Program-made: the position numbers and the translations under genes
Origin: Sporodiniella umbellata
Taxonomy: Eukaryota > Mucoromycota > Mucoromycetes > Mucorales > Rhizopodaceae
NCBI GenBank assembly: GCA_025677835.1
Contig: JAIXMR010000001.1
Span: forward strand, 434,001 to 498,000
DNA length: 64,000 nt
Direction: 5' to 3'
In this document: positions 1 through 64,000 of the stretch, one piece after another
How the letters are laid out: each line of letters opens with the position of its first letter
Position numbering within the stretch: position 1 is the first letter of the stretch
The notes under the pieces: model-generated
What the model saw: the letters and a program-made list of their open reading frames with translations, nothing else
Database searches by the model: none
Told to the model about the DNA's origin: nothing

Positions 1-703
1 GTCAATGAAGAAGCTGCGCATCGTCTGGGTGAAAAGACGGTGATTGTATTGAGTAGCAAAGTAGCTCAAAAGAGCTATGGTACCGAAAAAAGGTAAGGAG
101 ACACCTCCCTTTGTTTTATTTGTCTTTTTTTTTTTTCACACCCATGGCGATAGATTTCTCTGTCCTCCACCTACAGCCATTTTGGTAGGCACAAGCTGGT
201 GGACCGCTTTAGAGAGACCGGAAGAGGAAACTACAGAAGTGCTGAGAGTGTCAGGTCTGATGGGAAAAGACCTCTTGTTGGGACCGCCTAAACTGTCTAT
301 TTCAATCTCGGGCGAAGGCTCAAGTCAGATCGGCTCGTTAGAATGGTATACCGTGACGGGTGACACGGTCGGACAGACAGGCCATAAGCTACTTCACCCA
401 AAAGAGCCTGCACTCGCCGCCACCCCCTCTTCGTCTTCCACCACCCGATTTCGTAGCTCCGAATCGCGTCATCCACCCGTCGATCTTTACCATAACCAAC
501 ACAATCAACCTTTGGCTGCAGGGAAATCCGTTCAGAAACATCTGTTTATTAACGACGCTGATGAAAAACGAAAACGCGTCGAATGCCTTATCAAATTGAA
601 ATTGGCCAACGGTCTTCAAATGAGCACAATCGCTAGTAAACAGATCAAAGTCATCAGCAAACCAAGCAAGAAAAGACAGAGTGTCAAAAATATGGAATGT
701 AAC

Positions 704-753
<50 letters not shown>

Positions 754-2271
754 AAAAAAAAAAGAAAAAGAGAGAAAGAATTGGGAAATTTTTAAATAAC
801 ATTTTGAAAGAATAATAAGAAATTTATTATTGTTTTCATGGTTATTTCTTAATTTTCTTGATAAACAATGGACTAAAAACAAAAACAAAAACAGAGAAAA
901 AAAGGTGTGACCAGCGCTAGATTCTCTCTTTTCCTTTTTTTTTTTTTTTTTTTTTTTATATATATATATATGGGAGAAAGCCTTATCAAAAATATTTATA
1001 TTTTCTTTATATAAAAACTCTTGTTTTATAAATTTTTACAAAAAAAAAAAGTATGCATTCATCACGGAACTACTGTCTCATTATTTAATCGTATTCGTTC
1101 CCAGACTGTGTCTACCAAATATCTCGGTGTCTCTACCAAAACGCCGCTATCGTTTCCTGGGATTGAAAAAGAAACCAAGACGAGTGAAGGTACATGTTTT
1201 GTGGCTCGAATGAACAGCTGGGATCCTTTTGTTATCTGGATTGTAGACCCTTCCTCACCTCAAGAAACAGACCCCAGCCTGTATCCACCTCCGCCTGCGA
1301 TTGCTTTAAAGAACAAGACGGGCGAGCCGGTGCCTATCCATTACAATCAGCCTGTGGTGCTCCAATGTCTCACCACAGGTCTGGTCAGTCCAGTGATGGT
1401 GATTCGTAAGGTCGATCGGGCTTCGACTGTCGTTGGCGGTGCACAAGAAGAAACGGGAGAAGAAGTGTTGGGTGATCCTGTCTCTCAGTTACACAAGATT
1501 GCCCTTCAAATCGTGCAAGACCCTGGCGAGTGCGCCCATACCTACTTGGCCTGTCTGAACGATATTGTCGGCATGCACAAGACGACTTTGGCTCGCAAAC
1601 CAGTCCATAAAGTCTGGGACGAAAGTGGCTTTGATGTGATTACCTCGCAAGAAGGTGGCAAAGTGGTACGCAAACGTCGCGTCTCAATGGATCCCCACCC
1701 GCCTGAAAGCCTGATGTCTTCCATGAGCTTATCTGACCCACCTACCTTGGACCCTTACCGACGCCATGAAGAATCTGATCTCTCGCGCAAATCTAGCCTG
1801 AGCTCTTCCGCTTCCTCTACCCCTTCCCTTGCCCGTCGTTCGTCTTCGGCTTCTACCATGATGAACCAACTCGGTGCCTTCTGGACAGAGGATGTCTCAG
1901 ACGCTGCTGTCTGGACCATCGTCGGTACCGACTGTGCCACTTACACTTTCTGGTCTCCCCAACTCATCGAAACCCCTCAGGCTACCCTCTCCTCCAATCC
2001 CTTGCCTTCGCTTTCCCATTACTTTTCAAGCACTTCCAACCATGAAACCCTCTTGACCTTACACGGCGAAAACTTTTCTCGCGACCTTGAAATCTGGTTT
2101 GGCGACATCAAAGCTGTCTATACCGAATACAGAAGCAGAGAACTCTTGATCTGTCAATTGCCTTCCAGACTTGACTTGCAACAGGTTCAGAAACATCATG
2201 GCCAGATACCCATCTTGTTGGTCAGAGCCGATAGTACCATTTGTAAATCCGGTCAATACTTTCATCTCTAA
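1..2271 (+). CDS. CSL (CBF1/Su(H)/LAG-1) family transcription factor, 5' partial
   Basis: The N-terminus lies outside the window. Three exons are visible: 1-92, 154-698 and 1052-2271. Both introns join in frame and restore conserved CSL sequence: 'SYGTEK'+'RFLCPPP' across the first, and 'KNME'+'LCIHHGT' across the second through a split Leu codon. In order I see the end of the RHR-like N-terminal domain, then the beta-trefoil ('KVISKPSKK', 'GTTVSLFNRIRSQTVSTKYL'), a Ser/Pro-rich low-complexity insert, and a C-terminal IPT/TIG-like domain ('LHGENFSRDLEIWFGDI'). CSL proteins bind GTGRGAA-type DNA. Fungi have no Notch, so the fungal members act outside that pathway. Two Ser-rich inserts make it longer than animal CSL, as is usual in fungi. 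The second intron is unusual in carrying a roughly 45-nt A-rich run, a poly-T run and a TA repeat. The family call is secure; which fungal CSL class it belongs to is not resolved. Confidence 0.93.
699..1051 (+). repeat. low-complexity intron of the CSL gene
   Basis: This 353-nt intron is much longer than its neighbours. It contains an A/G homopurine tract around 706-780, a T tract around 937-957, and a short TA repeat around 957-971. It ends in A(10)-AG. The 5' splice site is GTAACG. Confidence 0.7.
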
Positions 2272-2503
2272 CTTCTTTCCTTTTCACTCACCATCACTTT
2301 CCCTCCCTTCACTTTCTTTCTATACATACTCCTTTTGATTGATTTCTTTCCCTACATATCTAGTTAAGCCCTTATATATACATGTATATTCTATGTCTTA
2401 TGTATTCCTTCCTCTTATAGCTTACATTTTAAATAAAGCCTTTTTTTTTTTTTATTTATTTATTATTATTGATTTATTTACAACGAATAGGGGGTTTTTT
2501 TTT

Positions 2504-3848
2504 TTATGAATCCAAAAGGGATCTCCATTGACAGAGGTTGGTCTGGAGTTGATCTAGACTCATTTGCCATACAGGACATAGACGAGCCATGGCCACAAAT
2601 AGATCCAAAGCGACATGCCGAATAAACCCTACCTGGGTACCCAAAACCCATCTGGAACCTACAGGAAGACCGTACAGACTTTCGAGTTGAGCCTGAACTT
2701 CCATTTCTTCCCTGAGTGCTTGAGACCATCGTTGACTGATAGGGAATTTGCGGGCCACGTTACTGATGTCTGCACATTTGATCCATGCATGACACCAAAT
2801 CAGGCTCTTTTCTGACTCGGATACTTTCAGGTAAAGTTTGTCGATATACATTTGGTGATGACTCATATCGGTAGCCAATATACTTGTGATGATTATCTTT
2901 CGAAATCCTAAAAGTCCAGATGAATTGTTTTGTGGGGTCGTTCATTCTCTTTTACGTTCAAACTTATTTCCTAATAGACGATCCAGACCGTACTTGTACA
3001 GTAACTGAGATAATGTCAACGCATGGACGTTTTCTAATACAGATTGATCGTTATAGATCAAAGCCAAAGGGTGGGTGGATTGAACCTAGCCTTAACGTCA
3101 ATCGATCGTGTCATCCATAGTTCATGGCTTACCAGAAACGCATTGTTCACTCCCGGATGGCCTGTATCGTGGCCAATCGCGGCTATCAACAAAGCCAGAC
3201 TATCATAAGCTGTAAACGGCCGCGCATGGACGTTGGCCTGATTCAGCATGAAAAATAAACATTGCAACACATCAAGTGCATGGGAAAAGTTATGATATCG
3301 ATTCTCTGCATAATAAAGATCTGCCACATCTTGAATAAAACGATATAAACCGTCTAAAGAGTCTTATTAGCCCGGGCTTTCTCTCGCTTTTTTCTTACCT
3401 TGACTAAAAGATAAAAGTGAACCGAGTTCGGGTAAAGAAAGTAACTGGCTGAAGATCCAATAGGCACTATACACCAGCTCTTCCTTGTTTAAATCGAGTG
3501 GATCGAAATCCCAACTGTGGATGTTTTCCTCAAGTTCTTTGGTTCGTTCTCTATTTTTTTTTTTTAAAAAAAAAAAAGGGAGGAGAGGGTCGGTTTACTT
3601 GAGTAAAAAGAAAAAAAAAATTTTTTTTGTCTTGTTTACCTACTTTGAAAGGGAACATAAAGGAGTTGTTGGAGGCAAAGTATGGCAGACTAGGGTAGAT
3701 AGGCTTCGAGAGTACAAAACGAATTAGGGGAATTCCCCACTCTGTAATCTGTCAAAAGAAAAAATTTACTTGTAAAGAGCCATACGTTGATATAACGCAG
3801 AAAATGTCTTGTCTGTTTCTTTCTTATCTAGCTTCTATTTTTTCATAA

Positions 3849-3883
<35 letters not shown>

Positions 3884-4079
3884 GCGTTATTATTTACAAT
3901 TATCAAAGTGATAAAAGAAAGATATAACCAAAATCAAACTGTGGATCTCTTCCACGTGAAAAGGTCGAACCAAATAAGCAATAGCCCCTGTACGAACACA
4001 GGTCAATAGGGTATCGATTTCTTCTTGAATTGAACACACTAATTACGAAACAAACCCCCCAAAAAAAGAAAGCAATCAG

Positions 4080-4112
<33 letters not shown>

Positions 4113-4448
4113 GGGGAGAAAGCTTTGCTTTTTTTTTTTTTTTTTTTTTTTTACCCACAAGAGAAACACATTCAGTAAAATCAGCCAAGATGGTTTGAAA
4201 CCAACTGGGTTTTATCGCGTCCAAATCAATTAAAAATAGTGTGGGATGATTATTTTCACTGATCTCTTTCACTTGCTGTATGGCTTTTGTCGTATCTGAC
4301 TCTATGTAAACTAAAAGAACAGCTGTCAGTAACATATATACACAAGACGCTGGTCTAAACCTTGATCGAAAACAGATGTCAATATATCTTTGTCGTTGTC
4401 GTTATTTGTGTTGACTAAATACACTACGCTGTGGCTTTCTTCCTGCAT
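2504..4448 (-). CDS. 3',5'-cyclic nucleotide phosphodiesterase with N-terminal receiver-like domain (RegA-like)
   Basis: The start ATG is at 4448, the stop ends at 2504, and about seven introns interrupt it. Residues 1 to about 115 fold by motif as a response-regulator receiver: beta1 'VVYLVNT', helix 'DKDILTSVF', beta2 'VYIES', beta3 'PTLFLIDLDA', beta4 'CVSLVVCS', and beta5 'GAIAYLVRPFHVEEI'. The rest is a class I PDE: 'YHNFSHALDV', the metal-binding 'GHDTGHPGVNNAFLV', 'LALIYNDQSVLENVHA', 'ILATDMSHH' and 'KCADISNVAR'. It should hydrolyse cAMP and/or cGMP and so dampen PKA signalling. The putative phospho-accepting Asp of beta3 is present. The acidic pair after beta1 is replaced by Asn-Thr, and the beta5 Lys by Arg, so phosphotransfer may be lost. 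Splice joins verified by frame include 'NNAFL|VQSTHPLAL' and 'KFE|RFRKIIITS'. Joins between about 3550 and 3860 are less certain. The introns are full of poly-A/T, including T(n)A(n) runs. Confidence 0.88.
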
Positions 4449-5198
4449 ATAGAATTTACAAAAGATTCAAAAGCTCAATAATAAGAAAAGAAAAGGTAGA
4501 AAAACAATAAACAAAATGACTCCCCCTTTTTGAGCCAAAGGTAAGTTTAGTCATTATGTAGTACAAAAAAGGGGAAATCTTTTCACAGTGAAAGGAAGCA
4601 CAAACCAATTTATACGCTTGGCTGGTGCTTTTTTTTTTTTTGACTTTATTTCTATTTTATTCTAGACACACTTGATGAATATGTGTCAGCCAACTCATTG
4701 ATGACTCTCTCATTATAAATGCTTTTTGAAACAAGTTAACCTTTTGTGACCAATGAAAGCGTTTTTTTTTTTTTTTTTTCTGATCTTACTTTTAGGTAAA
4801 GTTCTGGAAGCGTCAATAGAAGTTTTTTTTTTTTTTAAGAGTCCTCTCTAAACTAAAAATGGGGTTTCTTTTTATTAGATCATCCCTCGTTCTGCTTTGT
4901 AAGCTTTTATGACTGGATTTTATTCTTTTTTGGCGCTAAAACAATACACCGACCTTATCGCTCATATACAAAAAAAAAAAAAAAAAAAATTTTGTGTGAA
5001 TAAACGCGACTTTTTTGTTGTGTAATATTGAAATCTTAGTCCCTGGCTCACTCTTTGTTTGTACAACACGTATTCCCGCTTTTTTTTTTTTTTTTTTTTG
5101 GGCAATGCTTTCGTATGATAATGAGAAAGATCCTGTAGAATACTTTACTGGGTTGTAAGCAGTTCCACTAGACTATGCTTGTTTCGGTTGAGAAATGT

Positions 5199-5285
5199 TC
5201 ATACATCTTTTTGCTTGTCCCAATTTGAATGTTCTTGTTTAAAAGGTTCTTCTTTTGATTTGAGCCATTCGACCTTACGCTTTAG
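5199..5285 (-). CDS. possible 3'-terminal exon of an unrecognised coiled-coil protein
   Basis: After a good acceptor (poly-pyrimidine, then ATCTAG) the minus strand encodes 28 charged residues beginning 'LKRKVEWLKSKEE' and ending '...WDKQKDV' before a TGA. The composition suggests a coiled coil. Just upstream, at about 5370-5400, a frame reads 'LRTKLKLQEAT', which would extend the heptads. However, no standard donor joins the two, and a T(n)A(n) run separates them. I could not build a complete gene. It may be a relic. Confidence 0.25.
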   Translation of the reverse strand, partial: LKRKVEWLKSKEEPFKQEHSNWDKQKDV

Positions 5286-5334
5286 CTAGATAACAAAGAA
5301 AAATAGGATTAGAAAGTTTAGAATAGACAAACTC

Positions 5335-5366
<32 letters not shown>

Positions 5367-5996
5367 CGTAGCCTCTTGAAGCTTCAACTTGGTTCTCAAA
5401 GAACAAGTACATAAGAAAAAGAGAGTCATGGAGTGGCATAGCCTTGGCCCACTAACAATTCCGGCACAAGATGTTAGGGTGTGTCACAAAATGTGTTTGT
5501 GCGCTCGTTTTCATTTTGCACAACCCAGGAATGACATAAGTCTAGGATGCTCAATTCAACAAAAACCTCAAGTGTTGGGCCTATGCTTCTACCACCCTGG
5601 GTTTACAAAGGCACTCGAATACACATAATGACTCGGCTGTGTGTCAAAGAATCGACTTTATTTGTTTCATCAAGATCGCTTTCTATCTAAGGATGATAAA
5701 GTCGTTTACCAGCTCATTTAGACTTTAAAAAGAGACAGATTCAAGAGCCACACTAAATGAGTTTCAAACTCTGTAAGCGTCACTTTGAATACATGCTTTA
5801 CGCAAAACATGTTTGTGGCTGCTTTGTATCTACCCTACAAGTCTATGCGTTGTCTATTCCCTCTCATTCTCCTTTCCAAAACTATGGCAATCAATGATAG
5901 GTCAAGTGTACCTAACATGACCGACAGATACGCATCAATTGTTCTTGTAACAGAACGAAGCATGAATCACTTGGCTTACCACTTGATCTTTTATTT

Positions 5997-6230
5997 TCAC
6001 ATCTTCAAATCAAATCTGGCCATGAACGTTTTGGTTTGAGAGAGAATGTCACATGAAGGCATGAGAGCAACGTGGACTACCCACGCTTGGAAATACGTTG
6101 GGCAATCATCAAGTGAATACTCGCTCCAATCACCAGCATTCAATTCTAATACGACAGCCACATTTGGAGTTGTTTCTAAGCTGCCCGGAAAAAGCAGATC
6201 TCCGACAGGATGGGTGATGTGCAAACTATG
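5997..6230 (-). other. open reading frame of unknown status
   Basis: About 77 codons are open on the minus strand, including 'HITHPVGDLLFPGSLETT' and 'CPTYFQAWVVHVALM'. Composition is balanced rather than homopolymeric, unlike most spurious frames nearby. There is no in-frame ATG at the 5' end and no family I recognise, and the plus strand is also open across much of it. It lies directly upstream of NBP35 on the opposite strand. It could be a gene fragment or chance. Confidence 0.2.
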
Positions 6231-6282
6231 GTGTTTATTTTTTTATTTTTCTTTTTTTTTTTTTTTTTGTAGATTTCAAATC

Positions 6283-7326
6283 ATGTCAGACACAGTACCT
6301 TCAGACGCCAATGCCCATTGTCCAGTAAGAAAGAGAGAGAGAGGGTTTTAGATATGGACTAAACAAAAACAAAAAGGGACCTGAAAGCCAAAAAGCAGGA
6401 CAAGACGATGCTTGTGCTGGCTGCCCTAATCAAACGATATGTGCTACTGCGCCTAAAGGACCTGATCCAGGTGAGAGACATTGCCAAAAAAAAAAAACGC
6501 CCTTTTGATTCCTGTTATTATAGACATTCCTGCTATTACCGAAAGACTTTCTGAAGTACAACACAAGATCTTGGTATTATCGGGAAAAGGAGGTGTGGGC
6601 AAAAGTAGCTTTACATCCCAACTGGCATTTGCATTAGCCAATGATGAAGATTGTCAAGTGGGAGTGATGGATGTTGATATCTGTGGACCGTCGATACCCA
6701 CGATTATGGGCGTTGTGAATGAACAGATTCATTCGAGCAATACAGGCTGGCAACCGGTGTATGTTCAAGACAATCTGGCAGTGATGTCTATCGGCTTTAT
6801 GCTACCGGATAAAGACGATGCAGTCATCTGGCGAGGACCTAAAAAGAATGGGTTGATCAAGCAGTTCTTGAGGGATGTCGAGTGGGGCCCACTGGATTAT
6901 CTCTTGGTCGATACACCACCTGGTACTTCAGACGAACATCTCTCGCTAGCTTCTTTGATGAAACAAAGCGGTATTGAAGGCGCTGTGATCATCACCACAC
7001 CTCAAGAGGTCGCTTTACAAGACGTTCGAAAAGAGATTGATTTCTGTAAAAAGGCCAAAATCCAAATCTTGGGCTTGGTCGAAAACATGTCTGGTTTCGT
7101 TTGTCCCAACTGTCATGGTGAGTCTGTCATTTTCCCTCCTACCACAGGGGGTGCAGAGGCCTTGGCCAAGGAGTTTGCCATTCCTTTGCTGGGCAAGATT
7201 CCTTTGGACCCTCGTGTGGCTCAATGCTGCGATATGGGCATCTCTTTTCTAGAGGAGTATCCTGATTCTCCAGCTAGCATCGCTTATCAAGATATTATCA
7301 AAAGTATAAACACTCCCCCACCCTAA
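6283..7326 (+). CDS. NBP35: Cytosolic Fe-S cluster assembly P-loop ATPase NBP35
   Basis: Three exons (6283-6324, 6377-6470, 6524-7326) give 312 residues, the usual size. The N-terminus carries the Nbp35-specific ferredoxin-like motif C13-X13-C27-X2-C30-X5-C36, which separates it from Cfd1. The deviant Walker A '[10 protein letters not shown]' follows at about residue 65. Further on are '[10 protein letters not shown]', '[10 protein letters not shown]', and the C-terminal bridging motif 'CPNC', which binds the cluster shared with Cfd1. Nbp35 and Cfd1 form the scaffold of the cytosolic Fe-S assembly machinery serving cytosolic and nuclear proteins. The start is fixed because the Met opens the conserved Cys segment, and both introns join in frame. 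A 22-nt T tract and TAG lie just before the ATG. Confidence 0.96.
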
Positions 7327-7975
7327 CCTATTTACTCAGCTGTTTTTTTTTTTTCTTTTTCTTTTTATAGATTTAAAACATGATAACAAGGCATAATGAA
7401 AAAAAAAAAAAAAAAAAAAAAAAGGGATATTCTTATATGGTTATATATGTGGATATATCATTGTTTCTTTTGTTTAAAAAAAAAAGGGGGAGAGAGAGAG
7501 AGAGAGAGAGAGAGAAAGGGGAAGTGGATAATAGACAGGCTATTATTCGACGTATGATTGGTGCTCTTTTGTAGATAGTTAATAATAATAAAAAAAAATA
7601 ATAGTAAAATTAAATACAGATATGTTGTTGTTGTACACTGATTCAGGAACAGTTCATCAGACCTGAGTGATGTGTTGCCGAACCTTTAAATGTCATTATA
7701 AGCCGGATGTTTTTGTTGGTCTTTTTTGTTCTATGGTGTTTGTTAGCTTGAGAGTCTCTATTATCTGTCACATACCTCACTTTTGTCAGCTTTTTGCTAA
7801 GAGGAGGGTTGCAGATCAGTCGGATTTTGGTGATTTTGGTAGTGGCCATAACAGTAGGTATAGTTGTGTGTGTATGTAAAAAAGAAAAAAAAAAAAAAAA
7901 AGAAAAGAAAAGGGTAAAATAGAAAGAATCAAATCACACTTTCTATTTAATTAGGATTTCATCTGTTGATCCTCT
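7327..7975. other. spacer with GA microsatellite and poly-A runs
   Basis: Convergent 3' ends of NBP35 (+) and ALG3 (-) meet here. The spacer holds poly-A runs at about 7399-7423 and 7881-7900 and a GA repeat at 7491-7515. No additional gene is seen. Confidence 0.6.
7491..7515. repeat. (AG)n microsatellite
   Basis: About 12 perfect AG dinucleotides directly follow a short A-then-G run. It lies in the convergent spacer downstream of NBP35. Confidence 0.9.
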
Positions 7976-9523
7976 TTACTCGGTTTTATTTAATAATGGA
8001 AGGGAATGTCTATAAATACCAACCAATAACATGACGTGACATGCTAGCAGCGAATAAGAACTGTTGGAGGTGGAAGGAAATGTGAGCCAACATCCTTCGA
8101 TAGTCGTAAAAATAAAGATTTTAGCGGCCAATGGAAAGTTGGTGATCTGCCATTCACTTTGCCACAGTAAATAGGGAATCGTTTGGAAATACCAAGAGTA
8201 GAACTGATAGTGCAATGACCTTGCAAACAAAATGCCAATAAAGTTGGACGTAAACATCATGAAAATGATATCTAAATTATCAATCAGTATTCTCTCTCCC
8301 TTCTTATTTACCGTCATTTGAGATGTTTCTTCTGCCATGAGCGAAACCTTCTTTGAATACGTTGAGTAAACCGCCTTTTCTTAAGTTACTGTTAGTCTCT
8401 CTTATTTTAGTTCTTGGTTTAATTGTCAATCACATTACGGTTTACACCAAATATGGACGATAAATAACAGTAAGGTGACAGCATGACCAGCAAGCAATAG
8501 CTTTGAAAATCCATCGGACAAAAATGTTTCTTTGTCTATCATGCGCCAGTTTACGGTCCATGTATAATCAAATACCCGTCCAAACTCAAATGCCCTAGCC
8601 CAGTAAGATGCTGGATAGGTGCTTAGGAACGGATATGCTAACCCAGCCTATCCTCCCCCAATAAAATAAAAAGAGAGCATGAGCAATCCCTATCTACCCA
8701 AAGAATGGCATGGAAACCTACTTGAATCATGGCAAACAGCCCCAGCTGTCCTACTGTCTTCCAGGCACCCACACACATCCATAAAAGGATGCCAAAGGCA
8801 GGAAAAAACAACAAAACATTCATTTTGACTGACAATGCACAGCTAAACAAAACAGTACTTAAGGTCCATCGTCTGTAAGTCATGGCCAAAATACAGGCGT
8901 ACATAAAACACATGGCCACAGGATCATTAAAGCACCGAAGCATGAAAATCGAATGGAAACGCTTCGAGCACGCTAACAAGATCATTGCATAAGGGGGCAC
9001 TTTTTGAGATTGGTGATAGATAGCCATAACTATCGTCTGATTCACCAGATAGAGCCCCTCGAATATATATTGGGCCGTTCGTATTTGGGTGCCTTGGTTG
9101 GTCAGGTAATAAAGAAACGAATAAACGTATACAAAACCTGCTGGATACCTGTCTATACTCATTAGTTTATTTCGTACCACTCCCATCCCTATACTTGCAC
9201 TAAAGGCCCTGTATCTCCCTGTAGATTTCTATAATCCCTTTCACCGTATAGAAAACCTTCCACTTCTTGCATATAAGCCCTCCAATCAATCTCTGTATCT
9301 TTATTGTTATTAGACTCTCTGTTTGGCTTGGGCTCAACTTACATGGTACTTTTCGAACTATCAATGTACTCAACACGAGTTCGCCCACAATAATGAGGCC
9401 TGAAAGGTGCCAGAAATATTTAGGGTTACAAAAGAAATCCGAAACAATATGTATCAAATCGTGTAGACTGTGTGCTCTAGTTGAGTCTCGTAAAATCTTT
9501 TTTCGTGTCAATTTCTTTGGCAT
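7976..9523 (-). CDS. ALG3: Dol-P-Man:Man5GlcNAc2-PP-dolichol alpha-1,3-mannosyltransferase ALG3
   Basis: This ER-lumen multi-spanning glycosyltransferase adds the first dolichol-phosphate-mannose-derived mannose to the N-glycan precursor. The start at 9523 gives a basic N-terminus ('MPKKLTRKK'); an upstream in-frame Met would only add a hydrophobic, non-conserved stretch. Family motifs recovered by splicing are '[17 protein letters not shown]', '[20 protein letters not shown]', '[16 protein letters not shown]', '[16 protein letters not shown]' and '[20 protein letters not shown]'. Several hydrophobic membrane segments are visible. The intron between 'GPLV' and 'YPAGFV' uses a GC donor (GCAAGT) instead of GT. 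Joins in the 8240-8470 part ('[15 protein letters not shown]' and '...ISND|DIIFMM') are my best fit to frame. HAUS6 lies upstream on the same strand, 136 bp away. Confidence 0.92.
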
Positions 9524-9659
9524 CTCTGAAAATAACGTTGAGATGTTCAAAACTAACAACCAAAAAAAAAGAAAAAAAGAGGTGAAAAATGGAAAAAACA
9601 AAAACAACAAAGAGTGAAAAAATAAATAAATTAAAAGGCCGTTTTATTAGGATTCTTTG

Positions 9660-10921
9660 TTAAGACCTATAGGGTGTTAAAATAGCCAGATCAAAACCAG
9701 GGTCGCTATCAGGGTGAGTAAGAGCCGTTGCAGGCGATGTAAAATCATACATAAGCGCTGAAGGAGGGTCTTCGTTACATAAAAGACTGATAGAGTCCAT
9801 ATAGACAAATGAGGATCTCTGTTGGGCCAAATAGCTATTTTGTTGAGCTAGATAGTTATTGTGTTGGGCCGAGCAACTTTCTTGCAGACGCTCTTCTTTT
9901 TCAGTACTATTGTTTTGCTCGCCATGATCTATATCTGCGTATATCTGTTTGATCTCATTCAAGAAAGGCGGGTCCTCTCTCTCAGGAGATGTGTATGAAA
10001 ATGTTCTTGATAGAGGTTTGGGTTCAGCTTCAGGAAGACAAGGTAGGCTATACAGCTTATTCTCGTCTAACTCTCTTTTCAATAAATCAGCCAGCTGCCG
10101 ACGTAGCCCGTTTGATTTTTTGGCTTTCAAAAGCTTCCTTTTTTTAACTTGATGTAATGTTTTATCTAGCTCCAATTTGACCTCCATAAAGCATACTCTT
10201 TCTAGTATAGGTTTGGGTTTGGGTATCATGTCTCTTAGGTTCTCTAGGATCTGCTCTCCTTCCCGTTTCCATCTTGCTCTGGTGTTTTTAACTTGATCCA
10301 TTTTTTTACTCACTTGATCTGCTAAACTTTGTATCTTTTCTTCCAAGGCTTCTTTATCTAAACAGTCGCTTTTTACAGCTACAAAGAAAATAATCAAATA
10401 AAATAACAATAAAATTTCACAAAAAGAAAAAGGCTCTCTTTCGAATATCTATTTGTTTATTGATTCTTACCCATAGTTCGCGACAAAACATCTTCCAGAA
10501 CTAAAGCAGAGAAAGCCATCATTACGTGATTCATTGTAGGATGGTGGTAGTCTTCAAAATAGCTCTTTCGAAGGGCAATGTAGGCTAACGGTGAATCCTT
10601 ATGAGTTGATTTCAATTCTTGAAGCCACCGAAAGGCAATCTGATTATATTCTCTCGATTTTTGTGAGCTGTTAGGCGGCCAACAAGACCGAAAGTTGTGT
10701 TTAGTCTTTGCCTTATCTAGCGCACGAAATAAAAAGTGACTAGTAACTTCAAAGGTACGCATATTAAAAGTGAAGGTGGGTTGGAATGAAATAGTGGAAT
10801 ATATCCCTTTGCAATGAACTGCTTTATCGAATCCAAGTGTTCTTAGATTAGAAAGAAATGTGTAAACAGGATCAAAAAGCATAAGAGATTTTAATGAGTA
10901 TACAGGTTCTTTTTCTTTCAA
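9660..10921 (-). CDS. HAUS6-like augmin complex subunit
   Basis: Two exons (10921-10471 and 10378-9660) with a GTAAG...TGTAG intron joining 'SRTMA|VKSDCLDKE'. Residues 1 to about 150 resemble the HAUS6 N-terminal domain: an 'FxxNLRTLGF' start, 'FEVTSHFLFRALD', then 'NFRSCWPP...' and 'AFRWLQELK'. The second exon begins with an acidic/basic coiled coil ('EEKIQSLADQVSKKMDQVK') and ends in a low-complexity tail with 'YLAQQ' repeats. Augmin (HAUS) recruits gamma-tubulin to existing microtubules for branching nucleation in spindles. The protein is about 390 residues, far shorter than animal HAUS6 but in keeping with a fungal member lacking the long tail. The call rests on the N-terminal motif only; the alternative is an unrelated coiled-coil protein. 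Confidence 0.68.
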
Positions 10922-12400
10922 AAAAAAAAAAAAAGGATAAAGAAAATCAAAAAAAAAAAAAAAGATTTATTTTTTTTTTTTTCCAGGTGTTTATTAGCTT
11001 TGTTTTAGACTTTTTCAGTACCTTTTTTTTTTTTCGACAGTACCTGACCTTTAAAATAGTATAAACTAATCAGGCCTTACTGGCTCAACGAGACTGATCC
11101 TTGTGCTGTAAATAGCAGATACGAGGCAGGATTTTTTTCTCCTGTATACAATTGCGCAATGTTTATCTCTTTTTTTTTTTTTAAGCTGATTTGAGCTACA
11201 AAATTGAATAACACAAAAAAGACTAAAAGGTTTATTTCCAACTGCAGAAATAGTCAATAAGTTGACTGTGTATTTTTGGAAGTACAGGACAGTATATTAC
11301 TCCAAGATGGGCTTTGATTTTAATAGCGCTCAATATGTATTTCTTCAAAAATAAGTCAGACAAGAAACATGAAAACTGTTTGCTTATCGAAGCTTCGAGT
11401 GCTATAGAGTACTTTAATAAAACATGAATATTACCATAGGAGACAATCTACTTATTAAGTGGCCTGAACCTTTTACATAACATTGTAGTACAAAATGCGC
11501 AGAAAAAAAAAATCTACAAAGAGCCCTTTATCTTTATAGGGGAAGCTTGAAGATAGTCTTTTGAACAATCTAGACAGATAAGATTGCATCTAACCAATGT
11601 CAACCTAGATATCGATAGTCGTTTATTAATTATACGAAAAATACGTACTTCAAAAGTAATGGCAGTATGAAGATTTATTACACACACAATCCTTGTCTAG
11701 TGGGCTTAGTTTGATAATATTCTTTTTTTTTGCTTGCAATATTTGTGTCTACTTGCTGTGGTTATTCAAATTACTTTCTCTACTAAAAAAAAAACCATTA
11801 AGAAGCCTTGTTGTCTGTATGTTTTTGCTAGCTATAGGAATATTACTTAAAGTCATTTGTGGGTCCATATACTCTTTAAAACAATAGAAAGCATTTAAAA
11901 AGTTATGGAATCAATAGCGCTTGTTGGTTACTTTTTCCTTTTATCCAAATCAAGATTATTAATAAATCAGCCTTTTGAATACAGATCTACCTATGCATTG
12001 GTTCCTATGTGTGACAGGGCGGTACTTTCATTTCAAAGCTGAAGAGTTGTGGCGAAGCACAGCCGCAATTGATCATTAGCGCATCCAATACAAATCACCG
12101 CGCCTGCTTTAATAACTAAAACATAGGTAAGCTAAATAAAAATAAAGTAAATAGAGTGTTTAGTCGACGTAAGAGTGCACCTTCTTCATATAAAAACAGA
12201 CATAAGCAGACTTCTTTGTAACAATCACTCTCTAGAGGCCAAAATTATTATAATGGCTGCAATAATATTGGGTCACCGGTTTTGCTGAACAGTGATCGTG
12301 AAAGGACACACACAAAAACTAAAAATAGTAATGGTTAACTATAAAATAGAACGACGCTTTTAGACAAAAAAAAAAAAACACTTGATAAATACACTTTCAA
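10922..12400. other. AT-rich intergenic region upstream of the protease
   Basis: About 1.5 kb without a supported gene. It holds the upstream region of the HAUS6-like gene (poly-A/T runs at 10920-10985) and the promoter of the aspartic protease. The small open frames here are unconvincing in composition. Confidence 0.55.
12340..12347 (+). promoter_or_regulatory. candidate TATA box of the aspartic protease gene
   Basis: TATAAAAT lies about 60 bp before the ATG at 12401, a reasonable spacing for a highly regulated secreted-protease gene. Another TATAAAAA lies near 12188. Inferred from sequence only. Confidence 0.35.
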
Positions 12401-13747
12401 ATGTTTGCTATCTATCTCTTTTTTGTTTTAGCAGCTGTACTTGTCTCATCGAGCGTGTCTGCTTTATTTGTACCTCAAGCTTCAGTCACCAAAATACCGT
12501 TTTATACCAAGAGACGGGGCCTAGCTAAAAGAGACTTAAGTAACTATACAAGTTTTACTGATGGCGTTTATTATTATGCAGAAGTTCAAATCGGATCCCC
12601 GCCTCAAAAGTTTGATCTTATACTGGATACTGGAAGGTAAACCAATACAAAAATAGTATGACTGTGCTTTTTTTCTGATTTTTGTTTTGTAAAATCAAAT
12701 AGCTCTGATTTGTTCGTCAGCTCTAAAGGTTGTTCAAAGACTGTTTGTCAATATAGAATGTATGACGAATCTGCCTCGACGTCCTATGTAGCAATCTCCA
12801 ATGACACTTTTAGTAACAAATATGGGGTAGATCCTCAACTAGTCTATATCAATGGATCTTTTGGATACGAGACCGTCACCATTGGGGGAATCACAGTCAA
12901 AAACCAAAAATTTGCACGCGCTTACAACCAAACATCAGCCTCCCTTATTGGTTCTGATCCTCAATTTGCTCAACCCGAAGGAATTGTCGGTCTTGGTTTT
13001 CCTTCGTTAACAGGCAGCAAACAGGGACCATACAATCCATTGTTGTTCAATATGTATCAGCAAGGATCTATTCCTAGACCAGTTTTCTCATGGTACTATG
13101 CTCTTGGTCTAGGCTTGAGTCGTCTGGAAGGCGAGCTGACTCTAGGTGGCGTTGATCCTACAAAGTACACAGGTGAAATCGTGTATACTCCAGTTCTAGG
13201 CATTAATGGATCACAGTACTATTGGCAATCGTATATACAAGCTTTGGGTACAAAGGACAAGGGCATGTCCGCAAATTATTCCTTTGCTTTTGATGGAAAA
13301 AACTCTATAAAGGTCGTCTTCGATACCGGTACCCCGTTGAGTGTTTGGCCCACTGCCTATGTTAAAAATATATATGCTGACTTGACCGGAAATGTGCCTG
13401 AAAAATCCGCCATGGCAGAAAACTCCTTATACTATATTGACTGTGGTATAATCAAAACAGAAAAGCGTCTTCATATGAGTTTCTCTCGAAATGGTAATAA
13501 TGGCCTTAAAGACGAGCACCCCTTGACCATCGATATGCCCGTTTCCTCTTTGATTATCCCTTTCGATAATGATGATTTGGAAAAAGCTAAAGTATGTGCT
13601 CTAGGTATACAATACTCAAACACTTCAGACTTTTTTCTCTTGGGACAAACAATACTTCATAATTTCTATCTTTCTTTTGACTTTGGAAAGAATCAGACTG
13701 GATTTGCAGCTCCCATAAACAGCACAAGCCAGGTGTTTATTGATTAA
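12401..13747 (+). CDS. Secreted pepsin-like aspartic protease (A1 family)
   Basis: Two exons (12401-12636, 12703-13747) give 426 residues. The intron splits the Ser codon of the first active site 'DTGS', restoring 'FDLILDTGSSDLFVSS'. The second catalytic Asp is in 'VVFDTGTPLSVWP'. A signal peptide covers roughly residues 1-21 ('FVLAAVLVSSSVSA'). A short basic propeptide follows, with 'KRR' and 'KR' that could be processing sites. Conserved A1 features include 'EGIVGLGFPS', 'GELTLGGVDPTKYTG' and 'FFLLGQTILHNFYLSFDF'. Several N-glycosylation sequons (NYT, NGS, NQT, NTS) fit secretion. The second motif is DTG-T-P, where most pepsins have DTG-T/S-S. It is a degradative extracellular or vacuolar enzyme; the paralogue class is not assigned. 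Confidence 0.95.
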
Positions 13748-14405
13748 ATAATTCCTCGTAGATATTAGTTTGTTGTTCAAAAACGTACATGCACTTCAAA
13801 AAAAAAAAAAAAATCAATTCAAGTGTACAAATAAATTTTCTTTCGTATGAGAGACGTCCCAAAAGATTCAAATATACAGACTTCAATAAGAAAAGAGCTT
13901 TTAAATACAAGATAAATTTTAAAATATAGGGGAGATTCTATAAAATATCTAAATTTAGTCAATGCAAATACTCTAAGAAGAAACAAGATACTGAAAGTGT
14001 TAAAGTGACTGGACAGAAACCAAAAACCAACCAAACATAATATGGGGAAAAAATAAAAGAATCTAAGTGATATCAAAATCTTTGTTAAACTGGAGCGTCT
14101 CTCTATGCGTTTGCTTCTTTTTTTTAGTATCTGTATTTTTTAATAGAAACTACGATCATTCAATATCAAGAGCAAATCGGTTTCGTTTTTAGGCAAATTG
14201 AGAAAAAGGAGGGAGTATGATCAAGCTAGCAAGATTCAGCTTGAAGCAAGGTACTTTAAAGATCTTTATGTCTTGCGTTTTTTGTGAGACTTTAATTGAG
14301 CTTTTAATACGCGTAGTGGAGTTTTTTTACATGAAAAAAATGAGACTGTTGTTTAGTAATGTTTTCACCGCGATTTTAAGCTAACCTTTTTTTTTTTTGT
14401 CCTTG
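13748..14405. other. intergenic region between protease and methyltransferase
   Basis: About 660 bp of AT-rich sequence, with poly-A after the protease stop and an open minus-strand frame of F/L-rich composition that I consider spurious. A T tract precedes the methyltransferase start. Nothing else is seen. Confidence 0.55.
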
Positions 14406-15309
14406 ATGTCTTCTAGAGAATCAACACCTCTGTCGAATATAGAAGATCTTCAGGAAGAGAATGTCTCGGATAAAGCCCTGAAGGGCTTGTTAAGACAGGA
14501 AATCGATTTAGAGCTTCAAATAGAAGCCATTCGGTCTCAAATCACACAATTGGAAGAAAAGCTCGGTACAAACAACTCTGACGATTTGGATGATCAAGGT
14601 AAAAAGATCAGGTAAAACGAAGATAACTTTAATTCAACGACAAATGGCAGATCTTGAAGAGTTTGAGGCACCCGAATGGTGCATTCCCATCAATGCCAAT
14701 GTCATGACTTACGACTGGGATGTAAGTGTCTATTGATTGCTTTTTCTTTAAAAAAACCAAACTCAATATCCATTAAAGTCATTGGCCAAAGAAGTACAGT
14801 TCGACGTGATCGTTACTGATCCGCCATGGCAACTCGCTACCCATGCGCCTACCCGAGGGGTAGCTATTGCATATCAGCAATTACCTGATGTTTGTATCGA
14901 AGATATACCTATACCCAAATTACAAAAAAACGGGTTTCTTTTTATCTGGGTTATCAACAACAAATATGCAAAGGCGTTCGAGCTAATGGAAAAATGGGGC
15001 TACACTTATGTAGATGATATCACTTGGGTAAAGCAAACGGTTAATCGACGTATGGCTAAAGGACATGGATACTATCTTCAGCACGCCAAAGAAACATGTC
15101 TTGTGGGTAAAAAAGGAGACGACCCACCTAACTGCCGACACTCTGTAGGATCTGATGTTATTTTCTCAGAAAGAAGAGGACAGAGTCAAAAACCGGAAGA
15201 GTTGTATGAATTAATTGAAGAATTAGTGCCAAACGGCAAATACTTGGAAATTTTTGGAAGAAAAAACAATTTACGTGATTATTGGGTGACGATTGGTAAT
15301 GAATTATAA
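14406..15309 (+). CDS. MT-A70 family adenine-N6 methyltransferase, MTA1-like
   Basis: Exons 14406-14598, 14651-14721 and 14779-15309 give 264 residues. The first Met in good context is 14406. The N-terminus is a short acidic coiled coil ('LLRQEIDLELQIEAIRSQI'). The catalytic DPPW is at residues 102-105 ('DVIVTDPPWQL'), followed by 'NGFLFIWVIN', 'WGYTYVDDITWVKQT', 'GHGYYLQHAKETCLVGKKG' and 'RRGQSQKPEELYELIEEL'. The domain order and the long stretch before the 'HAKET' motif resemble the MTA1 clade of ciliates and basal fungi, reported as DNA 6mA methyltransferases, rather than IME4/METTL3. The protein lacks the long N-terminus and zinc fingers of the mRNA enzymes. Assignment to the DNA or the RNA clade needs a phylogeny; the MT-A70 family itself is certain. 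Confidence 0.9.
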
Positions 15310-15343
15310 ATAAAATGTTTATTGGATTGTAGATGAGTTTTTT

Positions 15344-15598
15344 CTATTTTTTGTAAATTGGAGGAGGTGGTCGAGGGTTATAAGACGACGTATCTTCGTT
15401 CATTTTTATAACCTGCATATGCTGAGTGTTATCAATTAACACAAAATCGTGTTTGACTTCGCTCCACAAGTCATCTCTGTTCTTGCTACCGCCACAATGT
15501 TTTAGTATATAACCCTTTTTCTTGCACAGAACGATTATAGTGGATAGAATGAACAAAAATAGTAAAATATATAATATAATTAGGATTTTGTTGTCCAT
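15344..15598 (-). CDS. small single-pass membrane protein, unknown
   Basis: From the Met at 15598 it is 84 residues: a hydrophobic segment ('ILIILYILLFLFILSTIIVL') at about 5-24, then a basic stop-transfer 'CKKKGY', a hydrophilic tail, and a Pro-rich end 'PRPPPPIYKK' with a PPxY-like element that could bind WW domains. The frame is open upstream to 15688 ('MMRRRIGLKAPFF...'). I prefer the internal start because 15688 lies only about 20 bp from the end of NNF1. I recognise no family. Confidence 0.5.
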   Translation of the reverse strand: MDNKILIILYILLFLFILSTIIVLCKKKGYILKHCGGSKNRDDLWSEVKHDFVLIDNTQHMQVIKMNEDTSSYNPRPPPPIYKK

Positions 15599-15707
15599 TG
15601 AGTTAAAGTATGGTATTAGTAATATTTGTACATTGACCAGGAAGAAGCGAAAAAAAGGAGCTTTTAATCCTATTCTTCTTCTCATCATTTCTTTCTTCTT
15701 TCTCTCC

Positions 15708-16616
15708 TTATATGTTTGCTACATCTAATCTATTAGACAATTCTACCATATCGCTTGACATGTCAGATGCAAGATCGAAGGCCTATTATAAATAGCCATT
15801 AATAACAATATATCAGAAACATATTACACGTGCCTTCTTGGCATCTTGCAGCTCTGTATGTATGCTTTCGATTTCCTCTTTAAGCTCTTTTTTCTTTAAC
15901 AATAATTCTTCGGTTAGCAGCTCGTTTTCCGCTTTTAGCTAAAACAAATGTAAGCTTTCCCTACTTTTCTTAGTAGCATTGTCTCCTTACGTTTTGAAAT
16001 TCTTTCTGTAGTTGGTTTTTTTTCTTTTCTTGTGCATCGCATAAAATGCTTCCAAAAAACTGCTTGGAAGTTGGTCGAAATCTTTTTATTTTTGTTAAAA
16101 CAGTTCCTCCGACGTTGGCTTCTTTAAATTACCTCTTTTCTACTGGAGATCTATCTTTTGCTTCTGCTATTAGCCGGTCAAAGTACTGCAATTTTTCGTT
16201 CAAATTGTATTTTTCTTTGACTTCTTCTACTTTTGTCTAATAAGGATTTAGTTTTCCTGTCTATGATTGCACTTTCTACATCAAGAAACACATGTGCACC
16301 ACTTCTGTCTTCATTCGATCTAATCAATTTTTACCCTCAGCTCAGTGTCCACGTAGTCATGTGCTTGTATATATGCATTCTCTAGCTCATCCACACTTTC
16401 ATTGGGTAAGACATGCTGGAAATTCTTTTTTATGGATTCCAAACTGAGAATGAGAAAAGAGAGGTAAGTGCACTGGCGATTTACAGAACAATCAAATTAC
16501 TTGAAGGATTTTACTGTTAGATTGATCCATTTGTTTGTTACTTCATTGAATTTTTCTACTGTTGGTTTGGCTTCTAAGGTTTTGCCTTCTTCAGCCGTCT
16601 CTGTTATTTCAGACAT
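15708..16616 (-). CDS. NNF1: NNF1/PMF1-like kinetochore (MIS12/MIND complex) subunit
   Basis: Spliced from about six exons starting 'MSEITETAEEG'. Assembled text includes 'VEKFNEVTNKWINLTVKSF', 'NFQHVLPNESVDELENAY', 'QAHDYVDTELRTKVEEV' and 'NLNEKLQYFDRLIAEAKDR'. It matches the NNF1/PMF1 pattern of a helical head with a conserved 'Leu-x-x-Leu-Asp-x-Leu-Ile-x-Glu-Ala' element, followed by a coiled coil ('LKAENELLTEELLLKKKEL'). NNF1 pairs with MIS12 in the outer-kinetochore linker to the NDC80 complex. The last intron needs a GC donor (AAG|GCACGT) to keep the frame into 'AFDLASDMSSDMVELSNRL' and a stop at 15708. If instead the frame reads through, the protein ends early at 'KKARVICF'. All other introns are GT-AG. 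Confidence 0.72.
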
Positions 16617-17385
16617 TTCAATTTGCAGAATGATCTAGCTGTTGGAGGGAAAAAAAAAAAGAAAAAGCAAAGGTTGGTTTAAACTTCAAACAATACAAGT
16701 GTATGCGAGTCACATTTTTTTTTTTAGTAAAGTATTCCATTTGCTTGTATTATGAGCTCCCCCTTACAGAGGTCTCTAGTACTACAGCTATAGACACCTT
16801 AACTAATAAATGTCACAGGCAAGAAAGATTGAGGCTAGCAATATAGAAATTCGCATCCTCCATTTTGGTGCTCGCCCTGAGGAGTTTTTTTTTTCGAGTT
16901 GATAACTAAGCATTAGAACTTCGGGATAGATATCGTAGCTTATTTGAACTAACGATCTCCCATTTATTTTGTGTCTGACTGTACAAAATTCAAATGGTAC
17001 AAAGATAAACAGACTTCATTGTATTCAATATCGAGCAAAGTTTTTGTGCGACATACCGTATGACCTTATGTGCTTTGAATAAAACAAACGACAAAACGCC
17101 AAGCCGGTCTAAAGGTCCTTCTTACTACATCCGCATTATGTAAATAACGCTATCGGGTTTGCTCTTGTACATCTGCTACATTCTGTTTTTCAAAAACCCA
17201 GTGCTTTTACACTAAAGTATACGCTGAAATAGCTTTCCCTTATAGTCTTTGAGCAAAGATGCGTTTAGCTTGTCTATTTTGTTTTGCTTTGTTTATTTGA
17301 AAAGAACTGTCGTTTGAAAATCGATATTTATTGCACATCTGTGAAAAAGCTAGGTAAAATTCTATAAAAGCGATGCCCTACTCCT
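16617..17385. other. intergenic region
   Basis: About 770 bp between NNF1 and the next gene upstream on the same strand. Poly-A and poly-T runs occur at 16651-16665 and 16716-16726. I see no gene or RNA in it. Confidence 0.55.
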
Positions 17386-17700
17386 TTAATCCAACTTTAA
17401 TAAATCTTTTTGTTGCTGCTGCTCTTTTTTGATTGCAGAGTTCACTGCTTTTCTGTATTCAAATGTCGCGTTTGGGGGTACACTGTTGTTTAATCCTAGC
17501 TGATGAAAAGAACGTCCAAACCATCCATACTTGAAAATTAACTCATTAGCCAGAATTTCGCCAAAACCAAGCATAACACCATTAAGAAGAGGCAAAACAA
17601 GGTTGATTGCTGTTGATTTAAGCAACCAAAGGAGCGTTGGGTGGCGGTACCAGGGCTCGCGTTGAATGAGAGAGCTGTTTGATTTATTGAAATTTGACAT
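17386..17700 (-). CDS. MIM1: mitochondrial outer-membrane import protein MIM1/TOM13
   Basis: A single exon of 104 residues from the Met at 17700; the in-frame upstream Met at 17751 adds only hydrophobic, non-conserved residues. The signature is the membrane segment 'STAINLVLPLLNGVMLGF' followed by 'GEILANELIFKYGW', the conserved TOM13 core with Gly-x-x-x-Gly-type helix packing. MIM1 forms the MIM complex with MIM2 and inserts alpha-helical outer-membrane proteins. The tail is basic and Gln-rich ('KKEQQQQKDLLKLD'). Confidence 0.9.
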   Translation of the reverse strand: MSNFNKSNSSLIQREPWYRHPTLLWLLKSTAINLVLPLLNGVMLGFGEILANELIFKYGWFGRSFHQLGLNNSVPPNATFEYRKAVNSAIKKEQQQQKDLLKLD

Positions 17701-17930
17701 ATTTGACAATAGAAAAAGCGAAAAAAAATGGAGATAAATTATGTAACCCAAGTAAAATAATTATTTAGTAGCATTGCTCTCTTTTTAGCAGACTCTATGT
17801 CATAGCGAAAAAGTATATGTAGTGTACAATTGAGTATTTGGATTTTATTAACTGTATTTTTCCGTGGTCTTTAGTATCTAAATTTTGACAGTAAAACATT
17901 ACTCAATACAAACTGGATAGCTAGCATGTT

Positions 17931-18947
17931 CTATTTTGTAAGCAAATGCAATTCTGAGTATTTATCGCTCAATGATTTCTGTAAAATAACGTGTTGTTAA
18001 TATATACCTCTTTATTTTCTTTAACTTTACCTCCCAGGTCTTCAAAATCTAAGTCCTGGTTGAGACCAACAAAAGAGTCTACTTTTATCCCAACTTCCTC
18101 ACTAATTTTTTTGACCTTCTCTAGAATATCTTGATTGGCCATATAAGTTTCAAGATGTACTTTATGATGGATACTTGATTTAGATAATCTCCACAGTTCA
18201 GCAAAATCTCTCCGTGCCTCCTTCATCGTGTTTTCTGTACAAACAAGGTTATTTAAAGCTGTAAATTCGTCCAAGTGCCTTTGTTTAAGTCCTGATGGAA
18301 AAGAGCGTGACCATTGATAGAGCTGATAGTAACAGTCTTCGATTTCGTTGGCCCATATGTTAGCTAGTCTATAGAGTCGACTACAAAGGCCCATACAAAC
18401 TAGAGCTAAAGAAACAAAGTGTTCTAACTTGAGTAAAGTAGAGTTGGCTCTATATGTCTCGATCAAAGCAATTTTGAGTTTGTCCAATATTAGGCTTGCT
18501 CCAATTAGTCGATGCATACAATACTCCATTGATTCTTTGCTTGGTATAAAGTTCCAGTTACCAGTACATTTATCTAAACTGAAATCAAAATAAATCCACA
18601 GTTTCTGTCATTATTTACGTTTGTACATTCCAAAAAGATGTATATAGTCTGGTCAGCTCTTTTTCGATCCCTAGACTTTTTAGACGCTTAATGAGAGTTC
18701 TTAGTTCCATCAATCTTTTAAAACGATGAAATGGTTTTTGTTGGTTAAGATTCTTGTAGTGAATGCGATCTAACACAGCTACTTCAATCCAAAAGGGTTT
18801 CTGATGTCTAAACGAATCCAGAGTACCTTTGAGCGTATCCAATTGAAGTTGATGATCTATTTTTATCGATTTGTTAATCCGAACATTTGAAAGTACACAG
18901 TTGGGAGGTAAAGGTGGATTAAGTTGTGTGTAATATGGGGATGTCAT
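17931..18947 (-). CDS. NEPRO/RMP1-like nucleolar protein
   Basis: Three exons: 18947 to about 18617, one ending near 18000, and a short last exon that reads 'KSLSDKYSELHLLTK' to a stop at 17931. Near residue 50 the sequence 'EVAVLDRIHYKNLNQQKPF' and then 'RFKRLMELRTLIKRLKSL' resemble the 'YKNxNQ...+xLxxLRxLxRxL' pattern shared by RMP1 (RNase MRP subunit) and vertebrate NEPRO. The rest is helical with no motif I know. If correct, it acts in nucleolar rRNA processing with RNase MRP. It is divergent from SAC1, with only 117 bp between the two start codons, so they share a promoter region. The family call is tentative; the gene itself is well supported by frame and splicing. Confidence 0.55.
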
Positions 18948-19064
18948 TTTTTTTAAAAGAAAAAAAGTAAAATGGGCATGTGATTTTTTTTTTTCGAATC
19001 CCTATTTCGCGCTTTAATTTTTAAAGTATTTCCTTTTTCTCTCTTTTTTTGCTTATATATTGAA

Positions 19065-21519
19065 ATGCACAGAGATTTCAAACTGTAAGTATTGATACAT
19101 CAACTTTCTTATTTTTAGAGTAGCTACAAATCAAACACTTCATAGATACACAACTAAGAACTCTTATGTTGTAGCTCCTGTACAGTCTGAGTTATTGTTA
19201 CTCGTTAATCGCGAAGATGGCAATCTTCAAACGACAGGTTAGAGAGCGTCATAGACATACCTATAAACAAAGCATTAACCATAAACGCAAAAAAAAAAAA
19301 AAAAAAAAAAACAAAACAAAAAAAAACAAAAAACGAAAAACAAAACGACGGTTTTTAGACAAAGTCCCTAGTCCAGTTGAACAAGAAAGCACATCGTACA
19401 TCTATGGTCTTATGGGCTTCATCCAGTTGTTGTCCGGCAACTACATGCTAACAATCACTGAAAGAGAACTTGTTGGATCTATTGTAGGAAAAAACATATA
19501 CCGTATAGGCTCATTTCAAATACTGCCTTTGGCTAAAAACCTGGATACATTGACAGAACAAGAGGTAAATACGTGAGGACTTTCAATTTCAATTATACTA
19601 AAAACTTTACAAAGAAAGAGCAAGAGCAGTATTATGTCAGCTTATTGGAGTCTCACCTTAGAACCAACACCTTTTACTTTTCTTATGATTACGATTTAAC
19701 CCAGTCAGCACAAAGACAGAACAGTCTGAACCCTACTGATCCTCTCTTTAAAAGAGTAAGTATATAAACATCCTATAGGTCTGTATTGATTCTGCGATAG
19801 GCCGATGAAAGGTTCTTTTGGAATAAGTTTGTATCTACCAAACTATCCAACGCTGAAATGAATGTAAGTTTTTGTATTTAAACTGATAGAAGGACTCTCA
19901 TCAGTGATATAGCTTTCTGAGTATATTTTACCTGTCATGCAAGGATGTAAGCTTTGTTTAGCAAATAGCAATTAATCTAATTTCTTACAAAAAAAGTTGT
20001 TGAAATCAACCAATCTAAAATAAATGGCAAAGAGTTTTCTTGGGGCCTGATTACTCGTAGAAGCAGACACAGACCTGGTACACGGTATTTCTCTCGTGGT
20101 ATTGACGAAAATGGCCATGTATCCAACTTTGTTGAAACCGAACAATTTGTTACTTACGAAGGAGCCCAGCTTGCTTTTGTTCAAACAAGAGGTTCAATTC
20201 CTGTCTACTGGGCGCAAATCATCAATCTCAAATACACTCCCAAACTTTGGATCGGAGAAACACGAAGAAGTGTAAAAATAATGCACTGCTTTATTTGTGT
20301 ACTAAAACCGAAATTAGCTCGCTGCTGCTCGCGCTCATTTTGACGAACAAATTAGGTTTTATGGTACCCAGACATTGGTTAATTTGGTAAACAAGAAAGG
20401 TTATGAGCTTCCTATGTGCCAAGCATATGCCCGAACAGTAGAGCAGCTAAACGATCCTCGTATTCATTACATTCACTTTGACTTTCATGCCGAATGTTCC
20501 AAGATGCGCTGGCATCGCATCGATTTATTGATAGATCAGTTAAAGGAGACTTTAAACGAACAGGGGTAACTGATATATACTTACATGTATGAGTATTAGG
20601 TACTGAAGTTTTTTTAGCTACTTTTATTCTGACGCAAATGGAGAAGTCAAAAAAACACAATCTTCAGTGGTACGTACCAACTGTATGGACTGCTTGGATC
20701 GTACCAATGTAGTCCAAAGTACCATTGCGCGCTGGGTCTTGACACAACAATTGCGCAAGCTGGGCATCCTTAAACCTGAGCAAAAGACAGAAGATCAAGA
20801 AGGACTAATGTCAACATATAGAAATGGTAAATATACAGGCGTGCTTGCTGTTTTTATATGTTTTAAAAACCATGTCTCTTTCTTCTCTAGTATGGGCTGA
20901 TAATGCTGATGGAGTTAGTTGTGTATACTCTGGTACTGGCGCGCTCAAAACAGACTTCACGAGGTAAACGTCCAATTAACTTTAAAAAGCAGTGAGCTAA
21001 ACTAATAATAATTTCAGAACTGGACAGCGTACAAAGGCAGGAGCACTACAAGATTTGCAAAATTCAATTGTCCGATATTGTAAAAACAACTTCATGGATG
21101 GCTTCCGTCAAGATACATTCGATTTGTTCCTTGGTAAATATACTGTCGGTAAAGGAAGCTTGTTTGATGAAGATGAGAGACCACTCCGCATTCGAGTTGT
21201 AAGTTTATGTTAGCTGTAAAAAAAGCCCAAGTTAACAACTTTCAAGGTACCTTACATTATGCTTTTTGCTCTCTTCATGTTCTTTACAAACGTTATTCGT
21301 CCCAGCTACTCAGGGTTTCAATCTGTTACTTCTTACATGCTACTCTTATTATTCTGGATTTCGGTTTTGATTTCTGGTATTAGGTTTGCGGTCAAGCACG
21401 GAAATCAGTTTGTTCAATGGCCACGTTTGCTTGAATTACCGTCCACTGAAGAAATTGAGGAAATACCTACTTTAACAGAAAAAGATGGCGACTTTACACC
21501 ACCTGAGTTTGCACAGTAA
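19065..21519 (+). CDS. SAC1: SAC1 phosphoinositide phosphatase
   Basis: Around eleven short exons. The first (19065-19084) encodes only 'MHRDFK', joining to '[17 protein letters not shown]'. Further landmarks are '[19 protein letters not shown]', '[10 protein letters not shown]', '[13 protein letters not shown]', '[19 protein letters not shown]', 'IPVYWAQ' and '[19 protein letters not shown]'. The catalytic CX5R(T) is 'CMDCLDRT', at about 20680-20715. Two hydrophobic segments near the C-terminus ('[14 protein letters not shown]' and '[16 protein letters not shown]') anchor it in the ER/Golgi membrane. It dephosphorylates PI4P (and PI3P) and controls ER-plasma-membrane lipid exchange. Intron 2 (19238-19358) carries a 20-nt A run. 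All joins keep frame and restore the family consensus. Confidence 0.96.
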
Positions 21520-21761
21520 AGCTTTCAATTGGATAATTGAAAAAAAAAATAAAACTTGCTGTTGTGGTTTATATTTTTGAAGAAAAATTAAGCAAGTGTA
21601 TTCTTGAAGAAAACAAAAACATGGTATGCTGGAGTCTTGTTCTTCAAATCTAAGTATTCATGCAGATGTGAATCAAAGGCTTTTTCCTTTTTTTTCTTTT
21701 TTTTTTTTTTTTTTTTTTTTTTTTAGCAAACTACCTCTGTTAGTAAAGTGTAGTTATACAT

Positions 21762-24591
21762 ATGGATAAAAAAGGATTAGACAAAACAAAGCTACAATAT
21801 AAAAAGCTTGACTCGATCTTCAAAAAAATTGAATCATATTCGATGAACAGTCTATTGGAAGATCTTGTCTGTAAAGATGTACCTCCTCCAAAACTTTTAA
21901 GAAACAATAAAAGATCATTTGCTACCATGATCGCTGATCTTGAACAACCAATTGTACAAGAAAAGCCAAAAGTTGTTGTAGATCCAACTAGTCTTACCGA
22001 ATCAACTTTTCATTCGAAAGGTTTAGATTTTCCTTTAAATGATTTCTTCAAAACCAGACTTAAACAACATCAGGTTTGTTGGTGTAGTCAATCTCATGAC
22101 AAATTCACTAAAAAGGGTTTTTCATTCAGCTTGAAGGCGTGGAATTTTTATGGAAGCGTGTATACAAAAAGAAAGAGGGATGTTTGTTGTCGCATTCCAT
22201 GGGGTTAGGAAAAAGTTTGCAGACCATAGCTTTTTTGACAACTTTGTACGAAAATCTTCACATAAATCCCGAAGCAAAATATCCGACGGTAATAAAAAAC
22301 AGTTGGCAACTACTAGTACTGTCATCTAATACACTATTCAATCTAAGGGGAAAAAAGTACTCATATTAGCTCCACTTGTGACATTGTCCAATTGGGTAAA
22401 CGAGTTTCGAAAGTGGTATACGGAGGGCTTTTCAGATATGTTAGGACAGGTGTTCAATTTTTCGGGTACTTGCAAAAGAAAAAATAGAAACAAATACTAA
22501 TGGCTTGCCAATTGTCTCTAAATAAAGGATTACCTCCCGACCAAAGAGAAAAGCGTCTCAAATACCTTGAATATTGGCATAGCAACGGAGGAGTTATGTT
22601 ATTAAACTATGACCAGTTTAGACACATGCTGCTAACGTCGCCGAACAAAGAAGAGTTCAGCAAACTGTTGATCAATCCAGGGCCAGACGTTGTTGTTTTA
22701 GATGAGGGGCATATCATTAGAAATGCAGCTTCACAAACTTCCCAACTTGTATCCAACTTTCGGACTCGTGCAAGAATATGTTTGACAGGTTATCCCCTAC
22801 AAAATCATATACTTGAATATTACCATATGTTGGACTTTATTGCACCGGGGATGCTTGGATCGCCTGAAGTCTTTAAATCATACTTTACTTTTTACATAGA
22901 AAAATCGTATGCCGATTCTTCTGGTGATCTAAAAAAAAATGCTCTGAAAAGGTTTTATATTTTACAGCTATTAACAGACGAAGTGACACATAGGTAAAAA
23001 CAATGAAAAGAAAAGGCATTTTGTTTATTGGAACATGCGTTTTGTAATAGACGTGACCTAGAAATTCTTGAAAAAGAACTTCCTCCCAAAACCGAGTACG
23101 TTGTCAAGTTTAAAATGACAGATATTCAACTACAAGGGTACCAGCAAGCCCTGAAGACTATGGAATCGTATGGATCGCTTTTGGATAATTTGTTTGTATT
23201 ACGTACAATATGTAACCATCCCAAAATTTTTCAAAAGGTATTATATGTCTACATAGACATCTAAAGTAACCAGACTTTAAAGCAAGAGTGAATTGATGTG
23301 TTTTTTAGTTATTGATTAAAAGGAAAAGTAAAAGGAGAGAAAAGTTTTATGTTAAAGAAGCCAGCCATCTTTCCAGTACTATTCAAAACCATGAAAACTT
23401 CAACAATGCAGATAGCCAAAATAATAGAGAAAGAGCAGATATAAACAGCGAAGAAACAATTTTTGAGATTGAGGAAGCAGAAATTCCTGATTGGGATGAT
23501 AACGCATATAGCTGGACTCTAGATTATTTTAAAGACACTGGTATTTGCTCACTTTAAAGCAACCGCTTTATTTTGATACTTTTTTGTATAGAAATCGAAT
23601 CGTGGAAGAGCTCAAACAAGATATCGTTCATTGTTGACCTTGCGGCCAACTGCAAAATTGTTGGAGAAAAAATCATTATTGTGTCTCATAGTCTGGCTTC
23701 ACACGGTAACTATGTACATACGTGTTAAAACTTCTAAACATTGTAAAGATTACTTGCAGCACTTATTTTCTATAATTGACATTAAAAGCTCAAGAGTTGA
23801 CGGCAATACGTTTTCAAATGTAAAGTTATTATAGTTAGAAGACGCTCTGTTTATTTTATATGGTCTTTAGGAACGACAAACAATTATTGACGACTTCAAT
23901 TCGGACAACAATAAGCTTGTTCTATTACTGTCCGCCAAAGTATTTTTTCTTATTTTTTTTTTGAAAAAAAAAAAAACTAAGTTCTTGCATCCATACGTAG
24001 GCTGCAGCTATTGGAGTCAATGTTACAGGAGCTAGTCGTATTGTGTTGATGGATCAAGATTGGAACCCTCTATATGATGAACAGAGTATTGGTAGAATAT
24101 ACAGATATGGGCAATCGAAACCTGTAATTGTTTATCGGCTCATAACCTGTTCTACAATTGAAGAGCGAATATATACACAAAGTCTACACAAAAGAAGTAT
24201 TTCAAGGTAAAAACATTTCAGGTATCAAAGTTTATAATTAATAATATATTTCAGACGTTTGATTGATAACAAAATATCGTCTGTTATATCCAAAGAAGAC
24301 TTAAAAAGCTACTATGTTAGACCCGACGTATACCTACCGCTGGTCGATATAGATGAGATTAGAAATAACATATGTCCAGACTATGTTACATACGAAGTTT
24401 TGCTTCAAAACAAAAATTACATAACCGATTTTGATTTTTATAAAATAGAGCCATTAGATGTACATATCCCGACAGCCCAATTAACAAAGAAAGAAAGAAA
24501 AATTGCTGCTATGGACGCTCTCACCTTTCTCAAGAAATGGAGGCACAACAAAGGATCTTACAAACAAAAAAAAAAAGAAAAACGTGCCTAA
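21762..24591 (+). CDS. SNF2-family ATPase, ATRX/RAD54L2 (ARIP4)-like
   Basis: The ATG at 21762 follows a roughly 30-nt T tract. About nine exons. Helicase motifs in order: I 'SHSMGLGKSLQT', Ia 'LILAPLVTLSNW', II 'DEGHIIRN' (DEGH rather than DEAH), III 'LTGYPLQNH', IV-V 'NVTGASRIVLMDQDW', VI 'QSIGRIYRYGQ'. The segment before motif II ('YWHSNGGVMLLNYDQFR', 'LLINPGPDVVVLDEGH') and after motif III ('LEYYHMLDFIAPGMLGS') are characteristic of the ATRX/ARIP4 branch. There is no ADD domain, and the N-terminus is short (about 110 residues), so it is a minimal ATRX-like remodeller. Between lobes sits an acidic insert ('EIEEAEIPDWDD'). The motif III Thr of 'TGTPLQN' is Tyr here. It likely remodels nucleosomes or Rad51-type filaments; the exact role is unknown. 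Confidence 0.9.
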
Positions 24592-24937
24592 ATAAAAATA
24601 AAAGTATCAAAAGGACCAAGTAGGCTAAAACAAGATCAAAGCTACCTAATTATCTTGGCTTTTTCAAAGACATATCGGTGTTTATGAATTAAATAAATAC
24701 CTAACGTAGTGAGAAAGACTTTCTTAGAATATTATAGCCTAGATATCTTTGCAGCCATCTTCAGTGCATACAACAAAAAGCTGCTCTACGTACTAACTAC
24801 AAATATAGAAAAAACAAAAAAAAATACGTTGGCGCATTTTACTGTTTCACAAGTGCGCTATTTCAATACCCATTAGTTCTGCAAGTGCTCAACAATCTTT
24901 TTACTTTTTTTTTTTTTATTAAAACCACTAGTATTAA
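24592..24937. other. short intergenic region
   Basis: About 350 bp between the SNF2 gene and LEO1, on the same strand. AT-rich with a T tract at 24905-24917 close to the LEO1 start. No gene seen. Confidence 0.55.
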
Positions 24938-26380
24938 ATGTCATATCAAGAGGAACCTGCTTCACACCGCGATTTTGGTGATCTTTTTGGCTCGGACGAT
25001 GAAGCTTCAGATATTGATGACGGACGCTCTGAATCGCCTAAAATGTCACAAAATGAAATAGCAGAAAACAATTTTTTTGGAAGTGAAGAGTCAGACGAAG
25101 AACAGCAACATGCTTCAAAACAGAACAGGCATGCGTCCTTTTGTTGTTACAAGTGCTCACTATTAACTTTTTTTGGCTATAGATCTTATGGTTCCGATGA
25201 GGAAGACATTAGAGGGTATAGTGACGAAGACAATGACGCTGAAAGATATGATCAATATAGCACTCAAAGAAGAAAAAAAGATCGTGTGGAAGTTACATTG
25301 CAAATGCCTCAGTTACCGTTGCCTTATAGTGACAATAATAAAGTACGTATAATCAATAGCGATCAGAGAAAGTACATCTACTTTTAAATATTGATTTTAG
25401 TTGCTTTAGTTTTATTTGGCAAAGCTACCGCGATTTTTGGATGTTGAAGTAGATCCCTTTGTTGCTGAGGAATTTAATGCCAAAATAGAAGAGGGCCTTA
25501 CTCCAGCACAAGAACGAGAATCCATTCGTGAGCAAATAGAAAATACTATAAGATGGCGAAGAGTAATGAATGAACTTGGTGAAGAGGTGAAAATAGAATA
25601 GACATTCTCCACCAACCATGTACTTACAAATATATACCACAACAGACCATGCAATCTAATGCTCACTTAGTTGAGTGGGAAAACGGGAAAGTGTCTTTGA
25701 TGTTGGGTGATGAGTGCTTTGATGTTGGTAGTAAACCTGTTAGTGCTGAGGAACATGTATTTTTACTTGCCCACCAAACAGAATCAGGTGCTTTGGAAAG
25801 TCAAGTGGAGCTTACAGATCACATGACATTGATGCCAAGTAGTTTAAAGAGTGATACTCATCGCCATATTACCGCCCAAATTGCTGATAGACAAGTGAAA
25901 AAGAACAAAACAAAAATGTTTTACACTGAGAAAGATCCTGAGCTATTGAAGCATGAACTTGAGCTTCAAGAAGCTGAACGTTTAAAAGCTCAAAAAAAAT
26001 TAGAAGCTCAACGTAAAAAAACAGATATGAGATACGAAGGAGGCAGCCGTCGTGGGGGCCATCGCGAGTTTGGCGACTATGATACCACTGACGATTACAA
26101 CTATCGTCAAGCTAGCAGAGCTCAGGACAGATATGAAGATGATTTTGTGATAGACGACGACGACTATGATGAAGAAGAAGAAAAATTAAGAGAGGATAGA
26201 TTAGCACATGCAAAGCGCTCGAATATGGGCAAATATAAACGTCAACACGATAGCGAAGAGGAAGAGGAAGAAGAGGAAGGTCCATATGGGCACGAGGACG
26301 ATGAAGATGATGAAGACGACGAAGAAGTTGTAGTTAGAAGAGCTAAGCGTAACAGGATTGCAAGTGATGAAGACGACTAA
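24938..26380 (+). CDS. LEO1: PAF1 complex subunit LEO1
   Basis: Four exons. The N-terminus is acidic and Ser-rich ('DLFGSDDEASDIDD'). The conserved core reads 'RRKKDRVEVTLQMPQL', 'YLAKLPRFLDVEVDPF', 'TIRWRRVMNELGEE', 'SNAHLVEWENGKVSLMLGD' and 'EHVFLLAHQTESGALESQ', with 'SSLKSDTHRHITAQIADR'. The C-terminus is a basic coiled coil ('LEAQRKKTDMRYEGG') and a long Glu/Asp tail. LEO1 works in the PAF1 complex on elongating RNA polymerase II and supports H2B ubiquitylation and H3K4/K36 methylation. Three introns (about 25131-25180, 25345-25410 and 25590-25645) join in frame. The acidic tail is coded by GAA/GAT/GAC runs near 26255-26325. Confidence 0.95.
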
Positions 26381-26416
26381 ATAAAATGCCTGAAGCGGCA
26401 TTTACACCTAATAAAC

Positions 26417-26585
26417 TTAGTCACAATGATGTACAGTCTCCTTACGATTTCTTTTCTTTTCTTGATGGGGTGAATTGATCTTTAAAGTAGAAGCTTTACA
26501 TGAAATCTGATAGCCATCTAACTTTCTACACAACCATGTTTTGTCTCGTACTTACCCAATCAAGTTGTGTAAATGGATTTTTCAT
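26417..26585 (-). CDS. possible spliced 30-residue micro-protein
   Basis: ATG at 26585 opens 'MKNPFTQLDW', followed by a perfect GTAAGT donor, a 76-nt intron ending in a pyrimidine-poor TTTAAAG, and then 20 codons ('INSPHQEKKRNRKETVHHCD') to a TAA at 26417. The frame is kept across the intron. It is convergent with LEO1, 36 bp from its stop. The consensus donor at a codon boundary is the only real evidence. I recognise no family, and it could be chance. Confidence 0.2.
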
Positions 26586-28200
26586 AAAAGAAAAAAAAAA
26601 GGTACTATTGAAGTTCGCTAAGCCGCACTCAAGTGCCTTTAACAAACTAGCAGCCTGCTAATAGCTTTAATTGAATCTGAATTTTGAAGTCTATCTGATA
26701 AGAGGCGATAATAGGTCCAAGATAAAGAAAAAAGCTGCAATACGAACACTAATAGAAATGAGAACCACTCAAAACAACTTGAGAGATCTTCTCTTTGGTG
26801 GGGTTATTGCCAAAAAAAAAAAAAAGAACAGGGTACTTAAAAAAAGATGACCTTTTTACAGGTGTTCATTGTCTTTTTTTATTTTCTGGTCATTGAAGTT
26901 TACTAGCATTGTAACAGTATACAAAAACCATTTCATCTCTAACTATTTCACTCAAAACAAGTGTGCCACTAGTTGTTATATAACACTTTTCATCTTTTTT
27001 CACTGCACTCAAGTATCCATATTCAAGCACGGGAAGGGAATGTTGAGTAGAAAAGGCTGTTGATTGGTCGGTGGTAAAAAAAAAAAAGTTGATATTGCCT
27101 AAAGGGCAGCATAGAAAGACTTTTAGTTTTACTCTACACTTTATATCCTAATTCCCTCCCAACTTGTACTAAATTAGCCGCCTATTCATATCAAATATTT
27201 AAGATGATAAAAGGCTTTCGAGACAATGTCCATAAAACAACACAAGTGTTTAATTTTCTTATTGGTTACCGCGTGAGTGTCCCCGATTTTTGTGGCTCAG
27301 CATTTTTCTTCAGATACACAGAAAAAAACAATTTTGCGTAACATGATAGCTATGCTATTATTCTCGAAAGAAAATATAGGTATATTATATATATATGACG
27401 CTTACCTCGTGCAGGGACCATGTTAAATCAACACTTTTTTTATCAGCTTAATTATAAAAAAGTTATTACATAAACACAAAGGCTATTCTGTTTGAATTTC
27501 TAGCTAGGCTAATACATCTTATACTTGCACAAAAAGTATATTTTTTGCCAAAAGCATCCATTGCTGATTTAGGAGTAAAGTCTAGAAGTATACTTCATGT
27601 GGCAAAAAGACAGTGTGAAGGGGACCTATAAATTTGTATGAAAGAATGCATAGTGTAACATGTTACTTTAAAATCTATCATCAAACTGCTTTTTATTTTG
27701 TTTTTATCTCTGTAGCAAGCGCTTTAAAACAGTTGGGTGCTTGAGAGCAAATTTTAAGTTTTTTACTAGGTCTTGTACAGATTAGATAGTGATCTTTTAT
27801 AAAAAAAAAACTGATTCTTTTATCAACAAAAGACAAAGACAATGGCTTTAACCGAAGGTAATTGTACTCAGGGCATATTAGCATTATAATATGTAGTGTC
27901 ACATTCTATTTAAAGATATGATCGTATTGACCATCATAGTTACAACTTTTCAGGGCAATATCGTCTAAATAAATCGTAGATCAACATGGCTAAAAAAAGA
28001 AGATATATATATAGCTTTATCGAAGCTTTTAATTAAAAAGTATGTATTGCATGGGGTTTAGTTTGAATTATAGGCTGCTATAATATATTAAAACTATGAA
28101 AAACTGAGTCACATCTTTCTAAAAAAGATAAACTATGGAGTGACAACAATTCACGCTTGGTTTACTTTTATGGTTGTTTAAAGCGTCTCGTTACAGAAAG

Positions 28201-28299
28201 TTGAGTTTAAGCATAAGGCACTCAACAGTAGAAATTTGGGAACGTATTGTAAGGGAACTAGGACTATCTATTCGCGAACGTGCCAAAATGTGGAGTTAA
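28201..28299 (+). pseudogene. open C-terminal-like segment, possible gene relic
   Basis: The plus strand reads 'STVEIWERIVRELGLSIRE' then 'RAKMWS' and a stop, preceded by TTACAGAAAG, which could be an acceptor. The composition is protein-like (Trp, Arg, Glu), unlike the AT-driven spurious frames around it. No upstream exon or start was found. Possibly the end of a decayed mobile-element gene. Confidence 0.2.
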
Positions 28300-28592
28300 A
28301 AGTCCAGTATAGAAAAATGTTTGTTTGTAATGATAAGCAACCTCAACGTGCGGAGTAAACTATTTGGGACACTATGTGACGCAAGCCAAGTTGTACGAGA
28401 AAACTTTAAGAACCTTTCAGTGGCAGTTTAAACTGTCACTTTTTCTGTTTATTAAAAACGAAGTGTGACAAACATAAGTCCGTAAAAGGAGAGAGCTTTT
28501 TGACTTTAGTAGTAACAAGTATAAGTATAGACTGTTACATATATATTGAGCATTATTTATTTAACGTAGTATGTACAAAAGATAAGAAAAAA

Positions 28593-29857
28593 TTATATTA
28601 GATGTGTTTGAATTGTATGTCTTCGATGTGGTATAACGTTGCAATGGAACAAGTCATGACCATCTTTTCCACAAAGTGTGCAGTATGTTAGTTCTCCGTC
28701 CTCCTCTTCTTCGATAGGAGTGTCCAGAGTAGGTTGTGGCGAATAAAGATGTGAAATGCGATAGTCTGAAAGTGAGTTAAATGTGGTTCTGTTTTTTGTT
28801 TTGACGTGTAATTTGACGGATTTTGCTTCAGCCAGCATTTTGTTATTGTACTGCTTTTCGCGTTCAAGCAGTTCCGTTAAGACATTTTCCCGATCTATTT
28901 TGCTCTGTAATACAATTTCTAGAACATCGATATCCTGTAGCAATGTCTTGATTTCATGATGATGTGACTGTCTAAGTCGGAACTGCTCTTGCTTAAAATC
29001 TTCTTGAAGATGGCTCTTTTCGGCAATCCAGTGCTGTTTTACGCTTTCAAGTTGGTTAAGGGCTGATTCATTGGAGCCAACAGCCTCCGCGGTGGCTTTT
29101 CGAAGGTTGTCCAATTCTTGCAAAAGTGTCTGCTTCCTTTCTCGCTCGTGCGACAAATCTTGTTTCAGTGTTGCGACGGTCTTTCTGTGCTTTTGATCCA
29201 TAGTTTCGAGTATCTCTAGGCTGTCTAGACCTGCTATCTTTATTTCAGCCACCATTTTTTCTAGATCTTGTATTTCTTTATCTTTCCGCTGTATTTCCAT
29301 ATTTTTTTCTAAAATAATGTGTTGATGACTAGCCTCTAAATCGATGAGCTGCTTTTGTAAGATCGGAATTCTACTTTCATGATGCAGCTTCAAAAACTGA
29401 TTCTCGGCCTCAAGCGATTCTATCTTTTTTTGTAAAACTACTATCTCTTCGTTGTTTTCTATAGACATCATACGTTTTGGATTTGATATTTTCTTGTGTG
29501 GCGTCGCTGGTCGAGTTGGTTTTATTTTAGTAAGTTTTGCTATGGGCGCAAATAAACCTGTTTTGGGAGGACAAATAAAATAACGCTTGCTGAAGAAAAT
29601 TAATAAGAAGTCTTTTTTTCTTTCATTCTTTTACATTTGGCAGCTTACCCATCAACAGACCCGTCGTTTTTTCCTTGTCCTTCTTGATCCAATTCGATAC
29701 CAGCCCAAATGCCAGTCTTGAAGTCTATAGTTCCCACAAATCGAACAGTGCCCAGCAGCGAGTGGTATTTAACTTTGTCTCCTACAGTAGCTATAGGCTT
29801 AGGCTGAGGTGATTGCGAATGGGGTAATCTTTTGTAATCGGGCCATGTCTTTGACAT
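28593..29857 (-). CDS. CLIP-170-like microtubule plus-end protein (CAP-Gly, coiled coil, zinc knuckle)
   Basis: Two exons, with the join 'GKNDGSVDG|KRYFICPPKTGLF' across a GTAAGC...TTCAG intron. Residues about 22-90 form a CAP-Gly domain ('GDKVKYHSLLGTVRFVGTID', 'GIWAGIELD', 'GKNDGSVDG'). A roughly 220-residue coiled coil follows ('LESVKQHWIAEKSHLQEDF'). The C-terminus has a CLIP-type zinc knuckle 'CTLCGKDGHDLFHC'. That order is shared with CLIP-170, S. pombe Tip1 and S. cerevisiae Bik1, which bind the growing microtubule end and recruit dynein regulators. At about 390 residues it is compact, with a single CAP-Gly domain as in the yeast proteins. There is no EEY/F ending; the protein stops 'QTHLI'. 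Confidence 0.9.
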
Positions 29858-30225
29858 GACTTTGTTTTTTTTAAAAAGAAATTCGGATACAGCGATATAT
29901 TTTGTTTTTTTAGAGAGGAAAAAGGAAGAAAAATAAACATATGTATGTGTAAAGCTCTTTAATGTGTGTTCATTGTATCCATATAAAAACGACTATTGGT
30001 TGATTGCTAATTTAATTATGCGGCCTTTTAATGTTTGAAAAGAAATGGTAATGTGTCATTCAACTATTATCTTCCATGAGATTGTAGGATTTTAGCCTAA
30101 AGCGAGACGGTTGTAAAAAAAAAATTAAGTTACCCCTGCCCCTTCAAAAAATGCAAGCGATTTCATTATACAAGTCTTTATATAACGGATCGTCTAATTG
30201 CAGACAAAAAAGGCCTTTTTATGTA

Positions 30226-30363
30226 CAGTATTTTAACTTAAGATTGAGACCAATTGGTTTTTTTAGACAAATGTTTTGAGGTGCCCACATAAATAAGCTG
30301 GGCGCCTAAAAAAGAAGCATCTAAAAAAGCCCCAATTGGTCTCAATCTCAAGTTAAAATACTG
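30226..30363. mobile_element. MITE-like foldback element with TA target duplication
   Basis: The element starts CAGTATTTTAACTTAAGATT and ends with the matching inverted arm. The 32-nt terminal arms differ at one position and both contain GATTGAGACCAATTGG. The inner part is also partly complementary (AGGTGCCCA / TGGGCGCCT), so almost all 138 nt can form one hairpin. TA flanks both sides (30224-30225 and 30364-30365). CAGT ends and TA duplication are typical of Tc1/mariner-derived MITEs. No coding capacity. Confidence 0.82.
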
Positions 30364-30549
30364 TATATTGCATATCATATTGCTTTTGTTGTTTTATAAG
30401 CTGTAAAGTAAAAACACGCCATCAAAGTTACTATTAACCAATCAAATTTCGTGCTTTTTATGTGCGATTTACAGGCTTTGCTGCTTTCCCAAATCCTACA
30501 CAATATGCAGTTGAACTTTAAAATTTTCATGCAGTTCTTTTAAGGAATT

Positions 30550-30699
30550 TCAGTTCTTTTCTCTTAGTTTTTCCAAGTCGTATGGGCATTTCTTTACGAA
30601 GGCCATATATTCCATTAGAAGGTTCCAAGACTGTATTTTGACGGTCGGAAGTATAGGGTTTTCACATTCTCGTGGTTGTTCCTGTTTATAGAAGGTCAT
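30550..30699 (-). CDS. small ORF, 49 residues, unknown
   Basis: An uninterrupted ATG-to-TGA frame with balanced composition ('MTFYKQEQPRECENP...', '...IQSWNLLMEYMAFVKKC', '...YDLEKLREKN'). A TATATAA-like element lies about 100 bp upstream on the minus strand, although it could equally serve the plus strand. It may be an isolated exon, a relic or chance. I recognise no family. Confidence 0.25.
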   Translation of the reverse strand: MTFYKQEQPRECENPILPTVKIQSWNLLMEYMAFVKKCPYDLEKLREKN

Positions 30700-33047
30700 T
30701 GTTTTGGAACAAAAAAAGATCTCCGCAGAAATCTTTTCTGCATCATAGTGTCATGACGATAATATAAGTGTAAATTCTTGACGTAGTGCGAAAGCTTATA
30801 TAAAGGCACCGCTCCAGAGTTGTTGTTATCCTAAAGAAAGCATGAAAAAATTGCAAGGAGAACCGGTTAAACGCCAATAATTCTTTCTTGGTAAACTGAT
30901 ATCAGAAAACGCGAAAAGAATGAAGCAGCTGTCATTCTCTGCATGTATTTTCTAGAGATGTGATAGTAGCAACGGCAACACTTAAAGAAAACAAATAAAG
31001 AGCCTTATAATATATAAATACAAGAAATGAAAATATTGGTTAATTATTTTGAAGACTTCTTTGTCAGCATTTTTTGGAACAAAAGTAAATCAGAATTTGA
31101 TATTAACATGTAGCTAAATCCAAGCTACCATGTTTTTGAACATACTGTTAGCAAATGTGTTACTATATTTTGTATGAAATTCCAGGCTCCAACCAAGAAA
31201 AATAAAACGGAGCATCGGCTACCATTTTGGGCAAATGTAATCGTTCTGGGCAAGTGGCTAAAAATATGGGACGGTAAAAGACAATAAGAAGGCAAGTTGA
31301 ACTCAAACATGTTATGACAAAAACACTAAACTGTAGACAGTCGCATTTTTATTTTGAATTTTTCCTCTTTCCACTCATTATGAAACTCTTGACAACCAAT
31401 TTGCTATACTTTTCACTACATAATACAAACAGCCGAAAAGCAAAGTTGTTTCGTTTTTTTTAAAAAAAAAACAAAGGCTGCTCAAGGTTTTTATGTTTTA
31501 TTGCCCTATGACTAAAACTACTTCATACTTTTCCTGTCTCATCCAACAACCTCCTTTTTTTAAAAATACAGTACTCACCCAATCTCCACTTATACCATTT
31601 ATAATGGGCGTTTCAAAATGTATCACAATACTCGGGCTCTTGGAAAGTATAAAAAAGGAAGAAAATATACCCTTTTGGATACCCTTTTGGCATATTTCAG
31701 GTAACTAGTAAAAATTTGAAACAACTGTCATCAACACGTCAAACGTATCTTATTCTGTACTTTAGAAAACTGGGATGTCCACTTCTGTTTTTAATTAATC
31801 ATGTGCAAAACAAAGCTACAAAAAAAGTATGCGAAAAAAGCAATGGGAGATTTTAGTGGTGTTCACAAGCTGTTGAAATATAGAAGTACATGCTACAAGA
31901 TGGTGTGACAAATTTTACGACTGACCTGTTGATGGCTCTTTTATAAGAAAGGCGTCTACTTTATAGATAAATATTATGTTTAAAAGGAAATACCACATTA
32001 CTGAATGTTTACTTGGAGCTGATTAGAAGCCTCAAACAGAAACCAAGCTTCGCAATTTACACTGCATTGGCTAGTACAAAATATGTTTTGGTACCATAAG
32101 GTTTTTAAAATCCACTCATTATTTCACAGCAAAAGTAGATACAGTAAAGACACTGTAAAGAAATACAGATAATGCATTATACGCCTATCTCTTATATAAA
32201 CCTTTCGAACTTTTGCTGATAGTGTTACTTATTCACTAAATGTCTTACACTTTTATTGCATATATGGTAAAACTGTACAGTTTCAATACAGCTGACTAAA
32301 TTACTTTAATCGGATATTGCATTAAAAGCGGATCCATGTAAGATATAAGATATAGTCGTTAAAATAAGAGACTCTTTTCCAAAAGCTGTGGCAACGATAA
32401 AAAAATAAGGCGTCTCTAGCAAATGCCAGCGATGTTTTACAATCAGATGTCTTTTTTTTCGCTCAAAGCTATTACACTTTATCAAAATAAAAATTAAACG
32501 CATCTTAGTCTCCTCTGTTGAAGAAATGGTATATGTCATTTAAAAGCTTAAATTGCACTATAGATAGCGTAAACTTAAGAAGCGTTTAAACACTTACATT
32601 TTTTGCTCTATCCGACTTCTTTTCCAAGCCCAAGTATAGCCTTTTTGTACATGTGTTTCGTTTCAGCAGCTTAAAAAAAGGTGGAGAGTCTGTTACGAGG
32701 TTTTTCTTGTACTTCTAAAGTCTAATTACGGCATCTTTATTATCAAAGCTTCTTTTAAAACACACATAAGTACTTTTACTTATATCTCTATTTTTCTATG
32801 ACTGCATGTACTTTTACTCTAAAACCTGGGGATATTAAGTTTAAAAACAACTTTATAAGCTGGTTTCATAAAGATTTACAAGAATTTTTGACTAACGTAC
32901 ATGCTCCTTGTTGACTTACCAAATACGGAAAACAATATTACTCTAGGACCTTTGTCCAACTTGACAGGCGCTGCCCCAAGGGGTGGTTTCACAATTTACT
33001 GGTATTCTTAGTATGTGACCTCTTTTTTACTTCATACCCAACAAGTA

Positions 33048-33257
33048 CTGTTTTTTGAACGTGTGCGTTGGGACAAAAATCAATTTGCGCCAATATTAAA
33101 AGAATATTTACACCAAAATAAAAGCAACTTTGCTAACCTTTTGGCGCAAAATTTGCTACTAAGTAACGCAGAATTACTTCTATTTTGACGTAAATATTCT
33201 TTTAATATTGGCGCAAATTGATTTTTGTCCTAACGCAAACTCATGTTCAAAAAATAC
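33048..33257. mobile_element. second MITE-like foldback element with TA target duplication
   Basis: About 210 nt with inverted arms of roughly 65 nt each. Shared arm text is TTTTTTGAAC, then GACAAAAATCAATTTGCGCC and AATATTAAAAGAATATTTAC. Small indels near the tips (GTGTGCGTTGGG versus the GTTTGCGTTAGG-type arm) show some age. TA flanks both ends (33046-33047, 33258-33259). The arms differ from the element at 30226, so this is a separate family. Non-coding. Confidence 0.82.
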
Positions 33258-36200
33258 TATAAAGTCAGTGTCGCGCTTTATAATACACACTATACATAAG
33301 TACACGAAATTAATTTTTTTTTTAAAAAAAAAATCCATGGTCATTTCAGAAGCCAAAGTCGCCGATTTTGAGTTTGACGTTGCGTAAAAAAAGAAATTCT
33401 CAGAGCCAACAACTATGTCGACTGGTCTAAATATATATAAGTGTTCACGTGTGATAAGCTACGTTTGCTTTGCTAATTATTTAGCAATTGTCCAGTGAAC
33501 TTGTTGGGAATTATTTTTGGCTTGAGTACTTTAGATCGATCCGTTAGCCGTGCCTTTGTTAAAGGAGAAAATATTCATTGTTATCTTATAGATGTTTTAA
33601 ATAGTTAACTCATGGTATTTAAAAGACATTACTGCGTTCTTCTTTTGAAGGACAAAAATAAATGTCAATGTAATTATCTGGTTGGTTGGCGAGCTATCAA
33701 AGTGTTTCGGAATGTAATCTATAATGTGTACTTCAACTTGTTTTACCGTCACTAACAAGGGTATGTATAAAATGGATTGCCGTCCGATCTGCTAACCTCC
33801 AAAATGTGAAACTTTTTAGTTGAGAAAACAGCGATGGTAATCACTACTAATATAGATAATACCTTAAAGATTGTCAATCAGTGATAAATGACTCGGACAA
33901 CAAATTTGTTATCTATTTTTTTTTTTATTATTTCAACAATTGTAGATGCAAGGTTACCTGCAAATACCTTAATCAACACATATACAGTCCATGCCGATTT
34001 ATTTGAATGATACTTGAGTTCAAAAGCGACGAAATTGAATTGAGTGTTTTTTTGTCCTTTTAGCCTTTGTCTAATTTAGTTTTGTTGTGAGAGGTTTTCT
34101 AAAATATGTAGCCGAATGAAAATGAACACTTTTATATATGTTTTATTAAGTATAGATTAGGTTCACGCGTATGTTGTAGAGAAAAATAATCCACTGAAAT
34201 GGGTTGATTTAAAAACAATGTAAAGCATTACTGTGTGTATGTGTGTATGGCTTTATATAGATTCTTAATACCCTCGTTACAAAATATAACGGTTTATCAG
34301 TTGGAGGTAGGATGTTTTCTGTTTTAGTTGCAATTTTTTTTTTTAGATTCATTATATTTAGCTAGTCAATACACAAAGTTATAAAGTGATAGACTGTAGG
34401 AAGATTGGGTAACACTTTCGGTATTTTCTCATGTATCTGCTTATTTTTAAAGCGGTATATTGGTTAGATCAATATTTGATGGTATGTTGCTGAAAGACAA
34501 GCACTATGTAACGTTCATTATCGATTGTTTCAAGTAGATTTCTATATCTGTACATAGAAATAACGATATCTTTCAACTGAGTACTTGACATGGCGTTTTC
34601 TGTAAAAAAAAAAAAAAAAAACGACATTTATTACGAATTTTAAAACAAAGGTTGAAAAACAAAAATACTAGGTTTCAAAATCCCAATTGTATAAGAGCCC
34701 AAAAACTAATATTAAACCCGACAACGTTTTATTTTAGCAATATACGTTCACTATAATAATTTTAAATTAAATAGACTCATAATGTCGTGTTCTAGGGATT
34801 GTATTTGATTTGAAGTATTGTTTAAATTTTAGTTTTAGGACAAAGTTTCAAAAAAAAATTCTATTTTTTGAATAAATTTTCAGCATTGATATTGTAGAAA
34901 AGCCTTTTTATGTATTGAAAATTCTTCAAAAAAAACCTACAAAATCGATAAAACCCTTTACGTTTTTTGATAAGTCAGTTGGTTTTTTTTTTTTTTTTTT
35001 GCACCGTCTTTTAAAATAGGACTTCGGTCATAATGTTTACTTGGTTATTTAGTTGAAGCTATCAGTCTCCCGACAGCCATTGAGAAACCACTTTTTTTAT
35101 TTGTTAAGAAATTTCAGTGCTCTTTTGTAAAACATCCTTCAAATTAAACGCAGTAGGAACGATATAGCGACTTTGACTATGACTTCAAAAACACAATTAT
35201 AAGGTCACTTCTCTAGCTATGTTTGTAACCAAAAAAACTCATACCAGAATATCTGCCAAGACCTTAAATTTAGACTGGGCCTGCCTCAAGCTCAACTGTA
35301 TTTTTATAAACATACGTATATATACCGAGATGAAAAAAGTTCAAAGCACACTTTACAAAAAAACCTCCACATTTTTAAACAATTGTGTAGCCAGATCTTG
35401 ATGGTTTGATTTTCATTTGAAGAAAAGAAAGCAAAGCAAAAAAGGCAAATAGCAACAACAGCAATTTTGATAGCCTATAACAGATTACTTTTTGTAAGCG
35501 TAGGTGTGTCTGATTCACTTGGATTTCAAGGCAGTCGAGCTAGTTGTTACACATACAAAAGCGCATGCAAAACACCAATACTTTATATCTTAGCAACAAA
35601 GAACATGGATATTTATAAAGATTTGCCGTTTAAAATATTATGTTCTTATAACGCTTTCCCCAAGCTCAGAACAGGGGGCTTTTTTACTAAAGTACCTGCT
35701 TATTTGAAACCTGTCTTTTTTTAAAAAAAAAAAAAAAAACCAATATATAACTTTTGTAAGCCTAAGACTCTTGACTGGCTTGAGAGTTTATTTTATCATT
35801 ACATGTTTTGCTTTTACAGTCAAAGTTATAACTTTTTGATATGTTTAATTCAGAAAAAAAAATTAGCCTGAAAACGATCTGAAATAATTCATTTGTAACC
35901 AATTGTTTTTGTGCACTGACGGATATGGTTTACAATATATGTTTTTTTTTATTTTTATTTTTGGTTTTTTTTTTTTTTTTTGAACAGCCAGCATGTGGAA
36001 AAGGCTCGGAGCGAGTCTACCGAGTAAGAATCAAAGTAGGCTAATAAAAAAGGGTTGCACTTACACACTTTATCTGTTTTGGACTTTCAAAGTATGAAAA
36101 TTAGGGGGCTTGAACTACTGGAGATCTTAAATCAGGTCAACTGCTATTAGCAGTTATAGAAAAAAGATTTTACACATATCTAGTGAAACTTGTACGTTTG

Positions 36201-36475
36201 GCTGAGTTGTTTGATCACAAGTTCTAAGCTTAGAAAATACACAGTTTATGTCGACACTAACTCCAGGCTTGCATATTATACGATTGATTGTAAAAGAAAA
36301 GCACATGGAAAGTAATAGAAATTGTCGTGTAACAGAAGAGGTATTTCTAGATACTTAAAACGGTAATTATGCGTCATCCATTTTTTTTTTTTTTTTAGGT
36401 TTCGGAAGTGTAGAGTCTGACAGTTTTCAGTTTTATCTTTTTTCTCGAAAAAATAAATAAGAGAAGAAAAAAAAC

Positions 36476-37439
36476 ATGTCTACTCCGACAGAGAATACAC
36501 CATCGTCTATAGCAAACGACAGAAAGCCCATTCCAGTTAAACTAGTCTTGTTGGGTAAAATAAATAACACAATTCATAATTAGCGAAAGAAAAAAAAGAG
36601 GGGGAGGGAAAGGAACTACATGCTTACTAACAATTTTTTTTAAAAAAAAATAAAGGTGAATCGGCTGTTGGCAAATCTAGCTTAGCCCTTCGATTTGTAA
36701 ACAGGGAATATACGGATAACAAAGAACCCACCATTGGAGGTAACAAAAAAAGGGTAACAACCAAACCTTTAACCGAATTATACTCTTGTTTTTAGCTGCT
36801 TTTTTGACTCAAAAATGCACAGTCGACGATGAAAGAACGATTAAGTTTGAAATCTGGGATACAGCAGGTCAGGAACGTTTTCATTCCTTGGCTCCAATGT
36901 ATTACAGAAATGCTCAAGCAGCTATTGTTGTTTATGATGTTACAAAAGCAGTAAATAATCTTGATAAACATCCATACATACGAATGCGTATATTAATGCA
37001 GTGGAGTAGTCGACATTGGATAAAGCAAAAGGTTGGGTCAAAGAGTTGCAACGCCAAGCCAACTCCCAAATTGTAATAGCTTTGGTTGGAAACAAAGTTG
37101 ATTTAGTAGAAGATGAGCAAGATGATGCTGTTAGTCGACAAGTCACTTTTGATGAAGCTCAAGCGTATGCATCTGAGTCTAGTCTCTTGTTTTTTGAAAC
37201 TAGCGCTAAAAACGCTTTGAATGTCGATTCAGTATTTATAGAAATCGGTAAATATATAAATCAACAAACAAGAAAAAAAAAAAGAAAGCTTATACTTTTA
37301 TCTCTTTTAAATAGCAAAAAACATTCCTCGCGATCACCTGATGAACAACAGACTGAATGGTAACAGTGAAAACACCAGAGTTGAACTTTTGCGCGATGGA
37401 AGCGCAAATGGAAAAGGCTCAGGCAGTTGTGCCTGTTAA
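36476..37439 (+). CDS. VPS21: RAB5-family small GTPase (VPS21/YPT5)
   Basis: Five exons. G-box motifs: G1 '[10 protein letters not shown]' (split by intron 1), switch I '[16 protein letters not shown]', G3 '[18 protein letters not shown]' (Rab5-type), G4 'GNKVDL', G5 'ETSAKN'. The end 'GSGSCAC' gives the double-Cys geranylgeranylation signal. The RabF elements and the '[19 protein letters not shown]' text identify the RAB5 class, which controls early-endosome fusion and vacuolar sorting. Intron 3 must end at ...GTGGAGTAG to restore '[18 protein letters not shown]'. Intron 1 contains a T8-A9 palindrome. The last exon starts after a 12-nt A run interrupted by G. Confidence 0.95.
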
Positions 37440-38573
37440 ACATATCTCTTATTTCATTCCAATGCATATTCCAAAAAAAAAAAAAAAAAAAAAAAAAAAT
37501 ACGTATATATATATACTTATATAAATATAAACCCTTTTCAGCTTGTTTTGTTTTGAATTAAGCATTTTCAAGTGTTAAAAAGCTATTTTTATTTTATTTA
37601 TATCACAAAAATACTTAGAAATAGATTATATAGAGAGCTCAAGCTAATAGTCAACTTTATACAGTTCAAATAGAGTTTTGTTTGTTTGGTTACAATTACT
37701 TTTTACAAATTTCCATATGTAACTTTTCGGATTTGAAAGATATAATTAATACAACCAAGCCTTTTCCATAAAAAATACTGAGGTTACGATGGGCTTGTAA
37801 GCTTGGATAAATCAGTGTATGTATATATTTATATACTGAGAAATTTCAGTAGGTGCTTGATCTTTTTTTTTTTGCATTGATTAAGTCTATTTCTAGAACC
37901 ACTATATGTATGCGTTCAACCTTAGTTTACATTTCAACAAACAAGATTACTAGCGTTGCCATGATATCATGACTAGAAGAAAACACTGTATTTAAGGGTG
38001 ACTTAACGCCTGTGCTTAAATTCAAAGTTTGCATAAATTTTACTTTTTTTATTCACTCCTTTGTTCAGTTCTTTACTGTTTGTGGTGCATAAAAATTTAA
38101 GTGCCAACTGTTAAACATACGTTGCACTATTCCTATTATTAAATACTGACCAAATCGTTGAGTCCAAACAAAATCAAAAGTGTACATGAAAAAAAGTATC
38201 TGCTAAAATATTAAATAAATAAACACAGTTTAAATTCATTGCGCGAAAATGCAAAGCTTGAGCACTTATAATATTATTGTTAAGAATATTCAAACATGAA
38301 CGGAGTATAGGAGGGAATACTATTTAAAAACAAGTGAATAGATTAAAGAAAATAAAATTTCAACGCAAAGTATAAGAAAGGAGAGCAGCTAAAAAGAAGA
38401 CAAAAAATCATTATAAAGCAATAGTAAAAAAAAAAAAAAAAAAAAAAAAGGTATAAAAGGAATTGCCTTACTTTGTTTCCTTTCTTCGTTTATAATTCAT
38501 TCTTTTTCGTTTTAACACTAGCCCTTTCCTTTTCTTTACTTCTTTTTTGTTGTTGTTTTTCTCTCCATTCATT
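37440..38573. other. intergenic region upstream of the Zn2Cys6 gene
   Basis: About 1.1 kb of AT-rich sequence with a 27-nt A run at about 37473-37499 and a 22-nt A run at about 38427-38449 next to the TATA box of the following gene. No gene seen. Confidence 0.55.
38452..38459 (+). promoter_or_regulatory. TATA box of the Zn2Cys6 gene
   Basis: TATAAAAG lies 115 bp before the ATG at 38574, directly after a 22-nt A tract. This resembles the classic fungal poly(dA:dT)-plus-TATA promoter. A CT-rich leader follows. Confidence 0.5.
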
Positions 38574-39640
38574 ATGACAAACAATAAAAATGCAACAAAG
38601 TACAAAGCCAATCAATCAGAAGATTCGCAGACAATGACTCGAATGCACCCTTCTATGAAAAGGCCTAGAGCTCCAATTGCTTGCTATAGATGCCATCATA
38701 AAAAGGTAAAACCGCGTTTTAATTTTTTTTTTTTTTTTTTTTACAAAAAAACTTCAAGGTGGTTTGTATATATTAAAAGAGAAATAACAATTAGGTTCGT
38801 TGTGATGGAATTCATCCCAATTGTACTCGTTGCCTTTCTACAGGAGTCTTATGTGCTTATCCTAGCTCGCGTCGTTCCCGAAACACACAGCCTACCAATG
38901 TCGATCCTTTTATCAATAACCTATCTCAACTTGAAAGTAAAATCCGAAAAATTGAAACGGATTTAGAGTCTCAGCGTAATCTAGTCCATACTCTTTGTGG
39001 AGAAAATGGAAAGATAGATAAAACAGGAGCCTCAGCTTTGACTTCGCGTATTGGAAAAACAGAAAAAGATTTACAGGAGTCACGCTCGATAGTTGCCCAA
39101 TTGAGATTGCGTGGTGAACAGAGAGCTGCTAGAGGAAGACGTGCTGCCGCTGCAGCTGCCGCCTCTGGTCATGAAAAGAACTCTGGAAAAAAATCCAATA
39201 ATAATAACAATACCGTGTCAAATGCCGTTAGATCAGAAGAGCAACAACAGCAACAACAACAGCAACCAATAATCAATTACTATCAGAACTATCCTGATCT
39301 TTGCTACCCAAACGATACTTTTCAAGAATGGCTGGCTCGCTCTCCATCAAACGGTTTTGTGGACCCTATGATTATCGCTGCAGCTGAAAGCAGTATGGTG
39401 CCTCTACTCTCTATGTATCTAGAGGACCCTTCTAATAGATCGCGAGCTTTATCACATATGAATACCAGCAGAGAGCAGAATATGGTTATACCCAATCTTC
39501 AACCCTCTTGCTCATCCACATCCACTTCATCCACCTCTTCCTTTGGCATTCTCAATGAAACAAACCCTTTGTATGATGAATCGTATATACAATTTATGAA
39601 CAATAATGAAATGATGATGATAGATCAGATTACAAAATAA
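38574..39640 (+). CDS. Zn2Cys6 binuclear cluster transcription factor
   Basis: Two exons (38574-38705, 38795-39640). The intron falls inside the zinc cluster and is bridged in frame: 'CYRCHHKKV|RCDGIHPNC' then 'TRCLSTGVLC'. This completes the six Cys of CX2CX6CX5-6CX2CX6-8C at about residues 37-65. A coiled coil follows ('LSQLESKIRKIETDLES'), probably for dimerisation, then low-complexity poly-Ala, poly-Asn, poly-Gln and Ser/Thr runs that may be activation segments. There is no recognisable middle homology domain, so this is a short member (about 325 residues). Target genes cannot be inferred. The ORF also opens nine codons earlier, but 38574 has the better context. Confidence 0.9.
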
Positions 39641-42525
39641 CTTTTTTCTCATAATAAATATATATCTATATATCTATATATAATACATTATCAAATATAG
39701 GTCTATAAACCTGTTTGTGTAAAGGAGCTTATGTAGCTTAATTTATAAAGAAACGATTTCTAGAAACAGAAAGGTGTAGAGTGAATCATTCAAACGATAT
39801 AAACAAAGAATCCCCTGTGCGCTCTTACAAAGAACTGTCTGTGAAAGATAGAGATCGTCACTTGATTTGATCTCACTTTTTGGTAGCAAAGTATAATAAA
39901 AGAAATTCAGTTCGTTAAGGGTATAGTTTAGCACCAGTTTCAAAAAAAGACGATTTGAAAGATCAGTGATAATAACAAAGATAATATTAAGGCCTTTTTT
40001 TCCCTTGGTCTTATGATTTTTGGCTAGCAAAATAAAGACGCTTCATAACAAAATAAAACTTAAATTTTGATATTTTTAAGTTTCATTATTATATATTTTT
40101 ATATTTTAGGAAAAATAAAAATAAAATTACAAAGTAAATGCTTTTGGACTGACTCCTATGAATGTTTCCATTAACACATGAAAAGCCGTAATACTGTTCG
40201 CTTTTTTATAGTGTATTTTTATACAGAAAAGACAGTTTATACCCTTAGTGATCAAACAAGCCAGTATCCTTGCCTTTTTCTTTCTTTTTTTTTTTTTTTG
40301 AACAATGTATGTATTGTAGTAGGATTAAAATTATGCGATGCTAAAGCTAGTACTTGGTATCTTATTTTTGCTAGATTCTACTATTAAACCGTTGAAAATA
40401 ACGGGAAAACAAGATTGAAATAAGTACCCCCTTACTTTTTTTATTTATGTATTAAAGGTAAAAGTCATACGTGCACAATGAAAGTGTTTCTCTCTGTTGT
40501 TGAACAAAAAAGATAGTCCCATTAAAAATGTAAATAGATCTTTAAAACTCCCAAATAAGAAGAACAGTAAGACTCGAAAAAAAAAAAAAAAAAAAAAAAA
40601 ATCAAAACACCTCCTGGTTCTTCCTAGCTAACATACGTCAAACCATCAGGGAATAGTATCCTTCATTGATACGACTCTGTGGCTTCCCCCCTTTTTTTTT
40701 TGTATTTGAAAAATCATACAACAATCATGCTGGCTTTTTTTTTTATCTTGCATTAATAGCATATGTAAAATGTATGGCCTATAATAAACTGTACCTTGAA
40801 TATAAAAGTAAAGAAATATTGATGTATGTAGAATAATTGCTCTCATAGTGTTTGAAATAACATGGCTAGATTTAATAAAGACAGTCTTGGCCTTAGAATT
40901 TCTTTAAAATGGCATAGAAATAAAGTAAAAGATGTTACAATTGTATGTTTTCGTTCTTTCTATATAGCCGATATAGTTATACTGTGTCTATAGCGACATT
41001 GAATCTGCTCACGCTGAGTTACTAAAAGATCTGTTCTTTCATTGCGACTGATTTTTTTTTATGCATTTTAAGAACTAAGATTAATATTCACTTTTTCATG
41101 TACAGAAAGCTAAAAAGGGCCTACCTTTAATTGAAAAGTAAAAAGCAGATAAAAAAAAGCATTGCTCAAACTCGCAATACCCACCTTGTTCTTAAAGAAA
41201 GGACAAAAGCTAGAATAAAACAGCTAGAGCCAATAAATAGTATGAAACGACAAAGGCATAATTGAAAAAGTGAAAAAGATGCTTTGCCTCGTCTAATAAA
41301 GAAAAAAAATGATGCAAAAAATCAATAATAAATTTCTTAGAAAGTAAATAGAACAATAAAAACCAAATAGTAAATGAGTTAATAATATCTGCCAAAATGA
41401 TGTCTTAAATAACTATGTATCACTCAAGTTTTGACACTAAAAAAAATCGAGCTGCGATTGTTTACTCGTTTAATAATGTATTTGATCTGAATCGAGCTTG
41501 CCTATTATTATTATTTTTTTTTTCAAATATGGCCTGGAAGGGGAAAAAAAAGGTGCACTTTTCTTTAAAGGGTATAAAAGAGAGATTTGCTCATAAGCCC
41601 TTTTTATGCGTCGACAACAAAACTGTGTTTCTATTTGCATCATATACTATGATAATAGTCCTTAAAAGCTTTTTTTGTTTGAGATTGAGTGTTGTGGATT
41701 TATTATTCTTTGGTTTACTCTTATTTTGCATATGTCTTTGTGCATTCTTTTTTTTTTTCATCGATTTTTACAAGTGCTTCAATTTTAAGTGTTTTTAAAA
41801 TTCATATTTGGTCAAGAAATTTTCTAAAGGAAAAGCTATATGTGTAATGGAAAAACGTTTTTTTTTTTTCCCTCTTTCTTTCAATATACGATTTGTGTTA
41901 TAACAGACGCATTTAAACAAAAGTCTCTTGTATAGTTTTTTTTTACTAGTGCTTTTATGGTTTTTCCAAATATATATATATATATGCCAATTTGCTTTTG
42001 ATGTACACATACCTATTGTTATCAATCCTCATAATTGTTTTCCATACGCTAATTAATCGCTCTAAACAAACGCATATCTGCTGGCTTTTGTTCCGTCCGT
42101 GCTGTAATATTTCGTCATTTAAGGACTTTTTTTTAAAAATCAGCCGTAGAGATGCATCTATTGAACGTTGGGGCTAAAAAACAAAAAGGATAAACATTTA
42201 GTATTGATTTCAATAAATAAGGATAGCATACACAATACTTTGTAGTTTACAGGCATTTATATGTTTGTATATATATATATATATATAAAGACATTTTATT
42301 GATATTCCAGACACGTAGTGATGCATGTAACACGTAATCCAAACGAAGCTAAAACAATAGTAAATGAAACTGTTTCTGAGCTATAAACAACTTACGTTAG
42401 CTAGTTGTAAACAAACACAGTACGAAAAAAAAAAAAAAAAAAAAGATATAAAAGTGGCTAGTTTTTTTTTTCTCATATATGGCTTTTTAGTATCAACAAA
42501 TATCAATAAAAATACATTTATAAAA
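39641..42525. other. 2.9-kb gene-poor region
   Basis: AT-rich spacer between the Zn2Cys6 gene and FBP1. It contains TA-rich runs at 39659-39682, 41970-41985 and about 42268-42287, poly-A/T tracts, and two sizeable open frames (39743-40030 minus and 41415-41798 plus) of F/L/K-rich composition that I reject as genes. A TATATAAAG near 42280 could serve FBP1, about 240 bp downstream. Confidence 0.5.
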
Positions 42526-43693
42526 ATGACATCAAACAAATTCGATAACATTCAAGTTGGAACTGGTGAAGATCTCATTACCTTGACAAGATGGGTTATT
42601 GCTCAGCAACAGGTAAACCATAACCTTACATTATTTGAAAAGACATGTTTACTAAGTGTTGTCCTCCTCTCTCCCCCCCTTTTTTTTTTCTTTTTTTTAA
42701 AAAAAAAGGATGTACCTGAGGCTACTGGCGATCTTACCTTGTTATTGACAGCCATTCAATTTGGCTGTAAATTCGTTGCTTCAAAAGTGAAACAAGCTGG
42801 TCTTGTGAACCTGTTGGGATTGACAGGAGCAGCCAATGTACAAGGGGAAGATGTGAAAAAACTAGATGTCTTGGCAAATGATATCTTTCGTAACGCGCTT
42901 ATTGGTTCTGGCAAGGCTTGTTTGTTAGTTTCTGAAGAAGACGAAAATGCAATGATTATTGAAAACGAAAGTCAACGAGGTAAATACGTGGTCACATTCG
43001 ACCCTTTGGATGGCTCTTCCAATATCGACTGTGGTGTCTCGATTGGTACTATCTTTGGTATATTCAAAGTGGTAAATAAGACAACTTGAGAGAGAGAAAG
43101 TCGATTTTAACTCTTTCTTTTTAAACGTATAGAAAGATGAAAAGAACCCCGAGATTAGTGATTGTATCCGTAGTGGTCGTGAGTTGGTTGCTTCTGGTTA
43201 CTGTATGTACGGTTCTTATTGTGAGATGATCTTGTCTGTCGGAAATGGAGTGAATGGTTTTACTCTGGATCCCTCTATTGGTGAATTTATCATGACGCAC
43301 CCAGATATCAAGATGCCTCCTCACGGCAAGATCTATGCTGTGAACGAAGGAAACTACAAATACTTTGATGAACCCTGCAAGAAATACGTGGACCACGTCA
43401 AACAAAAATATACTGCACGCTACGTAGGTTCAATGGTCTCTGATATCCACCGAACACTTTTATATGGCGGCATCTTTGGTTACCCAGCAGACTCGAAATC
43501 CAAAAAGGGAAAGCTCAGAATTCTGTATGAGGTATTTCCTATGGCTTACTTGATCGAACAAGCAGGGGGTAAAGCCACCACAGGTACTAAAGATTGTCTT
43601 GATCTGATACCCGAAAATATTCATGATCGTTCTGGTATCTGGCTTGGATCAAAAGAAGATGTAGAGGAACTGGAGTCTTTCTATAAGCAATAA
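42526..43693 (+). CDS. FBP1: Fructose-1,6-bisphosphatase
   Basis: Exons 42526-42612, 42709-43071 and 43133-43693 give 336 residues, the normal size. The start at 42526 opens 'MTSNKFDNIQ'. Class I FBPase motifs: 'LVSEEDE' (metal), 'VVTFDPLDGSSNIDCGVSIG' (metal/active site), 'YGSYCEMILSVGNGVNGFTLD', and the C-terminal 'GKLRILYEVFPMAYLIEQAGG' signature with the catalytic Lys-Leu-Arg. It catalyses the irreversible gluconeogenic step F1,6BP to F6P in the cytosol and is typically AMP-inhibited and glucose-repressed. Intron 1 ends in a run of C then T then A, another T(n)A(n) palindrome adjoining the acceptor. Confidence 0.98.
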
Positions 43694-43844
43694 ACAAAAA
43701 GAAAATTCAACAAGAAACGCTTTTTATTGTCTCCAATTCAATTTCCCTTGTAGCTGTAGTCCTGTATTATATATCACTCTAAAACCGCAAAACGTTAACT
43801 TTATAAAAACACAGATACCTGGGAGGGGGGGGGGTTGCTTGCAC

Positions 43845-44472
43845 TTACTGTGGAGGTAATCCTAATCTGGATGCTTTATCTAAAATATATCTCCAGTCCT
43901 TCACGTCCTCTTTACGATGGTCGTCCATGCTCTCTAGCAGGCGATCCAGCATGCCGAAAGACTGTTTTTCGAGCTCTCCGGATTCAAAAGCAACAAATTC
44001 AATATAGTTTCTCATTTTCTCTTCTGACATTGGATTCAGCTCGTCTGCTTTTCCTCGCGTAGGCGGTGGTGATAAACTAAAAGTGCTTTTGCTAGGTCCT
44101 CTGCAAGGCTTTTTTTTGTTTTTCCGACAATTCATACTTTTCAAGACATGCTTAAACGGTCCCTCTGACGATTGTGTCTTGTCTTTTCCTTTTAACCAAG
44201 GTCGAGTGTGTTTGGTATGGACATAACTGAGTGATTAAAATAACAACAGGAACAGAAAGACAAGAAACGATGAGTCTCTGAGGTAGTATATGTTTTATAA
44301 AATGAAATAAAAAAAAAAAAAACAGGAATAACCTTTTTTTGTTGGTTATGGTTGGCCATTCGAAATTGTTCTTTTTATGTTGAAGTAAAAGCACACGCTT
44401 TTTAGCTCTTCTTATCTTTTTATTTAATACGGCGTATGTAACGCCTCTTTTGGCTATTAGTGTTAATGCCAT
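43845..44472 (-). CDS. hypothetical protein, two exons
   Basis: Exon 1 runs from the Met at 44472 and is strongly basic ('MALTLIAKRGVTYAVLNKKI', 'RRAKKRVLLLQHKKNNFEW'). A roughly 110-nt intron with a poly-T segment joins 'TITNKKS|YVHTKHTRPWLKG'. The second exon contains a Ser/Pro stretch and ends in a helical acidic part ('MSEEKMRNYIEFVAFESGE', 'LEKQSFGMLDRLLESMDD', 'WRYILDKASRLGLPP'). The basic N-terminus might be a mitochondrial or nucleolar signal. I recognise no family. It is convergent with FBP1, with a G(10) run in the 150-bp gap. Confidence 0.55.
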
Positions 44473-45505
44473 TCGTTGCGATGTATGTGAGGGTATGTAA
44501 AGTTTTGGATAATGTCAAAAGAGAACTTTCTAGTCAGAACTCACAGGTATATCTGATTTTAAATTATAAGCCACTCAAGCCGTCCATTTGTTTTGTGTGA
44601 CATCCAATCTCGAGGCAGCATGTGTGTGAGACAGGCACAACGTTAAGAGTTCAAGATTTTAAGAGATAAAAAAGGTTCTCAAGTTATCTAAAAGTGATCA
44701 AAAAAAAAAAAAAAAAAAAAATATATATATTCCTTTTTTGTTTTGAAAATGATCTAAACAAGGACAAAGCAGAAGAAACGCCCCCGTCTATTGAAAAAGA
44801 ACCCTTAACCCCTGTTATCAGTTAGTTTTGTCTTGCCTTGTAAATATAGCGCAATTTAGTGGTTTTTTATTGCTATTTTAGAAAGAAAAACAAAATTGAT
44901 ATTATACTGTAGGATAAAAAGGAGAATAAGAAGAATGTAACAGATACTATAACTATGGAGTGATACCAACATCACGTAGTAGCTTTAACAGCGTATGACC
45001 AGTGGTATTTAGTGATCGAATACAGCGCCTTTTTGATCTACTTTTTACTCACCACTCGAAAACGATCTCAGCAAAGTCAGAGAGATAGTAGTGAATGTGT
45101 ACAGACTTAACTGCTTTTATTTATGATAGCCGTCATCACGGCAACTGTGACTGTGGATAGAAGTCTGAAGTCGAAAAAGAAGTATTTTATTAGCCAACTA
45201 TGGAGTTTTTCTAAAATGCTATTCTTTTTTTTTTTTTATCGCCGTACGCTCGTGTGTAAAAAAAAATAGGGAATGCGCAAAGAATTTCTTTTGGAAAGAA
45301 CTATTCCTTCTTTTTTTCCTCCCGTCAAAAATTTCAGTGCATGAGATGGGATTGATCGTTGATTGATTAGACTGACTTTGAATTAGATGCTGATTGATAA
45401 TTATTTTTTTTAATTTTTTTTGTTATCAGATTGTTTCTTTTTTTTATTATTTTTTTCAATTTTTATTTTTAAATTTTTCTTGCTTTTCCATAATCTTCAG
45501 AAATA
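44473..45505. other. intergenic region upstream of the GATA factor
   Basis: About 1 kb between two divergent genes. Long A runs at 44700-44720, a T tract at 45226-45238, and a T-rich leader at 45403-45480. A consensus GATA element (45423-45431, listed) lies close to the GATA gene. No gene seen. Confidence 0.6.
45423..45431 (-). promoter_or_regulatory. ATCTGATAA element upstream of the iron-type GATA factor
   Basis: TTATCAGAT on the plus strand is exactly ATCTGATAA on the minus strand. That fits the ATCWGATAA-type sequence described for fungal siderophore-repressor GATA factors. It lies 75 bp before the ATG at 45506. A second, partial TTATCAG occurs near 44816. It suggests autoregulation but is inferred from sequence only. 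Confidence 0.4.
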
Positions 45506-46567
45506 ATGATGGAAACATTGACCCCTACCAAAACACCTTTAGCCAAAAAGCTAGAAGCTGTTGTTGCTACCGAATGTGCCAACTGTGGCACAACTACCAC
45601 CCCGCTTTGGAGAAGGGGCCCTAATGGCGAAACCATTTGTAATGCCTGCGGTCTATACTTAAAGGCCAGAAATACACTTCGACCCCCTACCATGAAAAAA
45701 ACAAACAAAAAAGAAAAGAACGACTGTGGTGGAGGCACTTGTCCTGGTGGAGGACAATGTAACGGTACTGGAGGCTCTACAGCCTGTGCAGGATGTCCTG
45801 CCTTTAACCAACATCAAGTCAACCGCCAAGCGTTGATGTGCGCCAACTGTCGAACGACCACCACTCCCCTCTGGCGAAGAGATGAAGCGGGCAATACGAT
45901 CTGTAATGCCTGTGGTCTTTACTACAAACTACACAACGTCCATCGACCGGTGAGCATGAAACGCAGTGTGATCAAAAGAAGAAAGCGAATCACGGTGGCT
46001 CAAGGTAGCGATGAAGGTGAAGAAATGGAAGACAGTGAATCGGTGGACTCTGAAAACGACCCCAAGCGTGCCTATTCCTCAGTACCTGAGATTGAAGACT
46101 TTGTAGTCAAGAAGAAGCCTGTTATTGTCTCGAGCTCGCCAGCCCCCGCTGCTGCTGTTAAGCCTCAAGCGATGGATTACTTGGTCAAAGACCACAGAGA
46201 CACTGTGTACCAAGAAACCACCAGCCCTTCCCTATTACCTCCTATCTCTTCTGAACGTCAGTCATACCTTGGATCCTTTTTCAGTCATGACTCCCACCTC
46301 TTACCGCCTCTTTCACTCCCTCCTCTCACCTCCCCTTCACAGCGTCAATACTCACTGTCACCGCCGTCTGTGCATGAGCCGGTCTTGACCCCTTTAAAGC
46401 AGAAATACGAACTGGCTGACTTTGATACCGCCCTGGATAAGCTAGAACACTTGAGAAGACAAGTGAGACCTGACCAAGCGCTCGCTTTATCTGAGTTGAC
46501 TTTTGCTTTGACGGATCTAGCCACCCGAGCTGAATCTGCTCTTTCTTTTGGCTATAGACAATCGTAA
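45506..46567 (+). CDS. Two-finger GATA transcription factor of the iron/siderophore repressor type (SreA/Urbs1/Fep1-like)
   Basis: A single exon, 353 residues. Finger 1 at about residues 24-48 ('[15 protein letters not shown]' to 'CNACG') and finger 2 at about 113-137 ('[15 protein letters not shown]' to 'CNACG') are both CX2C-X17-CX2C. Between them lies the Cys-rich element '[19 protein letters not shown]'. It is the hallmark of this family, binds iron as [2Fe-2S] or is otherwise needed for iron sensing, and is absent from nitrogen GATA factors (AreA/Nit2). After finger 2 come a basic tail ('[12 protein letters not shown]'), an acidic stretch, a Pro/Ser-rich region, and a C-terminal helix that may be a coiled coil ('[14 protein letters not shown]'). 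In other fungi such proteins repress siderophore and iron-uptake genes when iron is replete. Confidence 0.94.
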
Positions 46568-46734
46568 TATTCCCCTCTCTCTTTCTCCGCTCCTTTTACT
46601 TCATCTTTCTTTCATACTATTCGCCTTTTTTTTTTTTTCCCCCCTCTTTTTGTAAATACAGTAAAAACAATAATACATCTCTCTTTATATATTTAAATAT
46701 CATTTTTTTTTTTTTTTTGGCTGTTTTATTTGAG

Positions 46735-47231
46735 TTACAAGTTTTTCAAAAGGGAAGAAATACGACCGCGACAGCTCACAGGTTTGAAACTAATGTTCAA
46801 AACGCCAATATCAAGACTACCTTTTGATAGCAAACTGAATGCTTTCGGAGTTAGGTCGACAGCTCTATTGATTTTACATGCTGCACATTTATCAACGATC
46901 TTTACTACGACTTGTACTTTGTTTTGAATATTGGTGATTTCCATACATTTATAACATTTCTCCAAATCGTTCATGGCCTACGGAAACTATAAGAAAAAGA
47001 TTGCAACACACATTTTCCTACCATAGCGCCAATCATATCGTTCACGCTTGGACTGAGAGGTTTTCTACCATTTCGACCATAACAAGCTGCATTTTTTAAA
47101 CCTTGACCTGTATACCAAGTCCCACGATCCCTTTTATCCAAAAGCTCTGTTTCATTCATTCTACGAGCGATACCGCGAATAGCCAATGTATGGGAAATAA
47201 ACATAAACAAGAAAATACAGAATAGCTTCAT
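46735..47231 (-). CDS. Secreted double-psi beta-barrel (RlpA/expansin-like) protein
   Basis: Two exons (47231 to about 47024 and about 46977 to 46735) joined as 'DMIGAM|AMNDLEKCYKC'. A signal peptide covers residues 1-17 ('MKLFCIFLFMFISHTLA'). The mature part holds the DPBB pattern: 'GTWYTGQGLKNAACYGRNG', then 'CYKCMEITN', 'VVVKIVDKCAACKINRAVDL' and 'KAFSLLSKGSLDIGVLNISF'. It has conserved Cys pairs and the Asp of 'VDKC', which aligns with the catalytic-type Asp of expansins. At about 140 residues it is a single DPBB domain without a carbohydrate-binding C-terminal domain. It is probably a wall-associated or secreted small protein; catalytic activity is unproven. Convergent with the GATA gene. 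Confidence 0.82.
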
Positions 47232-49995
47232 TTTTTTTTTTTTTTTTTTATGTATAAATAATAGTGACAGTCAACAGAATAAATAAAATATACAAAAGAA
47301 AAAAAAATCAAAAGCAAAATAAAGAGAAATATATAAAAGAAAAAAAGTGCCTTTTGTCTTTTAGTGTGTATGTTTAGGAGGTCTATAAAATGTAAAGATA
47401 CCAAGTAAAGAATATACCAAGGGATTTGGGTATCCTAATTTGTATATCAAAGACGATGTATATACTCAGGAGTGAAAAAGAAAGTCACGTTAGTTGTTCA
47501 TTGTCGTCTTTGCAAAAAAAAAAAAAAAAAAAAAAAATGCAAGTACATATGGAATTATCCAATAGGTTAACAAGTTTATTTCATTATAATTATTGTTATT
47601 ACTATAATTATTATTTATTTCTAAAAAAAAAAAAAAAAAAAAAGAGGGGATATATTGAAATGCTCTTAAAGTAAAAAAAAAAAAAAAAAAAAAAGACGCT
47701 CTAACAGTTGTTGACTCACACACTTTTTGTTCCTTTCTCCTTTTTATAGCAAACACACAGACTTTATAATATTATTCATTTTACAAATCACGTTGAGCAT
47801 GACTTTCACCTCCTTTGTTTGAGAATTACTTCAACCTCGTCCCCTGAAGTTCAACAACGTGACATGCATTTACTTTAAACACTATCACGGTGAATGTTAT
47901 AAGCGATAAGGAAACAGAAAGCTTTTTTTTTTTACAAGTACACCGGCTGAAGTACCAGTGATATTTAGTTGAAGAGAGGAAGGACTCTATACGCATTGGA
48001 TTTTTTTTAAAAACGAGGTAGCACGACTTTTGAATTCATTATGCGATAGCTTAAAGTTTACAAAGCTTTGGCTGTCGCTTGAGTTTTTGTGTGGGTGCTT
48101 AAGGTATTAAAACAACAAAGACAATAGCTACGGCCCTTGGGGTCATTCAAATATCTTTAGTTACATCTTTTTTTTTTTTTTTTTTCAAGCCAGCTTGGCT
48201 GATCATAAAAGGAAGGGGTCAAGGTTAACAAACGCCTTTGCAGCCACAGTTTATAATGCGTCGGATAACATGTTTTAGACACACAAACAGAGACATTGTG
48301 TGGTTTACGCGACAACACACTAACATAATATACACATAAACGCTTTCATCTTCAGAATAGTCTAGGCACATTTAAAGCCCCACTTTTAGCTCTTGTTCGA
48401 ATAGAATATATCCGTTTGAATACAGATCTTTGCTTCCGATCCATGTTTCGATTCTATACAAAAATTTTCAAAGTTAATTATAAACTCCTAAAAGCTTACA
48501 CTGAAGCGCCATCGGGCTATACAGTTTCTATTAAAAGCTTCGTTTTTTTTTTTTTTTTGCATCTAAAACTGTTATTTGTAGCAAATGCTTGTTTGATCTA
48601 CACGCATAAATAAAAGCATGGAATACAAAAAAAAAAAAAAAAAAAAAAGAGATGGTATATGAATTCCTAAATACGGATAGCTCCAACTCTAAAACTATTT
48701 TGTTTGAACAATGTCTACGAAACAAGTCATACTCAACCTCAAAAGGTAGAAGTTTTGATTACGACTTGCTGGTATTGCTTTATATGGGGTTGGGTTGTCA
48801 GAAACTAAAAAAAAAAAAAAAAAAAGAGAGAGAAAGAGACCGTTTCTTGGGTTCCCAAATCGATATTTTTATTAAATGAAAGCATAAATGAAAATATGAG
48901 TGAGGTATGCCTAAATAGTTTGAAGTATGATAGTTGGCTTTAATTAACCGTTTGACTCAAGCAGTTAGTATAGCTGATATGATTTTTTGGATAATTTATG
49001 CATGATACGGAACTTGGTTAAATAAAAATGTCTGAGCATGAGATGGTTTTACATATGCGTTTATAATCAGGTGTCATACAGTACATTCTATCAAGGATAT
49101 ACTCTAATCTAGATCCTATAAAAATACACTAAAGATTGGAACGCCAAGGTGCTATCATTCTCTATTTTCTTGGTCCACTGTACAAAGTAAAGGCTAATAA
49201 CTGAGCTGGCTTTTCTCTTTCTGACGCCCCGAAAATAAACCAATAGCTACCAGCTGAGTGGGTGACTACCAAACGAGAATCAGCTTTAAAAAAAATGCAA
49301 TCCTCGTCCTATTAGGAGGGTTAAACCAAAGCATATACTCCAAGACAAAAGTAAAACATGCAAACAGAATCTTTGGCTGACTAAAAAGAGTTTTTTTTCT
49401 TTACCTTCAGGCTGTTACACCTGATAGCTATTCAAATAAAAAGACGCTAGGTAAATGAACAAAACCATTGGCTGTAAATTAAAGTCTAGATATAATCTTT
49501 GTGCGGATGAGACTCTTCTACTAATTTTTTTTAAAAAAAAAACAAAGACATTTGATAAAGGCGATGTAATAGGAATGAACAGATGTAAATACAATTACTG
49601 TTGATAATAAACTATGTGTCTAAATGGAAGAAGTTGGAGGAAAACAAAATGATTGACTTGTGTAACAGTAGGACAGGGAACATCTTACTGAGGGGTCGGG
49701 CATAATCTAGATAGATAAAAATACACATCCACACACATACAATTCAATTGAGCTATTTATATCAACACTCGGTGCAGAGCAAGCTTATGATCCTATGGGT
49801 ACAAGAATGATGACATTCGTTACTGCAAAGTCTATTTAACAGAAAATGCATAAAGGTAGGGACATACGCTGTGTGTTAGGCTCGTGTGAATTTTTTGGCT
49901 CTTTTTAGGCAGTTCGTGTGAATTACGGAAAATCCGTGATTGGTATATTAACAAAATTACGTTTGTTGAACAGCCAATACAAACGCTATACCCTG

Positions 49996-50028
<33 letters not shown>

Positions 50029-50117
50029 TCAATACTATGTATCTAAGCTCTGTTGATACGTTCACAAGTTTGTTTCTTTTTCTTTCTATTTTCTTAAGAG
50101 TATCTGCTCAAAACCTG

Positions 50118-50149
<32 letters not shown>

Positions 50150-50840
50150 AGTAACACGAAGGTATTGCTTTTCTTACGTTACATCCTCACTGAATGATGT
50201 TAGATAGTATAAGGGTATCTAGATGACGTGAATGCCTATACAGACTGACTCTGGCTATTTTGAGTGATTTCCCTTTAGTGTTTGCATATTCTGAAGCACT
50301 CGTTTTATTCTATAATCCAAAATAGTGGGATCAAACGTGCATAGTTGTTTGTATTTGAAAAGAGCTTTCCAGTACAATCTTTTAAAAGATTGTAGAAGCA
50401 CAGTTTGATAAATTAATCAGAAAACGAGCATAGTTAGATATCATAAATGTTTAGGCTGAACATCTATCGATAACGCTACAATATGGTGAGCGATAACACC
50501 CTTTGCTAAACGTTTAGCCAAAGAAACTGTTCTTTCAGCTCTCATATCTCAGATATCAATAATGATAAAAACTCACTCTCCTATGATAGACGTTCAAAAA
50601 ATTTTTAGCAGCTAAAGCTTATCTTCTTCTAAATATAAAGAATTGACGGCAAACAGCTATTAGGCGTATCCCTGTATTGACCAGCCAAAGATTTCAAACA
50701 CAAAGCGCTCATCATCTACGTGATCGCACCCTATTTGATCAGACCGATGATTTATAAGCCAGTCAGCGCCCTTTTGAAATAAATAAATATAAAAAACAGA
50801 AAGGATGATCGCAGTAGACACCACATGTACCCGTTTCTAT
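47232..50840. other. 3.6-kb gene-poor region
   Basis: AT-rich, with very long homopolymers (47515-47537, 47623-47643, 47673-47694, 48629-48648, 48809-48825, 50118-50148), T(n)A(n) runs at about 49527-49543 and 49998-50026, and no frame with convincing coding composition. Open frames at 47426-47756, 48416-48613 and 48531-48725 are built largely from poly-K/poly-F translations of these runs. Confidence 0.55.
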
Positions 50841-51086
50841 TCATGACTGTATGACGTCGTATAGCTGTGACATAAAGAAGCTCAAACAGCATACGAAAAT
50901 CAAAGCTCCAAAATATACAATATAGATAGGAGAGCCCTTTATAGCACTTTTGAGTGCAGGTGATACAAGCTTTCTGTACTCGTATGATGTCAATGCTTTC
51001 CTCTCAACAAATTGGATCAAAGGGCAATAACAGCCCTTGCCATCTTTTCTTGGTAACGACTTGCAATCCGACACAAACACCGTCTA
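50841..51086 (-). pseudogene. C-terminal exon relic with a Cys pair and membrane anchor, possibly acid-phosphatase-like
   Basis: The minus strand is open for about 80 codons after a possible acceptor (GCGTAG) and has no in-frame ATG near its 5' end. It reads 'VFVSDCKSLPRKDGKGCYC', 'PLIQFVERKALTSYEYRK', then a hydrophobic segment ('IYIVYFGALIFVCCLSFFM') and a stop. The Cys-x(n)-Gly-x-Cys-x-Cys-Pro-Leu-x-x-Phe pattern followed by a membrane anchor loosely recalls the C-terminus of histidine acid phosphatases. The carnitine acetyltransferase start is only 255 bp upstream and no other exon fits, so it is probably a truncated relic. Confidence 0.3.
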
Positions 51087-51341
51087 CGCTCTACTCGCTC
51101 AAACAAATCTCATTGGTCCAAAGAAAAATTTTATCCAAAGTTAGAAAAAAACTGTACTACAAAAACCTATACGGCTTTAAATCCTTTTTATCGCTTTTTT
51201 CCCCACAATATCGGAAACTTAAAAAAAAAAAAAAAGCATATAGTTCACTATTCTCTTTCTCATCTTTCTTCTTTTTTTTTTTTTTTTTTTTTTTCACTTT
51301 TGTTATTGTTTTATCGAAAAAAAAAAAAAAACTAACATTGA

Positions 51342-51724
51342 ATGGTAACTGTTAAAAGAGAAATTCCTATGGACACCACGGGTGGCGAAACCTTCAAGTT
51401 TCAAGAAGAGTTACCCAAGTTGCCTATCCCAGAACTTGAAGCTACTTTAAAGAAATATCTGGCAGTAGTTAAGCCTTTGGAGGTAAGAAAAGTAGTATAT
51501 AAAATCACCGGGTTTATTCTTATGTCGGAAGGGGGGGTCTTCTTGATAGACAGAGAAAGAACACGAACAGACAAAGTTAGCAGCTAAAGAGTTTTTGGAG
51601 AAAGATGGACCTGAGCTTCAAAAGAAACTTCGTACTTATGCAACCGACAAATCTTCTTATATTGAAGAGTTTTGGTAAGTGTATTCGATACGAATGAGAT
51701 ACAGAGTACCTAATGGGTGGGTTT

Positions 51725-51766
<42 letters not shown>

Positions 51767-53878
51767 TATGATTCTTATCTTCAGTATACGGACTCAGTTG
51801 TGTTGAACTTGAACCCTTTTTTTTTATTGGAAGACGATCCTACACCTCTCCGTAACGATCAGATTGTACGTGCTTCTTCGTTGATATATTCGACCGTGAT
51901 CTTTATTGAGGCATTGAATCATAAATCACTTGAACCTGACGTGTTCCGTGGCATACCCTTGTGTATGTCCCAATTCAGTCGATTGTTTTCTACAGCACGT
52001 GTCCCGACCGAGCATGGCTGTTATATAGCTAAAGCACAAGAAGCACGCCATATAGTTGTTATGGCTCAGAGCCAGTTCTACCATTTCGATGTATTTGATG
52101 ATCAAGGTGGTATTGCCTTGAACGAAAAACAGATTGCTGCTAATCTGAGAGCCATTGTGAAAGATGCTGCTCAGACACCGGTGTCCCTGATTGCTGAAAA
52201 AGCTATGGGAGTCTTAACTACTGAAAACCGTGTGAACTGGGCAAGACTTCGTGGCGAATTGGCTCAAACGGATGCAGAGGCGCTCAAGGTCATTGACTCG
52301 GCTCAGTTCATTGTCTGTTTGGATCACGTTGAGCCAGGTGATACGAACGAACTCAGTACTAATATGCTTTGTGGTACTTACAAATTGGTCGACGGCAAAC
52401 AAGTGGGCACCTGTACCAACCGTTGGTACGATAAACTCCAGGTAAGATTTAGCTAGTGTTTGGATCGTTTGCAAGTTTTGTTAAAGATTTGGACTAGATT
52501 ATTGTCTGTAAAAACGGAAGTGCTGGTATCAACTTTGAACATACAGGTATAGAGACGTTCATCTGAGAAATGCATGTGCTTTCAGAAAAAACAAGTGTTT
52601 TTTTTTTTTCTCATTTATTATGTGTATTCAAGGTGTGGACGGTCATACTGTATTACGTTTTGTATCCGATATTTACACAGAGACTATTCTCAGATTCGCA
52701 AAGACCATCAACAGCCAAACAAAATCCATCTTTCATTCTTACAGTCAACAGAACAAACGCCGAGAAAGCACTGATAGTGCAATCGATATCAACCCTAGAA
52801 GAATTGAATGGAACATGACAGAGCCTTTAAGATTAGGCATTCGTTTTGCAGAGACCCGACTGAGTGACTTGATTCTTCAAAATGAAGTCAAGGTACTCGA
52901 GTTCAACAAATACGGCAAGTATTTTATTACCGATATGAAGATGAGTCCAGATGCATTTGTACAGGTAACAGAAGCCCATCTATCTATCTAAACACAGCTA
53001 GATATTTACACACACATATATATATATATATATATATTGAATAGATGGCTTTCCAAGCAGCCTATTACGGACTCTATGGCAAATCCGAATGTACATATGA
53101 ACCTGCAATGACCAAGACTTTTTTTCATGGTAGAACCGAATCAATTCGAAGCGTGTCGGATGCGTCTGTTGATTTTGTCACTGTGTATTACTCCAAACAG
53201 GCTAAAAATGCTGAAAAGCTGAGCAAACTCCGCGAGGCGCTCAAGTATCATACCAAGCTGACGCGAGAGTGCTCTATGGGTGAAGGACAGGATCGTCATC
53301 TGTATGCTCTGGAATGTGTCTGGGACCGATTGTATAAGGATGAAAAGAAACCAAAGATCTTTACAGACCGTGGATGGAAGTTGCTGAACCATACGGTGAT
53401 CAGTACTTCCAACTGTGGTAATCCTGCACTCAGATTGTTTGGTTTTGGTCCTGTGGTGTCCGATGGATTTGGCGTAGGCTATATTATAAAAGAAGATGGT
53501 ATTGCGGTAAGTCTTTATTTTTCATAAAGATGTATTTTCCTAACAAAAAAAAAAAAAAAAAAAAAAAACTATGGGGTGAATTAGTTTGTGGCCTCTTCAA
53601 AGCATAGACAGACACAACGCTTTTTAGATACACTCGAGAATTATTTGCTAGACATTCAAAAGTTATTACAGAGCGAAAAGTACCCGTCCGGTATCTCCTC
53701 ACGTCAACGGGTACTTGAGTTAGAAGACGAGCAGGAAAAATTGATGGACAATGGCTATAGCTATTTCGATAATGGCGGTAGTAGCAGTGGATCTGAACAG
53801 TCCAGCCTGTCGAATGGGGCAACAGGCAACCGTACAAAGAAAATTGGCAAGCGATTGATATTGCATGAAGCCGATTAA
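51342..53878 (+). CDS. Carnitine O-acetyltransferase, probably cytosolic
   Basis: About eight exons from the ATG at 51342. The N-terminus 'TFKFQEELPKLPIPELEATL' and the absence of a presequence or a C-terminal peroxisomal signal (it ends 'LILHEAD') favour a cytosolic FacC/YAT-type enzyme. Motifs: 'RVPTEHGCYIAKAQEARHIV', the catalytic His in 'INFEHTGVDGHTVLRF', carnitine-site 'MTKTFFHGRTESIRSVS', and 'DRHLYALECVW', 'ISTSNCGNPALRLFGFGPVV' and 'GFGVGYIIKED'. It has an extended Ser/Gly-rich C-terminus. It exchanges acetyl groups between acetyl-CoA and carnitine, needed for growth on acetate or fatty acids. Intron 2 ends in a (TA)n tract (51728-51764) and intron 5 in another (about 53020-53037). 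The stop codon overlaps that of the convergent bHLH gene. Confidence 0.95.
51728..51764. repeat. (TA)n microsatellite adjoining a splice acceptor
   Basis: About 18 TA dinucleotides run into the TAG acceptor of intron 2 of the carnitine acetyltransferase gene. A smaller TA run in the same position occurs in intron 5 of that gene. Confidence 0.9.
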
Positions 53879-54688
53879 GAATAAAACTCTTTATTTTTTA
53901 AATGATTCAACTTTCCAGAAGATAAAAGACGTTCGCGTCCGTGAATCATCAGGTTGTCACTCTCCACGGCAGGTATAATAAAAGAAGGGGTAGAGTAAGA
54001 CTGGTCGATCAGCCAATCGTCTACGGATGCAGGCATCACCAGGGCGGGTGCGTTATATGCTGTATTTACAATGTCGCTTGGAATTGAAATGGAATGATAG
54101 GACATGGATTTCTTTTTCATGAGTTGTTTTTGCTTTACTTTGCGTTGGAGCATAGCCAATGTCTCAGCGAGTTGTTTGTTACGTCTGTTGAGTTGGTTGA
54201 CATACTCTACGGATTTGAATAGGATGATGCTCTTGGAGTTGTTGATGTTCTTTAATGTGGGTACCAGTTCGGTCAGTTCTTTGAATCCGCCTCGAATCGT
54301 ATTGCGTCTCTTTTGTTCGGAAGCGATATGATTTGCTTTCTTTTGTTGGTCTGATAATAGCTCTTTGCAGCTGGGCTTTAGCAGCTTTTCCTTTTTGGTC
54401 AGATGTGAGTCATCATCTTCGATTGGGTCCAATTTATCAAAGCTTACTTCTTTACCTAAGCAGGAATAATAATGATGATTACAAAATTTTCACAAGTTAG
54501 TCCATATTCGTGTATGTGTGACTCTTTTTTAAGTTACCGTCATCCAACAAAAGGTCGTCTAGATCATAGGCACTAGAAACAGAGTTGGCCTTTCCAGAAT
54601 AAAGTGACGGTACGGGATCCCAGATAGACGATGTACCACTGCTGGTACTTGTAATGCTTGAGGCTTTATGAGATGGATCGTATTCCAT
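53875..54688 (-). CDS. bHLH transcription factor (Max/MLX-like basic region)
   Basis: Two exons: 54688 to about 54537, and about 54456 to 53875, joined as 'LLLDD|GKEVSFDKLDPIEDD'. The bHLH spans roughly residues 90-145: basic 'HIASEQKRRNTIRGGFKEL', helix 1 'TELVPTL', loop 'KNINNSKSI', helix 2 'ILFKSVEYVNQLNRRNKQL', continuing into a short zipper-like helix ('LAETLAMLQRKVKQKQL'). The basic region carries the H-E-R spacing of E-box (CACGTG) binders and resembles the MLX/USF-type 'SEQKRR' signature. The N-terminus is Ser-rich. The stop codon (53877-53875) shares TTAA with the stop of the convergent carnitine acetyltransferase gene. Confidence 0.92.
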
Positions 54689-56783
54689 GTTAATAAATAA
54701 ATAGAAAAATGGGAGGATGGGATAGAAAGAAAGAGGATAAATAAATAAATAAATAGAAAAATAAAGGGGGGGGAGGGTTGATGGGTGGTTGTATGTTTAT
54801 AGATGCTTCTGTTTTTTTGTTTTTTTTTTTCCCCTTTTATATGTTTTAAATCATTCAAAACAGATTCAAAGTATAAATGTGGATGGGGGCGTTTTTCTTT
54901 TTTTTTTTTTTGGGACAAGGCCTTGTTTTTTTTGGGTATGTAAAAAGTAAAGAAGAAAAGAAATACAAAATCAGAAAAAGAAATTCAAAGGCATTTTATT
55001 CAATTCCTATTTTAGTAGACCCCAGACTTTTGGGAAGCCCTTTAAACCCTTCGATTTGTTACACCCGGTTTTCTCCGCCATTTGAAAAGAAAAAAAATGA
55101 CAACTCAACTGCATTACTTATTGGCTTGAACGGGCATTTAACTTTCCCCGCATTTTTTTTTACACTCTAAAAATATAGAATAATAGCTTGGAATAACTAA
55201 ACTAAAAATAAAGTCTGGCCAGAAAAAGAACAGAACATAGCGCTCTGGAAGATTTACACGACGGGCCCCTCGAGACTCTTTCCAGCGCGACTATGGTTAG
55301 GATACCAAATATACTCTGTTCTAGCCAAATTTTAATTTATAAAGAAAAAGACTGGTGAAACCCATTTTTTTTTATAAACGTGTAATGAGTCGCTGCTTTC
55401 TTTTTTTGGCGTGAGAAAGCTGTGTTACTTTTTTTTTTTACTACTGAGTCATCTTCATCTGCGATGGGCTTGTAAAAAAAACATAAAGATTTTCATACCT
55501 GTGAGGGGGCGAATTGCCTGCTTGATATAAATAAGCCTTCTTTTTTATCCCAAAGAAACAACCATTTTTTCACTCTTTGGCTGATTGCCAATCTCTTTTA
55601 TTGCTTGGAAAGCCGGGTTCTTTTTTTTTTTTTTTTTCAAGGACAGAAAAGAGTGGATGAATGATGCGCAAAACAAGCATTCATTTTATAATAAGAGAGA
55701 AAAAGAGCCATATAAATAACAATAACAATAACAACGGCAATAAAAGCCTCAATCAAACAAAGAAAGGGGGCCGTACATAAAAACAGGGCAACTCCAATCG
55801 TTTTATTATTGCTTACCTTTTTTTTTTTTTTTTTTTTGGGTCAATCCATCCTCGGAACCGTTCAACTCCACTTTTGTAATAAAAATCAAAGTCAACCATC
55901 TTTATTTAGGAAATGGCTGTGCGCGGGGCAGTACACTGAACCCGATCTGCCCTTTAGAAAAAAAAAAAAAAAAAGATTTTTCGTGAACAGAGACCGTTTT
56001 GGTAGATTTAGAATGCACTCTAGTTTTGTTATTATTGTTTAAAAAGAGGGGATGGAGATCTGAATACAAGCCTTGTACAGAGGCAAAGAAGAATCAAAGG
56101 GTTGTGTGGAGAACAATAGAAGAGAGCGTCTGCTGTTGTCCCCCGGACTGACCCATTTCCCAGATGATGCCACTTGTCCGACCTATTTGGTTAGTACAGA
56201 GAAAGTACTTGTCCCCTATTGACATCATTGTTTCCTCATTGAACACTACTACCAAATTGGCTCATCGCTTAGAATCAAAGTGACTCCCCGCTAGATGACT
56301 TGAGCAGTAACACAAATTGCCTCACAAAACGGAGATTCAAGTGTTTTTGAATGACAATCTGTTCTCCTAAAACATTAGCAGAAAGCTGTAGTTGGCGAAA
56401 AAAAAATTTTTTTTTTTTATTTTTTTTTTTCTTTTTTTGCTTTTCTATTTCTTTTCTTCCCTTTTTTCTAATGTTGCTCAAGTACAATTGAAATAATGCC
56501 CAACATCACTTTTTGATTTTCCTTATGATTGACACATGAAAATACAAGACCCAATTGTTGAGACTGTCTGTCTCCATCTATTAAACAGTCACGTCTTGTT
56601 GGCTTTTCGAGCCAAAGATTGGGGAGCAAATAAAACAGAGCTGTGTAGGTCTAAGAGTGAGGAGCCAGCAAGACAAAAAAAAAAAAAAAAAAAGCGTGCA
56701 AATAAAAGGATTTCTTGTTTTCTTTTCGTTTTTTGTTTTTTACTTATTGATTGTTATCGATTTCTTTATTTTTCTTTACCAAA
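54689..56783. other. 2.1-kb intergenic region between divergent bHLH and PAQR genes
   Basis: No gene is supported. It contains T tracts (54897-54911, 55622-55636, 55818-55837, 56409-56430), a poly-A run at 56675-56693, and CT-rich leader-like sequence. This region is more GC-varied than the other deserts (for example 55240-55300 and 56100-56180) but shows no splice-compatible coding frame. Confidence 0.5.
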
Positions 56784-58059
56784 ATGACTATTCAAAAACG
56801 AAGCCCAAGATACACCGATTCTCTGGAGCATGAGGATACAGACACTCTGCTTGATAAAGAGCCCATCAAAAAAATACTTAATTGGCATGAGATACCCGCT
56901 TGGATGCAAGATAACGCTTATATTACCGGAGGCTATCGACCTCCATCCAATAGTTACAAAAGATGTATCCAAAGTCTATTCTATTTACATAACGAAAGTG
57001 GTAAAGCAATCCTATCTTCTTGATATATAAAACCCCCCCCCCGTTTGCTTATTTTTCTTTTACAGTCAATATCTGGAGTCATCTTTTAGGCTTCATCTTG
57101 TTTACTGGACTCGGCATTTATTTTGTATGGTCTAAGCCATACGTCGATACATTGACTGTATTCGATGTCACCTATTTCTTCATTTTTATTGCTGGTGCTC
57201 TGACCTGCCTTGGCTTCAGCGCCAGTTACCATTGTTTCTCTTGCCATTCTGAAAAGGTATCTCTGAACTGGAATCGTTGCGATTATGCTGGAATCACCTC
57301 TCTTATTGTGTAAGCGACAAATCCTAGCTTTTTTTTTTTTCTTACTTACAATATGACCCTAGTGGTTCGTTCTTTCCTGTGATCTATTACGGTTTTCATT
57401 GCCATCAGTTATTCCAAAGTAATCTATACAACAAAAAGTTCATAAAACATACTCACCCACATACCTTCATAGTAATTTACTTGAGCATTATTGTTGTACT
57501 AGGGCTTGTCACAGTAAATAAATACCACATACACAAAACGATGTTAAGCTAACCGCTTTCTAGGCAACTGTCACTCTAGCCCAGCATTTCCGTACACCTG
57601 CTTATAGATGGATAAGAGCCACTCTTTTCATTTCTTTGGGTCTATTTGGTGTGGTACCTACCCTGCACGGTATCTACATCTATGGTGTAAGTATTTCTTT
57701 GCTGTATACATAAAAAGTTGCCTAACAACGATCGGTTCTTTGAAAAGTTCAACAATGCCACCAAGACTATTTCTTTGGCTCATTTGATTCTTATGGCTGT
57801 AACTTATATTTTTGGTGCTTTGCTTTATGGTGCTCGATTCCCTGAACGTATGAGACCTGGTGCTTTCAATTATTTTGTAAGGTCACAACTGTTCTCTATA
57901 CCTATCCACTGACATACATATACACATTAGGGCGCTTCTCACCAAATCTTTCATCTCTGTGTGGTCGTCGCTTTACTTTCACACTATTTAGGTGTCATGA
58001 GTGCCATGGCTTTCTGGCACAACCCAACCAATGTAGAATTCTGCACTGGTTATATGTAA
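56784..58059 (+). CDS. PAQR (progestin/adipoQ receptor, haemolysin-III family) seven-TM protein, IZH-like
   Basis: Six exons. The N-terminus is cytosolic ('EIPAWMQDNAYITGGYRPP' is the conserved pre-TM1 motif). 'LFYLHNESVNIWSHLLGFI' starts TM1 and holds the Glu/Asn/His signature. 'SASYHCFSCHS' carries a His and 'DYAGITSLIVGSFFPVIYYGF' the Asp motif. The C-terminal 'GASHQIFHLCVVVALLSHYLG' has the paired His ligands of the zinc site. These three motifs define PAQR enzymes, suggested to be ceramidase-like hydrolases. Fungal IZH proteins affect zinc and sterol homeostasis. The protein ends 'FCTGYM'. Introns at about 56993-57065, 57311-57360, 57512-57563, 57687-57717 and 57880-57930 are small. Confidence 0.94.
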
Positions 58060-58221
58060 AATCCGCCAGTAATAATAACAATAAAAAAACTCTTCTCTGA
58101 TCATACACATATGCGTATACAACATACTTTCTTTTTTTTTATACATTAAAATAATACTCCAAACTTTTTCGTCTGCTTTTATTTCTCTCCTCTTTTTTTA
58201 ATCACTCTTTTGCCGTTTTTT

Positions 58222-59342
58222 CTATTTCTTCTCCTCACTACTTTCAATCTTCTTGGGCACGTCGTCACGTCCATTACCTGTACAGAGAAATGAGTAAATA
58301 TATTCCAAAAGTCAAAATAGAATGCTTACCGAGTTGCTCCCAAGGTGAGAGAGCGCCTTCAAAGTTTCTAAAGGCTTGAGCCAACTCAACAGGTTCCGTG
58401 ACCACACGTTTCTTTTCTTCGTCGTATCTGACTTCAACATAACCTGTAAGAGGGAAATCTTTTCTCAAGGGATGTCCTTCGAAACCGTAATCGGTTAAAA
58501 TACGTCTGAGATCAGGGTGGTTGGTAAAAAAGACACCGTACATGTCGTAAGTCTCACGCTCTAACCAGTTGGCACCGTTAAAGAGAGGGACAGCAGAGGG
58601 CACGGGCGATGACTCGCTGGCATAAGTTTTGACACGAATACGACCGTTGTATTTCATACTCAACATGTTGTAAACGACTTCAAAGCGATTGTCGCGAGAA
58701 GGAAAATCAACAGCAGTGATGTCCATCATCGATTTGAATTGGGAATTGGTGTGGTCACGCAAAAAGTGCAACACTTGACTGATGCCAGTAGGTGCAACAT
58801 AGAGACACAGCTCATCTTTTGAAACACTGAATTGTTGAATGAACTTGGGCATCACAGACATCAAGTATTGTCCATATTCATGAATGTCATCGTTGCCACT
58901 CTTGAAGTTGGGGTCGGCTGAGACTTTGCTGTAGTCTTTTTCAGCAGCTGAAAAAAAAAATAGGTTAAAAACAGCCATCTTTTGGAAAGAGTCGTATAGG
59001 TTGGTTGTATACATCTTGGTGATTGATTGTTATTACTATTTACCTTGTAAGCGAGTAAAAGCTGAGCTGAAGGCCCGAGCAGGTGTAGCGCGAGCAGGTG
59101 TAGCGCGAGCAGTAGTGCCTTTTTTGTTGGTTTTGATTTGAAAAAAGAAATAATTAATAAAGGTCTGCTCATATATGCTTTTTATTATTGTTTGAATTAA
59201 ATGTTTTTTTTTTTCGATGCTTCCTTTTAACTTTGTTTTCTTTTTTCAAATGAAGACAAAAAAAAACCGTTGCTTCCTCTTTACCTTTAATCAATTGACG
59301 AGGAAGACGCATCAAGTTGGTGCTGATCATTCGTGATGCCAT
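58222..59342 (-). CDS. Mitochondrial complex I 30-kDa subunit NDUFS3 (NADH dehydrogenase [ubiquinone] iron-sulfur protein 3)
   Basis: Four exons from the ATG at 59342. The presequence is basic and hydroxylated ('[19 protein letters not shown]'), followed by a repeated 'RATPA' segment ending '[11 protein letters not shown]'. The mature core includes '[19 protein letters not shown]', '[20 protein letters not shown]', '[18 protein letters not shown]' (the complex I 30-kDa signature) and '[20 protein letters not shown]'. The last exon reads '[17 protein letters not shown]' and ends at 58222. It is part of the hydrophilic Q-module of complex I in the mitochondrial matrix. Its presence argues against yeasts that have lost complex I. 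The presequence repeat comes from a 15-nt tandem duplication (listed). Confidence 0.96.
59076..59112. repeat. 15-nt tandem repeat in the NDUFS3 presequence
   Basis: The unit CGAGCAGGTGTAGCG is present twice exactly plus a partial third copy. On the minus strand it encodes the repeated residues RATPA in the mitochondrial targeting region, so copy changes add or remove five residues in frame. Confidence 0.88.
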
Positions 59343-59996
59343 TGTAAGAGTGGGGGGTTATATCAGACAAGAAAAAAATTGCCCCGGATCCCAATCATCT
59401 ACACTGAATTTTTTTACCCTAGACTGTGACGTGGTATTTTTGATGACGTCGAAAACGCGATTGTCTGAAAAAAAAAAAAAAAAAAAGGGCCTTCTGCCTT
59501 ACATTTACAACATTGAAAAACTATAAAAAAAACTAAAGGAGATAACCTATATTAAAAAAAGAGAGGCTTTATGCCGAAACAAGGAAAAAAAAGTGAAAAA
59601 CTTGCTTCCGCAGCGTAGCTATATCCTGTTATAAATGGACCTTTTCTATTTTAAATACAGAAAAAAACAATGCATAATCTTTCATCGTGAATTGATTAGC
59701 AGAGACGTATGTATGAGCATTATCAACCACTTTTATTTGTTTCTATACAGAACATGATTATCTTTAGAGGGAACTATCCCCCACCCTCTCTTTTTTTTTT
59801 CTTTTGCAAATAGCTAAGCAACTGCAATTTAACCACAAAAGAATATTTGTCAACAAAAATAGAAACGATAATTGAAATAGCGGGTGCTATAAGGATCTTC
59901 ACACAGCAGGTTTTGAATAAGCGCAATTGGTTTTTTTAAAGGTCCCTGTTCCCTTTTTTTTAAAAAATAGATTCTTTCTTTTCTTTTACTAAAGCC
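59343..59996. other. intergenic region between divergent NDUFS3 and IMPase
   Basis: About 650 bp with a poly-A run near 59468-59486 and a T tract near 59790-59800. It must hold both promoters. No further gene. Confidence 0.55.
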
Positions 59997-61122
59997 ATGT
60001 GTGACGAAAGTAAATAGCAACTATATTTCATTTTAAGAGTAGAAAAAAAAAACAGGATATTGACTGTTTATGTCTAAAAAGATAAAGTGCAAGAATACCA
60101 CGATTTTGCCATTCGGCTAGCTCAAGATGCCGGTGCGATGATTAAGTCTGCGCTCGACACACGAATGTCAGGAGCAAGTGTCAACACTATTGAGCTCAAG
60201 AAAGACAATCCTTCAGATCTTGTCACTGAGACAGATAAAGCAGTAGAGGAGTTTATCAAAGCCCAGATTCATCGTGTATATCCAGACCACAGGTGAAATA
60301 TATTTATATCACACACATACAAATAGACGACTTATGCCTTTTTTCAATAGATTCATTGGAGAAGAGACAATGGCCAGTGGCGAAAAAACTGAATTTACAG
60401 ATGATCCTACTTGGATTATTGACCCTATAGGTAATGAATGGCCAAACTTCGATGTTTGATGTATAAACATTTTCTTAGATGGTACAACAAACTTTATTCA
60501 TGGTTATCCTTTTGTCGCTGTTTGTATCGGTCTTACAATCCAAAAGATCCCAAGCGTGGGGGTTGTGTTCAATCCGCTGTTGAATGAGCTCTACTCCGCG
60601 ATGAGGGGTAGAGGAGCCTTCTTGAACCGAACCCAGCCATTGCCACTCTTTCGCCCGGCGCCGTTGACGGACCTGGGCGATTGTCTAATCGCGACCGAGA
60701 TGGGCTCTGATCGAACTGATGTAGTGATTCAAGCCAAGATAGGCGCCATGCTGGAAATGATGCGTAAAAAATCGGATAGCCCCAAGGCTGCTGAAGCTCA
60801 CAGTATACGAACAACAGGCTCAGCCGCACTCAATCTCTGCATGGTCGCTAAAGGCGCTATTGATGTCTATTGGGAAGTGGGATGTTGGGAATGGGATGTG
60901 GCTGCTGCAATGGTCATCGTTACAGAAGCAGGCGGTCTTGTATTAGAAGGTCATAACGATAAGACAGACCATCAACCAGCCAATATTTTTTGTCGAAAAT
61001 ACCTCGCTATTCGTAGTGCCCCCAACAAAGACTCCCAAATAGCTATAGCCAATCAAATGAAAGAATTAATACCTACAATTCTTGCTCCTCGACCTCCTGT
61101 TCCTGGTGGATATGAACGATAA
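59997..61122 (+). CDS. Inositol monophosphatase (IMPase)
   Basis: The frame of the conserved part ('[17 protein letters not shown]') has no contiguous ATG. A short first exon at 59997-60009 ('MCDE') joined over a 72-nt intron gives '[13 protein letters not shown]', which I take as the start. Then come '[15 protein letters not shown]', '[13 protein letters not shown]' (metal-binding Glu-Glu), '[20 protein letters not shown]' (the IMPase signature with the metal Asp residues), and '[19 protein letters not shown]' (second signature with Trp-Asp). It hydrolyses inositol phosphates to free inositol and is Mg-dependent and lithium-sensitive in the family. About 290 residues, as usual. Three introns. 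Confidence 0.94.
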
Positions 61123-61261
61123 GGACTAATTTATTTTACCTTCGTCACTGGCGGAGTCAGAAATATGTGATGTAAAATAAACTTGAAGCGCGTTCTTTAT
61201 TTTCGTTTTTTTTTTTCTTATTTTTTTTTTTTTGTTATATTTCTACAATTTATAAGAGATC
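61123..61261 (+). other. spacer with candidate poly(A) signal and poly-T tracts
   Basis: A short gap between IMPase and the Acinus gene, on the same strand. It has AAATAAA near 61174 (a candidate IMPase polyadenylation signal) and T tracts at 61209-61233 close to the next start. Confidence 0.5.
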
Positions 61262-62749
61262 ATGGATAATCTTTCTTCTTTAAAAGTAACAGAACTACGT
61301 GACGAACTAAGCAAACGTGGACTTCCAGTAAAAGGAAAGAAAGCTGAATTGATTGAACGTTTACAAGAAGCTGTAGATGCAGCTGAGGCCATTCCAACTG
61401 AAGAGCCTGAATCTGATGTTTCCGAACAAAAAGCTGAAACGGAAGTTCCTAAGTCAGAGCCTGCAGAGGAGTCTGTGCCAACTCAAGAACTAGCTCAAGC
61501 TGTTGAAGAACCAACAAAAGACACAATCATTGCGGAAGAAACAGTAATCGTGCAAGAGACAACTAGCGAAACAGCTAAAGACTCCGAGACTATTGTCCAA
61601 AAGCAAGAGACTACGATAGTACAAGAGACTGCTCAGTATCAAGAGAATACAGCAGTACAAGAGACGGTCAAAGAACACGTTGAAACATCAGCAGCTACTG
61701 AAGCACACCCTCCTATTGACACAGAAAAATCTCCAGACTCAACAAAAGCTCAAAAAGCAGCCCCAGTTCAACAAAACTCTATTGAACAGCCCACAAAAGA
61801 AAAAGCTCAAGAGAAAATCGCCGAACCCTTGCCAGAATCCTCCACAGATTCACACAATGAAACCCAAGGAGCAATGGAACTGGAAGAGGAAAGAGGAACA
61901 AAGAGAAAGTCCAACACAAACTCGCCTGAAGAAGGTAAAAAAAAAAGCAAAAACCGATAGAAAAAAAAGAAGAGTGTTCTCAACCAAAACCGTTTTTAGA
62001 AAAAGACAAACGTGCCAAAGTGGAATGCAAACATGATGAAGCTGTAAACAGTTCTGCTTTACTTGTCAAAGGCTTTGTCCGCCCTTTGATTCTTCGCCAA
62101 GCACAGGAATTGTTTTCAAAGTATGGCAATCTTGAAAAGTTTTGGATGGATTCTATAAAGACACATTGTTATGTGATAGTAAAGTTTTGTTGCTGTACAA
62201 TAAAAAAGAGACTAAATCTTTTATTACAAATATAGTATAAAACTGTAGAAGAAGCTAGGGAGGCATATAGTCAGGTAAACGGAATTACCTTCCCTTCTGA
62301 AACAGGTAGACAGCTTACAGTTGAAGGTGTAACACCTGAACAAGCCGAGAGCTTAATCGAATATGAACAATCTGCAGCCGATCAGCGTCTTCGTATTGAC
62401 TGGGAAGATGCATTTGAAAAAGTAAAAGCAGGCGAAGATCTGCCTTCATCGCCAGCTTCAGATGTAAGAAAGTCTCGTGCATTAGGTATTGGTCAAATCA
62501 CAAAGCAACTTGCTCAAGGTAATAAACACGACAATCGTGCATATATTGTATTCTAACTGCTTATATGCAGCTGCTATGCCCACAGACAGATCTGCTAACG
62601 CTAAAGCTGAACAGGTCTGGGAAGATAAAAAGAGTGTTTCTCTAGAGGATTTGTTTCGTAAAACAAAGACAGTTCCTCATCTTTACTATCTTCCTGTATC
62701 CGAGGAAGAAGCAAAAGTTAGAGCAAATGAACTCAAAGGTTCATCTTAA
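61262..62749 (+). CDS. Acinus-like protein (SAP domain, RRM, RSB motif)
   Basis: About four or five exons. Residues 4-38 form a SAP domain ('LKVTELRDELSKRGLPVKG', 'KKAELIERLQEA'). A roughly 180-residue acidic Glu/Thr/Val-rich spacer follows, with repeated 'VQET' units, then a basic stretch ('GTKRKSNTNSPEEG'). Next is a divergent RRM ('SSALLVKGFVRPLILRQAQEL', 'FSKYGNLEKFWMDSIKTHCYV', 'EAREAYSQVNGITFP'). The C-terminus has the RNPS1-SAP18-binding motif 'LEDLFRKTKTVPHLYYLPVS'. The order SAP-RRM-RSB is that of animal Acinus (ACIN1), scaffold of the ASAP complex that joins spliced mRNA near the exon junction complex. SAP binds DNA/RNA. At about 400 residues it is much shorter than the animal protein and lacks its RS-rich middle. 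Confidence 0.88.
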
Positions 62750-63422
62750 AGCTGTCATTGTTTCTTTTCCTTTTCCTCTTTTTTTTTTTTTTTTAATAAA
62801 TAAAACCAAGAGAATGTATAATTTTTTAAAGTCGCCTTCTAACAAATCATAGAATACAAAAGTCTTCATACTAAAGTGTTTCTGTAAAAGATTTTGGTAT
62901 GTAACCAAATGAATCAGTTTGTAAGTATATCGTATTATAATCACATGTATCATCAAATAGACTCACTGGCTTTCTTTGGTTGCAGATAGTTTACTACACG
63001 ATATTAATGATCATGAATTACAACTATATAGAGCCTCAAGACTGATTAAAACTCTACAGGCTATTGAAATCTTTATATTTCTACGATTTCTAATTCTAGT
63101 TAAACTATATAGTTACCATCAGCAGGCATTATTGTAAAAAATTGCAAGCAGTCAAATGCTCAAAATCTTACTGATAAAAGCCTTTTGTATTTTGATGCGG
63201 CGCTATTTTGATACAGTATAAGTAATGTTCTTTCTATATTTCATAAGCTATAGCAAAAGTACTAATAAATACCGAAAAAAACATGATCCAAAAAGCACTT
63301 TGTACGTAGTCTAAGATATGTATATTGTTACAAAACGAAGGCCTTTCCAGACGAAAATAAAATTGAGGGCTTTAAACAAAAAAAGAAAAGACTGTTTTCG
63401 TTTATAGATAGCTCTGGTTTTG

Positions 63423-63611
63423 AGATTGAGCCCACGATATCAAACTACAGTAGTCAAAAAAGCGTGCATTAGTTTCGATTCACAAAAAAGGAAATTGAAA
63501 ACAACGCTAATAAAGGTTGAAAGCAGAGGGTACAAGGTCATATATTTGCATTCATACTCACCAGAATCAAATCCAAAAGAACAGTTTTGGTCTCTTGTTA
63601 AAGATAAATGA
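63423..63611 (+). mobile_element. Tc1/mariner-type DDE transposase C-terminal fragment (relic)
   Basis: The plus strand reads 'VESRGYKVIYLHSYSPESNP' followed by 'KEQFWSLVKDK' and a stop. This is the third-catalytic-residue region of Tc1/mariner transposases (consensus roughly G-x-x-x-x-x-L-P-P-Y-S-P-x-x-N-P-x-E, then W). The usual 'PPYSPELNPIE' has changed to 'HSYSPESNPKE'. The Glu itself remains but the N-terminal half, including the first two Asp, is missing, and the frame ends early. It is non-autonomous and decayed. Confidence 0.75.
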
Positions 63612-63824
63612 AGCGCGAGAGTCTGATTAACGAAAAAAAAAAAAAAAAAAAAAAAAGATCTCAAAGAACTGGTGGGTCATGCAATAACGCGCAATTCAGT
63701 GGTTTTTGAGTATTGTGTTGTCACTCTAAACTCCAACTGTTGAGGTAAAGTCAATTTTTAGGGGCTTTCTGAAAGAAATACTATTTTTAATTGTTATTAT
63801 AAAAAAACAAAATTATGGATTATA

Positions 63825-63939
63825 GCGATATCATTTTTTTTTAGAATGAATTATATCTGTAGACTTTCTTTCTCTGAAAGGCAAAAGATTTTCTCAGTAT
63901 CGGATTGAACCACTGCATTTAGTTCAAAAACGATATCGC
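63825..63939. mobile_element. small TIR element with TA flanks (candidate MITE)
   Basis: GCGATATCATTTTTT at the left matches, inverted, AAAAACGATATCGC at the right with one mismatch over the arms. TA occurs immediately outside both ends (63823-63824 and 63940-63941). The element is 115 nt and non-coding. It lies about 200 bp from the transposase relic, but the arms are short (about 14 nt), so support is moderate. Confidence 0.55.
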
Positions 63940-64000
63940 TAAATTTTGCTAGAAACAAACATATCACCTACCAAGAACAATCCAAGGCATAAACAACACG

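Follow-up and report, generated by a model that had tools for sequence, protein, structure and literature searches.

The Locus and Its Gene Model

The window, a stretch of 64,000 nucleotides from Sporodiniella umbellata (Mucorales, Rhizopodaceae, according to a taxonomy look-up), carries on its minus strand a gene whose predicted product joins an N-terminal receiver (REC) domain to a class I cyclic-nucleotide phosphodiesterase (PDE). The initial annotation had placed this fusion at 2504–4448, and exact mapping of a public gene model, BY458DRAFT_496087 (hereafter P0001), returns the same limits for the start of the coding region and the end of its stop codon (Table 1). The model matches the window letter for letter, and all of its introns are GT-AG. 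Its product runs from a receiver (residues ~5–124) through a low-confidence linker (~125–160) to the PDE (~160–461). That both parts would lie on one polypeptide is indicated by the annotated gene model and by the same order in relatives. Elsewhere in the window, a Pfam scan found an exon that encodes BTD and TIG_SUH domains of a transcription factor of the CSL/Su(H) type (1015–2271, plus strand), an iron-sulphur P-loop NTPase of the NUBPL/NBP35 type (6475–7326, plus) and a fragment of an ALG3 mannosyltransferase (8638–9228, minus).

Table 1. Features of the REC-PDE gene, in window coordinates.
Feature	Position	Strand	Content and basis
Whole coding region	4448 to 2504	minus	ATG at 4448, stop TAA 2506-2504; 9 exons, 461 aa (P0001)
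Exon 1	4361..4448	minus	receiver beta1, alpha1 (spliced mapping, predicted secondary structure)
Exon 2	4155..4310	minus	receiver beta2 to beta4, with Asp58 (mapping, prediction)
Exon 3	3929..4038	minus	end of beta4, alpha4, beta5, start of alpha5; YLVRPFHVEEI (mapping, prediction)
Exon 4	3770..3834	minus	end of alpha5 and low-confidence linker; pLDDT <50 at residues 126-138, 140-146
Exon 5	3644..3703	minus	linker (spliced mapping)
Exon 6	3399..3550	minus	catalytic module begins (mapping, prediction)
Exon 7	3133..3353	minus	PDE core with YHNFSH and GHDTGHPGVNNAF (mapping, domain scan)
Exon 8	2956..3085	minus	PDE core (spliced mapping)
Exon 9	2507..2907	minus	PDE core (ATDMSHH, KCADISNV), C-terminus; no CaaX tail
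Introns flanking linker exons	3928-3835, 3769-3704, 3643-3551	minus	GT-AG
Asn13-Thr14 codons, acidic-pair place	4407..4412	minus	ungapped reading
Asp58 codon (= CheY Asp57)	4225..4227	minus	mapping, alignment
Asp60 codon, phosphoacceptor position +2	4219..4221	minus	acidic in 94/97 non-Pezizomycotina rows
Arg106 codon (= CheY Lys109)	3965..3967	minus	mapping, alignment

The Phosphodiesterase Domain

The PDEase_I family (PF00233) matches P0001 with 200 bits (E ~5e-59). Alignment A2 has 45 gap-free columns in which the other 59 rows are identical; P0001 keeps every one, and 41 fall within the PDE region. Among these columns are the YHN and HD..HPG motifs, the Asp of the second metal and the Gln/Phe pair, which we take to function as they do in PDE4 and PDE9. 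At columns that are at least 93% conserved, P0001 differs in 12 of 96, a figure equalled among the 60 rows only by Dispira (P0105, 12/93), and presumably none of the 12 is a PDE metal or catalytic residue. The best Foldseek match is Candida albicans PDE2 (6cpt, E 1.0e-17, with an rmsd of 14.4 over 547 columns), followed by 6cpu and human PDE9 (6.0e-16). P0001 is apparently a competent class I phosphodiesterase, and its substrate is probably cAMP.

The Receiver Domain

The N-terminal domain lies at the edge of what a plain profile can detect. When it is searched in isolation, Pfam Response_reg (PF00072) is returned with 20.3 and 20.2 bits (E = 6.2e-4 and 6.9e-4), under the gathering score of 30.2 bits, and the family does not appear at E <= 0.01 when whole-length P0001 is scanned. 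A six-frame Response_reg search of the Sporodiniella genome gave 22 matches, none of them on the contigs carrying PDE matches, from which it follows that the plain profile misses receivers that are both split by introns and degenerate. Relatives are easier to recognize. All 11 receiver pieces of non-ascomycete relatives (Mucorales, Calcarisporiella, Jimgerdemannia, Rhizophagus, Basidiobolus and P0090) match Response_reg and no other Pfam family at E <= 0.01; these are the 11 of 14 cut pieces that form alignment A4, with P0023, P0066 and P0105 left out. Their profile also retrieves 28 PDB sequences at E <= 0.01, made up of response regulators and CheY-type chains, with plant ARR1 the best (E 6.7e-9).

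Structure prediction agrees with the fold proposed in the initial annotation. An AlphaFold2 model built with 60 family rows has a mean pLDDT of 88.6 and a pTM of 0.72; over residues 1–120, blocks of ten residues range from 76 to 94, with a mean of 88. Strands (E) and helices (H) are predicted to alternate as E7-11 H17-26 E29-33 H36-48 E53-58 H64-73 E79-84 H89-97 E102-105 H110-124, which is the alternation of a complete (beta-alpha)5 receiver, and this predicted fold settles the identity of the domain as far as prediction can. The orientation of the two domains is uncertain in the model, given its pTM of 0.72, a linker with pLDDT below 50 and the large rmsd of the 6cpt match. The VIA-align rows of the P0001 and yeast Pde2 models are PDE catalytic domains and hardly test the P0001 receiver.

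Distribution of the Fusion in Fungi

P0001 is not an isolated case. A search with the draft P0001 returned 405 proteins at E <= 0.001, and among the best 120 at least 23 carry precomputed PF00233 and PF00072 together, one of them, from Choanephora (P0013), being named “regA” by its source. Records so named come from Choanephora, Diplodia and two Lachnellula. A search with the eight-row alignment A1 gave, among the best 120 of 789 matches, Glomeromycotina, Basidiobolus, Dispira, Mortierella-like fungi and many Pezizomycotina, including Botrytis Bcpde2 (P0186), Alternaria and Tuber. Basidiobolus belongs to Basidiobolomycota and Dispira to Kickxellomycota (taxonomy look-up); four taxa were looked up in this way, and the other organism names are placed from general knowledge. 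Surveyed across fungi, the REC-PDE architecture is thus found in several groups: the fusion is widespread among relatives from Mucorales, Glomeromycotina, Basidiobolus and Kickxellomycota, and P0001 is not peculiar in having it. These searches cover the best 120 of 405, 789 and 878 matches, in which Basidiomycota, chytrids and Amoebozoa are barely sampled and no match is named as amoebozoan. Databases already show PF00072 on members from Mucorales, so the architecture is visible to anyone looking.

The initial annotation also stated that ascomycete PDE2-type enzymes lack a receiver, and here it was wrong. A profile-profile comparison of the hhalign type, setting the 11 non-ascomycete pieces against eight ascomycete pieces (alignment A5, eight of 11, with P0143, P0140 and P0192 left out), gives a probability of 99.4% and E 3.5e-21 over 167 columns. 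A larger set of 71 ascomycete rows, picked partly by a Ser at the Lys column, gives 99.4% and E 9.8e-22 against 17 rows, and Mucorales against ascomycete receiver profiles give 98.2% and E 3.7e-14. The N-terminal receiver is aligned in nearly all of 73 named Pezizomycotina rows; some ascomycete gene models have none, for example those of Aulographum (P0106) and Monascus (P0115), where the start may be called too late or the domain truly lost. Standard searches do not reveal it: Response_reg matched none of the eight ascomycete N-terminal pieces, a Pfam scan found no domain at all in the N-terminus of Bcpde2, and the Pezizomycotina receiver profile searched against the PDB found no receiver, its one row being adenylate kinase at E 0.47. 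Profile comparison indicates that filamentous ascomycetes have this receiver in their PDE2 as well, Botrytis Bcpde2 among them, although Pfam does not detect it.

For Saccharomycotina the signal is far fainter. Their N-termini score hhalign probabilities of only 0.1–0.2% against three receiver profiles, and two subsets reach 0.25–1.76%, with six local scores of 13.6–20.7. Four of these six exceed all ten column-shuffled controls by 1 to 5 points and two do not (controls 8.1–19.6); the highest (20.7, where its controls reach 16.0 at most) covers 15 columns only. This is a hint at most of sequence kinship with receivers. Residues 1–114 of Saccharomyces cerevisiae Pde2 (P0226) are predicted to form a (beta-alpha)4 arrangement only, and it is mainly because of this predicted strand order that yeast Pde2 may be read as carrying a receiver worn down to four units, the fifth having been lost. 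A Candida-like Pde2 N-terminus also occurs in P0320, a protein labelled as coming from an Asgard archaeon MAG, most likely through contamination or mislabelling.

The Phosphorylation Pocket

The pocket of P0001 is degenerate, as first described, and consists of Asn13-Thr14, Asp58, Ser84 and Arg106; the complete set of two acids, Asp57, Thr/Ser and Lys is not found. The Asn-Thr assignment comes from setting P0001 by eye, without gaps, against Choanephora P0013; MAFFT shifts beta1 by one column. Across the family (224 of 225 proteins aligned, 173 rows reaching the site), the position of CheY Asp57 is Asp in 161 rows, Glu in 10 and something else in 2. In this and all the following counts the rows are related, and the numbers do not represent independent events.

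Outside Pezizomycotina, 136 rows were considered, of which 97 extend to beta3, and 83 of the 97 cover beta1 as well (P0102, P0103, P0108, P0109, P0111, P0112, P0114, P0116, P0117, P0118 and P0120 were left out). Among the 97, the Asp57 position holds Asp in 88, Glu in 8 and Gln in 1; Ser87 is kept in 93; and the Lys109 position is Lys in 85, Arg in 7, His in 3 and Gln and Leu in 1 each. Position 13 is acidic in only four of the 83 non-ascomycete rows (P0023, P0182, P0213 and P0215). Two residues beyond the phosphoacceptor there is an acid in 94 of the 97 (87 Asp, 7 Glu), and P0001 has Asp60 there. In the 83 rows readable at both sites, 76 have an acid at Asp57+2 only, four at both and three at neither. 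A few Mucorales paralogues have fuller pockets, namely Fennellomyces P0182 (Asp-Asp/Asp/Ser/Lys) and Mucor P0213 (Asn-Asp/Asp/Ser/Lys).

Pezizomycotina, counted over 73 rows chosen by organism name (P0149, P0175, P0192 and P0210 left out), have a different pocket. The acidic pair reads Asp-Arg in 64 of 70 readable rows, Asp-Lys in three, and Asp-Gly, Asp-Ser and Asn-Arg in one each; the Asp57 position is Asp in 68 of 71 (2 Glu, 1 His), the following +2 position is Pro in 69 of 71, and Lys109 has become Ser in 67 of 70, with Thr, Asn or Gly in the other three. The loss of the acid at position 13 is therefore family-wide, the phosphoacceptor is kept, and an extra acid stands at +2 outside Pezizomycotina. 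The idea that Arg13 or Lys13 locks the receiver on, modelled on the constitutively active Asp13Lys form of CheY, is not relied on here, as the same change is inactive in EpsW (PMC4671073).

Paralogues, Tree Position and C-Terminal Tail

The Sporodiniella genome has eight PDE loci, five of which encode REC-PDEs, four besides P0001. At the other three, two on C122 and one on C12, the best query match is confined to the PDE region. Read by eye, the five pockets all differ: Asn-Thr/Asp/Ser/Arg in P0001 (C1), Tyr-Pro/Asp/Ser/Lys in C167, Lys-Gln/Asp/Ser/Tyr in C177, Lys-Pro/Glu/Ser/Gln in C68 and Asn-Glu/Asp/Ser/Lys in C112. Five paralogues with five pocket states form a ready comparative series. 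The phosphoacceptor of the C68 paralogue (L036, ~4079–4280) is a phosphomimetic-like Glu (TLVLLEFDE), and several Mucor-type rows, like Botrytis Bcpde2, have Glu at this position too.

In a 30-row tree, P0001 falls in one group with Rhizopus sequences and the paralogue on C167 (88/99, unstarred). Its end branch of 2.3, about 12 times the median of 0.19, is the only one flagged as long. A quick tree of 69 rows puts it beside Mycotypha (89), which we take to mean that so long a branch is not securely placed. On the 30-row tree, P0001 is a fast-evolving duplicate within the Rhizopus/Sporodiniella group, and its long branch also fits relaxed constraint.

A C-terminal CaaX tail is a farnesylation signal. 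Tails of the form Cys-x-x-Gln (e.g., CQCSIQ) end 71 of 345 proteins, among them P0002, P0011, P0047, P0078, P0123 and P0182, and the named carriers belong to Mucoromycota and Glomeromycotina. In these groups the REC-PDE tail is likely a prenylation signal, suggesting a membrane-bound phosphodiesterase. The tail is absent from the C-terminus of P0001, so that ordinary members may be membrane-bound and P0001 may not be; the C167 gene model stops at the contig end, which hides its tail.

How the Receiver May Act

The reading preferred here, to which we give a probability of roughly 0.6, is that P0001 is a RegA-like fungal PDE2, a fast-evolving duplicate with an active PDE and a phosphorylation-independent receiver that was inherited and then disarmed. 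An intact (beta-alpha)5 receiver would be joined through a flexible linker to a class I PDE, probably directed at cAMP. Since neither acid of the pair is left and Arg takes the place of the pocket Lys, the receiver is unlikely to accept phosphate in the normal way, and the direct two-component-to-cAMP link that had been envisaged is unlikely in P0001 itself. It would instead pack on the catalytic domain, dimerise it or bind a partner, and would thereby set or tune PDE activity without phosphorylation. In the family at large, the receiver would have been inherited first and disarmed later, P0001 being one Rhizopus/Sporodiniella duplicate. Two features speak against phosphorylation-independence: Asp57 persists in 161 of 173 rows and in P0001, though a receiver that no longer takes phosphate would have no need of it, and the acid at Asp57+2 (94/97, and P0001) could replace the lost metal ligand.

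That second feature underlies an unlikely rival, in which the acid has been relocated: Asp or Glu at Asp57+2 (Asp60 in P0001) and Asp57 together would hold Mg2+, and phosphorelay would still switch the PDE, at least in non-ascomycetes. Of the 83 rows readable at both sites, 76 have an acid at +2 and none at 13, and Pezizomycotina, with Pro at +2 in 69 of 71, have also lost the Lys. Outside Pezizomycotina the rest of the pocket is kept (Asp57 88/97, Ser87 93/97, Lys109 85/97), and the Sporodiniella genome has nine HisKA matches. But P0001 has also lost Lys109 to Arg, and in CheY it is the main-chain carbonyl of the residue at 57+2 that binds the metal, rather than the side chain. The +2 acid could be a mere feature of the fold, in rows that are related. 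No HPt match was found in this genome with PF01627 or yeast Ypd1, in a six-frame search that intron-cut genes can escape and that had no positive fungal control. The strong retention of Asp57 and of the +2 acid makes a rebuilt pocket worth testing.

It is improbable, too, that P0001 is simply decaying, a redundant REC-PDE copy under relaxed constraint in which the receiver and its regulation have no importance. The sole flagged branch of the 30-row tree (2.3 against 0.19), the missing CaaX tail, the 12 of 96 altered conserved columns and the four other REC-PDEs of the genome would all suit such a copy; against it are nine intact exons with no stop or frameshift, the retention of every one of the 45 columns that do not vary among the other 59 rows, and a receiver fold predicted to be complete. 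Two separate genes, or an annotation artefact joining receiver and PDE, can be rejected as highly implausible. In favour of this view are the shortness of the linker exons, their low confidence in the model and a different linker obtained by hand splicing; against it, the exact spliced model spans the linker with in-frame GT-AG exons, and the same order recurs on one protein in many gene models and in the paralogues of the genome itself.

Beyond the phosphorylation-independent reading of P0001 lies a wider history, put forward tentatively and with rather more doubt than belief. The fungal high-affinity cAMP phosphodiesterase, yeast Pde2 included, might be a disarmed RegA, descended from an ancestor that tied histidine phosphorelay to cAMP. 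Most lineages would have lost acid 13, Pezizomycotina also the Lys, and Saccharomycotina would be down to (beta-alpha)4, while some Mucorales paralogues (Fennellomyces P0182, Mucor P0213 and Sporodiniella C112, with Asn-Glu) might still run a live switch through their kept pocket or the +2 acid.

Comparison with Known Systems

Filamentous-fungal cAMP phosphodiesterases sit in a pathway controlling growth and development. If the ascomycete N-termini are receivers, hidden there but visible in Mucorales, RegA becomes the proper comparison for fungal PDE2, a fungal ancestor would have had its two-component and cAMP pathways physically joined, and it becomes testable whether the pocket is dead, is locked or has been rebuilt around a nearby acid. 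In Dictyostelium, sections of PMC11988041 describe how phosphorelay through RdeA to Asp212 activates the RegA PDE. After a screen of GenBank eukaryotes, RegA homologues were reported in Dictyostelia, Acanthamoeba and Naegleria (Du et al., 2014; PMC3906536), and the main text of that article nowhere uses “fungi” or “fungal”. According to parts of PMC3906536 and PMC4399386, RegA occurs in Amoebozoa and Naegleria, and a part of PMC4758236 describes two RegA-like proteins in Physarum. The portions available of PMC7700396, PMC6944256 and PMC10572898 contain nothing on fungal REC-PDEs. In the literature searched, which left most subscription papers outside its scope, there was no report of a receiver in fungal PDE2 and no account of the spread, the hidden ascomycete form or the pocket states of REC-PDEs.

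Compared with Dictyostelium RegA, P0001 has the same domain order, a receiver followed by a class I PDE on one chain, as the initial annotation proposed and as the spliced model and the AlphaFold2 prediction agree. The likeness is one of order: P0001 has Asn-Thr for the acidic pair and Arg for the Lys, so that residues for a phosphorelay pocket are missing, and sequence searches and trees group P0001 with the fungal REC-PDE/PDE2 lineage. With fungal PDE2 it shares the PDE family, the fold (C. albicans PDE2 being the best match) and, in Pezizomycotina, the N-terminal receiver, but Pezizomycotina PDE2 has an Asp-Arg pair, Ser for Lys and Pro at Asp57+2, whereas Saccharomycotina Pde2 has no significant receiver profile match and a (beta-alpha)4 yeast model. 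The REC-PDEs of other Mucorales (Rhizopus P0002 and P0007, Mucor P0011, Choanephora P0013) share its architecture and clade; unlike P0001, with its Arg and its tailless C-terminus, they retain the Lys and have a CaaX-like tail.
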